In this document: one piece after another, positions 1 to 64,000 of the stretch
Layout: each line of letters begins with the position of its first letter
Position numbering within the stretch: the first letter of the stretch is position 1
Assembly: GCA_025458525.1 (NCBI GenBank)
Contig: JALOSF010000004.1
Coordinates: 1-64,000 of the forward strand
DNA length: 64,000 bases
Origin: Cypionkella sp.
Lineage (GTDB): Bacteria > Pseudomonadota > Alphaproteobacteria > Rhodobacterales > Rhodobacteraceae
Reading direction: 5' to 3'
The notes under the pieces: model-generated
The model's input: the letters and a program-made list of their open reading frames with translations, nothing else
Databases searched by the model: none
Told to the model about the DNA's origin: nothing
Translations under genes and position numbers: made by a program

Positions 1-7
1 ACGGAGT

Positions 8-82
8 GCGGGCGTAGCTCAGGGGTAGAGCATAACCTTGCCAAGGTTAGGGTCGTGAGTTCGAATCTCATCGCCCGCTCCA
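8..82 (+). tRNA. tRNA-Gly (GCC)
   Basis: Cloverleaf gcgggcg...cgcccgc acceptor pairing, anticodon loop cttGCCaag, TTCGAATC T-loop, encoded CCA at 80-82. Confidence 0.95.
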
Positions 83-92
83 TTTCGGTCAG

Positions 93-119
93 AAAAAGGT
101 GCCTTCGGGCGCCTTTTTT
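93..119 (+). terminator. Rho-independent terminator after tRNA-Gly
   Basis: AAAAAGGTGCC-TTCG-GGCGCCTTTTTT hairpin with T-tract. Confidence 0.8.
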
Positions 120-205
120 CTTTTCGGTCCAGACCGTTGCCAACACCATCCGAAAGCGCCCAGCCGCATGGGCGCACGGCATCCGGTCTGCCGGGTGCGC
201 AAAAC

Positions 206-233
206 AAAAAGGCCGCCCGAAGGCGACCTTTTT
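206..233 (-). terminator. Rho-independent terminator after tRNA-Tyr (bidirectional-looking)
   Basis: AAAAAGGCCGCC-CGAA-GGCGACCTTTTT hairpin 3' of the minus-strand tRNA. Confidence 0.7.
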
Positions 234-256
234 GTGTCGGCATTCCCGCGGGGGAA

Positions 257-340
257 TGGTGGGTGACCCTGGAATCGAACCAGGCGTGGGTCGCCCCGGC
301 GGAGTTACAGTCCGCTGCCGCACCTTGCAGCTCGTCACCC
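257..340 (-). tRNA. tRNA-Tyr (GTA)
   Basis: Minus strand: acceptor GTCACCC/GGGTGAC, anticodon loop ctGTAac, long variable arm (84 nt), encoded CCA. Confidence 0.93.
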
Positions 341-468
341 GACGGGGGCGGAATACCCAAGGGGCCGGGGGGCGTCAAGGGCCGAATGCACGCCAGCCGC
401 AAGAGTTTCGGCTTGCGCATCCCCCCTGCCCCGCCGCATTCTGCGCGCCTGAAACTTCGGGGCGCAAG

Positions 469-1278
469 ATGAGAAGCGGAACCACCAAACCGACATGGGT
501 GATCGACAAGGAACGCGGCAAACGGCTTGAGGCGCGCGAAACCGTCTGGCTGTTCGGTCTGCACGCCGTGCGCGATGCGCTGATGAACCCCGCCCGCGAA
601 AAGCTGCGCCTGGTGCTGACCAAGAACGCGCTCGACAAGCTGGAGGAGGCGGTCGCTGCATCAGGGATGGAGCCCGAGATCGCGGACCCGCGCCGCTTTG
701 ACGTGCCGATCGACGAAGGGTCGGTCCACCAGGGTGCGGCGATGGAGGTGCGGCCGCTGAACTGGGGCAAGCTGGCCGATGTGGCGATCTCTGGTGCCGG
801 CCTGCCGCTCGTGGTGCTGCTCGACAGGGTGACGGATCCGCATAACGTGGGGGCGGTGCTGCGTTCGGCCGAGGTGTTCGGGGCGCGCGCAGTGGTGGCA
901 CCCCGCCACCATTCGGCACCCGAAACCGGCGCATTGGCAAAAACCGCCAGCGGTGCCTTGGAACGCCAGCCCTATCTTCGGGTCGGCAACCTGTCAGAGG
1001 CGATGCAGGATTTGCGCGACATGGGCTATGTGCTGATCGGGCTGGAGGGCGGTGCCGAGCTGACCCTTGAAGCGGCGCTGGATGCCGCAGCCGCGCGGCC
1101 CGTGGCACTGGTGTTTGGGGCCGAAGGGCCGGGCCTGCGCGAAAAAACCCAGCAGACCTGCGACCATCTCGCGCGCATCCCCTATACCGGCGCCTTTGGC
1201 AGCCTCAACGTGTCGAACGCCGCGGCGGTGTCGCTTTATGCGGCCAGCCAGCGGATGGATCACAAAAGCGCGACATGA
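469..1278 (+). CDS. rlmB: 23S rRNA (guanosine(2251)-2'-O)-methyltransferase RlmB / SpoU family
   Basis: WLFGLHAVRDAL N-term; LDRVTDPHNVGAVLRSAEVFGA and VFGAEGPGLRE...SLNVSNAAAVSLY SPOUT motifs. Confidence 0.9.
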   Translation: MRSGTTKPTWVIDKERGKRLEARETVWLFGLHAVRDALMNPAREKLRLVLTKNALDKLEEAVAASGMEPEIADPRRFDVPIDEGSVHQGAAMEVRPLNWGKLADVAISGAGLPLVVLLDRVTDPHNVGAVLRSAEVFGARAVVAPRHHSAPETGALAKTASGALERQPYLRVGNLSEAMQDLRDMGYVLIGLEGGAELTLEAALDAAAARPVALVFGAEGPGLREKTQQTCDHLARIPYTGAFGSLNVSNAAAVSLYAASQRMDHKSAT

Positions 1279-1291
1279 CGGATGAGTCGGT

Positions 1292-1306
1292 TTAATCCCG
1301 CGTTAA
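1292..1306. promoter_or_regulatory. Consensus CtrA-type box TTAA-N7-TTAA
   Basis: TTAATCCCGCGTTAA read directly, upstream of a candidate sRNA. Confidence 0.55.
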
Positions 1307-1324
1307 AGCTCCCATGTAAGACTG

Positions 1325-1412
1325 AGGAGGCACGGGCTGGAACTCCCGTCTCTCATTCACTGTCCCTCGTTCCACGACTGGGCGCCCGGGGTTTTCCCCG
1401 TGGCGCCTTTTT
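1325..1412 (+). ncRNA. Candidate small RNA in rlmB-CoA-binding intergenic region
   Basis: Non-coding ~85 nt with ACGGG/CCCGT hairpin and strong terminator, preceded by a CtrA box; 5' end is approximate. Confidence 0.4.
1381..1412 (+). terminator. Rho-independent terminator
   Basis: GGCGCCCGGGG-TTTT-CCCCGTGGCGCC then TTTTT. Confidence 0.85.
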
Positions 1413-1429
1413 CATCCGCAGAGGATTTC

Positions 1430-1849
1430 ATGCCCCCAGATGACACCCAAATCCGCGATGTCCTGACGCGCTGCCGCACCATTGCGGTGGTGGGCTGGTC
1501 GCCCAAAGCCGAACGCCCCAGCCACCGCGTGGCGGCTTTTCTTGCCCGGCAAGGCTATCGCGTGATACCCGTCAATCCGGGTCATGCCGGACAAATCGCC
1601 CTGGGCGAGACGGTGCGCGCCAGCCTGTCACAGATCGACGGTCCGGTGGACATGGTCGATATCTTCCGCCGATCGGAAGACGCGGGCGCCGTGGTGGACG
1701 AGGCTTTGGCCCGGTTCCCGAATCTGATCTGCGTCTGGATGCAACTGGGTGTCATGGACCCGGAGGCGGCCGCGCGGGCCGAGGCACGCGGCGTGATCGC
1801 GGTCATGGATCGCTGCCCCGCCATCGAGATCCCGCGGCTGGGGCTGTAA
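1430..1849 (+). CDS. CoA-binding domain protein (YccU-like)
   Basis: RTIAVVGWSPKAERPSHRVAAFLARQGYRVIPVNPG CoA-binding Rossmann motif. Confidence 0.85.
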   Translation: MPPDDTQIRDVLTRCRTIAVVGWSPKAERPSHRVAAFLARQGYRVIPVNPGHAGQIALGETVRASLSQIDGPVDMVDIFRRSEDAGAVVDEALARFPNLICVWMQLGVMDPEAAARAEARGVIAVMDRCPAIEIPRLGL

Positions 1850-1851
1850 GA

Positions 1852-1872
1852 CGATTTTTCGGTGAAAAATCG
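1852..1872. terminator. Possible bidirectional terminator between convergent genes
   Basis: CGATTTTTC-GGT-GAAAAATCG perfect hairpin between CoA-binding gene and hisE. Confidence 0.5.
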
Positions 1873-1877
1873 GGCCG

Positions 1878-2192
1878 TTACCCGCGGGCCGCTTTTTCGG
1901 CAAGACCCGAGGTGCCGTCACGACGATCAAGCTCTGCCAGCACATCGGCGAGCGGCACGTCACGCGCGGCCAGCATGACCACAAGGTGATAAAGCACATC
2001 CGCCGCCTCGGCCGTCAGCCTGGCGCGGTCGCCCTTGACCGCTTCGATGATCGCCTCGACCGCTTCTTCACCGAATTTCTCGGCGCATTTCTCGGGGCCC
2101 TTGGCCAGCAGCTTTGCCGTCCACGACGTATCGGGATCGGCGCCCTTGCGCAGCGCGATGGTCGCGGCCAGACGGTCAAGGGTATGGGTCAT
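1878..2192 (-). CDS. hisE: phosphoribosyl-ATP diphosphatase
   Basis: [46 protein letters not shown] HisE motif. Confidence 0.93.
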
Positions 2193-2950
2193 GTCAGCCT
2201 CACGGGGATGCCGGCGGCGGCCATATGGGCCTTGGCCTGCCCGATGGTATAGGTGCCGAAGTGAAAGATCGAGGCGGCAAGCACGGCCGAGGCCCCGCCC
2301 ACGGTGACGCCCTCGACCAGGTGGTCGAGCGTGCCGACCCCGCCGCTCGCGATCACCGGGATGCTGACCGCATCGGCGATGGCGCGCGTCAGCGGCAGGT
2401 TGTAGCCCCCCTTGGTGCCATCGCGGTCCATCGATGTAAGCAGGATTTCCCCCGCGCCCTTGGCAGCGACGGTGCGGGCAAATTCGACCGCGTCGATGCC
2501 GGTCGGTTTGCGCCCGCCATGGGTGAAAATCTCCCAACGGCCCGGTGCAACGGTCTTGGCGTCGATGGCGACGACGATGCATTGGCTGCCGAAACGGTCG
2601 GCAGCTTCGGCCACCACATCGGGATTGGCGACGGCGGCGGAGTTGAAGCTGACCTTGTCGGCCCCGGCCAAAAGCAGCGCCCGCACATCGTGATGCGTGC
2701 GCACCCCCCCGCCGACGGTCAGCGGCATGAAGCATTGCTCGGCGGTGCGGGTGACAAGGTCGAACATCGTGCCGCGGTTTTCATGGGTCGCGTGAATGTC
2801 GAGGAAGGTCAGCTCATCCGCACCTGCCGCGTCATAGGCGCGGGCCGCCGCGACCGGATCGCCCGCGTCGATCAGGTTGACGAAATTGACGCCTTTGACC
2901 ACACGGCCATCTGCGACATCAAGGCAGGGAATGATGCGGGTCTTCAACAT
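2189..2950 (-). CDS. hisF: imidazole glycerol phosphate synthase subunit HisF
   Basis: [23 protein letters not shown]... [19 protein letters not shown]. Confidence 0.97.
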
Positions 2951-3093
2951 GAAACAGTCCTGTGCGCGCCTTGCCCCCTGATAGACGCTGCGGCGGCGAA
3001 GGGCCAGTCGGCATTTCACTGGGGCCGCGGTCGCGCTGCCACCAGCACAAGGCGGGCGGCCAGCCCCCCGGCGCGGCCGCCCAAAGGTGCAAA

Positions 3094-3813
3094 TCAGGCC
3101 TTGAGCGCCCGCAAGGCCCTGGCAAGGTCGATGGCCCCGTCGTAAAGCGCGCGGCCAGAGATGGCGCCGGCGATCACGCCAGTGTCGCGCAGCGCGATCA
3201 GATCCGCCATGGTGCTGACCCCGCCCGAGGCGATGACGGGAATGGTCACGGCGCGGGCCAAGGCCTCGGTCGCCTCGATATTGGGCCCCTGCATCGCGCC
3301 ATCGCGGTCGATGTCGGTGTAGATGATCGCGGCAACGCCCGCATCTTCGAAACTGCGGGCAAGATCGGTCGCCTGCACGGTGGTTTCCGTCGCCCAGCCC
3401 TTGGTTGCGACAAAACCCTTGCGCGCGTCGATTCCGACAGCAACCTGGCCCGGAAAGGCCCGAGCCGCCTCGTGCACCAGGGCCGGGTTTTCCACCGCGA
3501 CCGTGCCCAGGATCACGCGGGCAAGGCCCTTGGACAACCACATCTCGATGGTCTGGAGGTCACGGATCCCGCCGCCAAGCTGGGCCGGCACGGTGCAGCG
3601 GGCCAAGATCGCCTCGACCGCCGCTGCGTTGACGGGCTGGCCAGCAAAGGCGCCGTTCAGATCGACGAGGTGAAGCCAGTCGCAGCCCTCCGCCTCGAAT
3701 TTCGCGGCCTGCGCGGCCGGGTCATCGCCGAAAACCGTGGCGGCCGACATCTCGCCGCGCAACAGCCGCACGCATTGCCCGTCTTTCAGGTCGATGGCGG
3801 GATAAAGGATCAT
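3094..3813 (-). CDS. hisA: 1-(5-phosphoribosyl)-5-[(5-phosphoribosylamino)methylideneamino] imidazole-4-carboxamide isomerase
   Basis: [22 protein letters not shown]... [13 protein letters not shown]. Confidence 0.97.
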
Positions 3814-3947
3814 GGCGCACCTTTCGGGATTTTCCCTCCTTTGGCATGGCCCGCCGCAGATGCCAAGAGGGGCGCGACCCCACGTCATGCTTGCAAGGCG
3901 CGGGCGAGAGTGGCGAAGATTGTCGCACCTTCAGGGAGGAGGACCCA

Positions 3948-4349
3948 ATGAAAAGATTCGCACCCCGTCTGGCGCTTGCAGCCGCCTTGATCCTTGGCGC
4001 CAGCGCCGCCCTTGCCGATCCGGCCGAAGGGCTTTGGAAGACCAAGCCCGATGACAACGGCAACTTCGGCCATGTTCAGGTCAAGACCTGTGGCCCGGCG
4101 ATCTGCGGCACGCTGGTGAAGGCCTTCGACGGCTCGGGCAAGGAAATCAAGTCGCCCAACGTGGGCAAGCAGATCATCTGGGACATGAAGGCCAAGGGCG
4201 GTGGGGCCTATGGCGATGGCAAGGTCTGGTCGCCGGACCGCAACAAGACCTACAATTCCAAGATGCAGCTGAGCGGCAACGGGCTTGCGATTTCGGGCTG
4301 TGTGCTGGGGATCTGCCGCGATGGCGGCACCTGGACGCGGGTGAAATAA
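3948..4349 (+). CDS. DUF2147-family secreted protein
   Basis: Signal peptide, ADPAEGLWKTKPDDNGNFGHVQVKTCGPAICGTLV. Confidence 0.85.
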   Translation: MKRFAPRLALAAALILGASAALADPAEGLWKTKPDDNGNFGHVQVKTCGPAICGTLVKAFDGSGKEIKSPNVGKQIIWDMKAKGGGAYGDGKVWSPDRNKTYNSKMQLSGNGLAISGCVLGICRDGGTWTRVK

Positions 4350-4423
4350 GCAGCTTTCGGGTTGAGCGCGGGGCGCGGGGCGGTGCAGACTGTCCCGCGC
4401 TTTTGCATGTCAGGGGGCGGGCG

Positions 4424-4690
4424 ATGACGGATGAGGACTGGCCGGATCTGGTGGCGCGCAAGGCGCGGCCCGGTGTCATCGGGGTTCGAAGCACGGGCAT
4501 ATTCTGCGGCTTTGGCTGCGCGGCGCGCACGCCCCTGCGCAAGAACGTGCAGCTCTTTGCCAGCCGAGAGGCGGCGGCGGCGGCGGGCCTGCGCGCCTGC
4601 AAACGCTGCGGCGGCTATCCGAAAACCGACCAGCCTGTGGCGCGGGCCAGGCGTTCCATCGCCTCGGACCCCAGTTTGGAATTGCCCTGA
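4424..4690 (+). CDS. Stand-alone Ada-like zinc-binding domain protein
   Basis: [41 protein letters not shown]-x3-C...C-x2-C Ada metal-binding signature; short ORF with no methyltransferase domain. Confidence 0.75.
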
Positions 4691-5544
4691 GCGTTGAGCC
4701 CCGGAGACCAGACCGCAATGCTGGCCCGCCCCGGCGCGATGGCAAGGATGCCGCCACCAACGCCGGATTTGCCCGGCAGGCCGACGCGATAGGCAAAATC
4801 GCCCGAGGCATCGTAATGGCCACAGGTCAGCATGAGCGCATTGATACGCCGGATGCGGGCCGGCGAGACGAGGCGGGGCGCACCCGGCAACCCGGCCAGA
4901 AATCGCCCCGCGCGGGCCAGTTGCACGCAAGACATCTCTACCGCGCATTGGTGGCAATAGGTGCCAAGGGTCAGCGCGCTTGGGTTCCTCAGGTTGCCAT
5001 GCGCGGCCATGAACTCTGCCAGGGCAAGATTGCGATGCGCATTCGCAAGTTCCGATGCGGCGACGGCCTTGTTGATGTGGATGTCGTCATCCTCGGCGGC
5101 CATGCGCAAGAAGCGCAACAGGTCGGCCAGAACCTCGCGCGGTTGCAGCCCTTGCAGGATGGCATCGGTCACGGCGATGGCGCCTGCGTTGACAAAGGGG
5201 TTGCGCGGAATGCCCTTGTCATGTTCGAGCGAGACGATCGAGTTGAAGGCCGCCCCCGAGGGTTCGCGCCCGACACGCGCCCAAAGCTGATCGCCAAGCC
5301 GACCAAGCGCGATGGCAAGGGTAAAGACCTTGGAAATCGACTGGATGGAAAAGGCTGTCGTCGCGTCGCCCGCCTGCACGATCTGCCCATCGGCAAGGCA
5401 CAGCGCGATGCCGAACTGGTCGGGCGCCACGCGGGCAAGTTCGGGAATATAGCAGGCCTGCGTGCCCCGGTCGGGTGCCTCCCGCATCGCTTGTGCGATT
5501 TCGTCAAGAACAAGCTGAAGATCAGCGGCGCTCAGGGCTTCCAT
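4615..5544 (-). CDS. glsA: glutaminase A
   Basis: [32 protein letters not shown]... [13 protein letters not shown]. Confidence 0.95.
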
Positions 5545-6170
5545 TGCAGGAAATTGCCAATGATGCGCAGGCCGGTGGCTTGCGACTTTTCGGGGTGAAA
5601 CTGGGTTCCGACCATGGTCCCGCGCCCGATGATCGCGGTGATGTCGCCCGCGTAATCGACATGGGCAAGGCGCTGTGCGGGGTCGTCCACGCGGAAATGA
5701 TAGGAATGCACGAAATAGGCGTGATCGCCGGTCTGAACCCCGGCCAACACGGGATGCGGGTGATCGATCACCAGATCGTTCCAGCCCATATGGGGCACCT
5801 TGAGCGCAGGATCGGCGGGCGTGATGCGCACCACCTCGCCCGGCACCCAGTCAAAGCCCGGCGTGTCGGAATATTCGCGCCCCCAGCTGGCCATCATCTG
5901 CATGCCGACGCAGATGCCCAGAAACGGGCGCGCGCGGCGCGTCACGGCCTCTTCGATCGCTTCGAACAGGCCGCCATATTCGCCCAGCGCGCGGCGACAG
6001 GCAGGAAAGGCGCCGTCGCCCGGCAGCACGATACGGTCGGCGCGGGCCACATCCTCGGGGCGGGAGGTGACAAGAATCTCGCCGCCGCCGGTTTCGGCCG
6101 CCATGCGCTGAAACGCCTTTTCGGCGGAATGGAGGTTGCCGCTATCGTAATCGACGAGGACGGTCAGCAT
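5532..6170 (-). CDS. hisH: imidazole glycerol phosphate synthase subunit HisH (GTG start at 6179 possible)
   Basis: [28 protein letters not shown] nucleophile elbow; TQFHPEKSQ. Confidence 0.95.
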
Positions 6171-6239
6171 GATCTGCACCCTTGCGCCCGGCGGGCCGTG
6201 GAAAACTCCGGCGGGGATGTTTCAGAACAAAGGAAAGGC

Positions 6240-6827
6240 TCAGAGCGCGCCCTTGGTGGAAGGCAGGACGCCCGCCATGCGCGGGTCGGGTTCGACCGCC
6301 ATGCGCAGCGCACGCGCAACCGATTTGAACGCGGCCTCTGCGATATGATGGCTGTTGATCCCGTGCAGGCGCGTCACATGCAGGGTGATCCCGCCGTGGG
6401 TTGCAAGCGCCTGAAAGAATTCGCGCACCAGTTCGGTGTCGAAGGTGCCGATCTTGGCGGTGGGAAAGGCGACATCCCAGATCAGAAAGGGCCGGGCCGA
6501 CAGATCGAGCGCGCAAGACACTTGGGCATCGTCCATCGCCAGCACGAAATGGCCATAGCGGCGGATGCCCTTCTTGTCGCCCAAGGCACGGGCGATGGCC
6601 TGACCGAGGGCGATGCCGCAGTCTTCCACGGTGTGGTGGTCATCGACATGCAGATCGCCCTTGGCGCGCAGGGTGATGTCGATCAGCGCGTGACGGGCCA
6701 ACTGATCCATCATGTGGTCAAAGAAGCCGACGCCGGTTTTCACGTCATAAAGCCCGGTGCCGTCAAGGTTGACGCTGACCGAAATCTCGGTCTCGGCGGT
6801 GGTGCGGGTGATGTCGGCGCTGCGCAT
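6240..6827 (-). CDS. hisB: imidazoleglycerol-phosphate dehydratase
   Basis: [36 protein letters not shown]. Confidence 0.97.
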
Positions 6828-6857
6828 GGGGGCTGCCTTTCGGATCGGTTCGCGGCC

Positions 6858-7727
6858 TTATAGGCCGGGTGCGCCGCGATGGGAAGCGACCAGAGCGGCC
6901 CCCCCCAAGAGCAGACCGGCCACCGTTGCGATCATGCCAGAGGCGGACAGGGTGAAGGGCAGGCCAAGCCAGAGCGGCACATAGCCCGCAAGCCCATAGC
7001 CCACAAAGGCAGCCGTCACCGCAAAGCCAAGCGAGGCTGCGATCTGCGCGGGCAGACTGCGGGTCAGCAGACGCGCCGCCGCGGCGGGGCAAATCAGCAT
7101 GGCGATGGTCAGGATGGACCCGACAGCCTGAAACGCGGCGACGGCGGCCAGCGCGGTGGCGGCGGTCAGCCCCGATTGCACAAGGCCCGTCGGGATTCCC
7201 ATGCTGCGGGCAAAGACGGGGTCGAAGGTGCAAAGAACAAGCGGCCGCCAGACCAGCGCCAAGGCAAGGCCAAGGCCAAGCGTGATAAGGGTCAGGCGCA
7301 ACAGTTCGGGCGGGGGGGCGCCCAGCCAGATCAGGCTTTCCAGATTGCCGTAAAGCGCGTGCTCTACATCAAGATGCACCCCCGAGGCGCCGGTGGTTTC
7401 AAGCAGCACGACGCCGCCTGCGAACATCGCGGTGAACACCACGGCCATGGCCGCCCCGGGTTCCATGCCACTGCGCCGCGTGACCGCCTCGATCAGCAGG
7501 GCCGCGATACCGGCGGCACCCAGCGCCCCTGCCCCCATCACCAGACCGCTGCCCGACCCCGAGAGGAGGTAAGCCGCGACGATTCCGGGCAAGACCACAT
7601 GGCTGATCGCATCGCCCAGCATGGCGCGGCGCGACAGCAGCAGGAAGTTGCCGGGCAAGGCGCAGGCCATGGCGGCAAGGGCCGCAATCAGCATCGGTGG
7701 CAGCGACAGGGTCAGGAACTCATCCAT
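6858..7727 (-). CDS. metal (Zn/Mn/Fe) ABC transporter permease
   Basis: ABC-3 family: LLSRRAMLGDAISHVVLPGIVAAYLLSG; IPTGLVQSGLTAATALAAVAAFQAVGSIL. Confidence 0.9.
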   Translation of the reverse strand: MDEFLTLSLPPMLIAALAAMACALPGNFLLLSRRAMLGDAISHVVLPGIVAAYLLSGSGSGLVMGAGALGAAGIAALLIEAVTRRSGMEPGAAMAVVFTAMFAGGVVLLETTGASGVHLDVEHALYGNLESLIWLGAPPPELLRLTLITLGLGLALALVWRPLVLCTFDPVFARSMGIPTGLVQSGLTAATALAAVAAFQAVGSILTIAMLICPAAAARLLTRSLPAQIAASLGFAVTAAFVGYGLAGYVPLWLGLPFTLSASGMIATVAGLLLGGAALVASHRGAPGL

Positions 7728-8589
7728 GCGCGCGGGTCCGCAGAACAAGCGACAGGGCAAAGGCCGCTGTGGCCAAAAGCACGATGACAGGGCCGGTCGG
7801 CAGGTCCGGCACGCCCGCCGAAACCGCAGCACCGCCATAGCCGCACCCCGCCCCGATCAACGCCGCGCGCAGGGCAACCCCTTGCACTGTCCCGCTCCAC
7901 AGTCGGGCAGTCACCGCCGGGGTCACAAGCAGGGCCACAATCAGGATCAGCCCGGTCACATTGAGGCCGACAAGAACCACCGCCAGCACCAGCGCCATCA
8001 GGATGGCATCCATCCGGCGCGGGTTTATTCCCATCATCTGCGCATGCAGCGGATCGAAGGCCACCATGGCCAACGGTCGGCGCAGCGCCCAAAGCGCACT
8101 GGCCACCAGCGCGCCACCAAGGCCGATCACAATCGCATCGGCCCGCAGCATCCCGGCCGTGGACCCAAGCAACACGGTTTCAAGCCCGGCCGGGCGGCCG
8201 ACGCCCAGCCCTTGGATCAGCGTCAGGATCACGATGCCGGCGCCGTAAAAACTGGCCAGGACGGCACCCGTGGCGGCGTCCTCATGGATCTGCCGAGCGA
8301 GGCGCTGCACCGCCCAAAGCCCAAGGCCCGCCGTCAGCGCAGCGCCCAGCATCAGGCCGGGCAAAAAGCGCCCCTCGCCGCCCGCGGCGGCCATGACCAG
8401 AAAGGCAAGCCCAATGCCCGGCAGGGTGGCATGGGCCATGGCATCTGACATCAGCGCCCGCCGCCGCAGGGTCAGGAACGTGCCTGCCGCCCCCGCCGCG
8501 GCGCCCAGAAGGGCGGCCCCCAGACTGACCAGCGCGGCGTTATACCCGGCCTGAAGCGCAAGCGCCCGGCCGATGTCGGCAAGGGTCAT
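7720..8589 (-). CDS. metal (Zn/Mn/Fe) ABC transporter permease
   Basis: ABC-3 family: LTLRRRALMSDAMAHATLPGIGLAFLV; overlaps the neighbouring transporter ORFs. Confidence 0.9.
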   Translation of the reverse strand: MTLADIGRALALQAGYNAALVSLGAALLGAAAGAAGTFLTLRRRALMSDAMAHATLPGIGLAFLVMAAAGGEGRFLPGLMLGAALTAGLGLWAVQRLARQIHEDAATGAVLASFYGAGIVILTLIQGLGVGRPAGLETVLLGSTAGMLRADAIVIGLGGALVASALWALRRPLAMVAFDPLHAQMMGINPRRMDAILMALVLAVVLVGLNVTGLILIVALLVTPAVTARLWSGTVQGVALRAALIGAGCGYGGAAVSAGVPDLPTGPVIVLLATAAFALSLVLRTRAHG

Positions 8590-9329
8590 GCGGCACTGTC
8601 CAGATGCAGCGCCGGACCATAGGCAAGGGCAAGATTGGCCCGGGTAAAGGTGGTGCGCACCGCCCCCTCGGCCAAGGTGCGGCGGTTGAGCAGCAGCACC
8701 CGGTCAAAGTAGCTGTCCACCGTGGCAAGGTCATGATGCACCGCAACCACGGTGGCCCCGCCATCGCGCAGCGCCTTGAGCACGTCGATGATCGCCGCCT
8801 CTGTCGCGGCATCGACCCCGGCAAAGGGTTCGTCCAACAGGTAAAGATCCGCCCCCTGCGCCAAGGCGCGCGCCAGGAACACACGCTGCTGTTGCCCGCC
8901 CGACAAGGCGCCGATCTGCCGGCTTGCGAAATCGGCCATGCCGACGCGGTCCAGCGCGGCCTCGGCCCGTGCCCGGATTGGCGCAGAGGCGCGGCCCAGC
9001 AGTCCGGTCTGGCGATAGGTCCCCATCAGGACGACATCGATCACCCTGACCGGAAAGCCCCAGTCCACCGCCGCGCGCTGTGGCACATAGGCAATCCGCG
9101 GCAGGGCCTGCGCCACCGGCAGACCAAAGGCGCGGACGGTGCCGGTTGCCGGTTCAAGCCCAAGAACGGATTTGAGGAAACTGGACTTTCCCGCGCCATT
9201 CGGCCCGACGATGGCCGTCATGCTGGCCGCCGGGATGCTTGCCTCGGCCTGGTCGAGCGCCAGGACCTCGCCATAGCGCAGGGTGATCCCCCGCGCCTCA
9301 AGCACGATGGGGGCACGGGACTGCATCAC
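8586..9329 (-). CDS. metal ABC transporter ATP-binding protein
   Basis: Walker A GPNGAGKSS, LSGGQQQRVFLARAL signature, Walker B LYLLDEPFAGVD. Confidence 0.95.
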   Translation of the reverse strand: MMQSRAPIVLEARGITLRYGEVLALDQAEASIPAASMTAIVGPNGAGKSSFLKSVLGLEPATGTVRAFGLPVAQALPRIAYVPQRAAVDWGFPVRVIDVVLMGTYRQTGLLGRASAPIRARAEAALDRVGMADFASRQIGALSGGQQQRVFLARALAQGADLYLLDEPFAGVDAATEAAIIDVLKALRDGGATVVAVHHDLATVDSYFDRVLLLNRRTLAEGAVRTTFTRANLALAYGPALHLDSAA

Positions 9330-10258
9330 CCTGCCGCCCCAAGCAGGCCTTTTGCCCCACGTTCGGGCGCGGTTCCGCCCAGCGCGCGGGCGATCACGGT
9401 GGCGTTGTGATCCATCATCCCGACCCAGGTGCCCTCATAGCTGCCCTCGCTGCCCATGGCGTCCGAAAACAGCTCCCCCCCGATGGTCACGTCATGGCCC
9501 TTGGCCGCAGCCCCTTCGATCAAGGCGCGCAAGGCACGGTCCGATACCGAACTTTCGACAAAGACCGCAGGCACGCGGCGCGCAACCAGCAGATCGACCA
9601 GTTCGGCGATGCGCGACAACCCGGCCTCGGACTCGGTGGAAATCCCCTGAACGCCTTCCACCTCCAACCCGAAGGCGCGGCCAAAATAGGCAAACGCATC
9701 ATGCGCGGTGACAAGAAGCCGCTGATCGGCCGGCACCGAGGCGAGCACGGTCTTGGCGTAATCGCCCATCGCCGCAATCTCGGCCCGATATGTTTCGGCC
9801 CGCAGCGCGGTGTCGGGCGCAAAGGGGGAAAGCGCGGGTTCCATCAGGGCCGTCACCTGCGACCACAGCGCAGGGTCGAACCAGATGTGCGGGTCGGGCC
9901 GGTCGGGATACTCCGGGTCGGTCAGCAACAGATCGGGCGAAAGCGCCTCGGCCACGGCAAGCACCGGCTTTTCCGCCGCCAGCCTTGCCATCAGATCGGC
10001 AAGCTGCGCCTCAAGGTTCAGGCCATGCCACAGCACCAGATCGGCGCGGGACAAGGCCAGAATGTCGCTGCGGGTCGGGCGGTGGCCGTGCGGGTCCATC
10101 CCCGGACCGATCAGCGCCGTCACCGGCAGGCCCGACAGCGCCCGCGCGGCATCTGCGATCATCCCGGTGGTGGCCACGATGGCCGGGTCGGCCGCACGCG
10201 CAACCCCGGGAACCATCGTCGCCGCAGTCGCGGCCAGAAAGAAGCGTCGCGTCAGCAT
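9326..10258 (-). CDS. metal ABC transporter substrate-binding protein (ZnuA/TroA/MntA family)
   Basis: Signal peptide; DPHGHRPTRSDI, DPHIWFDPALW, TAHDAFAYFGRAFGLEVEGVQGISTESE cluster A-I motifs. Confidence 0.92.
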   Translation of the reverse strand: MLTRRFFLAATAATMVPGVARAADPAIVATTGMIADAARALSGLPVTALIGPGMDPHGHRPTRSDILALSRADLVLWHGLNLEAQLADLMARLAAEKPVLAVAEALSPDLLLTDPEYPDRPDPHIWFDPALWSQVTALMEPALSPFAPDTALRAETYRAEIAAMGDYAKTVLASVPADQRLLVTAHDAFAYFGRAFGLEVEGVQGISTESEAGLSRIAELVDLLVARRVPAVFVESSVSDRALRALIEGAAAKGHDVTIGGELFSDAMGSEGSYEGTWVGMMDHNATVIARALGGTAPERGAKGLLGAAG

Positions 10259-10299
10259 CACAATGCCCCTGAGCCTGATAAAACCATGAACAAAAGATA

Positions 10300-10314
10300 T
10301 GCGACTTAGTCGCA
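10300..10314. promoter_or_regulatory. Fur-family-like 7-1-7 palindrome 1
   Basis: TGCGACT-T-AGTCGCA, perfect inverted repeat upstream of the metal transporter. Confidence 0.6.
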
Positions 10315-10324
10315 ATGTCAATGC

Positions 10325-10345
10325 AATTGAGAACTATTCTCAATT
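10325..10345. promoter_or_regulatory. Fur-family-like palindrome 2
   Basis: AATTGAGAA-CTA-TTCTCAATT, perfect 9-bp arms. Confidence 0.65.
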
Positions 10346-10475
10346 CACAGATGCGTAGTCGACGACGGGGGCAGCGTCTGGCGCAAAACGGCATCGGCGC
10401 AACAAAAACGGCGCAGCGGCCTTTTTCCGCCGCACAGGTCCCGCTAGGGTGCACCGAACCTAACCGGGAAAGCCG

Positions 10476-11474
10476 ATGCCCGACGCCACCCTCCAACCGC
10501 CTGGCTTCACCATCATGGCCATCGGCCAGGCCGGACGCCTGCAATACGAAGCCATTCTGCTTGCAGCCTCGCTGCGGCTGACCAATCCGGGGTTTGCCGG
10601 GCAACTGGTGATTTGCGAACCACAGCCCGGCCCGCTCTGGTCCTCTGATCCGCGCATGTCAGAGCCTGCGCGCGCCGCGCTGATCGATCTGGGCGCACAG
10701 ATATTGCCGTTTGAAAACAAGGTTTTCGGGCAGGATTACCCCTATGGCAACAAGATCGAGGCTTTGGCCGCATTGCCCGACCGGCCTTTCCTGTTTCTGG
10801 ACACCGACACGCTTGTCACCGGCGATCTGGGCCGCCTCGCCTTCGATTTCAAGCGCCCCTCGGCCAGCATGCGGCGCGAAGGCACGTGGCCCCGGATCGA
10901 GCTTTACGGGCCGGGCTATACCGAAATCTGGTCTTCGCTTTATGCGCGGTTCGGGCTGGATTTTGCCTCCTCGCTCGACCTTGATCAACCGGACGAGTAT
11001 TGGGGGCGCTATCTTTATTTCAACGCGGGCTGGTTCTTTCATGAAAGCCCGCGCCGGTTTGGCGCAAGGCTGCTGTCCTATGCGAGGTCGATCCGCGAAA
11101 ACCGACCCGCGGCGCTGATCTTGCAAGAGTTGAACCCTTGGCTGGATCAAATCGCCCTGCCGCTGGTGATCCATTCCTTTGGCGGCGGACGGCCGGGGCC
11201 GGGGCTTGCCGGGCTGGATAGGGATGTGACGTGCCATTATCGCACCCTGCCCTTGCTTTATGCGCGCGAAAGCGACCGGGCCGTCGAGGTGCTGGAGGCA
11301 GTGGCGAAGGATCAACCGCTGCGCCGGGTGTTGCGCGACCATCCCCCGGTCAAGGCGATGGTCTATCAAAATCAGGGCCGACGCGCGCGGGCGCTGTTTG
11401 ATCGCAACGACCTGCCGCACCGCGAACAGGTGATCCGCAACACGCTCAAGCGCGAAGGGCTTTGGCTGCGCTAA
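10476..11474 (+). CDS. nucleotide-diphospho-sugar transferase-like protein (putative glycosyltransferase)
   Basis: GNKIEALAALPDRPFLFLDTDTLVTGDL DxD-type motif. Confidence 0.6.
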   Translation: MPDATLQPPGFTIMAIGQAGRLQYEAILLAASLRLTNPGFAGQLVICEPQPGPLWSSDPRMSEPARAALIDLGAQILPFENKVFGQDYPYGNKIEALAALPDRPFLFLDTDTLVTGDLGRLAFDFKRPSASMRREGTWPRIELYGPGYTEIWSSLYARFGLDFASSLDLDQPDEYWGRYLYFNAGWFFHESPRRFGARLLSYARSIRENRPAALILQELNPWLDQIALPLVIHSFGGGRPGPGLAGLDRDVTCHYRTLPLLYARESDRAVEVLEAVAKDQPLRRVLRDHPPVKAMVYQNQGRRARALFDRNDLPHREQVIRNTLKREGLWLR

Positions 11475-12064
11475 AGCTGCAAGACCGGCCAGAGCGAGGC
11501 AACCAGCAAGACGGCCATGCTGCGGTTGAAGATGACAAGCCTGCGGTTGGTGGTCAGCCAGCGGCGCAGCTGCTGGCCCGCCACCGCCCAAAGCGTGACC
11601 GAGGGCAGGTTCACCATCGCAAAGACGCCTGCGACCGTCAGCATCGGGCCAAGCCCCTGCCCGCCCGCATAGACGGTGACGGCGGTCAGGGCCATGGCCC
11701 AGGCCTTCGGGTTGACCCATTGAAAGGCCGCCGCCTCGACAAAGCGGAAGGGGCGGCCCGCGGCCTGCCGCCCCTCGGGCGCGGCGGCATGAGCGATCTT
11801 CCACGCGAGCCACAGCATATAGGCCACCGACAAGAGCTTCAGCAGCGTCGCAAGCTGCGGCAGCGCCTGAAACACCTGCGACACGCCCAGCCCCAGCACC
11901 AGAACCATCGCGGCATGGCCAAGGCTGATCCCCAGCAGATGCGGCAGGCTGCGCCGAACGCCAAAATTCGCGCCCGAGGCAAGGATCATCATGTTGTTCG
12001 GCCCCGGTGTGATCGAGGTCGCAAGCGCAAAGCCGACAAGGGCGAAGAACAGGTCTTGGGTCAT
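11471..12064 (-). CDS. LysE family translocator
   Basis: ALVGFALATSITPGPNNMMILASGANFG; QWVNPKAWAMAL. Confidence 0.9.
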   Translation of the reverse strand: MTQDLFFALVGFALATSITPGPNNMMILASGANFGVRRSLPHLLGISLGHAAMVLVLGLGVSQVFQALPQLATLLKLLSVAYMLWLAWKIAHAAAPEGRQAAGRPFRFVEAAAFQWVNPKAWAMALTAVTVYAGGQGLGPMLTVAGVFAMVNLPSVTLWAVAGQQLRRWLTTNRRLVIFNRSMAVLLVASLWPVLQL

Positions 12065-12110
12065 GGTCGCCAAGATGTGCCACAGGCGGGACCGCATGGG
12101 GTTGCGATCT

Positions 12111-12137
12111 GTTGCGAAAATTGGCATTCTTCGCAAC
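12111..12137. promoter_or_regulatory. Inverted repeat, probable operator of the divergent Lrp/LysE pair
   Basis: GTTGCGAA-N11-TTCGCAAC, ending 2 nt before the Lrp start codon. Confidence 0.5.
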
Positions 12138-12139
12138 AA

Positions 12140-12592
12140 ATGGCGAAGATCGACGGCATAGACCAAAAGATATTGCAAGAATTGCGCCGCGATGGGCGTC
12201 AATCCAATCTGGACCTTGCCGGACGGGTCGGGCTTTCGCCCTCGGCCACGCTGCGCCGGGTGCAAGAGCTTGAACGCCAGGGCGTGATCAAGGGCTATCG
12301 CGCGGTTCTGTCCCCGGCCGCGATGGGCGTGGGCTTTACCGCCTTTGTCACCGTGGGGCTGAACGCCCATACCAAGGCCGCGCAAGAAGCATTCGAACGC
12401 GCCATCGCCCGCGCGCCCCAGGTGATCGAGTGTCACAATGTCACCGGGACGGTGGAATATCTGCTGCGCGTCGAAGCCGCCGATCTGGCCGATTACAAGC
12501 ATTGGCACACCGAGGTTCTGGGTGTGCTGCCGCAGGTGCAGTCGGTCACGACCTTTGTGGTCATGGACAGCCCAAAGGATCTGCGCGCCTGA
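12140..12592 (+). CDS. Lrp/AsnC family transcriptional regulator
   Basis: IDQKILQELRRDGRQSNLDLAGRVGLSPSATLRRVQELERQGVIKGYRAVL. Confidence 0.93.
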   Translation: MAKIDGIDQKILQELRRDGRQSNLDLAGRVGLSPSATLRRVQELERQGVIKGYRAVLSPAAMGVGFTAFVTVGLNAHTKAAQEAFERAIARAPQVIECHNVTGTVEYLLRVEAADLADYKHWHTEVLGVLPQVQSVTTFVVMDSPKDLRA

Positions 12593-12686
12593 GGTGCGGT
12601 CGCGCCCGGTGTAAAACAGCGGGCGGCGGTTGCCGCTGGCATCGTTCCTCGCTAGCCTTGCGCCATAACCATCAGGGGGACACCAG

Positions 12687-13979
12687 ATGACAGACGCAAC
12701 CAGCTACGGCTTTGACACCCTGGCCATTCACGCCGGGGCCGAACCGGACCCGGCCACCGGAGCGCGGCAGGTGCCGATCTACCAGACCACGGCCTATGTC
12801 TTTCGCGATGCCGATCACGCGGCGAAATTGTTCAACCTTCAGGAAGTTGGCTACATTTATTCCCGCCTGACCAACCCGACCGTGTCGGCGCTGGCGAACC
12901 GGGTCTGCGCCCTTGAAGGCGGCGCGGGGGCGATCTGCTGTTCCTCGGGCCACGCGGCGCAGATCATGGCGCTGTTCCCGCTGATGGGGCCGGGGCTGAA
13001 CATCGTCGCCTCGACCCGGCTTTACGGCGGGACGATGACGCAGTTCAGCCAGACCATCAAACGCTTTGGCTGGTCGGCGAAATTCGTCGATTTCGACGAT
13101 CTGGCGGCGGTCGAGGCCGCAGTGGACGAAAACACCCGGGCAATTTTCTGCGAAACCATCGCGAATCCGGGTGGTTACATCACCGATCTGGATGCGATTG
13201 CGGCGATCGCGAACAAGGTCGGCTTGCCGCTGATCGTCGATAACACCACCGCCACACCCTATCTGTGCAAACCGATTGAACACGGCGCGACGCTGGTTGT
13301 GCATTCGGCCACCAAATACCTGACCGGCAATGGCACGGTGACGGGCGGTGTGGTTGTCGATTCGGGTAAATTCGACTGGTCGGCCAGCGGCAAGTTCCCG
13401 TCGCTGTCCGAACCCGAGCCCGCCTATCACGGGCTGGCCTTCCACCCGGCGCTGGGGTCGATGGCCTTTACCTTCCATTCCATCGCCGTGGGCCTGCGCG
13501 ATCTGGGCATGACGATGAACCCGCAGGGCGCGCATTACACGCTGATGGGGATCGAAACCCTGTCTTTGCGGATGCAGCGCCATGTCGAAAACGCGCTGGC
13601 CGTCGCCAAATGGCTGGAGGCGGACCCGCGGGTGGAAATGGTGACTTACGCCGGGCTGGACAGCAGCCCCTATGCCGACCGCATCCCGCGCATCTGCCCC
13701 AAGGGGGCGGGGGCGCTGTTCACCTTCGCCTTGAAGGGCGGCTATGACGCCTGCGTCAAGCTGATCGACAATCTGAAGCTGTTCAGCCATGTCGCCAACC
13801 TTGGCGATACCCGCAGCCTGATCATCCATCCGGCATCGACCACACATCGCCAATTGCCCGAGGCGCAGCAGATCAAGGCCGGGGCCGCGCCGAATGTGGT
13901 GCGGGTGTCGATCGGGATCGAAGATCTGGCCGACATCATCGCCGATCTGGATCAGGCGATGGACAAGGCCACCGCCTGA
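12687..13979 (+). CDS. metY: O-acetylhomoserine aminocarboxypropyltransferase/cysteine synthase
   Basis: Cys/Met PLP family: DTLAIHAGAEPDPATGARQVPIYQTTAYVF; HSATKYLTGNGTVTGG. Confidence 0.92.
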   Translation: MTDATSYGFDTLAIHAGAEPDPATGARQVPIYQTTAYVFRDADHAAKLFNLQEVGYIYSRLTNPTVSALANRVCALEGGAGAICCSSGHAAQIMALFPLMGPGLNIVASTRLYGGTMTQFSQTIKRFGWSAKFVDFDDLAAVEAAVDENTRAIFCETIANPGGYITDLDAIAAIANKVGLPLIVDNTTATPYLCKPIEHGATLVVHSATKYLTGNGTVTGGVVVDSGKFDWSASGKFPSLSEPEPAYHGLAFHPALGSMAFTFHSIAVGLRDLGMTMNPQGAHYTLMGIETLSLRMQRHVENALAVAKWLEADPRVEMVTYAGLDSSPYADRIPRICPKGAGALFTFALKGGYDACVKLIDNLKLFSHVANLGDTRSLIIHPASTTHRQLPEAQQIKAGAAPNVVRVSIGIEDLADIIADLDQAMDKATA

Positions 13980-14032
13980 CCCCGGTCATCCCGTGCCGGG
14001 CGCGGTCATCGCGCGCCCGGCAGCACTGTCAT

Positions 14033-14743
14033 TTACTGAACGATTTCAAAGACAACCGTTACGCTTGCCGTTGTTGCCACCTCGCCTGCCGCGACGGGCA
14101 CCGCAGCGGCGGCATCGGCAGATTGGCGAAACATCGGTGCGGGCTGGCTATAGCTGCCCGCTTCGGTCATCGACACGATCTTGCCAAGGCTCGCCCCTGC
14201 CGCTTCGACGAGCAAGGTGGCACGGGCGCGGGCATCCTCGACCGCGGCCTTGCGGGCGGCATCCATCGCCGGGCGCGGCTCTGACAGGCCAAAGCTGAGG
14301 CCGTTCAGCGTGTTGGCCCCATCCTGGATGGCGGCGTCCAGCACAGAGCCTAGCACCGCCAGATCGCGAATGCGCACCGTCAGCTGGTTCGAGGCGGTGT
14401 AGCCATCGATCCGCTGCTTGGTCCCGCTGTCATAGCCGGTCCAGTTCGGATTGATCGACAGGTTGGTGGTCTGCATGTCACGTGCACCGATGCCCGCCGC
14501 GGTCAGCCGCGCCATCACCGCGTTCAACGCCTCGGTATTGGCGGCCATCGCGGCGGCGGCGGTATCGCCGGTGGTGGTCACACCAAGCGACAGCGTGGCG
14601 ATATCGGGCACGCCGTCAACCGTGCCTTCGCCGGTCACGGTGATCTGCGCCGCGGGCGCTTGCGGTGCGGTCTGGGCCTGTGCCGCGGTCAGGGCGGTCG
14701 CCGACAGCAGGGTGGCAATCAGGGCGGCATGAAGAAGGCGCAT
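14033..14743 (-). CDS. SIMPL domain (DUF541) periplasmic protein
   Basis: Signal peptide; ITVTGEGTVDGVPDIATLSLGV; ARARATLLVEAAGASLGKI. Confidence 0.85.
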   Translation of the reverse strand: MRLLHAALIATLLSATALTAAQAQTAPQAPAAQITVTGEGTVDGVPDIATLSLGVTTTGDTAAAAMAANTEALNAVMARLTAAGIGARDMQTTNLSINPNWTGYDSGTKQRIDGYTASNQLTVRIRDLAVLGSVLDAAIQDGANTLNGLSFGLSEPRPAMDAARKAAVEDARARATLLVEAAGASLGKIVSMTEAGSYSQPAPMFRQSADAAAAVPVAAGEVATTASVTVVFEIVQ

Positions 14744-14915
14744 GAGGAGGACTCCGTAAGGTTTGTGCAGTTTCCAGACATGAAACGCGCCCCGCAAGCC
14801 GATCCTTGGCGCATCACGGGGCTTTTTCTTCCCTTCGGCGGAAAGCTGCTGTAGGAAAGAGACTGCCTGCAAGGGGCCGTATGCGCGCCTTGCCCCCTTA
14901 TGCTAGACGCCGGAT

Positions 14916-17900
14916 ATGACACCGAGTTTCGCGCTGAACCTGACCGACCACGGCATCACGCTCTTGCACCGCACCGGACGGGGCTGGATGGATGTGGGCC
15001 ATGTGGCCTTTGACGATCCCGATCTGACAGCGGCGCTGGAATACCTGCGCTCCACCGCGCTTGGGCTGTCGCCGAATGGCATCGCGACCAAGCTGATCAT
15101 CCCCGAGTCGCAGATCCTGTATATGCAGGTGGATGCGCCCGGCCCGGATGAGGCAAGTCGCCGCGCCCAGATCGAATCGGCGCTGGATGGGCGGACGCCT
15201 TACACGCTTGACGAATTGTCCTACGACTGGTCAGAGGATGGCGCCCGTGTCACGGTCGCGGTCGTGGCCAAGGAAACGCTGGCCGAGGCAGAGGCTTTTG
15301 CCACCGAACATCGGTTCAATCCGGTGTCCTTTGTGGCGCTCCCGCAGGCTGCACGGTTCGGCAAAGAGCCGTTTTTCGGCCAGACCGCGCTTGCAGCCAG
15401 TTTGCTCCCCGCGGGTGAGCGGGTGGACCCCGAGGCAGCTCCGGTCACGATCATCGCGCGCGAACCGCAGCGGATCGAGGACAGTGCCGCAGCCGCAGTC
15501 GCGCCCGAGCCTGTGCCCGTTGCGCCCACGCCCGTGATGGCAGAGCCTGATCCGCCGGTCCCGGCGCCAGAACCGGAACAGACGCCCGTCGAAGTGCCCG
15601 AACCCGGCCTGCCCAGCCCCGTGGCGCCAGAGCCAGAGATGCCCCAGCCGGCAGACCCAGAACCGGCAGACCCGGAGCCGGACCTGCCCGAGCCAGACTT
15701 GCCCGCGCCAGAGCCGGACCCGAGGCCGGAACCCGCGCCTCCTGCCCCCACGCCCCCTGCCCCCGCGCCGCAGCCCGATCCGGCACCGGCCTATGTGCCG
15801 CCTGCGCCGCCCGCCTATGACCCGCCAACCCCGCCTGTGACCCTGTCACGGCCTGCGTCGGTCTTACCCGACGAAGCCGAAGCGCCGATGGCGGTGGATG
15901 TCGAGCAAGAGGACACGGCAGAGGACGCGCCGCAGCCCAAGGCACGGGTCGCCTCGGTTCTGGACAGCAAATCCCCGCCCGGCGACGATCTGCCGCCGCC
16001 GCTCTCCTCGGCGGCGCTGATGGCCTTTGCCAGCCGCCGTGCCGCCGAAGGCAACGCCCGCCCACTTGGCAAGGCCGATGCGGGTCTGCCCGACCTGACC
16101 GCCGCGCGTCCCGCAGCACCCGCCGCCGCCCGCCCGGCCACCGCTGCGGCCAAACCCGTGGTGGAACGCCCCGCGGGCGCCCGCCCCGCCCCGAAGTTCA
16201 GCTATGACGACCCGTTGCCGCCGCCGACGCGGCTGCCCGGCGATCCGCCGATTGCCGCCGGATCGGTGATGGGCAAGGCAAGCAAGGGGTTGCGCAGCCT
16301 TGGCACCCTGGTGACAGCACCCACGATTCCGGGCACCAAGAAGAAAAAGACCGCGCCGCCACCGGCACCTGCCGCTGCGCCAGCGCGCCCCGTGGCCGCG
16401 CCCGTAGCCTCGACGCTGGCAGCCCCGGCCGAGACGGCGCCCTCGCTGGCCAGCATGAAGGCCGCGGCGCAGTCGCTGTCGCGCCCCAAACTGCCGACCC
16501 CCGCCCCCGATGCCATCGCCAAGGGCCTCAGCGCCCGCACCATGCCGCAGCGTGGCAAGCCGCGCTATCTGGGCCTGATCCTGACCGGCGTCTTGCTGCT
16601 GGTGCTGGCCATCGTGGCCGCGTGGTCGTCGTTCTATCTGACGCGGTCCGACGACACCCCCGCCGAGGTGCAGGTCGCGGGTGTGGAGGATGAAGCGGTT
16701 GCCGATGGCCAGATTCCGGCGCCCGACGAGGAGATGCTGGCCGATCTGCAAGCGCCTGACGATCTGCCAGAGGCGGCGCCAATCGCGGCACCTGCCCCCG
16801 TCGCGGCCCAAGTCGCCGAGGCAGAGCCCGCGCCTGCCGAACCCGCCCCGCAAACCGGCGTCGAGGCTGTGGCCGCAAGCGCGAACCAGCCCAACGCCGC
16901 CAATCAGGACGAGATTTTCCTGGCCGGGATGGATACGCCCCCCGTGCTCAGCGATCCGCTGATCCTGCCGCAACCCGTGGCTGCTGCCGATGCCTTGCCC
17001 GCCGCGCAAATGCCGCCGCCGCCCTTTGGCACGGTTTACCAGTTTGATGCCGACGGCCGGATCGTGCCCACCGCAGAGGGGATCATGACCCCGGAGGGCG
17101 TGATGCTGTTTGCAGGGCGCCCGGCCCGCGTGCCACCGCAGCGCCCCGCCGCGCTTGTCGCGGCCGCGCCCGAAGCGTCGGCCACCGCCCCAGCCGCGGT
17201 TGGAACCGCGGCCCCCGTCGCCCCAGCCGCGGTTGAAACCGCGGCCCCCGTGCAGGGCGAGGTGCTTCCAGCCGAAACCTTTGCCGCCGACCCCGCGCTT
17301 GGCACGCTTCGGCCCCGGCTGCGGCCCGAAGGTCTTGTGCCGCCTGCCGCGGTGACGGCAGATGACGACGCATCGCTTGCCCCCGCGGCGGACAGTCGCT
17401 TTGCCAGCCTGCGCCCGCGCGCCCGGCCCAGCGAGGTGCTGGCCGCCGGAGAGGCAGCGCGCCGCGCGTCAGAGGCCGCATCTCTGGCCACTCAGGCCGC
17501 GGTTGAAAATGCGGTGGCAAGTGCTGCGGACGCCTCGCTCAGCCCGCTGGCCGTTTCCGTGTCGCGGGTGCCCGCGCCCCGCCCGCGCGATCTGAGCCGC
17601 GCGGTCGAGGCAGCGGTGGCCGCCGCCACGCGCCAGCCAGCGGCAGAGCCCGTTGCAGCAGCGCAACCCGCAGCCCGGCCCAGTGCCGTCGAGGAAGAAG
17701 ATGACGAGCCGGAGGTGGCTTCAGCCGCGCCGCGCATCCCGACACGGGCCAATGTGGCAAAACAGGCGACCTTCGTGAATGCCATCAACCTGTCGCGCCT
17801 GAACCTGATCGGCGTTTACGGAACCCAGTCGAATCGCTACGCGCTGGTGCGGCAGGCCAACGGCCGCTATCGCAAGGTCGAGGTTGGCGACAATCTGGAC

Positions 17901-17987
17901 GGTGGCCGGGTGCAGGCGATCACCGCATCCGAAGTGCGCTACCGCAAAGGTGGCCGGATGGTGTCGCTCGCCATGCCCAAGGGCTGA
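14916..17987 (+). CDS. 1023-aa Ala/Pro-rich membrane protein with PilM/GspL-like N-terminus and PilP/GspC-like C-terminus (inferred)
   Basis: Single long ORF; TM segment YLGLILTGVLLLVLAIVAAWSSFYL; C-term LSRLNLIGVYGTQSNRYALVRQANGRYRKVEVGDNLDGGRVQAITASEVRYRKGGRMVSLAMPKG. Confidence 0.7.
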   Translation: MTPSFALNLTDHGITLLHRTGRGWMDVGHVAFDDPDLTAALEYLRSTALGLSPNGIATKLIIPESQILYMQVDAPGPDEASRRAQIESALDGRTPYTLDELSYDWSEDGARVTVAVVAKETLAEAEAFATEHRFNPVSFVALPQAARFGKEPFFGQTALAASLLPAGERVDPEAAPVTIIAREPQRIEDSAAAAVAPEPVPVAPTPVMAEPDPPVPAPEPEQTPVEVPEPGLPSPVAPEPEMPQPADPEPADPEPDLPEPDLPAPEPDPRPEPAPPAPTPPAPAPQPDPAPAYVPPAPPAYDPPTPPVTLSRPASVLPDEAEAPMAVDVEQEDTAEDAPQPKARVASVLDSKSPPGDDLPPPLSSAALMAFASRRAAEGNARPLGKADAGLPDLTAARPAAPAAARPATAAAKPVVERPAGARPAPKFSYDDPLPPPTRLPGDPPIAAGSVMGKASKGLRSLGTLVTAPTIPGTKKKKTAPPPAPAAAPARPVAAPVASTLAAPAETAPSLASMKAAAQSLSRPKLPTPAPDAIAKGLSARTMPQRGKPRYLGLILTGVLLLVLAIVAAWSSFYLTRSDDTPAEVQVAGVEDEAVADGQIPAPDEEMLADLQAPDDLPEAAPIAAPAPVAAQVAEAEPAPAEPAPQTGVEAVAASANQPNAANQDEIFLAGMDTPPVLSDPLILPQPVAAADALPAAQMPPPPFGTVYQFDADGRIVPTAEGIMTPEGVMLFAGRPARVPPQRPAALVAAAPEASATAPAAVGTAAPVAPAAVETAAPVQGEVLPAETFAADPALGTLRPRLRPEGLVPPAAVTADDDASLAPAADSRFASLRPRARPSEVLAAGEAARRASEAASLATQAAVENAVASAADASLSPLAVSVSRVPAPRPRDLSRAVEAAVAAATRQPAAEPVAAAQPAARPSAVEEEDDEPEVASAAPRIPTRANVAKQATFVNAINLSRLNLIGVYGTQSNRYALVRQANGRYRKVEVGDNLDGGRVQAITASEVRYRKGGRMVSLAMPKG
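17187..17252 (+). repeat. 33-bp tandem duplication inside the 1023-aa ORF
   Basis: gccccagccgcggttgRaaccgcggcccccgt twice; encodes APAAVGTAAPV/APAAVETAAPV. Confidence 0.85.
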
Positions 17988-17997
17988 CCCGCGCGTC

Positions 17998-19014
17998 TCA
18001 AGACCCGCTGACCCCTGCTTCGGCAAAGGTTGCCATGCCGGAATGGCAGGCAACCGCCCCCTGCACCACCCCCAGCGCAAGTGCCGCGCCCGAGCCTTCG
18101 CCAAGCCGCAAACCAAGCGCAAGCAGCGGTGCCTTCTGCAATGCCGCAAGCAACCGGCCGTGGCCCGCTTCGTCGCTGACATGGCCGGCAAGACAATGGT
18201 CCAGCGCGCCGGTCTGGGCACGCTCCAACACCAGAGCCGCCGCGCAGCAGATGAAGCCGTCAAGCACGACCGGAACGCGCTCGACCCTTGCCCGGGCGAT
18301 GGCGCCCGCCATCGCGGCAATCTCGCGCCCGCCCAGACAGCGCAGCACCTGCAACGGATCGCCAAGCACCGCCCCATGGCAGACAAGGCCGGCCCGAACC
18401 GCTTCGGCCTTGCGCGCCAGACCATCATCGTCCACGCCGGTGCCGCGGCCCACCCAATCCTCGGGCGCGCCCCCCAGCAAGGCCGCTGCAATGGCCGCGG
18501 CAGAGGTGGTGTTGCCGATCCCCATCTCACCGGCGATGAACAGATCGGCGCCCGGGTCCACCGCCTGCCAGCCGGTTGTCAGGGCCGCGACCGTCTCGGC
18601 CTCTGTCATGGCTGCGGTCTGGGTGAAATCGGCGGTGGGGCGGTCAAGCTCGATCGGGTGAACCGTCATGCTGGCGCCAAAGCTGCGGCACAGCTGGTTG
18701 ATCGCGGCGCCACCGTGGCGAAAGTTCGCGACCATCTGCACCGTCACCTCGGGCGGAAAGGCCGACACACCACGCGCGGCGATGCCGTGATTCCCGGCAA
18801 AAATGGCCACCTGCGGCCGGTCGGCCTGCGGCTTTTCGCGCCCCTGCCAGCCTGCCAGCCAGATCGACAGATCCTCCAGCCGACCCAAGGCGCCGGGCGG
18901 CTTGGTCAACTGCCCATTGCGGGCGCGCGCGGCCGCCTCGGCCCGCGCATCCGGCTGCGGCAGCGACGAAAGCACGCTGCGAAAACCATCAAGGGTGTCA
19001 AAGGGCGCGGTCAT
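17998..19014 (-). CDS. cobT: nicotinate-nucleotide--dimethylbenzimidazole phosphoribosyltransferase
   Basis: [45 protein letters not shown]. Confidence 0.95.
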
Positions 19015-19090
19015 GGGCGGTGTCCTGCGTTGCATGGCGACTGGCCCTTGGCTACAGATTGGGCCAGCCAAAGACCAGATGGGAAACGTG

Positions 19091-19852
19091 ATGACACCGC
19101 CAGATCGTCCGCCTGCCCTCTGGCTCTTGTCTGATATCGCATCGGCCTTTGGCCTACTCACGCGCCTGCCCTGGCCGCAGACCGCACACCACCGGCCGCA
19201 TGCGGCCTGGGCCTGGCCGCTGGTCGGGGCAGTTGTGGGCGCGCTGGTGGCAGGGTCGGGCTGGCTTGCCGGGATGCTCGGCCTCAGCCCCGCGCTGGCC
19301 GCGGCTTTGGCCCTGATCGTCGGGGTCTTTGCGACCGGCGCGCTGCACGAGGATGGTCTGGCCGATTGCGCCGATGGGTTTTTCGGCGGCTGGACCCCGC
19401 AGCGGCGGCTGGAGATCATGAAGGACAGCCACATCGGCAGCTATGGCACATTGGCGCTGCTGCTTACGGGTCTGGCACGCTGGTCTGCGCTGGCTGCGCT
19501 GTTCGAAGCGGGTGCCTTTGGCGCCGTGGTGGTGGCGGCCATGCTGTCGCGTGCGCCGATGGCGGCGATCATCGCGACCCTGCCCAATGCCCGCAAAAGC
19601 GGCTTGTCGCAATCGGTGGGCCGCCCGCCGCGCAGCGCGGCGCTGATGGCGGTAATCCTCGCGCTGACCGGCGCGGCGCTGCTTGGGCCGCCGGGAGCCG
19701 GCATGGCCCTGGCCGCGGCAACGGGCGCGCTGTCGGTTGCAGCACTGGCACGGGCGCGGATCGGCGGGCAGACCGGCGATGTTCTAGGCGCAAGCCAGCA
19801 GATCGCAGAGCTTTGCGCGCTTTGCGCCGCGGTTGCCCTGGTCCCCAAATAA
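19091..19852 (+). CDS. cobS: adenosylcobinamide-GDP ribazoletransferase
   Basis: [37 protein letters not shown]. Confidence 0.95.
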
Positions 19853-19853
19853 G

Positions 19854-19880
19854 AACGGCGGCCCCCGCGGGACCGCCGTT
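19854..19880. terminator. Terminator hairpin between convergent cobS and carD
   Basis: AACGGCGG-N11-CCGCCGTT. Confidence 0.65.
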
Positions 19881-19902
19881 TCAATCGCTCAAGACCCCGA
19901 CT

Positions 19903-20412
19903 TCAGGCCGCGCGGCTGACAAGGACGTCATCCACAGTCTTGGCGGCGGCCCCGGCATCCACGCCGGACACGGCCGCGACTTCGCGGGTCAGACGCTCGA
20001 GCGCGGCTTCGTAAAGCTGACGCTCGGAATAGCTTTGTTCGCGCTGGTCGTCGCTGCGGTGCAGATCACGCACCACTTCGGCAATCGCCATCAGATCGCC
20101 CGAGTTGATCTTCTGCTCATACTCTTGGGCGCGACGCGACCACATGGCGCGCTTGACCTTTGCCTTGCCCTTGAGCGTATCAAGCGCCTTGGACACCACA
20201 TCGGGTGCAGAAAGGGCGCGCATGCCGATTTCGGTCGCCTTATGCGTGGGGACCCGCAGCGTCATCTTGTCCTTTTCAAAGGTAATGACAAACAGCTCCA
20301 GCTTGAACCCGGCGATTTCCTGCTCCTCGATGGACATGATCTTGCCCACGCCATGGGCGGGATATACGACAAACTCGTTCGGGCGAAACTCGGGCTTCTT
20401 GGACTTGGTCAT
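19903..20412 (-). CDS. carD: CarD/CdnL family transcriptional regulator
   Basis: FRPNEFVVYPAHGVGKIMSIEEQEIAGFKLELFVITFEKDKMTLRVP. Confidence 0.92.
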   Translation of the reverse strand: MTKSKKPEFRPNEFVVYPAHGVGKIMSIEEQEIAGFKLELFVITFEKDKMTLRVPTHKATEIGMRALSAPDVVSKALDTLKGKAKVKRAMWSRRAQEYEQKINSGDLMAIAEVVRDLHRSDDQREQSYSERQLYEAALERLTREVAAVSGVDAGAAAKTVDDVLVSRAA

Positions 20413-20702
20413 TCAGTCGCTTCCTAACAGCGGTGCCCTTTTTGCGACAAAAGAACCGCCCCAACCGTATCAGGTCGGGCGATGCGAGCCTTTTGTCACT
20501 AAGATTTCCGACTCAGGCGAGCAGCTCTGAGCGGGCGTCAGGCATCCATGATTGTTTGTAACAACTGTATATCACAAAAATCAGCTGATTCCAACCGCCG
20601 TAACGGCGGCATTCCGCACAGTTACGCCTTGAAAACATTTAATTTTTTGCAGCCATGCTGATTCGGCATGCCCGATCTTCCGAATCGGGCGTAAATATGG
20701 CG

Positions 20703-21041
20703 TTAGCTGCCTTCACCCGGCGCTTCGGAAAAATACTTCTCGCGCTTGCCCTTTTCGCCATCGCGGGCCTCTGCCTCTGGCAGCGGATCCTTGCGCACGG
20801 TGATCACGGGCCACATCAGCGAATACTTGCGGTTGAAGGCCACCCATTCATCCATGTCCGGTTCGGTATCGGGCCGGATCGCATCGGCCGGGCATTCCGG
20901 TTCGCAGACACCGCAATCGATGCATTCATCGGGATGGATGACCAGCATGTTTTCGCCTTCGTAGAAGCAGTCCACAGGACAGACTTCAACGCAATCGGTG
21001 TATTTGCAGGCAATGCAGTTATCAATCACCACATAGGTCAT
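20703..21041 (-). CDS. fdxA: ferredoxin FdxA (7Fe-8S type)
   Basis: [51 protein letters not shown]. Confidence 0.95.
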
Positions 21042-21092
21042 CAGATCGGGCCCTTGAATATGTCGGGTCACTAGCTAGAGCAAGCGCAAGGA

Positions 21093-21413
21093 TCATTCAA
21101 GCGGCTCTGGCGCAGGTTGCGGGTCCAGATCGAGATAAAGCAGCTGCGCCTCGGTGGCGGGGCCGCGCCGGTGGCCCAAGGCCACCACTTTGACCAGGCG
21201 AATGCGGTTGGCCTGGGCAAAGGTCAACACATCACCGATGCCAACCCCGTAGCCGGGTTTCAAGGTGCGGTTGCCGTTCACCCGGCAATGGCCGCCCTCG
21301 ATCACGTCGGCGGCAAGCGCGCGCGTCTTGAAAAAACGCGCCTGCCACAACCATTTGTCCAGCCGCAGCCGCGGCTGGGCGTCGGGCGCCGGTTTTGCGC
21401 CCGGCCCGGCCAA
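21093..21413 (-). CDS. S4 domain RNA-binding protein (Hsp15-like)
   Basis: LRLDKWLWQARFFKTRALAADVIEGGHCRVNGNRTLKPGYGVGIGDVLTF. Confidence 0.92.
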   Translation of the reverse strand: MAGPGAKPAPDAQPRLRLDKWLWQARFFKTRALAADVIEGGHCRVNGNRTLKPGYGVGIGDVLTFAQANRIRLVKVVALGHRRGPATEAQLLYLDLDPQPAPEPLE

Positions 21414-21416
21414 GGC

Positions 21417-24314
21417 CTAGACCTTGCCCTTCAGCGCAAGCAGCGCGGCAAAGGGGTTGTCGGGATCGATCGGCTTTTCGGCGCGCTGCGGGCGGGCCTC
21501 GAACTGACGCGGCTTGTCGGTGCGCTCGGGCCGGTCGCCCTTGCCCTTGCCACGATCACCCTTGCCATGCGGCTTGCCCTCGCCCTGCGGCCGCGGGGGG
21601 CGCTCTGCCTGTGGGCGGTCGCCTTGCGGTTTGTCGCCGCGTGGCCGGTCGCCTTTTGGCCGGTCGCCCTTGGGGCGGTCGCCTTGCGGACGCTCACCTT
21701 GCGGACGCTCGCGCCGCTCCCCTTGCGGGCGCGGGCCGCGTTCGGGACGGGCGTTGCGAGGCTTTGGCGCCCAGGTGAAGGTATAAAACGCCTCCATCTC
21801 GGGCGCTGCCCCCTCGGGGGCGCGGTCCACCGGCGGCGGCGCAAGGACAGACACTTCCTCGGGGATCGGGTTTTGCGGGGCGTCCGGGTCAACCGGGGCC
21901 ACGACGACCGGCTCGGCGGCCTTGACCTTCGGTCGCTCGGCCTTTTCGCCCTTGTAGCCAAGGCCACCCATCAGATCGGCGAATTGATCCAGCGTCATGC
22001 CGGTGATCGACAGCATGTCGGGCGTCGCCTCGAACCCGGCGCGACTGTCCTTTTGCCGCAGGATATCGGCCAGACGTTCCAGCATGTCGATGCGGATCGC
22101 GCGGCTGCCCGCCGGATGGTAGCCGGCCAGCGTGTAATGCGCCTTGGGCACCTCGGCCACGTTGGGAATGGTCACAAGACCGGGCGGAGGGCTTTCGGGG
22201 AATTCGTCCAGCCCGTTCCACAACGACCACAGCACCAGACGCAGGCGGGTGGGTGCGGGTTTCAAAAGCAAGGGCAGGAAGATGGTGAACTGCCCGAACC
22301 GCACCCCATGCTTGCGCAAGGCGCCGCGGGCTTCCTGGTCAAGGTCCTTGACCTCGTTCGCCACGGCGTCGCGCGGCAGAACGCCCAGACCTTCGACCAG
22401 CCGGAAGGCAAAGCCGCGCGCAAGGCCGGTCAACGTCTCATCCCGGCTCATGGCGGCCAGCGGCTCGAACAGCGCGGCCACCTTGCGGTCGATGAAATGC
22501 TGCAAGCGGCGGCGGACCTTTTCGGCCACGTCGAAGCCGGCTTCCTCGTCCACGAAAGCCTGGACCGAGGGGCGCAGCGCCTCGGCGCCCTTGACCAGCT
22601 TGCCGACCGCGGTGGTGCCCCACATCAGGCCCCCCTGTTCGGTAAAGTCCATCTCGGTGTCGGGGGCGTTGTAGAACCGATCCGCCCGCAGGTGGAATTC
22701 AGGCTTGAGCGCCTGCATCGCGGCCTGCGCCATCACCTTTGCCCCATCCGGAGAGGTGCTCGAATCCTGCCGGAACCGGAACCCCTCCAGCCGACCGACG
22801 AATTCGCCGCTCACCGTCACTTCGCCTTTGTCATTCACCTCGGCCACGAGGGTCTCCTTCTGGTTCAACCGGCGAAGCAGGACACTGGTCCGCCGATCTA
22901 CAAATCTTTGTGTCAGCCGGTCATGCAGCGCATCCGACAGGCGATCTTCTACAGCGCGAGTCTCGCCCCGCCAATGGCTTTCATCATCGACCCAGCCTTT
23001 GCGCTGCGCAATGTAGGTCCAGGTGCGGATATAGGCGAGCCGTTTGGAGATCGCATCGATATCGCCATCGGTTCGGTCGATGCGCGCCACCGCAGTGCGC
23101 ACCCAATCCGACGGCACCCTTCCCCCGCCCAGACCGCGCCCGCACAGATAGCCGAATATCTTTGCCAACAGCCCGGCGTGATCGCTGTCCGATGCGCCGC
23201 GGAAATCAGGAATGCGGCAGACATCCCAAAGCAGTTGCACCCGCTTTGGCCCTGTCAGCCTTTCGCGCACCTCTGGCATCTCGACCAGCGCCTTGAGCGC
23301 CAGGACATCGTCGGCGTCGCGGGCGCGCGTCAGCCAATCGTTGCTGGTGGGGGCCTCCAGACTGCGGATCAGCTTGTCTGCGGTGCCAAAGTCCAGATCG
23401 TGGTTGCGCCACATCAGCTTTCGAACGGGGGCAAACTGGTGGCCCTCGATGGCTTCGATGGTGTCTTCGTCAAAGGGGCGCGCCTCGCCCGTCACGCCAA
23501 AAGTGCCGTTGTCGGTGTGCCGCCCCGCCCGGCCCGCGATCTGCGCCAGTTCCTGCGGATAAAGCCCACGCATCCGGCGGCCATCGAACTTTGCGGTCGC
23601 GGAAAAGGCCACATGCTTGATGTCAAGGTTGAGGCCCATGCCAATGGCATCGGTGGCCACCAGATAATCGACATCGCCATTCTGGTAAAGCGCCACCTGC
23701 GCATTGCGGGTACGGGGCGACAGCGCGCCCATGACCACGGCGCAACCGCCCTTTTGCCGCCGGATCAACTCGGCAATAGCATAGACATTTTCAACCGAAA
23801 ACCCGACGATCGCGCTGCGTGGGGGCATGCGGCTTATCTTTTTCGAACCCGTATAAGTCAGGGTGCTGAACCGCTCCCGCTTGAGGAACGTGACACCCGG
23901 CACCAGCCCCGCAATCGCCGGGCGCATGGTTTCGGCCCCCATGAACAAGGTCTCAAGCAGCCCGCGTGCCCGCAGCAGACGATCGGTGAACACATGGCCG
24001 CGGTCCGGGTCGGCGCAAAGCTGGATTTCGTCGATGGCAACGAAATCGGCCCCGATCTCAAGCGGCATCGCCTCTACCGTGCAGACCCAGTATTGGGTGC
24101 GGTCGGGCACGATGCGTTCCTCACCCGTGACCAAAGCCACGACCGAAGGGCCGCGCAAGGCCACGATGCGGTCATAGACCTCGCGCGCCAGAAGGCGCAG
24201 CGGCAGACCGATCACGCCCGTGCGATGGCCGAGCATCCGGTCTATCGCGTAATGCGTCTTGCCTGTGTTGGTCGGCCCGAGAACCGCCGTGACCCGGCCC
24301 GTGGTCGCGCCCAT
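21417..24314 (-). CDS. SUV3-like DEAD/DEAH-box RNA helicase with repetitive basic C-terminal tail
   Basis: VLGPTNTGKTHYAIDRML Walker A; VAIDEIQL motif II; ATDAIGMGLNL; QIAGRAGRH motif VI; RPxGD-rich tail. Confidence 0.9.
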   Translation of the reverse strand: MGATTGRVTAVLGPTNTGKTHYAIDRMLGHRTGVIGLPLRLLAREVYDRIVALRGPSVVALVTGEERIVPDRTQYWVCTVEAMPLEIGADFVAIDEIQLCADPDRGHVFTDRLLRARGLLETLFMGAETMRPAIAGLVPGVTFLKRERFSTLTYTGSKKISRMPPRSAIVGFSVENVYAIAELIRRQKGGCAVVMGALSPRTRNAQVALYQNGDVDYLVATDAIGMGLNLDIKHVAFSATAKFDGRRMRGLYPQELAQIAGRAGRHTDNGTFGVTGEARPFDEDTIEAIEGHQFAPVRKLMWRNHDLDFGTADKLIRSLEAPTSNDWLTRARDADDVLALKALVEMPEVRERLTGPKRVQLLWDVCRIPDFRGASDSDHAGLLAKIFGYLCGRGLGGGRVPSDWVRTAVARIDRTDGDIDAISKRLAYIRTWTYIAQRKGWVDDESHWRGETRAVEDRLSDALHDRLTQRFVDRRTSVLLRRLNQKETLVAEVNDKGEVTVSGEFVGRLEGFRFRQDSSTSPDGAKVMAQAAMQALKPEFHLRADRFYNAPDTEMDFTEQGGLMWGTTAVGKLVKGAEALRPSVQAFVDEEAGFDVAEKVRRRLQHFIDRKVAALFEPLAAMSRDETLTGLARGFAFRLVEGLGVLPRDAVANEVKDLDQEARGALRKHGVRFGQFTIFLPLLLKPAPTRLRLVLWSLWNGLDEFPESPPPGLVTIPNVAEVPKAHYTLAGYHPAGSRAIRIDMLERLADILRQKDSRAGFEATPDMLSITGMTLDQFADLMGGLGYKGEKAERPKVKAAEPVVVAPVDPDAPQNPIPEEVSVLAPPPVDRAPEGAAPEMEAFYTFTWAPKPRNARPERGPRPQGERRERPQGERPQGDRPKGDRPKGDRPRGDKPQGDRPQAERPPRPQGEGKPHGKGDRGKGKGDRPERTDKPRQFEARPQRAEKPIDPDNPFAALLALKGKV
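21603..21707 (-). repeat. Seven imperfect 15-bp units encoding RPxGD/E pentapeptides in the helicase tail
   Basis: RPQGE-RPQGD-RPKGD-RPKGD-RPRGD-KPQGD-RPQAE read from minus strand. Confidence 0.9.
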
Positions 24315-24363
24315 CGTTTCATCCCTGCGCGCCCGGCGCGTTGTCTGGCCTTGAACCCTGCCG

Positions 24364-24921
24364 TTACAGATCGGTACCCGCAACCTCGGCTTCAAGCCGC
24401 TCTACCGCTTCTGATACGCCGCCAAGATTGGGATGTATAGCCAAGGCCGCACGATAGATGGCCAATGCCTTTTCCGGATTGTCCAGTTCTTCGTAAATTG
24501 CGCCAAGCCCGGCCATCGCGCCGAAATGGCGTGGATTGAGCGTCAGCGTCCGCGCGATGTCGGCGATCGACGGGCCGAACTGACCCGCCTGAAAGAAAGC
24601 GGTGGCGCGTGCGTTCCAGCCTTCGGCAAAATCGGGGGCATGGTCGGTCAGCGCGGTCAGATGGCCAATCGCCTCGGTCGTATCGCCATTGGCAAGCGCA
24701 TCACGCCCGCGTTGCAGCAAAAGATCCATCGCGGGAGAGCCGCTTTTCGACCATTCGTTCCAGATTTCACGCTCGAGTCGGGATGCCGCGCGTGCATCGG
24801 CCGATTTCAGCTTGTCAAACAGATCATCCAGCGGTGCTTGCGCCGAAACAGCCCCTCCCCCGAGGAAAACTGCGACAAGTGCCGCTACGATAGGATTGAG
24901 AAACCTGTGATGAACTTTCAT
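24364..24921 (-). CDS. secreted TPR-repeat protein
   Basis: Signal peptide; FAEGWNARATAFFQAGQFGPSIADIARTLTLNPRHFGAMAGLGAIYEELDNPEKALAIYRAAL TPRs. Confidence 0.85.
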   Translation of the reverse strand: MKVHHRFLNPIVAALVAVFLGGGAVSAQAPLDDLFDKLKSADARAASRLEREIWNEWSKSGSPAMDLLLQRGRDALANGDTTEAIGHLTALTDHAPDFAEGWNARATAFFQAGQFGPSIADIARTLTLNPRHFGAMAGLGAIYEELDNPEKALAIYRAALAIHPNLGGVSEAVERLEAEVAGTDL

Positions 24922-24990
24922 ATCAAACAGGATAGCGTATCGGCGCAGGAAAACCAGTTCCTGCGCGTCACAAGGCAGAGAGGATTTTGC

Positions 24991-25278
24991 ATGAGCGACG
25001 TGGTGAACGAGGCCGTTCGGGTTTTGTCGGAAAAGCTGTCCGGCGGATTTGACGGTGTCGCGAAATTTGTGATCGAAGGCGAAGGCGCGATCATGCTGGA
25101 CCCCGATGGCGTGCGCGCCGCGGATGACCCGGCGGATGTGACGCTGACGGCATCGGCCGATGTGTTCAAGCGGATCCTCGATGGCGATCTGAACCCGACG
25201 ATGGCCTTCATGCAGGGCAAGCTGGCGGTGGATGGCAGCATGGGCCTTGCGATGAAACTGGGGTCGGTTCTGGGGTGA
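24991..25278 (+). CDS. SCP2 sterol-binding domain protein
   Basis: DVTLTASADVFKRILDGDLNPTMAFMQGKLAVDGSMGLAMKL. Confidence 0.9.
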   Translation: MSDVVNEAVRVLSEKLSGGFDGVAKFVIEGEGAIMLDPDGVRAADDPADVTLTASADVFKRILDGDLNPTMAFMQGKLAVDGSMGLAMKLGSVLG

Positions 25279-26222
25279 GCGGGCCTGCCTTCCTGACCGC
25301 TCCGTTCCATGCGGAGCTTGCCGAAGGCCCGGAGGGCGGCGAGGCCTTCTGGGTTCAGACCTCGGATGGCGTGCGCATTCGCGCCGGGGTCTGGCCTGTG
25401 GGCGCGCGGGGAACGGTCTTGTTGTTCCCCGGCCGCACCGAATATGTCGAGAAATACGGGCGCGCCGCAGGCGATCTGAAGGCGCGCGGCTTTGCCACGG
25501 TGGCAATCGACTGGCGCGGTCAGGGTCTGGCAGATCGGGACCTGGCCGACCGGATGATGGGGCATGTCGGCAATTTCCTTGATTATCAGCATGATGTGCA
25601 GGCGGTGCTGGCTTTGGTGCGCGGGCTTGGCGTGCCCGAACCTTACTATCTTCTGTCGCATTCCATGGGGGGCGCCATTGCCCTGCGGGCGCTGATGCGC
25701 GGTCTGCCGGTCAAGGCCGCATCGTTTTCAGCGCCGATGTGGGGGATCGCGATGGCCGCATGGCTGCGCCCTCTGGCCCAGCCGATGGCACAGCTGTCAT
25801 CCCTGTTCGGACAGGCCCACCGCTTCGCCCCCGGCACGAATGGCAAAAGCTATGTCGCCGAGGCCGATTTTGGTGGCAATGTGCTGACCACCGATCCCGA
25901 CATGTGGCGCTACATGAAACGTCAGGTGACAGAGCGGCCGGAACTGGCGCTGGCAGGGCCCAGCATGGGTTGGCTGCACACCGCGCTGTCGGAATGTCAG
26001 GCGATGTCGGTGCTGCCCGCCCCGCGGACACCGGCGCTGACCGCGCTTGGCACGGCCGAGCGTGTGGTCGATCCGGCGCCGGTCCACCTGCGCATGGCGG
26101 GCTGGCGCGATGGCCGGCTGGAGATGTTCATGGGCGCCGAACATGAGGTGCCGATGGAAGCACCGCATCACCGCACCCGCTTTTTCGACCTGACAGCCGA
26201 TCTGTTCCGGCGCCATCCCTAG
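25275..26222 (+). CDS. alpha/beta hydrolase (lysophospholipase-like)
   Basis: GRTEYVEKYG; AIDWRGQGLADR; LLSHSMGGAIALR. Confidence 0.9.
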   Translation: MSGPAFLTAPFHAELAEGPEGGEAFWVQTSDGVRIRAGVWPVGARGTVLLFPGRTEYVEKYGRAAGDLKARGFATVAIDWRGQGLADRDLADRMMGHVGNFLDYQHDVQAVLALVRGLGVPEPYYLLSHSMGGAIALRALMRGLPVKAASFSAPMWGIAMAAWLRPLAQPMAQLSSLFGQAHRFAPGTNGKSYVAEADFGGNVLTTDPDMWRYMKRQVTERPELALAGPSMGWLHTALSECQAMSVLPAPRTPALTALGTAERVVDPAPVHLRMAGWRDGRLEMFMGAEHEVPMEAPHHRTRFFDLTADLFRRHP

Positions 26223-26237
26223 GGCGCCGGGGCTGCC

Positions 26238-26960
26238 CTAAAGGGTGATCTGGGTGAAGCCATCACGCAAGGCCCGCGACCAGGCCTCGCTCATCGCGCG
26301 GAAGGATTCGTCCCCCGCCTCGATCCGGCGCAGGCTGCCGATGCGCAGCGCGTCCTTGTTGATCACGCACAAATCCAGCGGCATGCCCACCGACAGGTTG
26401 GAGCGCAGCGTCGAATCCATCGACAGCATCACCGCCTTTTGCGCATCGGACAGCGATGTCGTGGGTTTCACCACCCGATCCAGTATCGGCTTGCCGTATT
26501 TGTGTTCGCCGATCTGTAGAAAGGGCGTGTCCTCGGTGGCTTCGATGAAATTGCCTTCGGGATAGATCAGGAACATCCGCATGCCCCCGCCCTTGCGCTG
26601 ACCGGCGACGATCATCGTGGCGCTGGCGCCTTGGGCCATCGACAGCTTTTCATCAATCTCGCGCCGCACCCGGGCCAGCACATTGCCCACGATCTCGGCC
26701 ACGGCAAGCATGGTCGGCGCCAAAAGCACCGAAGTCTGCGCCGTCGCCTCCGGGTCGTCGATGGCATCGCGCAGCCGGGCGATGGTCGTTTGCGTCACCG
26801 ACAGGCTGCCTGCGGTCAGGATGGTGATCACCCGTTCGCCCGGAATTTCGAAATGAAACATCTTTCGATAAGTGGCGATGTTGTCGAGCCCGGCATTGGT
26901 GCGCGTGTCTGACAAAAGCACCATGCCGTCATTCAACAAAAGCCCAACGCAATATGTCAT
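26238..26960 (-). CDS. Anbu (ancestral beta-subunit) proteasome-type peptidase
   Basis: MTYCVGLLLNDGMVLLSDTRTNAGLDNIATYRKMFHFE: Ntn Thr2 and Anbu signature; cluster context. Confidence 0.9.
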   Translation of the reverse strand: MTYCVGLLLNDGMVLLSDTRTNAGLDNIATYRKMFHFEIPGERVITILTAGSLSVTQTTIARLRDAIDDPEATAQTSVLLAPTMLAVAEIVGNVLARVRREIDEKLSMAQGASATMIVAGQRKGGGMRMFLIYPEGNFIEATEDTPFLQIGEHKYGKPILDRVVKPTTSLSDAQKAVMLSMDSTLRSNLSVGMPLDLCVINKDALRIGSLRRIEAGDESFRAMSEAWSRALRDGFTQITL

Positions 26961-27042
26961 GCAACATCCCCAAGACTCAGACACGCAAAGCTATCGCCGG
27001 GTCGATGGGATGGAAAGGGGAGAGGCGCAGGCAGGCCCGAAT

Positions 27043-27699
27043 TTATAGCCGCGCAAGCGTCAGCACCGCCTGCCCGCCGGTCAGATGCAGCGCCCCGGCC
27101 ACCGCGCAGATCACGACACCCGCCGCAACGGCACGGCGAAAAAAGCGGTTGTGCCAGAACCGGCGCGGCGGGGCCTTGTCCTCGGCTTCGGGCGGCGCGA
27201 CGGCCAGGGGTTCGGTCTCGAACACATCGGGCAGGCCGCGCAGGACCGCGCCCGCACTGTGGCCCGACACAGAGAACCGCTGCGGGCCCATGGGCACAGC
27301 CACCGGGCGGGCATGCTCCAACGCGTCAAGAAAAGCGCCAAGGCGAAAGACCTCGCCGCCTTCGCGCGTCGTCTCGGCATCGGGAAGGACAAGGGTCCGG
27401 GCATTCGCCGTCAGGCGCTGGATGATGTGCAGCCGCGCGTCTTCGTCCACCGCAGGATAACAGCCCGCAGGCGCGCCCGAGGAATAGGTGTTCAGCCCGA
27501 ACCCCGAGGCAAGGAAGTAATCGCGCAGCGCCGCCGGCGCATCGGCAAGGGCTTTGGCCGTGCGCGGATCGCGAAACAGCGCAACCCGTGCAGTCTCTGG
27601 CCCCGGTTTGAACCCTATGCCGGTCAGGAACCCATCCAGATCAGGGTCGGGCGATCCCGCCTCCGGGATCACGGCAAAGATATCGAAATCGTAACTCAT
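27043..27699 (-). CDS. hypothetical protein with C-terminal TM helix inside the Anbu cluster
   Basis: 220-aa ORF, start MSYDFDIFAVI (upstream ATG at 27705 possible); TM RAVAAGVVICAVAGALHLTGG; co-oriented with flanking genes. Confidence 0.65.
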   Translation of the reverse strand: MSYDFDIFAVIPEAGSPDPDLDGFLTGIGFKPGPETARVALFRDPRTAKALADAPAALRDYFLASGFGLNTYSSGAPAGCYPAVDEDARLHIIQRLTANARTLVLPDAETTREGGEVFRLGAFLDALEHARPVAVPMGPQRFSVSGHSAGAVLRGLPDVFETEPLAVAPPEAEDKAPPRRFWHNRFFRRAVAAGVVICAVAGALHLTGGQAVLTLARL

Positions 27700-27799
27700 G
27701 GTCATGGCAAGGCCCCCCGCACAGACTGCGACCCGGGAAGGCTGCGCAAGACTTGTGGCACTGCCGAGGCGAAATTGCGGAATTTATCGACATTGCGCC

Positions 27800-28627
27800 C
27801 TATTGCTGGGTCTGCGATTGTGTCTGGACCTGAGCGACCGTGACCGAAACATCCAGACTTTCTTCGCCCTGACTGCGGGCGATCCCGCGGATCATCGCGG
27901 CATTGCCCGAATCAAGCCCCGATCCAAGCCGGATATAGCGGTCATCCGGGCAACAGCGGTTCGCCGGGTCAAAGCCGACCCAGCCCAAGCCTGCGATATG
28001 CACCTCGGCCCAGGCGTGGGCGGCCTCATGCGGGGCCCCGTCATGGCCGACCAGCAGATAGCCCGACACATAGCGCGCTGGCAGCCCGAGATGGCGCGCA
28101 ACCGCGATCAGCGCATGGGCATGGTCCTGGCACACGCCTTCGCCCTTGGCCAGCGCCTCGGCGGCGGTGGTATGGGCATCGGTGGCCCCGGGCGTATAGG
28201 CAATGGCCTGCGACACCCGGGCCGAAAGTTCATGTGCGGCGGCAAGGGCATCGCTTGCCGGGTTGACCCCGTCGGCAAGCGCCACAAGGCCCGCATCCGC
28301 CTCGGTCGGGCGCGTGAAGCGCAAATAGCATTCCGAGGGCACAATTTCCTTGTGCCCGCGCAACACCCCGGCAAGGTCTGTCGTCTCGATCTCGCCACTT
28401 ACATGCACGGTGATCTCGCTGACCGGGCCAAGCACGGTCCAGCCCTGCACCCAGTCGCCCGCACCGTCGCGAAAGCCGCCGCCCATCTGGCCATCGCTGA
28501 CCGACACTTTCCAGCGGCGCATCCTTTGCCCTTCGAACACCGATGGCATCAGCCGATGGCTCTGCACCACGCCGCGCACGGGCTGGTCGTAAAAATAGCG
28601 CGTCTTGTGATCGACCGTCAGCAGCAT
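27800..28627 (-). CDS. transglutaminase-like cysteine peptidase family protein
   Basis: GEGVCQDHAHALIAVARHLGLPARYVSGYL; HAWAEVHIAGLGWVGFDPAN (Cys/His/Asp triad). Confidence 0.92.
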   Translation of the reverse strand: MLLTVDHKTRYFYDQPVRGVVQSHRLMPSVFEGQRMRRWKVSVSDGQMGGGFRDGAGDWVQGWTVLGPVSEITVHVSGEIETTDLAGVLRGHKEIVPSECYLRFTRPTEADAGLVALADGVNPASDALAAAHELSARVSQAIAYTPGATDAHTTAAEALAKGEGVCQDHAHALIAVARHLGLPARYVSGYLLVGHDGAPHEAAHAWAEVHIAGLGWVGFDPANRCCPDDRYIRLGSGLDSGNAAMIRGIARSQGEESLDVSVTVAQVQTQSQTQQ

Positions 28628-29577
28628 CAGCGCACATCCCCGTTCAGATAGCAGTCATGGATCACCCCACCCGCGCGGGCCATATCGCCGATGAACCGGC
28701 TCAGGAATTCGTGCAACCCCTCGTCAAAGATATCCTCGACCCGCATTTCGGCCAGCTCGGCCAGGATCCCACGCGCCTTGTCCTGTGCGGCCGTCTTGCG
28801 GCGGTAGCTGCGCGCCAGACGGTCCAGATGGTTGGTCATCCCCTCGACACAGGTGATCAGGCTGCGCGGACATTGCGAGTTGAGGATCAGGAAATGCGCG
28901 ATCTTGGGGGCCGTCACCTCGCCACCATAGGCCCAATGGAACGCCCGATGCGACGACATCGCCCGCAAGAGCGTGGTCCATTGATAATTGTCGAGCCCGG
29001 ACCCCACGAAATCCACCCGCGGCAGCAGGACGTAATATTTCACATCCATCAGCCGCGCGGTGTTGTCGGCGCGTTCCAGGTAATAGCCAAGGTTCAGGAA
29101 ATCCCACCCGTCGTTGCGCAAAAGCGTTGCATCGATCGACCCGCGCACCAGCGCCGTGCTGCGCATGGTCCAATCGGTCAGGAAGGACAGCTCCATCTCG
29201 CTGCGGGGGCGGCGTTCCAGTTGGCGCAATTCCTGAAAGGCGGTGTTGAGGGCATCCCAGACCTGCGTGGTCAGCGCCGTGCGCACGATGCGCCCGTTTT
29301 CACGCGCAGCCGTGATGCAGGATGCCACCGAAGACGGGTTGTCACGATCGAAAAAGAACCAGCTTTCCAGATTTCGCTGCACCGCATCGCCATATTTGCG
29401 GGCAAAGCCATCGGCCGTGCCGCTGGCATGCAACAGCGATTCCCATTCGTTGCGATATCCGGCCGCCGAGGGCATCAGGGCGATCCGCGCCCCCACTTCC
29501 AACAGCCGCGCCGAGGTTTCGGCCCGCTCCAGATAACGGGCGATCCAGTAAAGATTGTCTGCGGTTCTGCTGAGCAT
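28627..29577 (-). CDS. alpha-E domain-containing protein
   Basis: MLSRTADNLYWIARYLERAETSARLLEV; FLNLGYYLERADNTARLMDVKYY. Confidence 0.92.
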   Translation of the reverse strand: MLSRTADNLYWIARYLERAETSARLLEVGARIALMPSAAGYRNEWESLLHASGTADGFARKYGDAVQRNLESWFFFDRDNPSSVASCITAARENGRIVRTALTTQVWDALNTAFQELRQLERRPRSEMELSFLTDWTMRSTALVRGSIDATLLRNDGWDFLNLGYYLERADNTARLMDVKYYVLLPRVDFVGSGLDNYQWTTLLRAMSSHRAFHWAYGGEVTAPKIAHFLILNSQCPRSLITCVEGMTNHLDRLARSYRRKTAAQDKARGILAELAEMRVEDIFDEGLHEFLSRFIGDMARAGGVIHDCYLNGDVR

Positions 29578-29582
29578 CTGCG

Positions 29583-30995
29583 TTACTCCGCCAGAACCCA
29601 GGTGTCCTTGACGCCCCCGCCTTGCGACGAGTTGACGACAAGTGACCCTTCGGTCAGGGCAACCCGCGTCAGGCCCCCGGGCACCAGTTCGATCCGCTCT
29701 CCCACCAGACAATAGGGCCTGAGGTCAACGTGGCGTGGCGCGATGCCCTCGGCCACGAAGGTGGGTGTGGTGGACAGGGCAAGCGTCGGCTGGGCGATGT
29801 AATTGCCCGGGTTGGCGGTGATGCGGGCGCGAAACAGCTCTACCTGATCCTGGGTCGCCTTTGGGCCGACCAGCATCCCATAGCCGCCCGAGCCATGCAC
29901 TTCCTTGACCACCAACTCGTTCAGATGCGCCAGAACATATTTCAGATCCTCGGCCTTGCCGCATTGCCAGGTGGGCACGTTTTGCAAGATCGGCTCCTCG
30001 CCCAGGTAAAAGCGGATCATGTCGGGCACATAGGTATAGACCGCCTTGTCATCGGCGACCCCGGCGCCGGGCGCCGAACAGATGCTTACCCCGCCCGAGC
30101 GATAGACATCCATTAACCCCGGCACGCCCAACATGCTGTCGGGGCGGAAACACAACGGGTCGATGAAAGCGTCGTCGATCCGGCGATAGATCACATCCAC
30201 CCGGCGCGGGCCTTCGGTGGTGCGCATGAACACGAACTCGCCCTCGACGAACAGATCCTGCCCCTCGACCAGTTCGACCCCCATCAGATCGGCCAGGAAA
30301 CTGTGCTCGTAATAGGCACTGTTGAAATGCCCCGGGGTCAGGATCACCACCGTCGGCTCGCGGTCGCATTTCTGCGGCGCAACCGAGGCCAGCGTCCGCC
30401 GCAGGATTTCGGGGTAACGGTCAACCGGCTCGATACGGTTCTCGCGGAACAGATCGGGGAACATCCGCATCATGATCTCGCGGTTTTCAAGCATGTAGCT
30501 GACACCGCTGGGCGTGCGGCAGTTGTCCTCCAGCACGAAAAACTCATCCGGCCCGGTGCGGACCAGATCGATGCCGACAATATGGGAATAGACCCCCTTC
30601 GGCGGCACAAATCCGGCGACGGCCTTTTCATAAGCCTCGTTCAGATAGACCAGTCGCGCAGGGATGCGGCCCGCGCGCACAATTTCGCCCCGGCCATAGA
30701 CATCGACCAGAAAGGCGTTCAGCGCCCGCGCCCGCTGTTTTATCCCGCGCTCCAGCCGCGCCCATTCGGTGCCCGAGAATACCCGCGGGAACATGTCAAA
30801 CGGGATCAGACGGTCAGGATCGCCGCCTTCGCCATAAACCGCGAAGGTGATGCCGATGCGCCGGAACAAGGCCTCGGCCTCGGCCTGCTTCATCTGGCGC
30901 AATTCGGCCGGCATGGCCTGCATCCAGTCCTGAAGTCGCGCATAGGGCGCGCGCACAGAGGTGCCCTGATACATCTCGTTGAAATAACTCGTCAT
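29583..30995 (-). CDS. circularly permuted ATP-grasp protein
   Basis: FVLEDNCRTPSGVSYMLENR; VVKEVHGSGGYGMLVGP. Confidence 0.92.
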   Translation of the reverse strand: MTSYFNEMYQGTSVRAPYARLQDWMQAMPAELRQMKQAEAEALFRRIGITFAVYGEGGDPDRLIPFDMFPRVFSGTEWARLERGIKQRARALNAFLVDVYGRGEIVRAGRIPARLVYLNEAYEKAVAGFVPPKGVYSHIVGIDLVRTGPDEFFVLEDNCRTPSGVSYMLENREIMMRMFPDLFRENRIEPVDRYPEILRRTLASVAPQKCDREPTVVILTPGHFNSAYYEHSFLADLMGVELVEGQDLFVEGEFVFMRTTEGPRRVDVIYRRIDDAFIDPLCFRPDSMLGVPGLMDVYRSGGVSICSAPGAGVADDKAVYTYVPDMIRFYLGEEPILQNVPTWQCGKAEDLKYVLAHLNELVVKEVHGSGGYGMLVGPKATQDQVELFRARITANPGNYIAQPTLALSTTPTFVAEGIAPRHVDLRPYCLVGERIELVPGGLTRVALTEGSLVVNSSQGGGVKDTWVLAE

Positions 30996-31164
30996 GACGG
31001 CCCCCGTTCCCCGGTCCTTGACATGCAGTTAATCAGCCCCGTTTCGACTGCGAAAGGGGGGGCGCGTCATTTCCTGCACGCGTTGCGCACATCCGCCCGT
31101 TTTTTGTGCAGCGCGAAACCGCGACTGATCTTTCCCCCTTCGTCGGCGGTGCTATGTTGCGGGC

Positions 31165-32184
31165 ATGGCTGATCCCCTGCTCAGTTTCACCGACCGCGGC
31201 ATCTATTGCGCCGAAGGTGGGTTCTACATCGACCCGTGGCGGCCGGTGGACCGCGCGCTGATTACCCATGGCCACAGCGATCATGCGCGATGGGGCCACG
31301 GCTCCTATCTGTGCACGGACCGGGCGCTGCCGGTGATCCGCCACCGCCTTGGCGATATCAGCGCAAGCGGCATTGCCTATGGCGAACGGCGCCGGATCGG
31401 CGGGGTGACGGTCAGTTTTCATCCGGCCGGTCATGTGCCGGGATCGGCACAGATCCGGGTGGAGCGTGGAGGCGAGGTCTGGGTCGCCTCGGGCGATTAC
31501 AAGATCGAAGCCGATGGGCTGTCCGAACCCTTCGAGCCGGTGCGCTGCCACACCTTCATCACCGAAAGCACCTTTGGCCTGCCGTTGTTTCGCTGGCAGG
31601 CACAGGCGGTCGTGGCCGCGCAAATCGCAAGCTGGTGGCACACCAATGCGGCCGAGGGCCGGGTGTCGATCTTGGCCGCCTATGGCCTTGGCAAGGCGCA
31701 GCGCCTGATGTCGATGCTGCCGGATGGCGCCGGTCCGATCCTGACCCATGGCGCGGTCGAGCAGACCACCCAGATCCTGCGCGATCAGGGCTATGCCCTG
31801 CCGGAAACCTTGCGGGTCACGGCCGACATCAGCGCAAAATCCCATCCCGGCGCGCTGGTGATCGCGCCGCCGTCTGCACTTGGCACCGCTTGGGCGCGCC
31901 GCTTCGGCCCGGTATCAGAGGCTTTCGCCAGCGGCTGGATGGCCCTGCGCGGCATCCGCCGCCGCCGGGGCCTTGGCACTGGCTTCGTGATCTCTGACCA
32001 TGCCGATTGGCCGGGCCTGAATGCCGCCATCCGCGAAACCGGCGCCAGCCGTGTCTTCGTGACCCATGGCTATACCGGCCCGTTCCGCCGTTGGCTGGAA
32101 GAACAAGGCTATGACGCGGGGATCGTCGAAACCGAATTCGGCGGCGAGGAGGCCGACAGCACCCCCGAAGGCGACGCCGCATGA
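31165..32184 (+). CDS. ligase-associated DNA damage response exonuclease (MBL fold)
   Basis: LITHGHSDHARWGHGSYL; HPAGHVPGSAQI; adjacent to ATP-dependent ligase. Confidence 0.88.
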   Translation: MADPLLSFTDRGIYCAEGGFYIDPWRPVDRALITHGHSDHARWGHGSYLCTDRALPVIRHRLGDISASGIAYGERRRIGGVTVSFHPAGHVPGSAQIRVERGGEVWVASGDYKIEADGLSEPFEPVRCHTFITESTFGLPLFRWQAQAVVAAQIASWWHTNAAEGRVSILAAYGLGKAQRLMSMLPDGAGPILTHGAVEQTTQILRDQGYALPETLRVTADISAKSHPGALVIAPPSALGTAWARRFGPVSEAFASGWMALRGIRRRRGLGTGFVISDHADWPGLNAAIRETGASRVFVTHGYTGPFRRWLEEQGYDAGIVETEFGGEEADSTPEGDAA

Positions 32185-32263
32185 TCCTGCACACTTGCCA
32201 GAAACGCGCGAGGAGGCAGGGGGCCGATGATCCGCTGCAAGGCGCGGGCTGGGGCGCGGGCCG

Positions 32264-33895
32264 ATGAAACGCTTCGTTCACCTGTTCAACGCGCTGGACA
32301 GCACGACCAAGACCGGGGCCAAGACCGCGGCGCTGGTCGATTACTTCCGCACCGCACCGGAACCAGACCGGGTCTGGACCATTGCGCTGTTGTCCGGACG
32401 GCGGCCAAAGCGGGTGATCAACGCCAGCGAGCTTCGGCTCTGGGCGGCCGAGGTGGCGGGCATTCCGCTGTGGCTGTTCGAAGAATCCTATGCGATTGCA
32501 GGCGACCTTGCCGAAACCATCGCCCGCCTGCTTCCCCCGCCCGAGGCGGAGCAAGACCCCACGCTTGACACCATCATCCGCAGCCTGATCGCCTTGGCCG
32601 GGCGCGCCCAAGCCGAGCGGCGCGCCTTTGTCACCGCGTCCTGGGCCAGTCTGGGCACCGACGAGCGCTTCCTGTTCAACAAGCTGCTGACCGGCGGGTT
32701 TCGCATGGGTGTGAGCCAAGGGCTGATGACACGGGCCCTGGCGCAGGTGACAGGGGTGGACGAAGCGGTGATGGCGCATCGGCTGATGGGCAACTGGGAC
32801 CCGGCGCGCACCGGCTTTGCCGCCCTGACCCAAGAGGGTGGGGCGGGCGATGGCGCGCAGCCCTATCCCTTCGCCCTCGCCAGCCCGCTGGAGGACTTGC
32901 CCGAAAACCTTGGCCCGCCCGACGACTGGCTGGCCGAATGGAAATGGGATGGCATCCGCGGGCAGATCATCGCCCGGCCGTCCACTTTTGCGATCTGGAG
33001 CCGGGGAGAGGAACTTATCACCGACCGCTTCCCCGAATTTGCCCCGCTTCAGGATCATCTGCCGCCCGGCACGGTGCTTGACGGCGAAATCGTCGCCTGG
33101 GCGGGCGCGCTCCCGCTGCCCTTTGCCGAGTTGCAAAAGCGCATCGGGCGCAAGAGCGTGCCCAAAAAGCTGCTGGCCGAGGCGCCCGCGCATTTCCTTG
33201 CCTATGATCTGCTGGAACTGGAGGGCGCCGATATGCGCAGCGCGCCCCTGTCCACGCGCCGCGCCCGGCTCGAGGCGGTTCTGGCAACCCTGCCCCCGGG
33301 GCTGCCGATTTCCGCCTCGCCGGTCGCGCGGGGGGATTGGGCGGCCTTGACGGCGCAGCGCGCCGGGGCGCGGGAAAAGATGGCCGAAGGGCTGATGCTC
33401 AAACGCCTGTCATCGCCCTATCACACAGGGCGCAAGCGCGGCGACTGGTGGAAATGGAAGCTCGATCCGTTCAGCGTGGATGCGGTGATGATCTATGCGC
33501 AATCAGGCCACGGCCGCCGGGCCAACCTGTTTACCGATTTTACCTTTGCCCTGCGCGACGGCAATGATCTTGTGCCCTTTGCCAAGGCCTATTCCGGACT
33601 GACCGATGCCGAATTTGCCGAAATCACCCGCTGGGTCGGCAAGCACACCCAGGAACGATTTGGCCCGGTGCGGCGCGTGACGCCCGAATTGGTCTTTGAA
33701 ATCGGCTTCGAAGGGATTCAGGCCAGTTCGCGCCACAAATCCGGCATCGCCTTGCGCTTTCCGCGCATGCTGCGCTGGCGGCGCGACAAGGCGGTGGCCG
33801 ATATCGACACGATGGACGCATTGCGCGCCCTGCTGCGACAAGAGACGGGACAGCCCCCGGCCGCCGGCCCCCCGCGACCGCCCAAGGACAATTAG
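32264..33895 (+). CDS. ATP-dependent DNA ligase
   Basis: EWKWDGIRGQ active-site motif I; VLDGEIVAW; EGLMLKRLSSPYHTGRKRGDWWKWK. Confidence 0.93.
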   Translation: MKRFVHLFNALDSTTKTGAKTAALVDYFRTAPEPDRVWTIALLSGRRPKRVINASELRLWAAEVAGIPLWLFEESYAIAGDLAETIARLLPPPEAEQDPTLDTIIRSLIALAGRAQAERRAFVTASWASLGTDERFLFNKLLTGGFRMGVSQGLMTRALAQVTGVDEAVMAHRLMGNWDPARTGFAALTQEGGAGDGAQPYPFALASPLEDLPENLGPPDDWLAEWKWDGIRGQIIARPSTFAIWSRGEELITDRFPEFAPLQDHLPPGTVLDGEIVAWAGALPLPFAELQKRIGRKSVPKKLLAEAPAHFLAYDLLELEGADMRSAPLSTRRARLEAVLATLPPGLPISASPVARGDWAALTAQRAGAREKMAEGLMLKRLSSPYHTGRKRGDWWKWKLDPFSVDAVMIYAQSGHGRRANLFTDFTFALRDGNDLVPFAKAYSGLTDAEFAEITRWVGKHTQERFGPVRRVTPELVFEIGFEGIQASSRHKSGIALRFPRMLRWRRDKAVADIDTMDALRALLRQETGQPPAAGPPRPPKDN

Positions 33896-33973
33896 ATCTG
33901 CCCGACACAGGAGACGGGTTGAAACTTCGGCCCGGCACATCCTAATGAAGCGCAAGCATTGAAAGGTATTGCC

Positions 33974-35800
33974 ATGACCCTGCCCCTGCCCCGCCCCGTG
34001 TTCGACGCAAGCGCTGCCTCGGGCGGCTTTGGCAATCTGCCGGAATGGGATCTGCGTGATCTTTATCCTTCGCCCGACGCGGCCGAATTTTCTGATGATG
34101 TGGCCTGGCTCGAAACCGCCTGCGCCGATTTCGCCACCCGCTACGAGGGCAAACTCGCCACGCTGGATGCGGCCGCGATGCTGGACTGTGTGCTGGCCTA
34201 CGAAAAGATCGACATCGTCGCCGGGCGGCTGATGTCTTATGCCGGGCTGCGCTATTACCAGAACACGATGGACAGCGAGCGCGCCAAGTTCATGGCCGAT
34301 GCGCAAGACCGCATCACCACCTTTACCACGCCGCTGGTGTTCTTCAGCCTTGAATTCAACCGGCTGGACGACGCCCATCTGGACGGGCTGCTGGCCGCCG
34401 ATGCGCGCCTCGCGCGCTATCGCCCGGTGTTCGACCGGATGCGCGCGATGCGCCCGCACCAATTGTCGGACGAGATGGAGAAATTCCTGCACGATTCCTC
34501 GGTCGTCGGGGCCAGCGCCTGGAACAAGCTGTTCGACGAGACGATGGCCGGGCTGATGTTCGAGGTGACGGGCGAGGAGGAGCCGCTGAACCTTGAGGCG
34601 ACGCTGAACCTGCTGACCGACCCGGACCGCGCCAAGCGCGAGGCGGCGGCGCGGGCACTGGCGGCGGTGTTTGACAAGAACATCAAACTCTTTGCCCGCA
34701 TCCACAACACGCTGGCCAAGGAAAAAGAGATCGGCGACCGCTGGCGCAAGATGCCCAGCCCGCAATATGGCCGCCATCTTTCCAACCATGTGGAGCCAGA
34801 GGTGGTCGAGGCGCTGCGCAACGCGGTTGTCGCGGCCTATCCCAAGCTGAGCCATCGCTATTACCGCCTGAAAGCGAAATGGCTGGGGCTGGAGCGGTTG
34901 CAGATCTGGGATCGCAATGCGCCGCTCGCCCTCGAAGCGCCAAAGCTGGTGAACTGGGACGAGGCAACGCGCACCGTGCTGGAGGCTTATGGCGCCTTTG
35001 CGCCCGAAATGGCCGATCTGGCCAAGCCTTTCTTTGAACGCGGCTGGATCGATGCCGGGGTCAAACCCGGAAAGGCGCCGGGGGCCTTTGCGCACCCGAC
35101 CGTATCGACCGTCCACCCCTATGTGATGCTCAATTACCTTGGCAAGCCGCGCGATGTCATGACACTCGCGCATGAGCTTGGCCACGGCGTGCATCAGGTT
35201 CTGGCGGCGGGTCAGGGGGAATTGCTCAGCTCCACCCCGCTTACGCTGGCCGAGACGGCAAGCGTGTTTGGCGAAATGCTGACGTTCCGCAAGCTGCTGG
35301 ATGGGGCCAAGACCCCAGCCGAACGCAAGACCCTGCTGGCGGGCAAGGTCGAGGACATGATCAACACGGTCGTGCGCCAGATCGCCTTCTATGATTTCGA
35401 ATGCAAATTGCACGCGGCCCGCGCCGAGGGCGAGCTGACCCCCGACGACATCAACGCGCTATGGATGAGCGTGCAGGCGCAATCCCTTGGCGATGCGTTC
35501 GAGTTCATGGACGGCTACGAAACCTTCTGGGCCTATATCCCGCATTTCGTGCATTCGCCGTTCTATGTCTATGCCTATGCCTTTGGCGACGGTCTGGTGA
35601 ACGCGCTTTATGCGGTTTACGAAAGCGGCCTGCCCGATTTCGAAACCAAGTATTTCGACATGCTCAAGGCCGGCGGATCAAAGCACCACAAGGACCTGCT
35701 TGCCCCCTTTGGTCTGGACGCCAGCGACCCGACATTCTGGGACAAGGGCCTGTCGATGATCGCGGGCTTCATCGACGAGCTGGAGGCGATGGAGGACTGA
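33974..35800 (+). CDS. pepF: M3 family oligoendopeptidase F
   Basis: LAHELGHGVHQ zinc motif; M3B family C-terminus. Confidence 0.92.
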   Translation: MTLPLPRPVFDASAASGGFGNLPEWDLRDLYPSPDAAEFSDDVAWLETACADFATRYEGKLATLDAAAMLDCVLAYEKIDIVAGRLMSYAGLRYYQNTMDSERAKFMADAQDRITTFTTPLVFFSLEFNRLDDAHLDGLLAADARLARYRPVFDRMRAMRPHQLSDEMEKFLHDSSVVGASAWNKLFDETMAGLMFEVTGEEEPLNLEATLNLLTDPDRAKREAAARALAAVFDKNIKLFARIHNTLAKEKEIGDRWRKMPSPQYGRHLSNHVEPEVVEALRNAVVAAYPKLSHRYYRLKAKWLGLERLQIWDRNAPLALEAPKLVNWDEATRTVLEAYGAFAPEMADLAKPFFERGWIDAGVKPGKAPGAFAHPTVSTVHPYVMLNYLGKPRDVMTLAHELGHGVHQVLAAGQGELLSSTPLTLAETASVFGEMLTFRKLLDGAKTPAERKTLLAGKVEDMINTVVRQIAFYDFECKLHAARAEGELTPDDINALWMSVQAQSLGDAFEFMDGYETFWAYIPHFVHSPFYVYAYAFGDGLVNALYAVYESGLPDFETKYFDMLKAGGSKHHKDLLAPFGLDASDPTFWDKGLSMIAGFIDELEAMED

Positions 35801-35808
35801 CGCCCCCG

Positions 35809-36627
35809 TCACATCCGGTTCGAGCGGTTTTGCCTGAGGTCGGCAATGTGGCCGAGCATCAATTGTTCGGCCACTTCCGCGGTGTTGGCGATGGCATCGG
35901 CGCCGGTCAGGGCCAGAAGATCGGGCTCTGCCGTCGTGATGGCGCCGCCGATGATGACCCAGACCCCAGGCACATGCGCGCGCAACGCCACGATCAGCCG
36001 CGCAAGCGGCAGGATCATCTCGGGCGAGGTCGCGCCCAAAGCCACCGTGATCGGCGCGCGCTGTTCGATCTGGCGGATCAGATCCTCGGCATCCGGGCTG
36101 GCCAGCACATCGATTTCCCAACCACGGCGGCGCAGATCATCGGCGGTCATCCGCAGGCCGATCATATGCGATTCTTCCGGGCATGGCGCAAAGACCGCGT
36201 ATTGCCCCGGCTTGCGATCGGCCAGACGCACAAAAATGTCGCGCAGATCATTCATGATCCGCCAGACGCGATGCGATGTGCGCAGCATCAGGGGCATCGA
36301 AATCGCCTCGCGCGCCCAGGCCTCGCCGACCTGCTGCACCGAGCCCGCGATCAGACCATAGTAAAGCGTGTCGGCGGTCATGCCGCCAAGCCGGGCATCG
36401 CGCACAAACGTTGCGGCGGCCTGATCATCATCAGACATCAGCGCGGCGGTCAGCTGAGCGATCTTCGACGCACTTGCCTCCATCCGGTCGCGCCGCGCCT
36501 GCGCCGCAACGCGCAGGATGACCTCCTCGGCAAAGGAATGCACGATGGCCGTCGTCTGGACTTTCGGCGCAGGATCGAACCGATACTCCCGATCCGCCGC
36601 GGAAACCGCTGGGTGTTGCTTTGCCAT
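35809..36627 (-). CDS. cobalamin B12-binding domain protein (PpaA/AerR-like regulator)
   Basis: CPEESHMIGLRMTADDLRRRGWEIDVL and VWVIIGGAITTAEPDLLALTGADAIA B12-binding fold. Confidence 0.75.
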   Translation of the reverse strand: MAKQHPAVSAADREYRFDPAPKVQTTAIVHSFAEEVILRVAAQARRDRMEASASKIAQLTAALMSDDDQAAATFVRDARLGGMTADTLYYGLIAGSVQQVGEAWAREAISMPLMLRTSHRVWRIMNDLRDIFVRLADRKPGQYAVFAPCPEESHMIGLRMTADDLRRRGWEIDVLASPDAEDLIRQIEQRAPITVALGATSPEMILPLARLIVALRAHVPGVWVIIGGAITTAEPDLLALTGADAIANTAEVAEQLMLGHIADLRQNRSNRM

Positions 36628-36800
36628 GGCTTGTCACTGAATTCAGGCCGCGCGACGCTGTGCCAGACCAGCCATTCGACGCGCAGCAGTTCCCTTTGGC
36701 GATTCCCGCCTTGCCCAAGTGTTGGGCGAAAGCGGCGCGTCTGTCCAGTTCCATCGCAACCATGGCGGTCCGGACAGCGCCAGACGAAAGCGCGGTCGCG

Positions 36801-37793
36801 TCAGAGCGAGATTTCCTTGGCGCCATCCAGGGCTGCGTCCATCATGGCTTGCGTGCCGCGGACGAATTCAAGCGGGCATGGATAGGCAGCGCCGGTGCGG
36901 ATGGTGCGTCCAAAAGCCTCGACCTGCAACTTGTAGTGGTTTGCCGTCGGGAACCGGTCTGTGATCACACGCTGCCCGGGCAGATGCAATTCGACCGCGG
37001 CCACGTCATGCACATTCGCGTTGAACGGGGCAGAGCCGACGCGGATCATGCCCTTGTCGCCCTGAAACACCACCTCTTGCCGATTGGCAAGACGCATCGA
37101 CGTCATCGACCGATAGGTAAAGCGCCCGCTCGCCCCTTGCATGACCGCGGTCAGGTCGGCGAACACCTCGACCCCCGCCTCCATGATGACGCGGGCAGCG
37201 ACGTCCTCGGGTTCGGCCCCGGTGACAAAGCGCATCGATCCGATGGTGTAAACCCCGATGTCGCGCAGCGAGCCGCCACCCGTATCCGGCCGGTTGCGGA
37301 TATTGCCCGGTTCGGCCGCGTTGTTATAGCTGAAGGCTGCATCGACATGGCGCAATTGGCCGATCTCGCCCGCCTCCAGCCACGCCTTGGCGCGGTGCCA
37401 TTGCGGATGGTGCACGATCATGAAAGCCTCGGCCGCCAGCAGCCCACTGGCGTCGCGGGCGGCAATCAGGCTGTCGATCTGATCGGCGCGCAGCGCGATG
37501 GGCTTTTCGGTCAGCACATGTTTGCCCGCCGCAAGGGCCTTGAGCGTCCACTCCACATGCAGGTGGTTTGGCAAGGGCACATAGACGGCATCGATTGTCG
37601 GGTCCGCAAGCAGCGCCTGATAGCTGTCGTGCACCGCAAGGCCCGGGCAAAAGGCGCGAAATCCTTCGGCCTTGGCCGGATCGGATGTGGCAAGGGCTGC
37701 AAGTTCGGCCCCTTCCGCCGCGTGAATCGCGGGGGCCATGTGATCACGCGCAAATTTGGCGGCGCCCAGAACGCCCCATCTGACTGGTTTCAT
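36801..37793 (-). CDS. Gfo/Idh/MocA family oxidoreductase
   Basis: VRWGVLGAAKFARDHMAPAIHAAEGAELAALATS; GKHVLTEKPIA. Confidence 0.92.
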   Translation of the reverse strand: MKPVRWGVLGAAKFARDHMAPAIHAAEGAELAALATSDPAKAEGFRAFCPGLAVHDSYQALLADPTIDAVYVPLPNHLHVEWTLKALAAGKHVLTEKPIALRADQIDSLIAARDASGLLAAEAFMIVHHPQWHRAKAWLEAGEIGQLRHVDAAFSYNNAAEPGNIRNRPDTGGGSLRDIGVYTIGSMRFVTGAEPEDVAARVIMEAGVEVFADLTAVMQGASGRFTYRSMTSMRLANRQEVVFQGDKGMIRVGSAPFNANVHDVAAVELHLPGQRVITDRFPTANHYKLQVEAFGRTIRTGAAYPCPLEFVRGTQAMMDAALDGAKEISL

Positions 37794-37851
37794 TCGCCAA
37801 CCCTCCCTTGACTGCCGGGGCAGGCTAACGCGTTGCGGCGTCTGGGGAAAG

Positions 37852-38235
37852 TCACTTGACGAAAACGCCGTTATATTCGTTCGGCCCAAAGTCGATCAGT
37901 TCGAAGTCGGCTTTCTTGAAACGAATGTTGCGGCCGCCCTCTGATGTGCTGACCCACCAGCATTCGCGCGCGTCAGAGGTGTTGTTGCCAAACCACGCGC
38001 AATATTTGCCGTCTTCAACGACCCAGCGCCCCTTGAGCGGGCCGCTGAACAGGCCGGTGCCGCCCCGAAAGAACACCGTGGTGCCATCCGCAGCCCAGGT
38101 TTGCCGGTTGGGGTCCACGGCGCCGGGGGTATAGACCACCTCACGCCCCACCAGAAGCTGAGGGATCGAGTCCCGCACCGGGGTGCCGACGCAGGCCGAG
38201 AGCATAAGCAAGGCGATCGCTGTGACATGTTTCAT
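37852..38235 (-). CDS. small lipoprotein / secreted hypothetical
   Basis: Lipobox LMLSAC; C-rich WVVEDGKYCAWFGNNTSDARECWWV. Confidence 0.65.
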   Translation of the reverse strand: MKHVTAIALLMLSACVGTPVRDSIPQLLVGREVVYTPGAVDPNRQTWAADGTTVFFRGGTGLFSGPLKGRWVVEDGKYCAWFGNNTSDARECWWVSTSEGGRNIRFKKADFELIDFGPNEYNGVFVK

Positions 38236-38303
38236 GTCGCGATCTTGGCAAGACACGCGGCGTTGGTCAAATGACGACTGCCGTCATGATGCCAAGCGGA
38301 CGA

Positions 38304-39059
38304 TCAGACGACGCTGCGCAGCGACCGCGCGCTTTTGCGCCACAGCATGATGATGGCGACAAGATAGACCAGATCGAGCAGCAACAATGTCACCCAAGGA
38401 TAGGTGAGCAAGGCCGCAATCAGGGCGACCGAACCCACCAGCACGAAACGGGCGTTTTCGGTATAGATCCGCACCCCCTTGAACGACGGGGTCGGCATGC
38501 GCGAGATCATCAAGCCGCCGACAAACACCATCCACAGCGCCACCCCCCAGTCGGGCAGGCGCACGGCGTTGTCAAAACCATAGCTGAGGTAGATGGGCAT
38601 CAAGGCCAGCATCGCGCCAGCCGGAGAGGGCACACCGACAAAGCCCTTGGGCTTGTTCTCGCTCTCGGCGACGCGGTTGCCGACGTTGAACCGCGCAAGG
38701 CGCAGCATGCAGCACACCGCATAGATCAACACGGCGATCCAGCCCAGCGACGTGTCGTCGCGCATCCCCCAGTAATACAGCACCAAGGCAGGCGTGACGC
38801 CGAAATTCACCAGGTCACACAGGCTGTCGAGTTCGGCCCCGATCTCGCTCTCGCTCTTGAGCATCCGCGCCAGCCGCCCGTCGATCCCGTCCAGCGCCGC
38901 CGCAAGCCCGATGAAAGCCACGGCCCAGCCAAAGCTGCCTTCCACCGCCATGCGGATCGCGGTCAGCCCCGAGCAGAGCGCAAGGATCGAAATCAGGTTG
39001 GGCAGCAGATAGAGCAGCGGCATGCGCCGGCGGGTAGAGGGGGGCAGATCCTCGGTCAT
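38304..39059 (-). CDS. pssA: CDP-diacylglycerol--serine O-phosphatidyltransferase
   Basis: [51 protein letters not shown]. Confidence 0.95.
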
Positions 39060-39748
39060 TCCAGCCGACCCACGGTTTGCGGCATATCGCGCCCCAGCAC
39101 GGCGATCACCGTTTCGCCCGCGACCATGCTCTGGCCGATGGCCACCTGTGGGGCAACGCCTTCGGGCAGATAGACATCGACGCGGCTGCCAAAACGGATC
39201 AGGCCAAAACGCTCACCCGTGCGCAGCCCCTGCCCTTCGCTGACCCACCACATGATCCGCCGCGCCACAAGGCCCGCGATCTGCACCACCGCGATCTGCC
39301 GACCATCCGCCAGATCGATCCGCAGCGAGTTGCGTTCATTGTCCACCGACGCCTTGTCGAGCGAGGCATTCAGGAACTTGCCGGGGCGATAGCTCATGGC
39401 GCCGACCGTGCCCGCGATGGGCGCGCGGTTCACATGGCAGTTGAACACGTTCATGAACACCGAGACACGCAGCAAAGGCTCTGGCCCCATGCCCAGTTCT
39501 TCGGGCGGAACCGCGCGTTCGATCAACGAAATCACCCCATCGGCGGGCGACACAAGCAAACCTGCGCCTTGCGGGACCACACGCTTGGGGTCGCGAAAGA
39601 AATAATAGCACCAGACGGTCAGGCCGACCCCGATCCATCCCAACGGGTCCCAGATCAGGAAAAGCACAAGCGTGATCGCGGCAAAGATCGCGACGAACTT
39701 GTAACCCTCGGGGTGCATCGGTTTCAGAAACGTGCCAAGCATCGTCAT
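39056..39748 (-). CDS. psd: phosphatidylserine decarboxylase
   Basis: [44 protein letters not shown]. Confidence 0.95.
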
Positions 39749-39838
39749 GGGGGCGGTCCTTTCAGTATCAGGCCGAGCAGGTATCCCGACCGCAGGAGCG
39801 GAGCAAATGAAAACGACGCGAAAGCCCTGCTCTCATGC

Positions 39839-39864
39839 AAAAGGCGACCCGTCACCGGGCCGCC
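39839..39864 (-). terminator. rpoH terminator
   Basis: Minus strand GGCGGCCCGGTGACGGGTCGCCTTTT. Confidence 0.7.
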
Positions 39865-39886
39865 CCTGCCTGATGTCAAAACCGTG

Positions 39887-40783
39887 TCAGCCCGGAATGA
39901 CCATGCCCTTGCCCTTGGCAAGCTCTCGCATCCGGGACTGAAGTTTTTCAAAGGCACGCACTTCGATCTGGCGAATCCGCTCGCGGCTGACGTTATGCTT
40001 TTCCGACAAGGCCTCCAGCGTGACGGGTTCATCGGCCAGACGGCGCTGCATCAGGATTTCACGCTCCCGCTCGTTCAAGACCGACATCGCCTGCACCAGC
40101 AGGCGGCGGCGGATGTCCATCTCGTCATTCTCGGCATAGGCCTCGGCCTGATCGCTGTTTTCATCCTCCAGCCAGTCTTGCCATTGCGCGCCGCCATCCT
40201 CGGACCCGACCGTGGCATTGAGCGAGGCATCCGCGCCCGACATGCGGCGGTTCATGTCGATCACCTCGGCTTCTGTCACCGACAGGTCCTTGGCAATCTG
40301 GGCCACGTTTTCGGGGCGCAGATCGCCCTCCTCCAGCGCGCCAAGTTTGGCCTTGGCCTTGCGCAGGTTGAAAAACAGCTTCTTCTGCGCCGAGGTGGTG
40401 CCAAGTTTCACCAGGCTCCACGAGCGCAGGATGTATTCCTGAATGCTGGCGCGAATCCACCACATGGCATAGGTCGCAAGCCGGAACCCCCGCTCGGGGT
40501 CGAACCGCTTGACCGCCTGCATCAGGCCGACGTTGGCTTCCGAGATCACCTCGGCCTGTGGCAGGCCATAGCCGCGATATCCCATCGCGATCTTGGCCGC
40601 GAGGCGCAGGTGGCTGGTCACAAGTTTATGCGCCGCCGAGCTGTCTTCCCGATCAACCCAGGCCTTGGCCAGCATGTATTCTTCTTCCGGCTCCAGCAGC
40701 GGAAACTTGCGGATTTCCTGCATATACCGGTTCAAGCCCTGTTCCGGGCTTGGTGCGGGTAGATTTGTATAGGTGCTCATCAT
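39887..40783 (-). CDS. rpoH: RNA polymerase sigma factor RpoH
   Basis: LVTSHLRLAAKIAMGYRGYGLPQAEVISEANVGLMQAVKRFDPERGFRLATYAMWWIRASIQEYILRSWSLVK. Confidence 0.96.
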   Translation of the reverse strand: MMSTYTNLPAPSPEQGLNRYMQEIRKFPLLEPEEEYMLAKAWVDREDSSAAHKLVTSHLRLAAKIAMGYRGYGLPQAEVISEANVGLMQAVKRFDPERGFRLATYAMWWIRASIQEYILRSWSLVKLGTTSAQKKLFFNLRKAKAKLGALEEGDLRPENVAQIAKDLSVTEAEVIDMNRRMSGADASLNATVGSEDGGAQWQDWLEDENSDQAEAYAENDEMDIRRRLLVQAMSVLNEREREILMQRRLADEPVTLEALSEKHNVSRERIRQIEVRAFEKLQSRMRELAKGKGMVIPG

Positions 40784-40971
40784 TTGCCCCCTTTTTTGCC
40801 CCGGTGCCATCAGCCCCCGGGGGACCCATCAACCTAAGGTTATCCAGCCGTCCGTTCAAGGGCCCGGCCTATCATCCTTTGCTTAACGTAACATCAAGGC
40901 GGTTCTGTTCCGTTAGATAAGGTTTATGTCGGGCCTATCACGCATTTGTCACCGCTTTTGCGCCCACGCGC

Positions 40972-42030
40972 TCAGGGTCGGGGGGTGCGAAGCGCCTCCA
41001 GCAGTTCTGCCATGTCGGGCGGCAGCGGCGACGAGAACTCCAGCCACTCGCCCGTCACCGGATGGGAAAAGCCCAAGGTCGCCGCATGCAGCGCCTGCCG
41101 CGGGAAGCCGTTGCCATGCTCGGCCGCTGCTGGCGCCAGCACCTTGGGCGACAGTTTGCGCTTTCCCCCATAGGTCTGGTCGCCCAGCAGGCCGTGCCCC
41201 GCATGCGCCATATGCACCCGGATCTGATGGGTTCGCCCGGTTTCCAGCCAGCATTCCACCAGCGCGGCCTGATCGGCAAAGGCCTCGAGCACGCGCACCC
41301 GCGTCACCGCGTGGCGACCGTCGTGCCAGACCACGGCCTGTCGCTGGCGGTCGGTCTTGTGCCGGGCCAGCAGGGTGGCGATCTTGATGATCCCGCCGGT
41401 TTCGAACGACACCCCCTTGATCCCGCGCAGCCGCGGGTCAGCGGCGCTTGGCACGGCATGCACCAAGGCCAGATAGCGGCGGTTCACGTCATGGCGTTCG
41501 AACTGCGCGGCCAGCCCGTGATGCGCCTTGTCCGACTTTGCCACCACCAAAAGCCCGGTGGTGTCCTTGTCGATGCGGTGCACGATCCCGGGCCGCCGCG
41601 CGCCGCCGATGCCCGACAGCGTATCGCCGCAATGGGCCAGAAGCGCGTTGACCAAAGTTCCCGACGGCGTGCCCGGTGCCGGATGCACGACCATCCCCAC
41701 CGGCTTGTCCACCACGATCAGATGCGCATCCTCGAACACCACGGTCAGTGGAATATCCTCGGCCAGGGTTTCCAGCGGCACCGGAGGATCAAGCAACAGC
41801 GTGATCTGCTCGCCATCCTCGACGCGGATCTTGGGATCGGTCAGCGCGATGCCCGCGCGAAACACCGCGCCATCGGCAATCATCTTCATCAACCGGGTGC
41901 GCGACAGCGCGGCTTCCTCTGGCACTGACCGCGCAAGCGCCTTATCAAGACGATCAGCGCAGCCTTCGGCGATCGTCACCGTCAGGGTGATGTCTTCGCC
42001 ATCGTCCGCATCGGCAAAAGGGTCAGACAT
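40972..42030 (-). CDS. RluA/RluD family 23S rRNA pseudouridine synthase
   Basis: S4 domain; IVHRIDKDTTGLLVVAK; LETGRTHQIRVHMAHAGHGLLGDQTYGG. Confidence 0.95.
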   Translation of the reverse strand: MSDPFADADDGEDITLTVTIAEGCADRLDKALARSVPEEAALSRTRLMKMIADGAVFRAGIALTDPKIRVEDGEQITLLLDPPVPLETLAEDIPLTVVFEDAHLIVVDKPVGMVVHPAPGTPSGTLVNALLAHCGDTLSGIGGARRPGIVHRIDKDTTGLLVVAKSDKAHHGLAAQFERHDVNRRYLALVHAVPSAADPRLRGIKGVSFETGGIIKIATLLARHKTDRQRQAVVWHDGRHAVTRVRVLEAFADQAALVECWLETGRTHQIRVHMAHAGHGLLGDQTYGGKRKLSPKVLAPAAAEHGNGFPRQALHAATLGFSHPVTGEWLEFSSPLPPDMAELLEALRTPRP

Positions 42031-42367
42031 GAACAACACTCCGGGCGACGAAGCACTTCCTGCTTCGATCAGACTTCTGAAATGGCTGGTGATCGTTTTG
42101 ACCGCCACGATGATTGTCGGTGTCATAACGGTGGTTGGCCTGCTTGTCACCCGCATGCCGAATGCCGCAGCCCCCGTCATGACACCCGACCGTCTGACCC
42201 TGCCCCAAGGCGCACGCGCCGCAGCCGTCACGATGGGCAACGATTTCATCGCCGTCGTCACCGAGGATGACCGTATCCTGATCTTCAACCGGGACGGATC
42301 GTTTCGCCAAGAGGTGGAGGTGATCCCCGGCACCGATCCTTCGGCGGCCCCGAACAGCCAGCCCTGA
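42029..42367 (+). CDS. small inner-membrane protein (DUF6476-like)
   Basis: LLKWLVIVLTATMIVGVITVVGLLVTRMP TM; beta-rich C-term; divergent to the pseudouridine synthase. Confidence 0.75.
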   Translation: MNNTPGDEALPASIRLLKWLVIVLTATMIVGVITVVGLLVTRMPNAAAPVMTPDRLTLPQGARAAAVTMGNDFIAVVTEDDRILIFNRDGSFRQEVEVIPGTDPSAAPNSQP

Positions 42368-42370
42368 CGC

Positions 42371-42787
42371 TCAGACGCGCTTGAGCCGGATCACCACGTC
42401 CACGCGCGAAATCTCTGTCCCCTCGGGCGCATCGGGCAGACCCGTGATTTCCAGCTGATCCTTGGGGGCATCCGTCAATTCGGCGGTGTCTTCCCAATAG
42501 AAATGCGGGTGATCATCCATCCGGGTGTCGAAATAGCTTTTGGAGCCATCGACCACGACTTCGTTCATCAACCCGGCCGCGCAAAAGGCGCGCAAGGTGT
42601 TGTAAACCGTGGCAAGGCTGACCTTGTCACCCGACTGAACCGACAAGGCGAACAGGCTTTCGGCCGTGACGTGACGGTTCAACCCGTCCCCCACCAGCAG
42701 GGCAGCAAGCGACAGGCGTTGGCGCGTAGGCCGAAGCCCTGCACTTGCCAACCATTCCGTCCCACGCTTCAGTTCCGCAGCCCGCAT
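42371..42787 (-). CDS. irr: Irr-like Fur-family iron response regulator
   Basis: LRPTRQRLSLAALLVGDGLNRHVTAESLFALS...VSLATVYNTLRAFCAAGLMNEVV; adjacent to fabA. Confidence 0.88.
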   Translation of the reverse strand: MRAAELKRGTEWLASAGLRPTRQRLSLAALLVGDGLNRHVTAESLFALSVQSGDKVSLATVYNTLRAFCAAGLMNEVVVDGSKSYFDTRMDDHPHFYWEDTAELTDAPKDQLEITGLPDAPEGTEISRVDVVIRLKRV

Positions 42788-42953
42788 GCCAATTTTCCTG
42801 TGCCTTGGCCTATATAAAGGGCGCATCGGTGCAAATTCAATTGAAAACCGCCCAAACCGCGCCTAGGCGGCCCGGCGGCAGCGGCCTTGCCTAGCAATCC
42901 ATGCGAATGCTAAGGCGGGATCAAGGCTATCACAAAAGGGGGAGCAGTCGGCG

Positions 42954-43463
42954 ATGGGGCAATTTCCGTCATATTTTGACAAAGAGGCACTTCTGGCCTG
43001 CGCGCGTGGCGAGCTGTTCGGCCCCGGCAACGCCCAATTGCCCGCGCCACCCATGCTGATGATGGACCGGATCACCGAGATTTCCGAAGATGGGGGCCTG
43101 CATGGCAAGGGCCATGTCGTCGCCGAATTCGATATCACGCCGGATCTTTGGTTTTTCGAATGCCATTTTCCCGGCAACCCGATCATGCCGGGCTGCCTTG
43201 GGCTGGACGGGCTGTGGCAGCTGACCGGGTTCAATCTGGGCTGGCGCGGCTGGAAGGGGCGCGGCTACGCCCTTGGCGTGGGGGAGGTGAAACTGACCGG
43301 CATGGTGCGGCCTGATCGCAAGATGCTGACCTACAAGGTGGATTTCACCAAGGCGCTGACCACCCGCCGCCTGACGATGGGCGTGGCCGACGGGATCGTC
43401 GAAGCCGACGGCGAGGTGATCTATGTCGTCAAGGACATGAAGGTCGCGCTCAGCGAAAGCTGA
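42954..43463 (+). CDS. fabA: 3-hydroxydecanoyl-[ACP] dehydratase/isomerase
   Basis: [39 protein letters not shown]. Confidence 0.97.
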
Positions 43464-43470
43464 GGCGGTG

Positions 43471-43518
43471 GATCGCGGCCCGGCCGCGCGGGTCAGGTTG
43501 AAACCGGCGGCCGCGATC
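43471..43518. repeat. 10-bp perfect inverted repeat (48-nt stem-loop) between fabA and fabB
   Basis: GATCGCGGCC...GGCCGCGATC. Confidence 0.7.
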
Positions 43519-43662
43519 TTGATCTGCTCACGCGGCGACCAAGCCCCGCGCCAGATCGGTTGCGCATCGGCCTTGTCGCCAGGGGCGCCATGGCCGATGT
43601 GACTGCTTGCCCCCTGTCCTCTGCTGGCCTAAACAGGCTTCAACAAGACCAAAGGAGCCGCC

Positions 43663-44892
43663 ATGCGTCGCGTCGTCATCACCGGCATCGGTATCGTATC
43701 CCCCATCGGCAACACGGCTGCCGAGGTTGAAGCGTCTTTGCGTGCCGGAAAATCCGGCATCGTCTTCGCGCCCGAATACGCCGAGCGCGGGTTCCGCAGT
43801 CAGGTGCACGGCCAGCCGCAGATCGTGCTGGAGGACAATATCGACAAGCGCGACCTGCGGTTCATGGGCGATGGCGCGGCCTATAACTTCATCGCGATGC
43901 GTCAGGCGATCGAGGACTCGGGGCTGGAGCCGTCCGATATCTCGAACGAACGGACCGGCATCATCGTCGGTTCGGGCGGGCCGTCGACCAAATCCTTTTT
44001 CAAGGCGCATAACATCGTGCGCGAAAGCGGCAGCCCGAAACGGATCGGCCCCTTTGGCGTGACCAAGGGCATGTCCTCGACCAACTCGGCCTGCCTTGCG
44101 ACCCCGTTCAAGATCAAGGGTGTGAACTATTCGATCACCTCCGCCTGCTCCACCTCGGCCCACTGCATCGGCAACGGGGCAGAGCTGATCCAGTTCGGCA
44201 AGCAGGACATCGTCTTTGCCGGCGGCGGCGAGGAACTGGACTGGACCCTGTCCTGCCTGTTCGACGCGATGGGGGCGATGTCTTCCAAATACAACGACAC
44301 GCCCGAACGCGCCTCGCGCGCCTTTGACGCCACCCGCGACGGGTTCGTGATTGCGGGCGGCGGCGGCGTGGTGGTTCTGGAAGAACTGAACCATGCCCTC
44401 GCCCGCGGCGCAAAGATCTATGCCGAGGTCACGGGCTATGGCGCGACGTCGGACGGGCACGACATGGTTGCCCCGTCGGGCGAGGGTGGCGAGCGGTCGA
44501 TGCGCCAGGCGCTGTCCACCCTGCCCGAGGGTCGCAAGATCAGCTATATCAACGCCCATGGCACCAGCACGCCCGCGGGCGACGTGACCGAGGTAAAGGC
44601 CGTGCGCCGTGTGTTTGGCGAAGGATCGGTGCCGCCGATCTCGTCCACCAAATCGCTGACCGGGCACAGCCTTGGCGCAACCGGGGTGCATGAGGCGATC
44701 TATTCGCTGTTGATGCTGAACGGCAATTTCATCACGGCTTCGGCCAACGTCACCCAACTTGACCCCGAGTTGAAGCCCGAGGAAATCGCGACAACCTACC
44801 GCGACGGCGTCGATCTCGACTCGGTTCTGTCCAACAGCTTTGGCTTTGGCGGCACCAATGCGACACTGGTGATGAGCAAGTATCGCGCATAA
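43663..44892 (+). CDS. fabB: beta-ketoacyl-ACP synthase I
   Basis: [49 protein letters not shown]. Confidence 0.96.
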
Positions 44893-44902
44893 GGAGACAG
44901 CC

Positions 44903-45691
44903 ATGGCGAACTGGATGACCGGCAAGCGCGGGCTTGTCATGGGCGTCGCGAACGAACGCTCGATTGCCTGGGGCATTGCCAAGACACTGGCCGATGAAGG
45001 GGCGGAGCTTGCCTTTTCCTATCAGGGTGACGCCTTTGGCAAGCGCGTCGAACCCTTGGCCGCATCCGTCGGCTCCAGCCTCCTCGTCGATGTCGATGTG
45101 AACGATGACAACAGCCTTGACGCCTGCTTTGCCACGCTGAAAGACCGCTGGGGCAGCATGGATTTCCTCATCCATGCCATCGCCTTTTCCGACAAGACCG
45201 AACTGACGGGCCGGTTCATCAACACCAGCCGCGGGAATTTTCAGAACTCGCTGACCATTTCCTGCTTTTCCTTCATCGATGTCGCGCGCCGCGCGTCCGA
45301 GATGATGCCGGATGGCGGCAGCCTGATCACGCTGACCTTTCAGGGGTCAAACCGCGTCTCGCCCAATTACAATGTGATGGGGGTGGCCAAGGCCGCACTT
45401 GAAAGTGCCACGCGCTATCTGGCCAATGACCTTGGTCCGCAAAAGATCCGGGTGAATGCCATCTCGCCGGGGCCGATGAAAACCCTGGCCGGGGCCGCGA
45501 TTGGCGGCGCGCGCGCCACCTATCGCCATACCGAGGAAAACGCCCCCCTGCGCGCCAACGCGACGCTGGAGGCGATCGGCGGCACGGCGGCCTGGCTGTG
45601 TTCAGACTTTGGCGCCTCGACCACCGGCGAGGTGATCCATGTCGATGGCGGCTATCACGTTCTGGGCTTCCCACAGCCCGCCAATATGTAA
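44903..45691 (+). CDS. fabI: enoyl-ACP reductase FabI
   Basis: GKRGLVMGVANERSIAWGIAKTLADEGAELAFSYQG; NYNVMGVAKAALESATRYLA. Confidence 0.96.
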   Translation: MANWMTGKRGLVMGVANERSIAWGIAKTLADEGAELAFSYQGDAFGKRVEPLAASVGSSLLVDVDVNDDNSLDACFATLKDRWGSMDFLIHAIAFSDKTELTGRFINTSRGNFQNSLTISCFSFIDVARRASEMMPDGGSLITLTFQGSNRVSPNYNVMGVAKAALESATRYLANDLGPQKIRVNAISPGPMKTLAGAAIGGARATYRHTEENAPLRANATLEAIGGTAAWLCSDFGASTTGEVIHVDGGYHVLGFPQPANM

Positions 45692-45710
45692 ACGACTGGC
45701 GCGGATGAAA

Positions 45711-45735
45711 AAATCCGGCCCTGTGGGCCGGATTT
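45711..45735. terminator. Terminator between convergent fabI and GS-like gene
   Basis: AAATCCGGCCC-TGT-GGGCCGGATTT perfect 11-bp stem. Confidence 0.8.
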
Positions 45736-45738
45736 CTG

Positions 45739-47133
45739 TCAGACGGTGTGCAGGTAAAGGTCGAAGTCCACCTCAGACACCGTGCGCATGACCCGCGCAT
45801 ATTCCGCCGCCTTGATCGCGGTGAAGGTGCGGTGCATATCCTCGCCCAAGGCATCCTTCAGGAACGCCGATCCCTTTGCCACCTCGATCGCCTGCCGCCA
45901 ATCCAGCGGGATGGCGGGCGCGTCCTGCGCGTCTTGATAGCCGTTTCCGGTGGTTTCCGGGCCGGGGTCGATCTTGTGCCGCAAACCGTGCCGGATCCCG
46001 GCCAGAACCGTGGCCGCGACCAGATAGGGGTTTGCGTCCACCCCCGCCGGGCGGTGTTCAATGCGCCGCGCCCGCCTGTCCCCCGCCGGAATGCGCAGGG
46101 CGACCGACCGGTTGTTGACGCCCCAGGTCGGGCTGACCGGGGCATAGCTTTGGCTGGCAAAGCGGCGCCAGGAATTGGCGTGCGGCGCAAAGACCAGCAT
46201 CGATTCGCCCATCGTGGCGCGCAACCCGCCCAAAGCGTGCAAAAGCGTAGAGTTCCAGCGGCCTTCCTCGGCCTCGACAAAGACGTTTGTGCCGGCCGCA
46301 TCCATCAGCGAGACGTGAAAATGCATGCCAGAGCCTGCATAATCCTCGTTGGGCTTGGCCATGAAACAGGCCGTCACGCCATGCGCCCGCGCCTGAGCCC
46401 GGACGATTCGCTTCAGGCGGATCAAATCATCTGCCGCCTTCATCACATCGGTGCGGTAATGCAGCGTCAGCTCGTATTGGCCGGGGGCATATTCCGAGAT
46501 CATCGTCTCTGCCGTGATCCCCGCCTTGGCCGCCCCGGCATAGATGCCGGAAAACAGCGGCAACATGCCATGCAGGTGATCGACCGAATAGACCTCGGTC
46601 TTGGCCGACCTGCGGCCATCCAGCACATCGCGCGCCGGCTGCATCTTGCCATCCGCGCCGCGTTCATTGGCCAGCAGGAAGAACTCCAGCTCGAAGGCGG
46701 CGGCGGGAAACAGGCCCTCGCCGGCCAGCGCATCGACCTGCCGTTGCAACGCATGGCGCGGGTCCGAAGACATCGGAGCGCCGTCAAGATCATACATCGA
46801 CATCAAGACCTCGCCGCGGGGCGGCTCTGTGCCGTGCAAGGGCACCAGAGTGCCGGGAATTGGCCAGGCCCGCAGGTCGCCATCCCCCTGATCCCAGATC
46901 AGCCCGGTTTCATGCACATCCTCGCCGCAGATGTCGAGCCCGAGGATCGAGATCGGCAAATGCCGCCCGCTGTTATAAAGCGACAAGAGTTCGTGGCGAC
47001 GGATGATCTTTCCCCGGCCGATTCCATTCGAATCGTGCAAGACGATGTCAAAAGCCTCGATCTCGGGATGCTGCGCCAGAAAGGCTTCGGCTTCGGACGG
47101 GTCAGAGCCCGACGGGCTGTGGTGTGCGGACAT
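45739..47133 (-). CDS. glutamine synthetase family protein (gamma-glutamylpolyamine synthetase-like)
   Basis: FELEFFLL; YEL...GSGMHFHVSL; RRIEHRPAGVDANPYLVAATVLAG. Confidence 0.88.
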   Translation of the reverse strand: MSAHHSPSGSDPSEAEAFLAQHPEIEAFDIVLHDSNGIGRGKIIRRHELLSLYNSGRHLPISILGLDICGEDVHETGLIWDQGDGDLRAWPIPGTLVPLHGTEPPRGEVLMSMYDLDGAPMSSDPRHALQRQVDALAGEGLFPAAAFELEFFLLANERGADGKMQPARDVLDGRRSAKTEVYSVDHLHGMLPLFSGIYAGAAKAGITAETMISEYAPGQYELTLHYRTDVMKAADDLIRLKRIVRAQARAHGVTACFMAKPNEDYAGSGMHFHVSLMDAAGTNVFVEAEEGRWNSTLLHALGGLRATMGESMLVFAPHANSWRRFASQSYAPVSPTWGVNNRSVALRIPAGDRRARRIEHRPAGVDANPYLVAATVLAGIRHGLRHKIDPGPETTGNGYQDAQDAPAIPLDWRQAIEVAKGSAFLKDALGEDMHRTFTAIKAAEYARVMRTVSEVDFDLYLHTV

Positions 47134-47141
47134 GGGGGCTC

Positions 47142-48509
47142 TCAGGCAAAAAGCTCGGACAGGATTTCATCAAAGGCAAGGATCAGCCGGTCCACCTGCC
47201 GCGGTTTGGTGGCAGGGCTGACCAGCATCATGTTGTGGAACGGCGCGATCAGGCAGCCGCGGTTCAACAAGGCGGTGTGCAGCGCAGCCTCGACCTTTGG
47301 CTGATGCGCGGCGGCGGCCTCGGTCCCGTTGCGCAGGGGTCCGGGGGCGCAGATGAATTCGACCCGCGCACCGACCCGCACCACATGCCAGGGCGCAGCA
47401 TGTGCCGCGATCACCCGGTCCAGACCCGCGGCCAACCGCGCGGCCCCTGCCTCCATATGGGCATAGGCGGCCTCGGTCATCACCTCGGAGAGGGTGGCAA
47501 GCAGACAGGCGAATTGCATCGGGTTGGCCGAAAGCGTGGTGCCCATGCCGGAGTGGCCCGGCGGGCGCGCGGCGTCATAGGCGTTGAACCCTGCGGCGAC
47601 CGCATCGGTCATGCCCCAGACCGCGGTCGGAAGCCCGCCCGCCACGCATTTGCCCACCACGAACATGTCGGGCGTCAGCCCATGCACCCGGGTGTAGCCC
47701 CCCAATCCGGTCGAAATCGTGTGGGTTTCGTCGATGATCAGCAGTGCGCCATACTGCCGGGTCAAGGCGCGAAGCCCGTCATGAAAGCCAGCCTCGGGCA
47801 GCACCATGCAGGAATTTGTCATGACCGGCTCTGTAAGCACCGCCGCCACATCGCCCTTGGCCAGCGCCGCCTCGACCCCGGCAAGGTCGTTGAATTCACA
47901 CACCACCGCACCAAGGGACAGATCCTGCACCTGCCCCACAAGGCCCGCGCGGTTCACCGTCTTGCCGTGCGACAGTTCCACCATCGTGTCGTCCAGCGTG
48001 CCGTGATAGCAGCCGTTGAAAACCAGAACCTTCGGCCGCCCGGTGACGGCCCGCGCGACACGCAAGGCAAACCGATTTGCATCGGTCGCCGTGGTGGCAA
48101 TCTGCCAGCGAAAGGCACCAAAGCGTTCGGTCAGCCAGGCACCCGCCTCCAGCGCGGCCTCGGTCGGCAGCATATAGGTCAGCCCACGCCGCGCCTGGGC
48201 GCGGATCGCGTCGGCCACCGGCTTCGGCGAATGGCCGAACATCGACCCGGTATCGCCAAGGCAAAAATCGTCGATGTCATAGCCATCGATATCGGTAAGC
48301 CGCGCGCCCTTGGCCTTGGCGACCAAGGGCAGATGCGGCATCGGCCAATCGCGCATCCAGTGCATCGGCACATTGTTCAGAAAGGCCCCCGCCCCCTTGG
48401 CCATCGCCGCCGCAGATGCCGTCCGTGACGCCGCATAGCGCCGCGCCTCGCGCGTAGCAAAGGCAGTCAGACGGTCAGGGTCGATTCCGGCGATGAAGGT
48501 GTCAAGCAT
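47142..48509 (-). CDS. class III aminotransferase
   Basis: GALLIIDETHTISTGLGGYTRVHGLTPDMFVVGKCVAGGLPTAVWG. Confidence 0.9.
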   Translation of the reverse strand: MLDTFIAGIDPDRLTAFATREARRYAASRTASAAAMAKGAGAFLNNVPMHWMRDWPMPHLPLVAKAKGARLTDIDGYDIDDFCLGDTGSMFGHSPKPVADAIRAQARRGLTYMLPTEAALEAGAWLTERFGAFRWQIATTATDANRFALRVARAVTGRPKVLVFNGCYHGTLDDTMVELSHGKTVNRAGLVGQVQDLSLGAVVCEFNDLAGVEAALAKGDVAAVLTEPVMTNSCMVLPEAGFHDGLRALTRQYGALLIIDETHTISTGLGGYTRVHGLTPDMFVVGKCVAGGLPTAVWGMTDAVAAGFNAYDAARPPGHSGMGTTLSANPMQFACLLATLSEVMTEAAYAHMEAGAARLAAGLDRVIAAHAAPWHVVRVGARVEFICAPGPLRNGTEAAAAHQPKVEAALHTALLNRGCLIAPFHNMMLVSPATKPRQVDRLILAFDEILSELFA

Positions 48510-48653
48510 GGCAGGCCCTTGTGACGATAAGGCAGAGGCGAACGGCTTGCGGCAGTATCGTCTGAAATTTGATCAAATGGAAGGGCAAGTCGCAGGTATG
48601 CGCCGGGGCCTTTGCGCAGCCACTGCCCCTTGCCGAACCGGGCAATCGGCAGG

Positions 48654-49712
48654 TCAGAGCCAGTCGCCGCGCCCGGTGCCAACGGCATCGGCGACCGATG
48701 CGAATCCGTCTCTGGCAAGGCAATCGTCCAGACCGCGCGCAATACGCGCCGCCAGCCCAAGGCCGTGATAGACCATCGCGGTGTAAAGCTGCACGGCCGA
48801 GGCCCCGGCACGGATCTTCGCATAGGCATCTTCTGCACTTGCAATGCCACCCACCCCGATCAGCGGGATGCGGCCTTGGGTCGCCTGGGACAGCTGTGCC
48901 AGCACCCGTGTGGACTTTTCGAACAATGGTGCCCCTGACAGTCCGCCCATTTCGTTGCGGGATGCACTTTTCAGACCTTCCCGCGACAGCGTGGTATTGG
49001 TCGCGATGATGCCCGACAGACCCGCGCCAACCGCGACTTCGGCAATCTCGGCGATGTCGTCGGGTGCAAGATCGGGCGCAATCTTGAGGAACACGGGAAC
49101 CGGACGCGCCAGACCGTCGCGCACCTCCATCACGCGGGCCAAGAGGGCGGCAAGTGCCTCTGCCCCTTGCAGATCGCGCAGCTTTTCGGTGTTGGGGGAA
49201 CTGACATTCACGGTGGCAAAATCCACATGCGGCCCGCAATGGGCAAGCACATGGGCAAAATCGGCCGAGCGATCGGGCGAGGTCTTGTTCGCCCCGAGGT
49301 TAAGCCCGATGGGCAAGCTGCGCGGGCGCGCCGCAAGGCGCGTGGCAATCGCCTGCATGCCCTCGTTGTTGAAGCCGAACCTGTTGATCGCGGCGCGATC
49401 TTCGGCCAGCCGGAAAAGCCTTGGCTTTGGGTTGCCCGGTTGCGGCAGCGGCGTGGCTGCCCCGACCTCGACAAAGCCAAAGCCCGCCCGCGCCAAGGCG
49501 TCAAGCGCGGTCGCATTCTTGTCAAAGCCAGCGGCCAGCCCGACCGGGTTTTGCAGGTCCATCCCGGCAATCCGGGTGGCAAGGCGCGGCGAGGTCACTG
49601 GCCCGGACAGCGGCACCAGCCCAAGACGCAAGGCACGCAGCGAAAGGCCATGCGCCATTTCCGGGTCCATCCGGTGCAAAACGGCAAGGCCCAGCCGTTC
49701 GAACCCGCTCAC
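48654..49712 (-). CDS. pyrD: quinone-dependent dihydroorotate dehydrogenase
   Basis: [47 protein letters not shown] start. Confidence 0.95.
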
Positions 49713-50047
49713 CAGACACCTTCGGGAAAGATATGGCCCGTCGCGCCCAGCGGCAGGGACTTGTCCCAGATCACATCGGACAGACGCAGCCGACGATAAA
49801 GATGCGGGAACAACGCGCCGCCCCGCGACGGCTCCCATTTCAGCTCGGGGCCCAGCGCATCCGATTGAAAGGCCACCAGCACCAGATCGCTTTCGGTGCC
49901 AAAATGCCGCTCTGCGGTTTCGGCGACCTGTGCCGCGGTCGAGAAATGGATGAACCCATCGGCGATGTCCACCGGGGCCCCGGCGGTTTCCCCGGCGGCA
50001 CGAAACGCATCCCATTCGGGGCGGCGAAAGATCTTGTAAATCAGCAT
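49709..50047 (-). CDS. DUF952 family protein
   Basis: [49 protein letters not shown]. Confidence 0.9.
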
Positions 50048-50198
50048 GGCCTTCCATGCACATTGCCGCGGCTTTGGTCAATGGGCGGCTATGTCATTGT
50101 GCTGTCGCACGGCTGACGCAGGGTCAGCCGCAGTCGGATTTGACATGCGGGCAACGTCGGGCCACGCTGACCTCATCAATCAATACGGGAGTCGACAG

Positions 50199-51800
50199 AT
50201 GAAATACTACCTGCTGGGAACTGCCGCCGTTCTGGCCCTGACAGCGGGGGCGGCCCGGGCGGATTACACGCTGCATGTCCTGCACATCAATGATTTCCAC
50301 AGCCGGATCGAACCGATTGGCGCGTCCGGCTCTACCTGTTCGGCCGAGGACGCGGCGGAAAACAAGTGTTTTGGCGGCATCGCCCGCTTGTCGGCCAAGG
50401 TGAACGCGCTGCGCGACAGCCTGCGCGCGGCGGGGGAAAATGTGATCGTGGTCGATGCGGGCGACCAGTTTCAGGGCAGCCTGATGTTCACCACCTATCG
50501 CGGCGCCGCCGAGGCCGAGTTCATGGAGGCGCTGAAGCCCGACGCCATGGCCCTTGGCAATCATGAATTCGACGATGGTCCCGAGGGGCTTGGCGCCTTT
50601 CTCGACAAGGTGACGTTCCCGGTGATTTCCGGCAATCTGGATGTCAGCCAGTCCAATGTGCTGGCCGGACGGGTGCAGAATCACGTGGTGCTGGAGGTCG
50701 GAGGCGAGAAAATCGGGATCATCTCGGCACTGGCGACCGATACGCCCGAAACCTCCAGCCCCGGCAACAGTGTGATCTTTCAAGACGATATCGACAGCCT
50801 GAAGGCCGATGTGGCAACGCTGGAGGCCGAGGGGGTGACAAAGATCATCGCCGTCACCCATGTCGGCTACAAGCGCGATCAGGAAATCGCAGCGGCGGTG
50901 CCGGGGATCGATGCGGTGGTTGGCGGGCACAGCCATACCTATCTGTCCGCCACCGACCCCGAGCGGGCAGGCCCTTATCCCACCTGGGTCAGCCAGGAAT
51001 CGGGTGCGCTGATCCCCGTGGTTCAGGCCGGCGCCTATTCGAAATACCTTGGTCATCTGGAACTGACCTTCGACGACAGCGGCGCGCTGATCTATGCCGG
51101 CGGCAACACGATCCTGCTCGATGCGACTGTTGCCCCCGATGCCGCGATCGAGGCACGGGTCAAGGAACTTGCCGGCCCGATCGAGGAGTTGAAGGCGCGG
51201 GTCATTGGCGAAACCGCGGCCGAGATCGATGGCAGCCGCGAAACATGCCGTCAGCAGGAATGCCAGATGGGCAACCTTGTGACCGATGCGATGTTGGACC
51301 GGGTCAAGGATCAGGGCGTCACGATTGCCATCACCAACGGGGGCGGCCTGCGGTCTTCGATCGATGCCGGTCCGGTGACGATGGGCGAGGTGCTGGGCGT
51401 TCTGCCATTCCAGAACACGCTTTCGACCTTTACCGTGACCGGGGCCGATCTGGTTGCCGCCCTGGAAAACGGGGTCAGCACGCTCGAAGATGGCGGCGGG
51501 CGTTTTGCTCAGGTGTCGGGCATGAAATACACCTTCGATCCGGCGCAACCCGCTGGCAGCCGGGTCTCCGAGGTGATGGTGCTGGTGGGCGGCGACGCCT
51601 GGGCGCCGATCGATCCGGCCGCCGACTACAACGTGGTGTCGAACAACTATGTTCGCGGCGGTGGCGACGGCTATCGGATGTTCGTGGATGCCCGCAATGC
51701 CTATGATTTCGGGCCGGACCTTGCGGATGTCACGGCAGAGTATCTGGCAAAGACGCAGCCCTACACGCCCTTTGTCGATGGCCGCATCACCCGCAAGTGA
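50199..51800 (+). CDS. secreted 5'-nucleotidase / metallophosphoesterase
   Basis: Signal peptide; LHINDFHSRIEP; DAGDQFQGSLMF; LGNHEFDDG; ITNGGGLRSSIDAG. Confidence 0.93.
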   Translation: MKYYLLGTAAVLALTAGAARADYTLHVLHINDFHSRIEPIGASGSTCSAEDAAENKCFGGIARLSAKVNALRDSLRAAGENVIVVDAGDQFQGSLMFTTYRGAAEAEFMEALKPDAMALGNHEFDDGPEGLGAFLDKVTFPVISGNLDVSQSNVLAGRVQNHVVLEVGGEKIGIISALATDTPETSSPGNSVIFQDDIDSLKADVATLEAEGVTKIIAVTHVGYKRDQEIAAAVPGIDAVVGGHSHTYLSATDPERAGPYPTWVSQESGALIPVVQAGAYSKYLGHLELTFDDSGALIYAGGNTILLDATVAPDAAIEARVKELAGPIEELKARVIGETAAEIDGSRETCRQQECQMGNLVTDAMLDRVKDQGVTIAITNGGGLRSSIDAGPVTMGEVLGVLPFQNTLSTFTVTGADLVAALENGVSTLEDGGGRFAQVSGMKYTFDPAQPAGSRVSEVMVLVGGDAWAPIDPAADYNVVSNNYVRGGGDGYRMFVDARNAYDFGPDLADVTAEYLAKTQPYTPFVDGRITRK

Positions 51801-51931
51801 CCGAGGGTTTGCGGGGCCCGGGGGCGCTGTCCGCAGCGCCCCTTTTCCACCACAGTCCAGAAAACTCCTGTCGCGCAAACCAACGCCTGCCTTGTGCAAT
51901 GCGACAGAAAGGCGCATAGACTATCGCACGG

Positions 51932-52008
51932 GTGACCGGGCCCCTCTGGCAGGATTTGCGGCGATCCTGCGATGTCGGCACCTGATCCGACACATGCCGC
52001 CCGGTCAC
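51932..52008 (+). promoter_or_regulatory. Candidate structured 5'UTR RNA (three-way junction) upstream of DUF475 gene
   Basis: P1 GTGACCGGGC/GCCCGGTCAC enclosing P2 GCAGGAT/ATCCTGC and P3 TGTCGG/CCGACA; ends 6 nt before the ATG. Confidence 0.55.
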
Positions 52009-52014
52009 TGATCC

Positions 52015-53088
52015 ATGTCATCTTCAGATGCACTACAGCGTTCGACGCTGTCCTATTTCACTTGGGCCTTCATCGTCACCGCCATCGGCCTTGCGCTGGG
52101 GCTTTGGCTTGGCTTTTCGTCGGAACATACCTTTGCCGGCGCGATGAAGGTGTTTTTCATCGTCAGCGTCCTTGCGGTGCTGGAAATCAGCCTGTCTTTT
52201 GACAATGCCATCGTGAATGCCAACAAACTCAAGGACATGACGCCGGTCTGGCAGCAACGCTTCCTGACATGGGGCATCCTGATCGCGGTCTTTGGCATGC
52301 GGATCGTCTTTCCGCTGCTGATCGTTGTGATCGCGGCCAACGTCGGCCCCTGGTCGGCCCTGGTGATGGCCGCAAGCCAGCCCGAGGAATACAGCCGCAT
52401 CATGATGGAAGCGCATCTTCCCATCGCGGCCTTTGGTGGCACCTTCCTGATGATGGTGGCGCTGTCGTTCTTTTTTGACCACGAGAAAGACGTGCACTGG
52501 GTCCGCTGGCTGGAAGAAAAGGTATCGGCCTATTCTTCGGTCAAGGGAACCGAGATCGCCTTTGTTCTGGCCGTCATGCTGGTGTTTTCCGAAGTGATCG
52601 AGGCGCAAAAGGGCGCAGCCTATGCCACGACCTTCTTTCACGCAGCGATCTGGGGCCTGCTGACCTTCTTGCTGGTCGAGGTGCTGGGCGGCATCCTCGA
52701 CCGCAGCCAGCAGACCCTTGCAGGCGCGGCACAAGGCGGGCTTGGCGCGTTCCTTTATCTCGAGGTGCTGGACGCCAGCTTCAGCTTTGATGGCGTGATC
52801 GGCGCATTCGCCCTGTCGTCGAACCTGTTCATCATCGCCATCGGCCTCGGCATCGGTGCCATGTATGTGCGTTCGATGACCATCATGCTGGTCGAACGGG
52901 GCACGCTGGCGCAATACCGCTATCTGGAACATGGCGCGTTCTACGCGATCCTGATCCTGTCGGTCATCATGTATGTCCAGACGCTGACCCATATCCCCGA
53001 GGTCATCACGGGTCTGGGCGGTGCGGCACTGATCGGTGTTTCCTTGTGGTCATCGATCCGCTGGAACAAGGCAAATCCGGCAGAGTGA
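52015..53088 (+). CDS. DUF475 / TerC-superfamily integral membrane protein
   Basis: VLEISLSFDNAIVNANKLKDMTPVWQQRFLTWGI; LEVLDASFSFDGVIGAFAL. Confidence 0.92.
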   Translation: MSSSDALQRSTLSYFTWAFIVTAIGLALGLWLGFSSEHTFAGAMKVFFIVSVLAVLEISLSFDNAIVNANKLKDMTPVWQQRFLTWGILIAVFGMRIVFPLLIVVIAANVGPWSALVMAASQPEEYSRIMMEAHLPIAAFGGTFLMMVALSFFFDHEKDVHWVRWLEEKVSAYSSVKGTEIAFVLAVMLVFSEVIEAQKGAAYATTFFHAAIWGLLTFLLVEVLGGILDRSQQTLAGAAQGGLGAFLYLEVLDASFSFDGVIGAFALSSNLFIIAIGLGIGAMYVRSMTIMLVERGTLAQYRYLEHGAFYAILILSVIMYVQTLTHIPEVITGLGGAALIGVSLWSSIRWNKANPAE

Positions 53089-53089
53089 C

Positions 53090-53163
53090 TGGAGCGGGCG
53101 GCGGGAATCGAACCCGCGTCATTAGCTTGGAAGGCTAAGGTCTTACCATTACACAACGCCCGC
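53090..53163 (-). tRNA. tRNA-Gly (TCC)
   Basis: Minus strand cloverleaf, anticodon loop ctTCCaa, acceptor gcgggcg pairing, encoded CCA. Confidence 0.94.
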
Positions 53164-53262
53164 GCTTGCCCGTTCAGATAGTGGATGACGCGGGCAGGGT
53201 CAACCGGGCAGATCGGGCAGGTGCGCCGGTTTTCGGCCCTGCCCGGTCTGCGCCCTGCCCGT

Positions 53263-53868
53263 TCAGGGCCGGATCAACCCGCAATCGCGCGCGATCATCG
53301 CGGCATGCGTGCGGTTGCGAGCGTTGAGCTTGCGGGCAAGCGTCTTGACATGCAGCTTGACCGTGACCTCTTGCACCGCAAGATCCCGGGCGATCTCCTT
53401 GTTGGATTTGCCGTCACAAATACCCTTGAGCACCTCGCGCTCGCGCCGCGTCAGATCCTCCAGCGCCCCCGCAAGCGGCGCCGAGGGTTCCAGCATGGAA
53501 ATCGGGGCAAAGACCTCGCCGCTGGCCATGCGTCTGATCGCGGCGATCAGCGCCTTCATGCCAAGGGTCTTGGGGATGAACCCCACCGCACCGCGGGCAA
53601 GCGCCGCCTCGGCCAGATCACGCCGCGTGGTCCCCGAGATCAGCGCAATCGGCACCTGCGGCGCGACCGCGCGGGCCTGGTCCAGCCCGTCAAGACCATT
53701 CATCCCCGGCATCTGATAGTCCAGCACGGCAAGGTCATAGGGCAGCTGCGCAAGGCGCTCCAAGGCTTCGGACAAGTCCGACACGCATTGGACAGTGACC
53801 GTCCCGTCTGCGCTCAGCATCCCGGACACCGCTTCGCAGAACAGATCATGGTCGTCGGCAAGCAACAT
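53263..53868 (-). CDS. NarL/LuxR-type response regulator (upstream start at 53922 possible)
   Basis: MLLADDHDLFCEAV; VLDYQMPGMNG; LTRREREVLKGICDGKSNKEIARDLAVQEVTVKLHVKTLARKLNARNRTHA. Confidence 0.93.
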   Translation of the reverse strand: MLLADDHDLFCEAVSGMLSADGTVTVQCVSDLSEALERLAQLPYDLAVLDYQMPGMNGLDGLDQARAVAPQVPIALISGTTRRDLAEAALARGAVGFIPKTLGMKALIAAIRRMASGEVFAPISMLEPSAPLAGALEDLTRREREVLKGICDGKSNKEIARDLAVQEVTVKLHVKTLARKLNARNRTHAAMIARDCGLIRP

Positions 53869-53993
53869 ACGCAAGATTGGGACACCATTCCAAAGGGGTC
53901 TTTCGTGCCTCAGCCTTGCCATGCGGCGAATTCGCGTGAAACTGGGCTGCGATACACCCCTGTCTTTACCCCGCCCGCACAGCCAAGGCCACC

Positions 53994-56555
53994 ATGAAAC
54001 CTTCCCTGCCCCTTTCGCGCACGGCGCAGATGCCCTCGTCGCGCATTCTTGCCGTCATCGGGCTGGTGCTGGGGCTGCTGGTGGCCATCGGCTGGCTGGC
54101 CTTGGATGTGCGCGGGCGGATGGCCGCGCTGGAACGCGCCAGCAAGGACACCGGCCAATGGGTCATGATGCAGACCGAGGTCGAGGTGATGCGGCTGCGT
54201 CTGGAACTGGCGCGGGCGCAGCTGGGCGAGGCCGATCTTGATGTCGTGCGCCGGTGGTTCAATGTGTTCTACAGCCGCCTGCGCGTCTTGCGGCAAAGCC
54301 CGATCTACGCCGATTTCATCCAGCAGCCCGACAACATCGCGCGGCTGGACGTGATGCAGGCCTATGCCGACCGATGGGTCGGGGTCATCGACGGTGCGGC
54401 GCCCGACTTGCTGCGCTCGCTGCCAGAAATGGAGCGGCAAAGCGCATCGGTGCAAGCCGAGGCCCGGGCCCTGTCTCTTGACTCGCTTGCGAATTTCTCG
54501 GCCAGCAGCGACAGGACGCGCAACGGGGTTTCCGACACGCTCTTGCGCCTGGCGCTGACCACCGGGGCGATGGTGCTTTTGCTGGGCGTGTTCGCGGCCG
54601 TGGTCACGCGGCTGTTTCGCATGACGCAGGCCCAGGCGCATGAAAACCAGATCACGGGCGCGCGGTTGCAGATGATCATCGCCACATCGCCAGATGCGAT
54701 CGTCGTCACCAACCGGGGCGGCTGGGTCGTGGAATTCAATCCGGCCGCCGAGGCGATGTTCGGGCTGTCGCGCGCGGCGGTGATGGGCCGAAGGATCGTC
54801 CCGATGATCTTTTCCGCCAAGGACCAGGCCCAGTATCAGGCGCGGCTGAACAGCCTTGTGGCCGAGGCGGTCAAGGTCGGACCGCAACGGTTTGAAATGA
54901 CAGGGCTGCGGGCGGATGGCAGTGCCTTCCCGCTTGAAATCTCGCTGGCGGTGCGGGATTTCAACCGCGGCGCGCTGGTTGTCGGCTTCTTGCGCGATGT
55001 CTCGCAGCGCCATGCCGACCGGCTGGCCTTGGAACAGGCCCTGACCCGTGCCAAGGCCGGCGAAAAGGCAAAGGCCGACTTTCTGACCGTGATGAGCCAC
55101 GAGATGCGCACCCCGCTTAACGGCTTGATCGGGTCGATGGACCTGATGCACGACACCGCCCTCAGCCCCGAGCAACAAGAGCTTTTGCGCGTGATGGAGG
55201 TGTCGGGCGATATCTTGCTGGGCCATGTCGATTCGGTGCTTGATATCTCGCGCTCCGAGGCCGGGCAGATCCGCCTGCGCGATGTGGATTTCGATCTGGA
55301 CCGTCTGATCGAGGATTGCGTCGCCAATCAGGCAAGTCTCGCGCGCAGCGGCGGCAATGTGATCCGCATGGCCCCGTTGACCGGCGCCTTGGGCCGCGTG
55401 CGCGGCGATCCGGGACGGGTGCAACAGATCCTGCTCAACCTGATCGGAAACGCGGTGAAATTCACGCGCGACGGGACGATCACAGTCGAAACCGAACGCC
55501 AGCCGCAGCGATCGGGGCACGACGCGCCGCAGATCATCGAATTTCGGGTGATCGACACCGGGATCGGGATTGCCGAAGCCGACATGCCCCGCGTCTTTGA
55601 CGATTTCGCCATGCTTGATTCGAGTTTCACCCGCCCGGCCGATGGCACCGGGCTTGGGCTTGGCATCGCGCGACGGCTGGTTCAGGCCATGGGTGGCACG
55701 ATCGGGGTGGAAAGCGAGTTGGGCGAGGGAAGCGTTTTCTGGCTGCGCCTGCCGTTCCGGGCCGCCGAGCAGGCCGCGCGCACGCAAGGCCCCATCGATC
55801 CCCCCGAGCCAAGGCCGCCGCAGCCGACACCGCCCCTTGATATTCTGGTGATCGAGGACAATGAGATCAATCGCTCCTTGCTCAAGCGCTACCTCGTGCA
55901 GGACAATCACCGCGTGACCGAGGCAGAAGATGGCCTGCAAGGGGTTGAGATCGCTTCAAGAATTCGGTTTGACGTGATCATTACCGACATTTCCATGCCC
56001 CGGCTCGACGGGGTCGAGGCGGCGCGGCGGATCAGGGCGGGCGGCGCATCGGCGAAGGCGCGGATCATTGCCTTGACCGCACATGCCCTGCCTGCGGAAC
56101 AGGACAATGCGCGCGCCGCCGGGATGGACCTGTGTCTGATAAAGCCGGTGACACGCTCCACCTTGCGCGCCCAACTGACGGCCAGCCTTCCCCCCCCGGA
56201 CGCGCAACCGCCCGACCCGACGGCGCTTGATGATATGGTGCAGACGCTCGGGCGGCCTGCGGTGCAAAGACTGGTGCAGCGCTTTCTCCACGAAGGGCGC
56301 GATGCCCTGCCCCGATTGCTGTCGGCAACGCTGCCCGCGCCCGAGGCTGCTGCACTGGCCCATCATGTCGCGGGAAGCTGCGCAACCTTTGGCGCGACCC
56401 AGATGCAAGAAACCCTTGCCGGTCTGGAACATGCGCTGGCCCATGATGATGACAGCGCGGCCCGACACCTGCGCCAGATGCTGCCCCTGCAATGGGCGGC
56501 GACGGAACGAATGCTGGCCGACCTGATGGCGCCAGAGCCGGTCAACCCGCGCTGA
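53994..56555 (+). CDS. hybrid histidine kinase (TM-PAS-HisKA-HATPase-REC-Hpt)
   Basis: MSHEMRTPLNGLIGSMDLM H-box; GTGLGLGIARRLV G-box; DIILVIEDNEIN..IITDISMPRLDGVE REC; LAHHVAGSCATFGA Hpt. Confidence 0.92.
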   Translation: MKPSLPLSRTAQMPSSRILAVIGLVLGLLVAIGWLALDVRGRMAALERASKDTGQWVMMQTEVEVMRLRLELARAQLGEADLDVVRRWFNVFYSRLRVLRQSPIYADFIQQPDNIARLDVMQAYADRWVGVIDGAAPDLLRSLPEMERQSASVQAEARALSLDSLANFSASSDRTRNGVSDTLLRLALTTGAMVLLLGVFAAVVTRLFRMTQAQAHENQITGARLQMIIATSPDAIVVTNRGGWVVEFNPAAEAMFGLSRAAVMGRRIVPMIFSAKDQAQYQARLNSLVAEAVKVGPQRFEMTGLRADGSAFPLEISLAVRDFNRGALVVGFLRDVSQRHADRLALEQALTRAKAGEKAKADFLTVMSHEMRTPLNGLIGSMDLMHDTALSPEQQELLRVMEVSGDILLGHVDSVLDISRSEAGQIRLRDVDFDLDRLIEDCVANQASLARSGGNVIRMAPLTGALGRVRGDPGRVQQILLNLIGNAVKFTRDGTITVETERQPQRSGHDAPQIIEFRVIDTGIGIAEADMPRVFDDFAMLDSSFTRPADGTGLGLGIARRLVQAMGGTIGVESELGEGSVFWLRLPFRAAEQAARTQGPIDPPEPRPPQPTPPLDILVIEDNEINRSLLKRYLVQDNHRVTEAEDGLQGVEIASRIRFDVIITDISMPRLDGVEAARRIRAGGASAKARIIALTAHALPAEQDNARAAGMDLCLIKPVTRSTLRAQLTASLPPPDAQPPDPTALDDMVQTLGRPAVQRLVQRFLHEGRDALPRLLSATLPAPEAAALAHHVAGSCATFGATQMQETLAGLEHALAHDDDSAARHLRQMLPLQWAATERMLADLMAPEPVNPR

Positions 56556-57285
56556 GGGCGGCCGCGATCAGGCTCGGGACGCGGGCATCACGCCCAAGCG
56601 GCGGCAGGATGCGCCCCCGGAACCCGGCCTGGGCCAAGGCATCGGGCAGATCATCTGTCACATGTTCGCCTTCGGCGGCAAAAAACGGCAGGCAGACGGC
56701 ATCGGCCGAAAAGCCCGTAACCTCGGTCAGACGGGGGGCCTGTTCGATAAAGGCCGCCTCACACCGGGCAAGCAAAAGCCCGTCCTGGAGCCGCACGGCC
56801 ACCCTTTGGGCCACCTCTGCCGGTGCGGCGCTGCGGCCAGACCCATGCGCCGCCAAAAGCACTTCGCCGCCGGGGGGCACCCCGGCCTCGTGCAGCACGC
56901 GCAAGGCAAGGTCTAGGACCTGCGGATCAAGCCCGAAAGGCGGCACGATCCGCCACAGCGCACAGCCGCCAGAACCGCCACAGCCGGCACGACCACAACT
57001 GCCCCCGCCAAACAGCGCGGCGTGGCAGGCCTTGGACAGGCGGTCCGGCAAATGCTGGCGCGTGAACCAGCCATCCGCCATGAACATCGGATAAACCACG
57101 CCGCCCGCACCCCCGGCCTTGGCCAGCGCCCCCGTCAGCGCGCCATCCTTGGCCAAGGTGGCCGACATCACCTGCCAGCCCGGCAGATGCGGCGCAACCT
57201 GTCCCGCCAGCCGTGCCAGCGCGGCTTCGGCAGGCTCTGGGTCCGAGGGTTGGCCATGGGCCACGATCAGGGCTGTCTGTGTCAT
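56542..57285 (-). CDS. CbiX/sirohydrochlorin cobaltochelatase-like protein
   Basis: ALIVAHGQPSDPEPAE; GVVYPMFMADGWFTRQHLP; LLAAHGSGRS; LPFFAAEGEHVTDDLP. Confidence 0.82.
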   Translation of the reverse strand: MTQTALIVAHGQPSDPEPAEAALARLAGQVAPHLPGWQVMSATLAKDGALTGALAKAGGAGGVVYPMFMADGWFTRQHLPDRLSKACHAALFGGGSCGRAGCGGSGGCALWRIVPPFGLDPQVLDLALRVLHEAGVPPGGEVLLAAHGSGRSAAPAEVAQRVAVRLQDGLLLARCEAAFIEQAPRLTEVTGFSADAVCLPFFAAEGEHVTDDLPDALAQAGFRGRILPPLGRDARVPSLIAAALSAG

Positions 57286-57337
57286 GCCGATCAGTTAGCC
57301 GCGCAGGCGATGGCGACAAGGCCAACCGACGCGCCCG

Positions 57338-58096
57338 CTAAAGATCATAGGGCCAGGTCGCTTGTGAAAATACCCCGCCATCGACCCAGATCGTCTGTCC
57401 GGTGATGAAACTGGCCGCCGGTGAGCACAGGAACACCACCGGCCCCGCGATATCATCGGGCGTGCCGACTCGGCGCAGCGGCGTCACGCGCGACCAGGTT
57501 CCCGCGTAATCGCCCGCCTCGGCCGCGGTGCGTTCGGTGGCAATCGCGCCGGGCGCCACGCAATTGACGCGGATGCCCTGCGGGCCAAGTTCGACCGCCG
57601 CCGATTTGGTGAACTGCTCGATCCCGCCTTTGCTGGCGGTGTAGTCGACCAGTTTCGGGAAGGCGAGCTTGTTGCAGCCAGAGCCAAGGGTGACGATGCT
57701 GCCCCCCTTGCCCGCCGCGACCATGGCGCGGCCGGCGGCTTGCGTGTTCAGGAAGGTGCCGCGCAGGTTGGTGCGCATCACCGCATCCCACTGATCGGCC
57801 CGCAGATCCAGCAGCCCTGCCCATGTCTGGATGCCCGCGTTGTTGATCAGGGCATCGGGTGCCTCCCCCGCCCAATCGGCGGCCTGCGCGTGAAAGGCCT
57901 GCACCGCCGCCTCGTCCCCCGCATCCGACTCCCAGGCCCGCGCGCGGCGACCCAGCGCCGTGACCTGCGCCACCAGCACCTCGGCGGCCTCCGCCGCATT
58001 CAGATGGGTAAAGGCGATGTCATACCCGGCCTCGGCGAGGGCGGTGACGATCCTGCGCCCGATGGCCGATGGCCCGGCGGTGACGATGGCGAACAT
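57338..58096 (-). CDS. SDR family oxidoreductase
   Basis: [40 protein letters not shown]. Confidence 0.93.
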
Positions 58097-58150
58097 GGGG
58101 ATCCTCCTCGGCCCCATTGGTGGCGCAGATCGCGCCACCTCGCAAGAGCG

Positions 58151-58399
58151 TCAAGCGCCGGGGCGGCGGATCAACGGGGCTGCCTCTGTCACCAAAGGGC
58201 GCAGGCCCGCGTCGCCCGCATCCAGAACCTCGAACAGCTGGCGGCGCATCCGTGGTTCCCAGAAGTCGTTGATATGGCTGGCAAGACCCGCCACCCCTTC
58301 GGCATGCGGCTTGCTTTCCATGAAGCGGGCGATCTGGTTGGCCATCACGATCAGCTTGTCATGCGGCCGGGTCTCATGCGTGCAGGTGTCAGGCGACAT
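58151..58399 (-). CDS. fdsD: formate dehydrogenase subunit delta
   Basis: KLIVMANQIARFMESKP...VAGLASHINDFWEPRMRRQL; end of fds cluster. Confidence 0.92.
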   Translation of the reverse strand: MSPDTCTHETRPHDKLIVMANQIARFMESKPHAEGVAGLASHINDFWEPRMRRQLFEVLDAGDAGLRPLVTEAAPLIRRPGA

Positions 58400-59195
58400 G
58401 CGCCACCTCCGTTATATCGGTCAGACGGTGCGGGTGGGTATAGCAGTCAAAGCCCCCCTGCTGCCTCGCGTTGCAGATCAGGGTCAGGCCCGCGGCATCG
58501 GCCATCGCGACCGCCGCCGCCGTGGGGGCCGACACCGCGATCAGCACCGGAAAACCGGCGGTGCAGGCCTTTTGCACAAGGTCGATGGACACCCGGCTGG
58601 TCAGCACAAGGGCGGCCTCCGACGCGGGAAGGGCGATGGCCCCCACCAGCTTGTCCACCGCGTTGTGGCGGCCCACATCCTCACGCGACAGGCGGATGTC
58701 GCCTTGCCAGAGTGCGGCGCAATGCGCCGCGCGCGTCGCGTCGTGCAAGGGTTGATGCGCGGGCAAGGCCGCCACCGCCGCCATCACCTGCGCGGGCGTC
58801 ATGCGCAGATCGCCCGTGACGCGCGGGGCGGCGCGCACCGCCTCCTCCAGACTGTCGATCCCGCACAAGCCGCAGCCCACTGGCCCCGCCATCCGCCGCC
58901 GCCGCGCCACTGCCCGCGCGGCCGCCGCGTCCACCAGCCAGGCCTGCACATCGATGCCCAGCGGCGTTTCCACCACGTCGATCCGTTCGATCTCGGCCAG
59001 GGTGGCGATCCCTTCGGCCAGCGTAAAGCCGCGCGCGAAATCGGTCAGATCGGCGGGTGTCGCCATCATCACCGCATGTGTGGACCCGTTATACGACAGC
59101 GCCACCGCCACCTCGGCGGGCAGCACGCGGGTGCCTGCACGGGCGACCCCGCCCGCAAAAGACAGCTTCGGCAGGGGCGCCCGCGTTTCCATCAT
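58389..59195 (-). CDS. fdsC: formate dehydrogenase accessory sulfurtransferase (FdhD/FdsC)
   Basis: RRRMAGPVGCGLCGIDSLEEAVR; EDVGRHNAVDKLVGA; RVSIDLVQKACTAGFPVLIAVSAPT. Confidence 0.93.
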   Translation of the reverse strand: MMETRAPLPKLSFAGGVARAGTRVLPAEVAVALSYNGSTHAVMMATPADLTDFARGFTLAEGIATLAEIERIDVVETPLGIDVQAWLVDAAAARAVARRRRMAGPVGCGLCGIDSLEEAVRAAPRVTGDLRMTPAQVMAAVAALPAHQPLHDATRAAHCAALWQGDIRLSREDVGRHNAVDKLVGAIALPASEAALVLTSRVSIDLVQKACTAGFPVLIAVSAPTAAAVAMADAAGLTLICNARQQGGFDCYTHPHRLTDITEVAHVA

Positions 59196-62051
59196 TCCGC
59201 CGCAGGCAGGATGCGGCGCGACCGGGCGGTGTGGTCGGCATAGTCGCGCTGCCAATCGCTCGGCCCGTTGGTCGGGCTGACCTGCACCGCCGTCACCTTG
59301 TATTCCGGGCAATTGGTGGCCCAATCGCTGAAATCGGTGGTGATGACATTGGCCTGCGTTTCGGGGTGGTGGAAGGTGGTATAGACCACGCCCGGCGACA
59401 CCTTGTCGGTCAGTTGCGCACCGGCTGGCCAGCCGCACCCAGTCGCCCTGCCGGATGCCGCGCACTTCGGCGTCGTGGGGGTGGATCTCGAGCACATCCT
59501 CGGCATGCCAGACCACGTTGGCCGTGCGCCGGGTCTGCGCGCCGACGTTATACTGCGACAGGATGCGCCCGGTCGTCAGCAAAAGCGGGAACCGTGGCCC
59601 GGTCTTTTCATCCGTCGGCAGGTATTCGGTGCGGATGAACCGCCCCTTGCCGCGCACAAAGCCATCGACATGCATCATCGGCGTGCCTTCGGGATTGGCC
59701 TCGTTGCAGGGCCATTGCACGGAACCCAGCGTTTCCAGCTTTTCATAGCTGACCCCCGCAAAGCTGGGGGTGGTCAGCGCAATCTCGTCCATGATCTGGC
59801 TGGGGTGGGTATAGTGCCACTCCGCCCCCATCGCGCGGGCGAACAGCTGCGTCACCTCCCAATCGGCATAGCCCTGTTTCGGGGCCATCACGCGGCGCAC
59901 GCGGTTGATGCGGCGCTCGGCATTGGTAAAGGTGCCGTCTTTTTCCAGGAAAGAACTGCCGGGAAAAAACACATGCGCGTAATTCGCGGTCTCGTTCAGG
60001 AACAGGTCGTGGACGATCACGCACTCCATCGCCGCAAGGCCTGCGGCCACATGCTTGGTGTCGGGGTCGGATTGCAGGATATCCTCGCCCTGGCAGTAGA
60101 GGCCCTTGAACGTGCCCTCCACCGCCGCATCCAGCATATTGGGGATGCGCAGGCCGGGTTCATTGTCGATCTGCACGCCCCAGACGCGCTCGAACACCGC
60201 GCGGGCGTCGTCGTTCTTGACGTGCCGATACCCGGGAAGCTCATGCGGGAAAGACCCCATGTCGCACGATCCCTGCACATTGTTCTGCCCGCGAAGGGGG
60301 TTCACGCCCACACCGGGCCGCCCCACATTGCCGGTCAACATGGCAAGGTTGGCGATGCCGATCACGGTGGTCGAGCCTTGGGAGTGTTCTGTCACCCCCA
60401 GCCCGTAGTAGATCGCCCCGTTGCCACCCTTGGCGAACAGCCGCGCCGCCGCGCGCACGTCCGCCGCAGGCACGCCGGTCAGCAGTTCCACCGCCTCTGG
60501 CGCGTGATGCGGGGCCGCGATGAACTCGGCATAGTCCTGGAACGCGTCCCAGTCACAGCGCTCACGGATGAAGGCCTCGTCCATCAGGCCTTCGGTCACG
60601 ATCACATGGGCCATCGCGCTGATGATCGCGACGTTGGTGCCGGGGCGCACGGGCAGATGGTGGTCGGCCTTGTAATGCGGCCCTTCGACCATCTCGGTGC
60701 GGCGCGGATCGATCACGATCAGCTTGGCGCCCTGACGCAGGCGTTTCTTGAGGCGGCTGGCAAAGACCGGGTGGCCGTTCACCGGGTTGGCGCCGATCAC
60801 GATGACCACATCCGTGTGCTCGACGGAGTCGAAATCCTGCGTGCCCGCGCTGGTGCCAAAGGTCTGGCCCAGGCCGTATCCGGTGGGCGAATGGCACACC
60901 CGCGCGCAGGTGTCGGTGTTGTTGTTCAAGAACACCGCGCGGGCCAGTTTCTGCACAAGGTAGGCTTCCTCATTGGTGCAGCGGCTGGAGGTGATGACCC
61001 CCACCGATTGCTGGCCATATTTCGCCTGAATGCCCTTCATCCGGGCGGCGGCAAAGGCCATGGCCTCGTCCCACGTGACTTCGCGCCAGGGGTCGCTGAT
61101 CGCCTCGCGGATCATCGGCTTCAGGATGCGGTCCTTGTGGGTGGCATAGCCATAGGCAAAGCGGCCCTTGACGCAGCTATGCCCACGGTTGGCCTTGCCG
61201 TGTTTGTAGGGGACCATCCGCACCAGTTCATCGCCGCGCATCTCGGCCTTGAAGCTGCACCCCACCCCGCAATAGGCGCAGGTGGTGATGACCGACCGTT
61301 CCGGCGTGCCGATGTCGATGATCGACTTTTCCTGCAAGGTGGCGGTCGGGCAGGCCTGCACACAGGCCCCGCAAGACACGCAATCGCTGGTCATCGCGGT
61401 ATCGGTTTTGGCACCAAAGGACACGCGGCTGTCGAACCCCCGGCCTTGAATCGTCAGGGCAAAGGTGCCCTGCACCTCCTCACACGCGAGCACGCAGCGG
61501 CTGCACACGATGCATTTGGCGGGGTCATAGCTGAAATAGGGGTTGGAGTCGTCTTTCGGCGTCCAGTGGCGGTTGGCCTCGCCGCTGGTGTCCTTGGGTT
61601 TGAAATGCGTCTCGACCGCCTGATAGCGCACATCGCGCAGGCCGACCGCCCCCGCCATATCCTGCAATTCGCAATCGCCATTGGCGGAACAGGTCAGGCA
61701 ATCCAGCGGGTGGTCGGAGATATAAAGCTCCATCACCCCGCGCCGCAGCTTTTTCAGCTTTGCGTTCTGGGTGGTGACGCGCAGGCCCGGCGCGACGGGC
61801 GTGGTGCAACTGGCCGGAGTGCCGTTGCGCCCCTCGATCTCGACAAGACAGAGCCGGCACGACCCGAAGGCATCGACCGAGTCAGTCGCGCAGAGCTTTG
61901 GCACGGTGATCCCGATTTCCGCCGCCGCGCGCATGATGGATGTGCCCTCGGGCACGGTCACATCAAAGCCGTCGATGGTCAGCGTCACCATGACCTTTGA
62001 TTTCGCCGCAGGCGTGCCGAAATCCCGGTCCGGGATGATGAAATCCTTCAT
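59192..62051 (-). pseudogene. fdsA: formate dehydrogenase subunit alpha with apparent frameshift near 59417-59427
   Basis: FdsA N-term to ...GIRQGDWVRLASR in the frame shared with fdsC; remaining FdsA C-term QLTDKVSPGVVYTTFHHPETQANVITTDFSDWATNCPEYKVTAVQV is in another frame (ORF 59192..59506). Confidence 0.75.
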
Positions 62052-63565
62052 TCGGCAGCCTCCTTGGCTCGCGCAAAATCGCCCGGGAAATGGGTCAGCG
62101 CCGACATCACCGGATAGGGGGTAAAGCCGCCAAGGGCGCAAAGCGACCCTGCCTTCATCGTGTCGCACAGATCGGTCAAAAGCGGGATGGCATCGGCATC
62201 CCCCCGCGCGATGCGGTCCACCGTTTCCACGCCCCGCACCGCCCCGATGCGGCAAGGCGTGCATTTGCCGCAAGACTCCACCGCGCAGAACTCGAACGCA
62301 AAGCGCGCCTGCGCCAGCATGTCGGCGGTATCATCGAACACCACGATCCCGGCGTGACCGATCAGCCCGCCCTGGCCTGCATATTCCTCATAACCAAAGG
62401 GCACGTCGAATTTCTCGCGCGGGAAATAGGCGCCCAAGGGGCCGCCGACCTGCACCGCTTTCACCGGGCGCCCCGTGGCGGTGCCGCCCGCCAGATCATC
62501 GACGATCTCGCGCAAGCTCATACCAAAGGCCGCCTCGAACAGCCCGCCGCGCGCCACATTGCCCGCGATCTGCAACGGGATCGTGCCGCGCGACCGGCCG
62601 ATGCCATGCGCCGCATAGGCCGCAGCGCCGCGTTCAAAGATCACCGGAATGGTCGCCAGGCTGATGACATTGTTCACCACCGTCGGCTTGCCCATGAAGC
62701 CTTCGAGTGCGGGCAGCGGCGGCTTGGCCCGCACCACGCCGCGCTTGCCCTCAAGGCTGTTCAGAAGGCTCGTCTCCTCACCGCAGACATAGGCCCCGGC
62801 GCCGACGCGGATCTCGATGTCAAACGCCTGCCCCGACCCAAGGACCGACGCCCCCAGCATCCCCGCCCCCCGCGCCACTTGCACCGCCCGGGTCATCACG
62901 GCAATCGCATCGGGGTATTCGCTGCGCAGATAGACAAAGCCCTTTGTCGCACCCACCGTGACCCCGGCAATCGTCATGCCCTCGATCAGGCTAAGGGGGT
63001 CGCCCTCCATGATCATCCGGTCGGCGAAGGTGCCGCTGTCGCCCTCATCGGCGTTGCAGACGATGTATTTGCGGTCGGCCTTGGCCCCCGCCACCGTGCG
63101 CCACTTGATGCCCGTCGGGAACCCCGCCCCGCCCCGCCCGCGCAGGCCGGAGTCCGTGACCTCGACCAACCGCTCCTCGACCGTCATCTGCAGCGCCCGA
63201 CGCAAGCCCGCAAAGCCGCCCAGCGCGCGGTAGTCTGCCACCGACAACGGATCGATCACCCCGCAGCGCGCGAAGGTCAGCCGGGTCTGCGCCTTCATCC
63301 ACGGCAGATCGTCAACCCGGCCGAGCGCCAGCGGCCCCCCGTCGAACACCTGCGCGACCTCGACCGCCGTCATCGGGCCAAAGCCGATACGGCCCTCGGC
63401 CGTTTCGACCTCGACCAGCGGCTCCAGCCAGACCATGCCACGGCTGCCGTTGCGCACCAGCGTCAGCGTCACGCCGCGACGGGCGGCCTCGGCCTGCAAG
63501 GCGGCGACCACTGCATCCGCCCCACAGGCGCGCGCGGCGGCATCGGCGGGGACATAGGCCTTCAT
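62048..63565 (-). CDS. fdsB: formate dehydrogenase subunit beta (NuoF-like)
   Basis: GLRGRGGAGFPTGIKW; YIVCNADEGDSGTFADR; ESCGKCTPCRIG. Confidence 0.95.
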   Translation of the reverse strand: MKAYVPADAAARACGADAVVAALQAEAARRGVTLTLVRNGSRGMVWLEPLVEVETAEGRIGFGPMTAVEVAQVFDGGPLALGRVDDLPWMKAQTRLTFARCGVIDPLSVADYRALGGFAGLRRALQMTVEERLVEVTDSGLRGRGGAGFPTGIKWRTVAGAKADRKYIVCNADEGDSGTFADRMIMEGDPLSLIEGMTIAGVTVGATKGFVYLRSEYPDAIAVMTRAVQVARGAGMLGASVLGSGQAFDIEIRVGAGAYVCGEETSLLNSLEGKRGVVRAKPPLPALEGFMGKPTVVNNVISLATIPVIFERGAAAYAAHGIGRSRGTIPLQIAGNVARGGLFEAAFGMSLREIVDDLAGGTATGRPVKAVQVGGPLGAYFPREKFDVPFGYEEYAGQGGLIGHAGIVVFDDTADMLAQARFAFEFCAVESCGKCTPCRIGAVRGVETVDRIARGDADAIPLLTDLCDTMKAGSLCALGGFTPYPVMSALTHFPGDFARAKEAAE

Positions 63566-64000
63566 GCCCGCACCTCGGCCAGCAGGGCGTTCAGCCTTGC
63601 CTCATCCAACCGCCCCACCAGCCGCCCATCAACCTGCGCCGCCGGGGCACAGGCGCAGAGCCCAAGGCAGAACACCGGCTCCAGCGTCACCGCGCCATCG
63701 GCACTTGTTTCATGCCAATCGAGGCCCAGCCGCTCTTGCGCGACCTCCGCCAGCCGGTCCGCGCCCATCGCCTGACAGGCTTCCGCCCGGCACAGCCGCA
63801 GCACATGCCGCCCTGCGGGCGCCTCGCGGAAGTCGTGATAAAAGCTGATGACCCCATGAACCTCGGCGCGGGTCAGGCCCAGCCCTTCGGCCAGCACCGG
63901 CACCACGTCTTGCGGCACATGGCCAAACTCTGCCTGCACCGCGTGAAGCACGGGCAACAGCGCGCCTTCGACCCCCCGATGATCAGCCAGAATATCGCCC
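63562..64000 (-). CDS. fdsG: formate dehydrogenase subunit gamma (NuoE-like), 5' truncated by window edge
   Basis: HGVISFYHDFREAPAGRHVLRLCRAEACQAMGA; frame stays open to 64000 (GDILADHRGVEGALLPVLHAVQAEFG). Confidence 0.92.
   Translation of the reverse strand, partial: GDILADHRGVEGALLPVLHAVQAEFGHVPQDVVPVLAEGLGLTRAEVHGVISFYHDFREAPAGRHVLRLCRAEACQAMGADRLAEVAQERLGLDWHETSADGAVTLEPVFCLGLCACAPAAQVDGRLVGRLDEARLNALLAEVRA

Follow-up and report, generated by a model that had tools for sequence, protein, structure and literature searches.

A terC RNA in the leader of a DUF475/TerC-family gene of Cypionkella sp. and the predicted pairing of its P2 loop near the start codon

The locus, its promoter and the gene start

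The window analysed here comprises 64,000 nucleotides of Cypionkella sp. DNA (contig JALOSF010000004.1). The leader under study is bounded by the stop of an upstream 5′-nucleotidase gene at 51800 and by the start of a DUF475/TerC gene at 52015 (Table 1). The product of the latter matched PF04332 with an E-value of 1.6e-102, PF03741 with 9.3e-20 and NF010616 with 652 bits, above the cut-off of that model. Directly 3′ of this gene, a tRNA-Gly(tcc) is located on the opposite strand (53090–53163, −); two more tRNAs were seen in the window, tRNA-Tyr(gta) at 257–340 (−) and tRNA-Gly(gcc) at 8–82 (+).

The first-pass annotation had placed a sigma70-like promoter, TTGTGC-N17-CATAGA, in front of the structured RNA, and this promoter is conserved in the genus at the same spacing. 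An alignment of the upstream regions of 14 genus leaders showed the CTTG of the −35 element to be invariant and a GGCGCATAGA-like or CATAG-like −10 block to be present in most of them, at constant spacing from the RNA. Because both elements are conserved within the genus, transcription probably starts at about position 51927, at the 5′ edge of the RNA; the structured RNA makes up essentially the whole leader, as had been proposed. A strict scan, the consensus being of the E. coli type, did not list the promoter at 51892–51920.

We also agree that no clear Shine-Dalgarno sequence precedes the ATG, the strongest one present being GGU at 52003–52005. Its GG is conserved in the alignment and lies here 9 nt 5′ of the ATG; relatives usually carry GGA where the window has GGU. 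A mini-ORF before the gene (ATG CCG CCC GGT CAC TGA) was considered and dismissed, its start being unconserved and its stop specific to the species.

Table 1 Features of the leader and the downstream gene, in window coordinates
Feature	Position	Strand	Basis
Likely intrinsic terminator of the upstream 5′-nucleotidase gene	51821–51846	+	stem GGGGCGCTG/CAGCGCCCC then TTTT, read from the sequence
Promoter: −35 TTGTGC (51892–51897), 17-nt spacer, −10 CATAGA (51915–51920)	51892–51920	+	genus alignment
terC RNA RF03067, full-length model match	51928–51986	+	cmscan, 53.8 vs 39.9 bits
P1 5′ strand GGTGACCGG, A51935 bulged, pairs with 51975–51982	51931–51939	+	Rfam consensus
Internal-loop strand GCCCCTCTG, opposite GATG 51971–51974	51940–51948	+	invariant in the 56-sequence alignment
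P2 hairpin 51949–51956/51963–51970, loop TGCGGC 51957–51962	51949–51970	+	pair counts, DUF475 tree
GCGGC of the P2 loop, 5′ strand of the pseudoknot; partner 51996–52000	51958–51962	+	pair counts, tree, swap test
P3 of the three-way junction; excludes conserved P1	51973–51992	+	47.7% of cells paired, 56 leaders
P1 3′ strand TCGGCACC	51975–51982	+	Rfam consensus, pair counts
Pseudoknot 3′ strand GCCGC, about 14–15 nt before the start codon	51996–52000	+	outside the Rfam model
P1′ 3′ strand GCCCGGTCAC, complementary to 51932–51941; possible lineage-specific P1 competitor	51999–52008	+	
GGT in place of the relatives' GGA-like weak Shine-Dalgarno element	52003–52005	+	alignment of 56 leaders; role inferred
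DUF475/TerC-family membrane protein, 357 aa	52015–53088	+	PF04332, PF03741, NF010616

Family assignment, conserved fold and distribution

A cmscan search matched the leader to the terC RNA family (RF03067) over the full length of the model (positions 1–59 of 59) with an E-value of 7.5e-8, and a covariance search of the whole window returned the same stretch at the cut-off; the scores in Table 1 are the bit score of the match and the gathering cut-off. The alignment and pair counts revealed the features of the family, i.e. P1, P2 and the conserved GCCCCUCUG/GAUG internal loop, and the element has the family's context, upstream of a terC-like (DUF475/TerC) gene in Alphaproteobacteria. The leader element at 51928–51986 thus belongs to a family on record in Rfam, RF03067, a cis-regulatory candidate named for terC genes. 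The family reportedly comes from Weinberg et al. 2017 in NAR (doi 10.1093/nar/gkx699). A literature search on the terC motif yielded papers on telomerase TERC, TerC proteins or tellurite only, and neither a ligand nor a mechanism was found.

The first-pass annotation had expected a different, new class of RNA and named an Infernal search against Rfam as the check on its novelty. As that search found a known family above its cut-off, the proposed class is not new. The idea of a candidate cis-regulatory RNA belonging to the DUF475/TerC gene is supported; the match lies directly 5′ of that gene. The distinction drawn from yybP-ykoY riboswitches also holds: covariance searches found no RF00080 match in 51000–54000 at E-values up to 10 and none in this genome (G000). 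The yybP-ykoY riboswitch controls genes of the same kind, the TerC/Alx family, from the leader, but the terC RNA is a different and much smaller structure.

Pair counts over 56 DUF475 leaders show the conserved fold, as predicted from the alignment, to be P1 plus P2 around the almost invariant internal loop. P1 is paired in 93.3% of the cells (100% within the genus) and P2 in 97.9%; on the DUF475 protein tree, 22 branches carry double changes in P2 and 3 in P1. Together with the pseudoknot described below, 95.2% of the cells are paired, with 93 double-change cells compared to 28 in shuffles, while slid controls reached 33–51% of paired cells. The internal loop GCCCCTCTG/GATG would be a candidate ligand-binding core. 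The leader thus shares P1, P2, the internal loop and the place upstream of a TerC-family gene with RF03067, and adds to the public model the pairing of the P2 loop downstream and a clade-specific competing helix.

This fold differs from the three-way junction described in the first-pass annotation, which consisted of P1′ (51932–51941/51999–52008, 10 bp), P2 (51949–51955/51964–51970) and P3 (51973–51978/51987–51992). All three helices can be read directly in the sequence, the ATG at 52015 begins 6 nt after 52008, and the junction is the minimum-energy fold of 51920–52030 (−43 kcal/mol, RNAfold). Hence, the complementary strings and the predicted folding stand. As a conserved structure the junction fails, because most relatives have P1′ and P3 broken; missing conservation of the helices was among the refuting outcomes that the annotation had named. 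In the 56 leaders, P1′ and P3 are paired in 62.2% of the cells without an excess of covariation over shuffles, and the P3 pair 55–70 (T51975–A51990) is broken in 27 of 44. Within the genus (n = 14), 74% of the P1′ and 81% of the P3 cells are paired, one P1′ pair is broken in 12 leaders and one P3 pair in 11, and the junction as a whole reaches 83.2% compared to 99.3% for P1, P2 and pseudoknot. Since the Rfam P1 takes the 5′ strands of both P1′ and P3, the two structures are mutually exclusive. We rejected the junction as the conserved fold. That it nevertheless represents a new cis-regulatory class and its functional structure is scarcely credible given the RF03067 match and the conserved P1 that it excludes, even though it is favoured energetically here (−41.1 kcal/mol versus −27.3 kcal/mol with the aptamer P1/P2 forced) and a 10-bp P1′ is unusual for one leader: a 10-bp match between the P1 5′ strand and the region downstream has a p of about 0.003 against shuffles. 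The stability of the fold itself is ordinary for this composition because 20 of 200 dinucleotide shuffles fold at least as well (z −1.53).

The 80 DUF475 genes closest to this one in named genomes were searched with a regular expression for the core motif, and 75 have it upstream; the nearest relatives are from Pseudotabrizicola with proteins 94–95% identical, and the other five genes also lacked an RF03067 match. Within the genus, 15 of 16 genomes carry the terC RNA, as do 27 of 150 sampled genomes of the bacterial family and 52 of 385 sampled genomes of the class. The genome of the window contains a second copy (G000:C73 5136–5191, corresponding to L010 1501–1556) upstream of a TerC-family, Alx-like gene (PF03741); there, a hairpin and a copy of GCCCGG follow downstream in place of the loop pseudoknot.

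Several loci deviate from the common arrangement. No terC RNA was seen within 1.5 kb upstream of DUF475 in five close relatives, L038, L040, L042, L060 and L063 (Pseudogemmobacter, a Paracoccus), which is a natural loss of the control element. In Rhizobiales DUF475 loci (L046, L084, L092 and others) a conserved ATG lies just past the leader, about 100 nt before the DUF475 homology, and is followed by repeated CATGC/GCATG inverted repeats; it may mark an N-terminal extension or a short leader peptide.

Pairing of the P2 loop with the region before the start codon

A complement of the P2 loop is found in nearly all DUF475 leaders, 3′ of P1 and just 5′ of the GGA-like element and the start codon. 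In the 56 leaders this pseudoknot is paired in 94.9% of the cells, with 15 both-side changes versus 3.4 in shuffles, and the pairing is lost on sliding by one or two columns. Double changes that keep the pair were placed on three branches of the DUF475 protein tree (CG>UA, GC>AU and GC>UG). The remaining changes in columns 41–77 and 40–78 are all to GU and never to a mismatch; two of the six pseudoknot columns show no variation at all. To allow for the conserved core and the relatedness of the sequences, loops were also compared with swapped downstream sequences: with their own sequences they scored 14.53, with swapped ones 12.72 (sd 0.27), and 0 of 200 shuffles scored as high. The same comparison in other bacterial families, made across the class on leaders whose loops have five or more bases and which belong mostly to TerC/Alx genes, gave 14.00 versus 12.36 (sd 0.59), with 0 of 300 swaps as good.

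Unrelated loop and site partners of 7–9 bp were found in L148, L158, L139, L143, L184 and L185. Long independent examples are CAGGCGGCTGT/ACAGCCGCCTG in L024, GTCGGCGCG/CGCGCCGAC in L148 and GCGGGAG/CTCCCGC in L184 and L185, while other loops pair with the Shine-Dalgarno sequence itself (CTCCAG/CTGGAG in L161, CCTCC/GGAGG in L164). Leaders with a tetraloop mostly lack the pseudoknot, which makes it an optional part of the terC family rather than a universal one. The RF03067 model stops at 51986, so the pseudoknot cannot be contained in it.

These comparisons show a predicted pairing of the P2 loop with a site about 10–15 nt before the start codon, here and in many terC leaders. It could be argued that GCCGC is conserved near the AUG as part of the ribosome-binding region and complements the loop by coincidence, as it adjoins the GGA/GGU element, its CG never varies and the G+C content is high. 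Yet loop and site change together, from GCGGC/GCCGC to GCGAC/GTCGC with GU intermediates and from CTGCGGC/GCCGCAG to CTGCGGT/ACCGCAG, other families form the pairing with sequences that are quite distinct, and the fit drops when partners are swapped; coincidence is therefore quite unlikely. In SAM-II and preQ1-type riboswitches, too, a hairpin loop pairs at or just before the ribosome-binding site. The terC leader resembles them in this loop pairing but is unrelated in sequence, and a P1 stem lies between its hairpin and the site with which the loop pairs.

Possible competing helix, ligands and mechanism

With the pseudoknot not counted, forcing the aptamer P1/P2 costs about 14 kcal/mol relative to the junction. 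For transcripts that stop at 51985 the aptamer is the best predicted fold; by 52010 the junction has replaced it. A comparable long-range helix is the best fold in L020, L117, L119 and L120 only, and the complementarity is unlikely by shuffling in L020, L032 (the L119 site) and L033 (the L117 site). The 3′ strand of P1′ overlaps the pseudoknot site 51996–52000 by 2 nt. At best, P1′ competes with the aptamer fold in this lineage only.

Both folds may be used: the terC aptamer would be the ON state, and the junction would be an OFF state of this lineage, adopted without ligand, in which the P1 5′ strand is taken away from P1 and the region before the AUG is masked. The mutual exclusion of the helices, the shift of the best fold between transcript ends at 51985 and 52010 and the similar helices in the four loci named above are consistent with such a switch, but the helix occurs in at most 5 of the 14 genus leaders, other genera are without it, and the positions beside its ACCG/CGGT core are not maintained. 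We regard the use of both folds as possible but doubtful.

Control at the level of translation was inferred because the stretch from P1 to the AUG holds only the pseudoknot strand and the GGA/GGU-like element, and no terminator. Transcription attenuation might instead be considered for some TerC/Alx leaders with a downstream hairpin, GCCCGG and long spacers (L003, L010, L011, L113). For the leader studied here it appears very unlikely, as the ATG lies 6 nt past the last helix without a U-run and as matches to an anti-P1 strand in Alx-type leaders are mostly non-significant singly. On the latter grounds an anti-P1 strand was also rejected as a general expression platform, although leaders of the Alx type repeatedly have GCCCGG at a similar position. 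Where the P2 loop is short (L130, L133, L138, L139 on the + strand, L170), the sequence right after P1 seems complementary to the Shine-Dalgarno region, e.g. ATCCCTC, ATCCTTC and ACTCTTCC versus GAGGGG, GAAGGAT and GGGAG, a complementarity that would possibly provide an alternative expression platform.

The genes under terC RNAs are mostly of the TerC family, plus DUF475. Beyond these, only Pfam-confirmed families were counted, as some picked ORFs were in the wrong frame (e.g. L006, L133, L138, L161): Na+/Ca2+ exchangers (Na_Ca_ex; L022, L023), Bax1-I (L018), TerB (L146, L182, L189), DUF533 (L183), DUF4112 (L139, L155, L163), a carbonic anhydrase (L180) and a YegS-type lipid kinase (L128). In L139, L148 and L163 two terC RNAs lie back to back on opposite strands, about 100–130 nt apart, between divergently transcribed genes. 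The pair consists of a TerC-family and a DUF4112 gene in L139 and L163, and DUF4112 may share the TerC pathway. Altogether, the regulated genes suggest metal-ion or pH control of translation.

Manganese is the leading guess for the ligand, since Mn efflux is an activity of TerC proteins and a Mn riboswitch governs meeY of B. subtilis (PMC10550928). The Mn2+ riboswitch RF00080 occurs in 25 of the 52 terC-RNA genomes of the class sample, with about 8 expected. Mutual exclusion of the two RNAs across genomes, which would have argued for the same ligand, was thus discarded, and co-occurrence above expectation means that one does not simply replace the other. With RF00080 common alongside the terC RNA, there might be little need for another Mn2+ sensor, and the terC RNA may bind something else. 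The regulated genes would also suit Ca2+ or alkaline pH. We therefore consider it a serious contender, if somewhat the weaker side of the question, that the terC RNA senses alkaline pH, Ca2+ or another signal instead of Mn2+, or that it is a protein-binding leader. The Na+/Ca2+ exchangers, Bax1-I, carbonic anhydrase and TerB among the regulated genes point in this direction, whereas the dominance of TerC-family genes, one of which is under a Mn riboswitch in B. subtilis (PMC10550928), argues for Mn2+, and the invariant internal loop resembles a ligand-binding RNA core.

The reading that we favour, and consider reasonably probable, is that of an orphan riboswitch candidate in which P1, P2 and the pseudoknot sense a metal, ion or pH signal and control translation initiation, with the competing helix of the clade as the OFF state. 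The signal would be cytoplasmic, with a divalent metal (Mn2+, for instance) or the ion or pH state as the likeliest candidates, and the RNA would control translation initiation of the DUF475/TerC gene. Here and in a small number of near relatives, the helix 51932–51941/51999–52008 would adjoin the AUG and exclude the aptamer, giving the OFF state, and the aptamer fold would be ON; with the alternative polarity, the pseudoknot in the ligand-bound state could switch translation OFF. The wider proposal, that terC RNAs are pseudoknotted metal or pH riboswitches connecting a loop to the ribosome-binding region, to which this genus adds an anti-aptamer helix for a two-state switch, is put forward tentatively, its chances being slightly short of even.

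The RF03067 class was already known; what is added here is a pseudoknot outside the public model and its mechanistic implication. The pairing of the loop with the start region gives the orphan terC RNA a concrete candidate mechanism and corrects the structure to be used for probing, and the wider list of regulated genes narrows the search for its ligand to metal-ion or pH signals.
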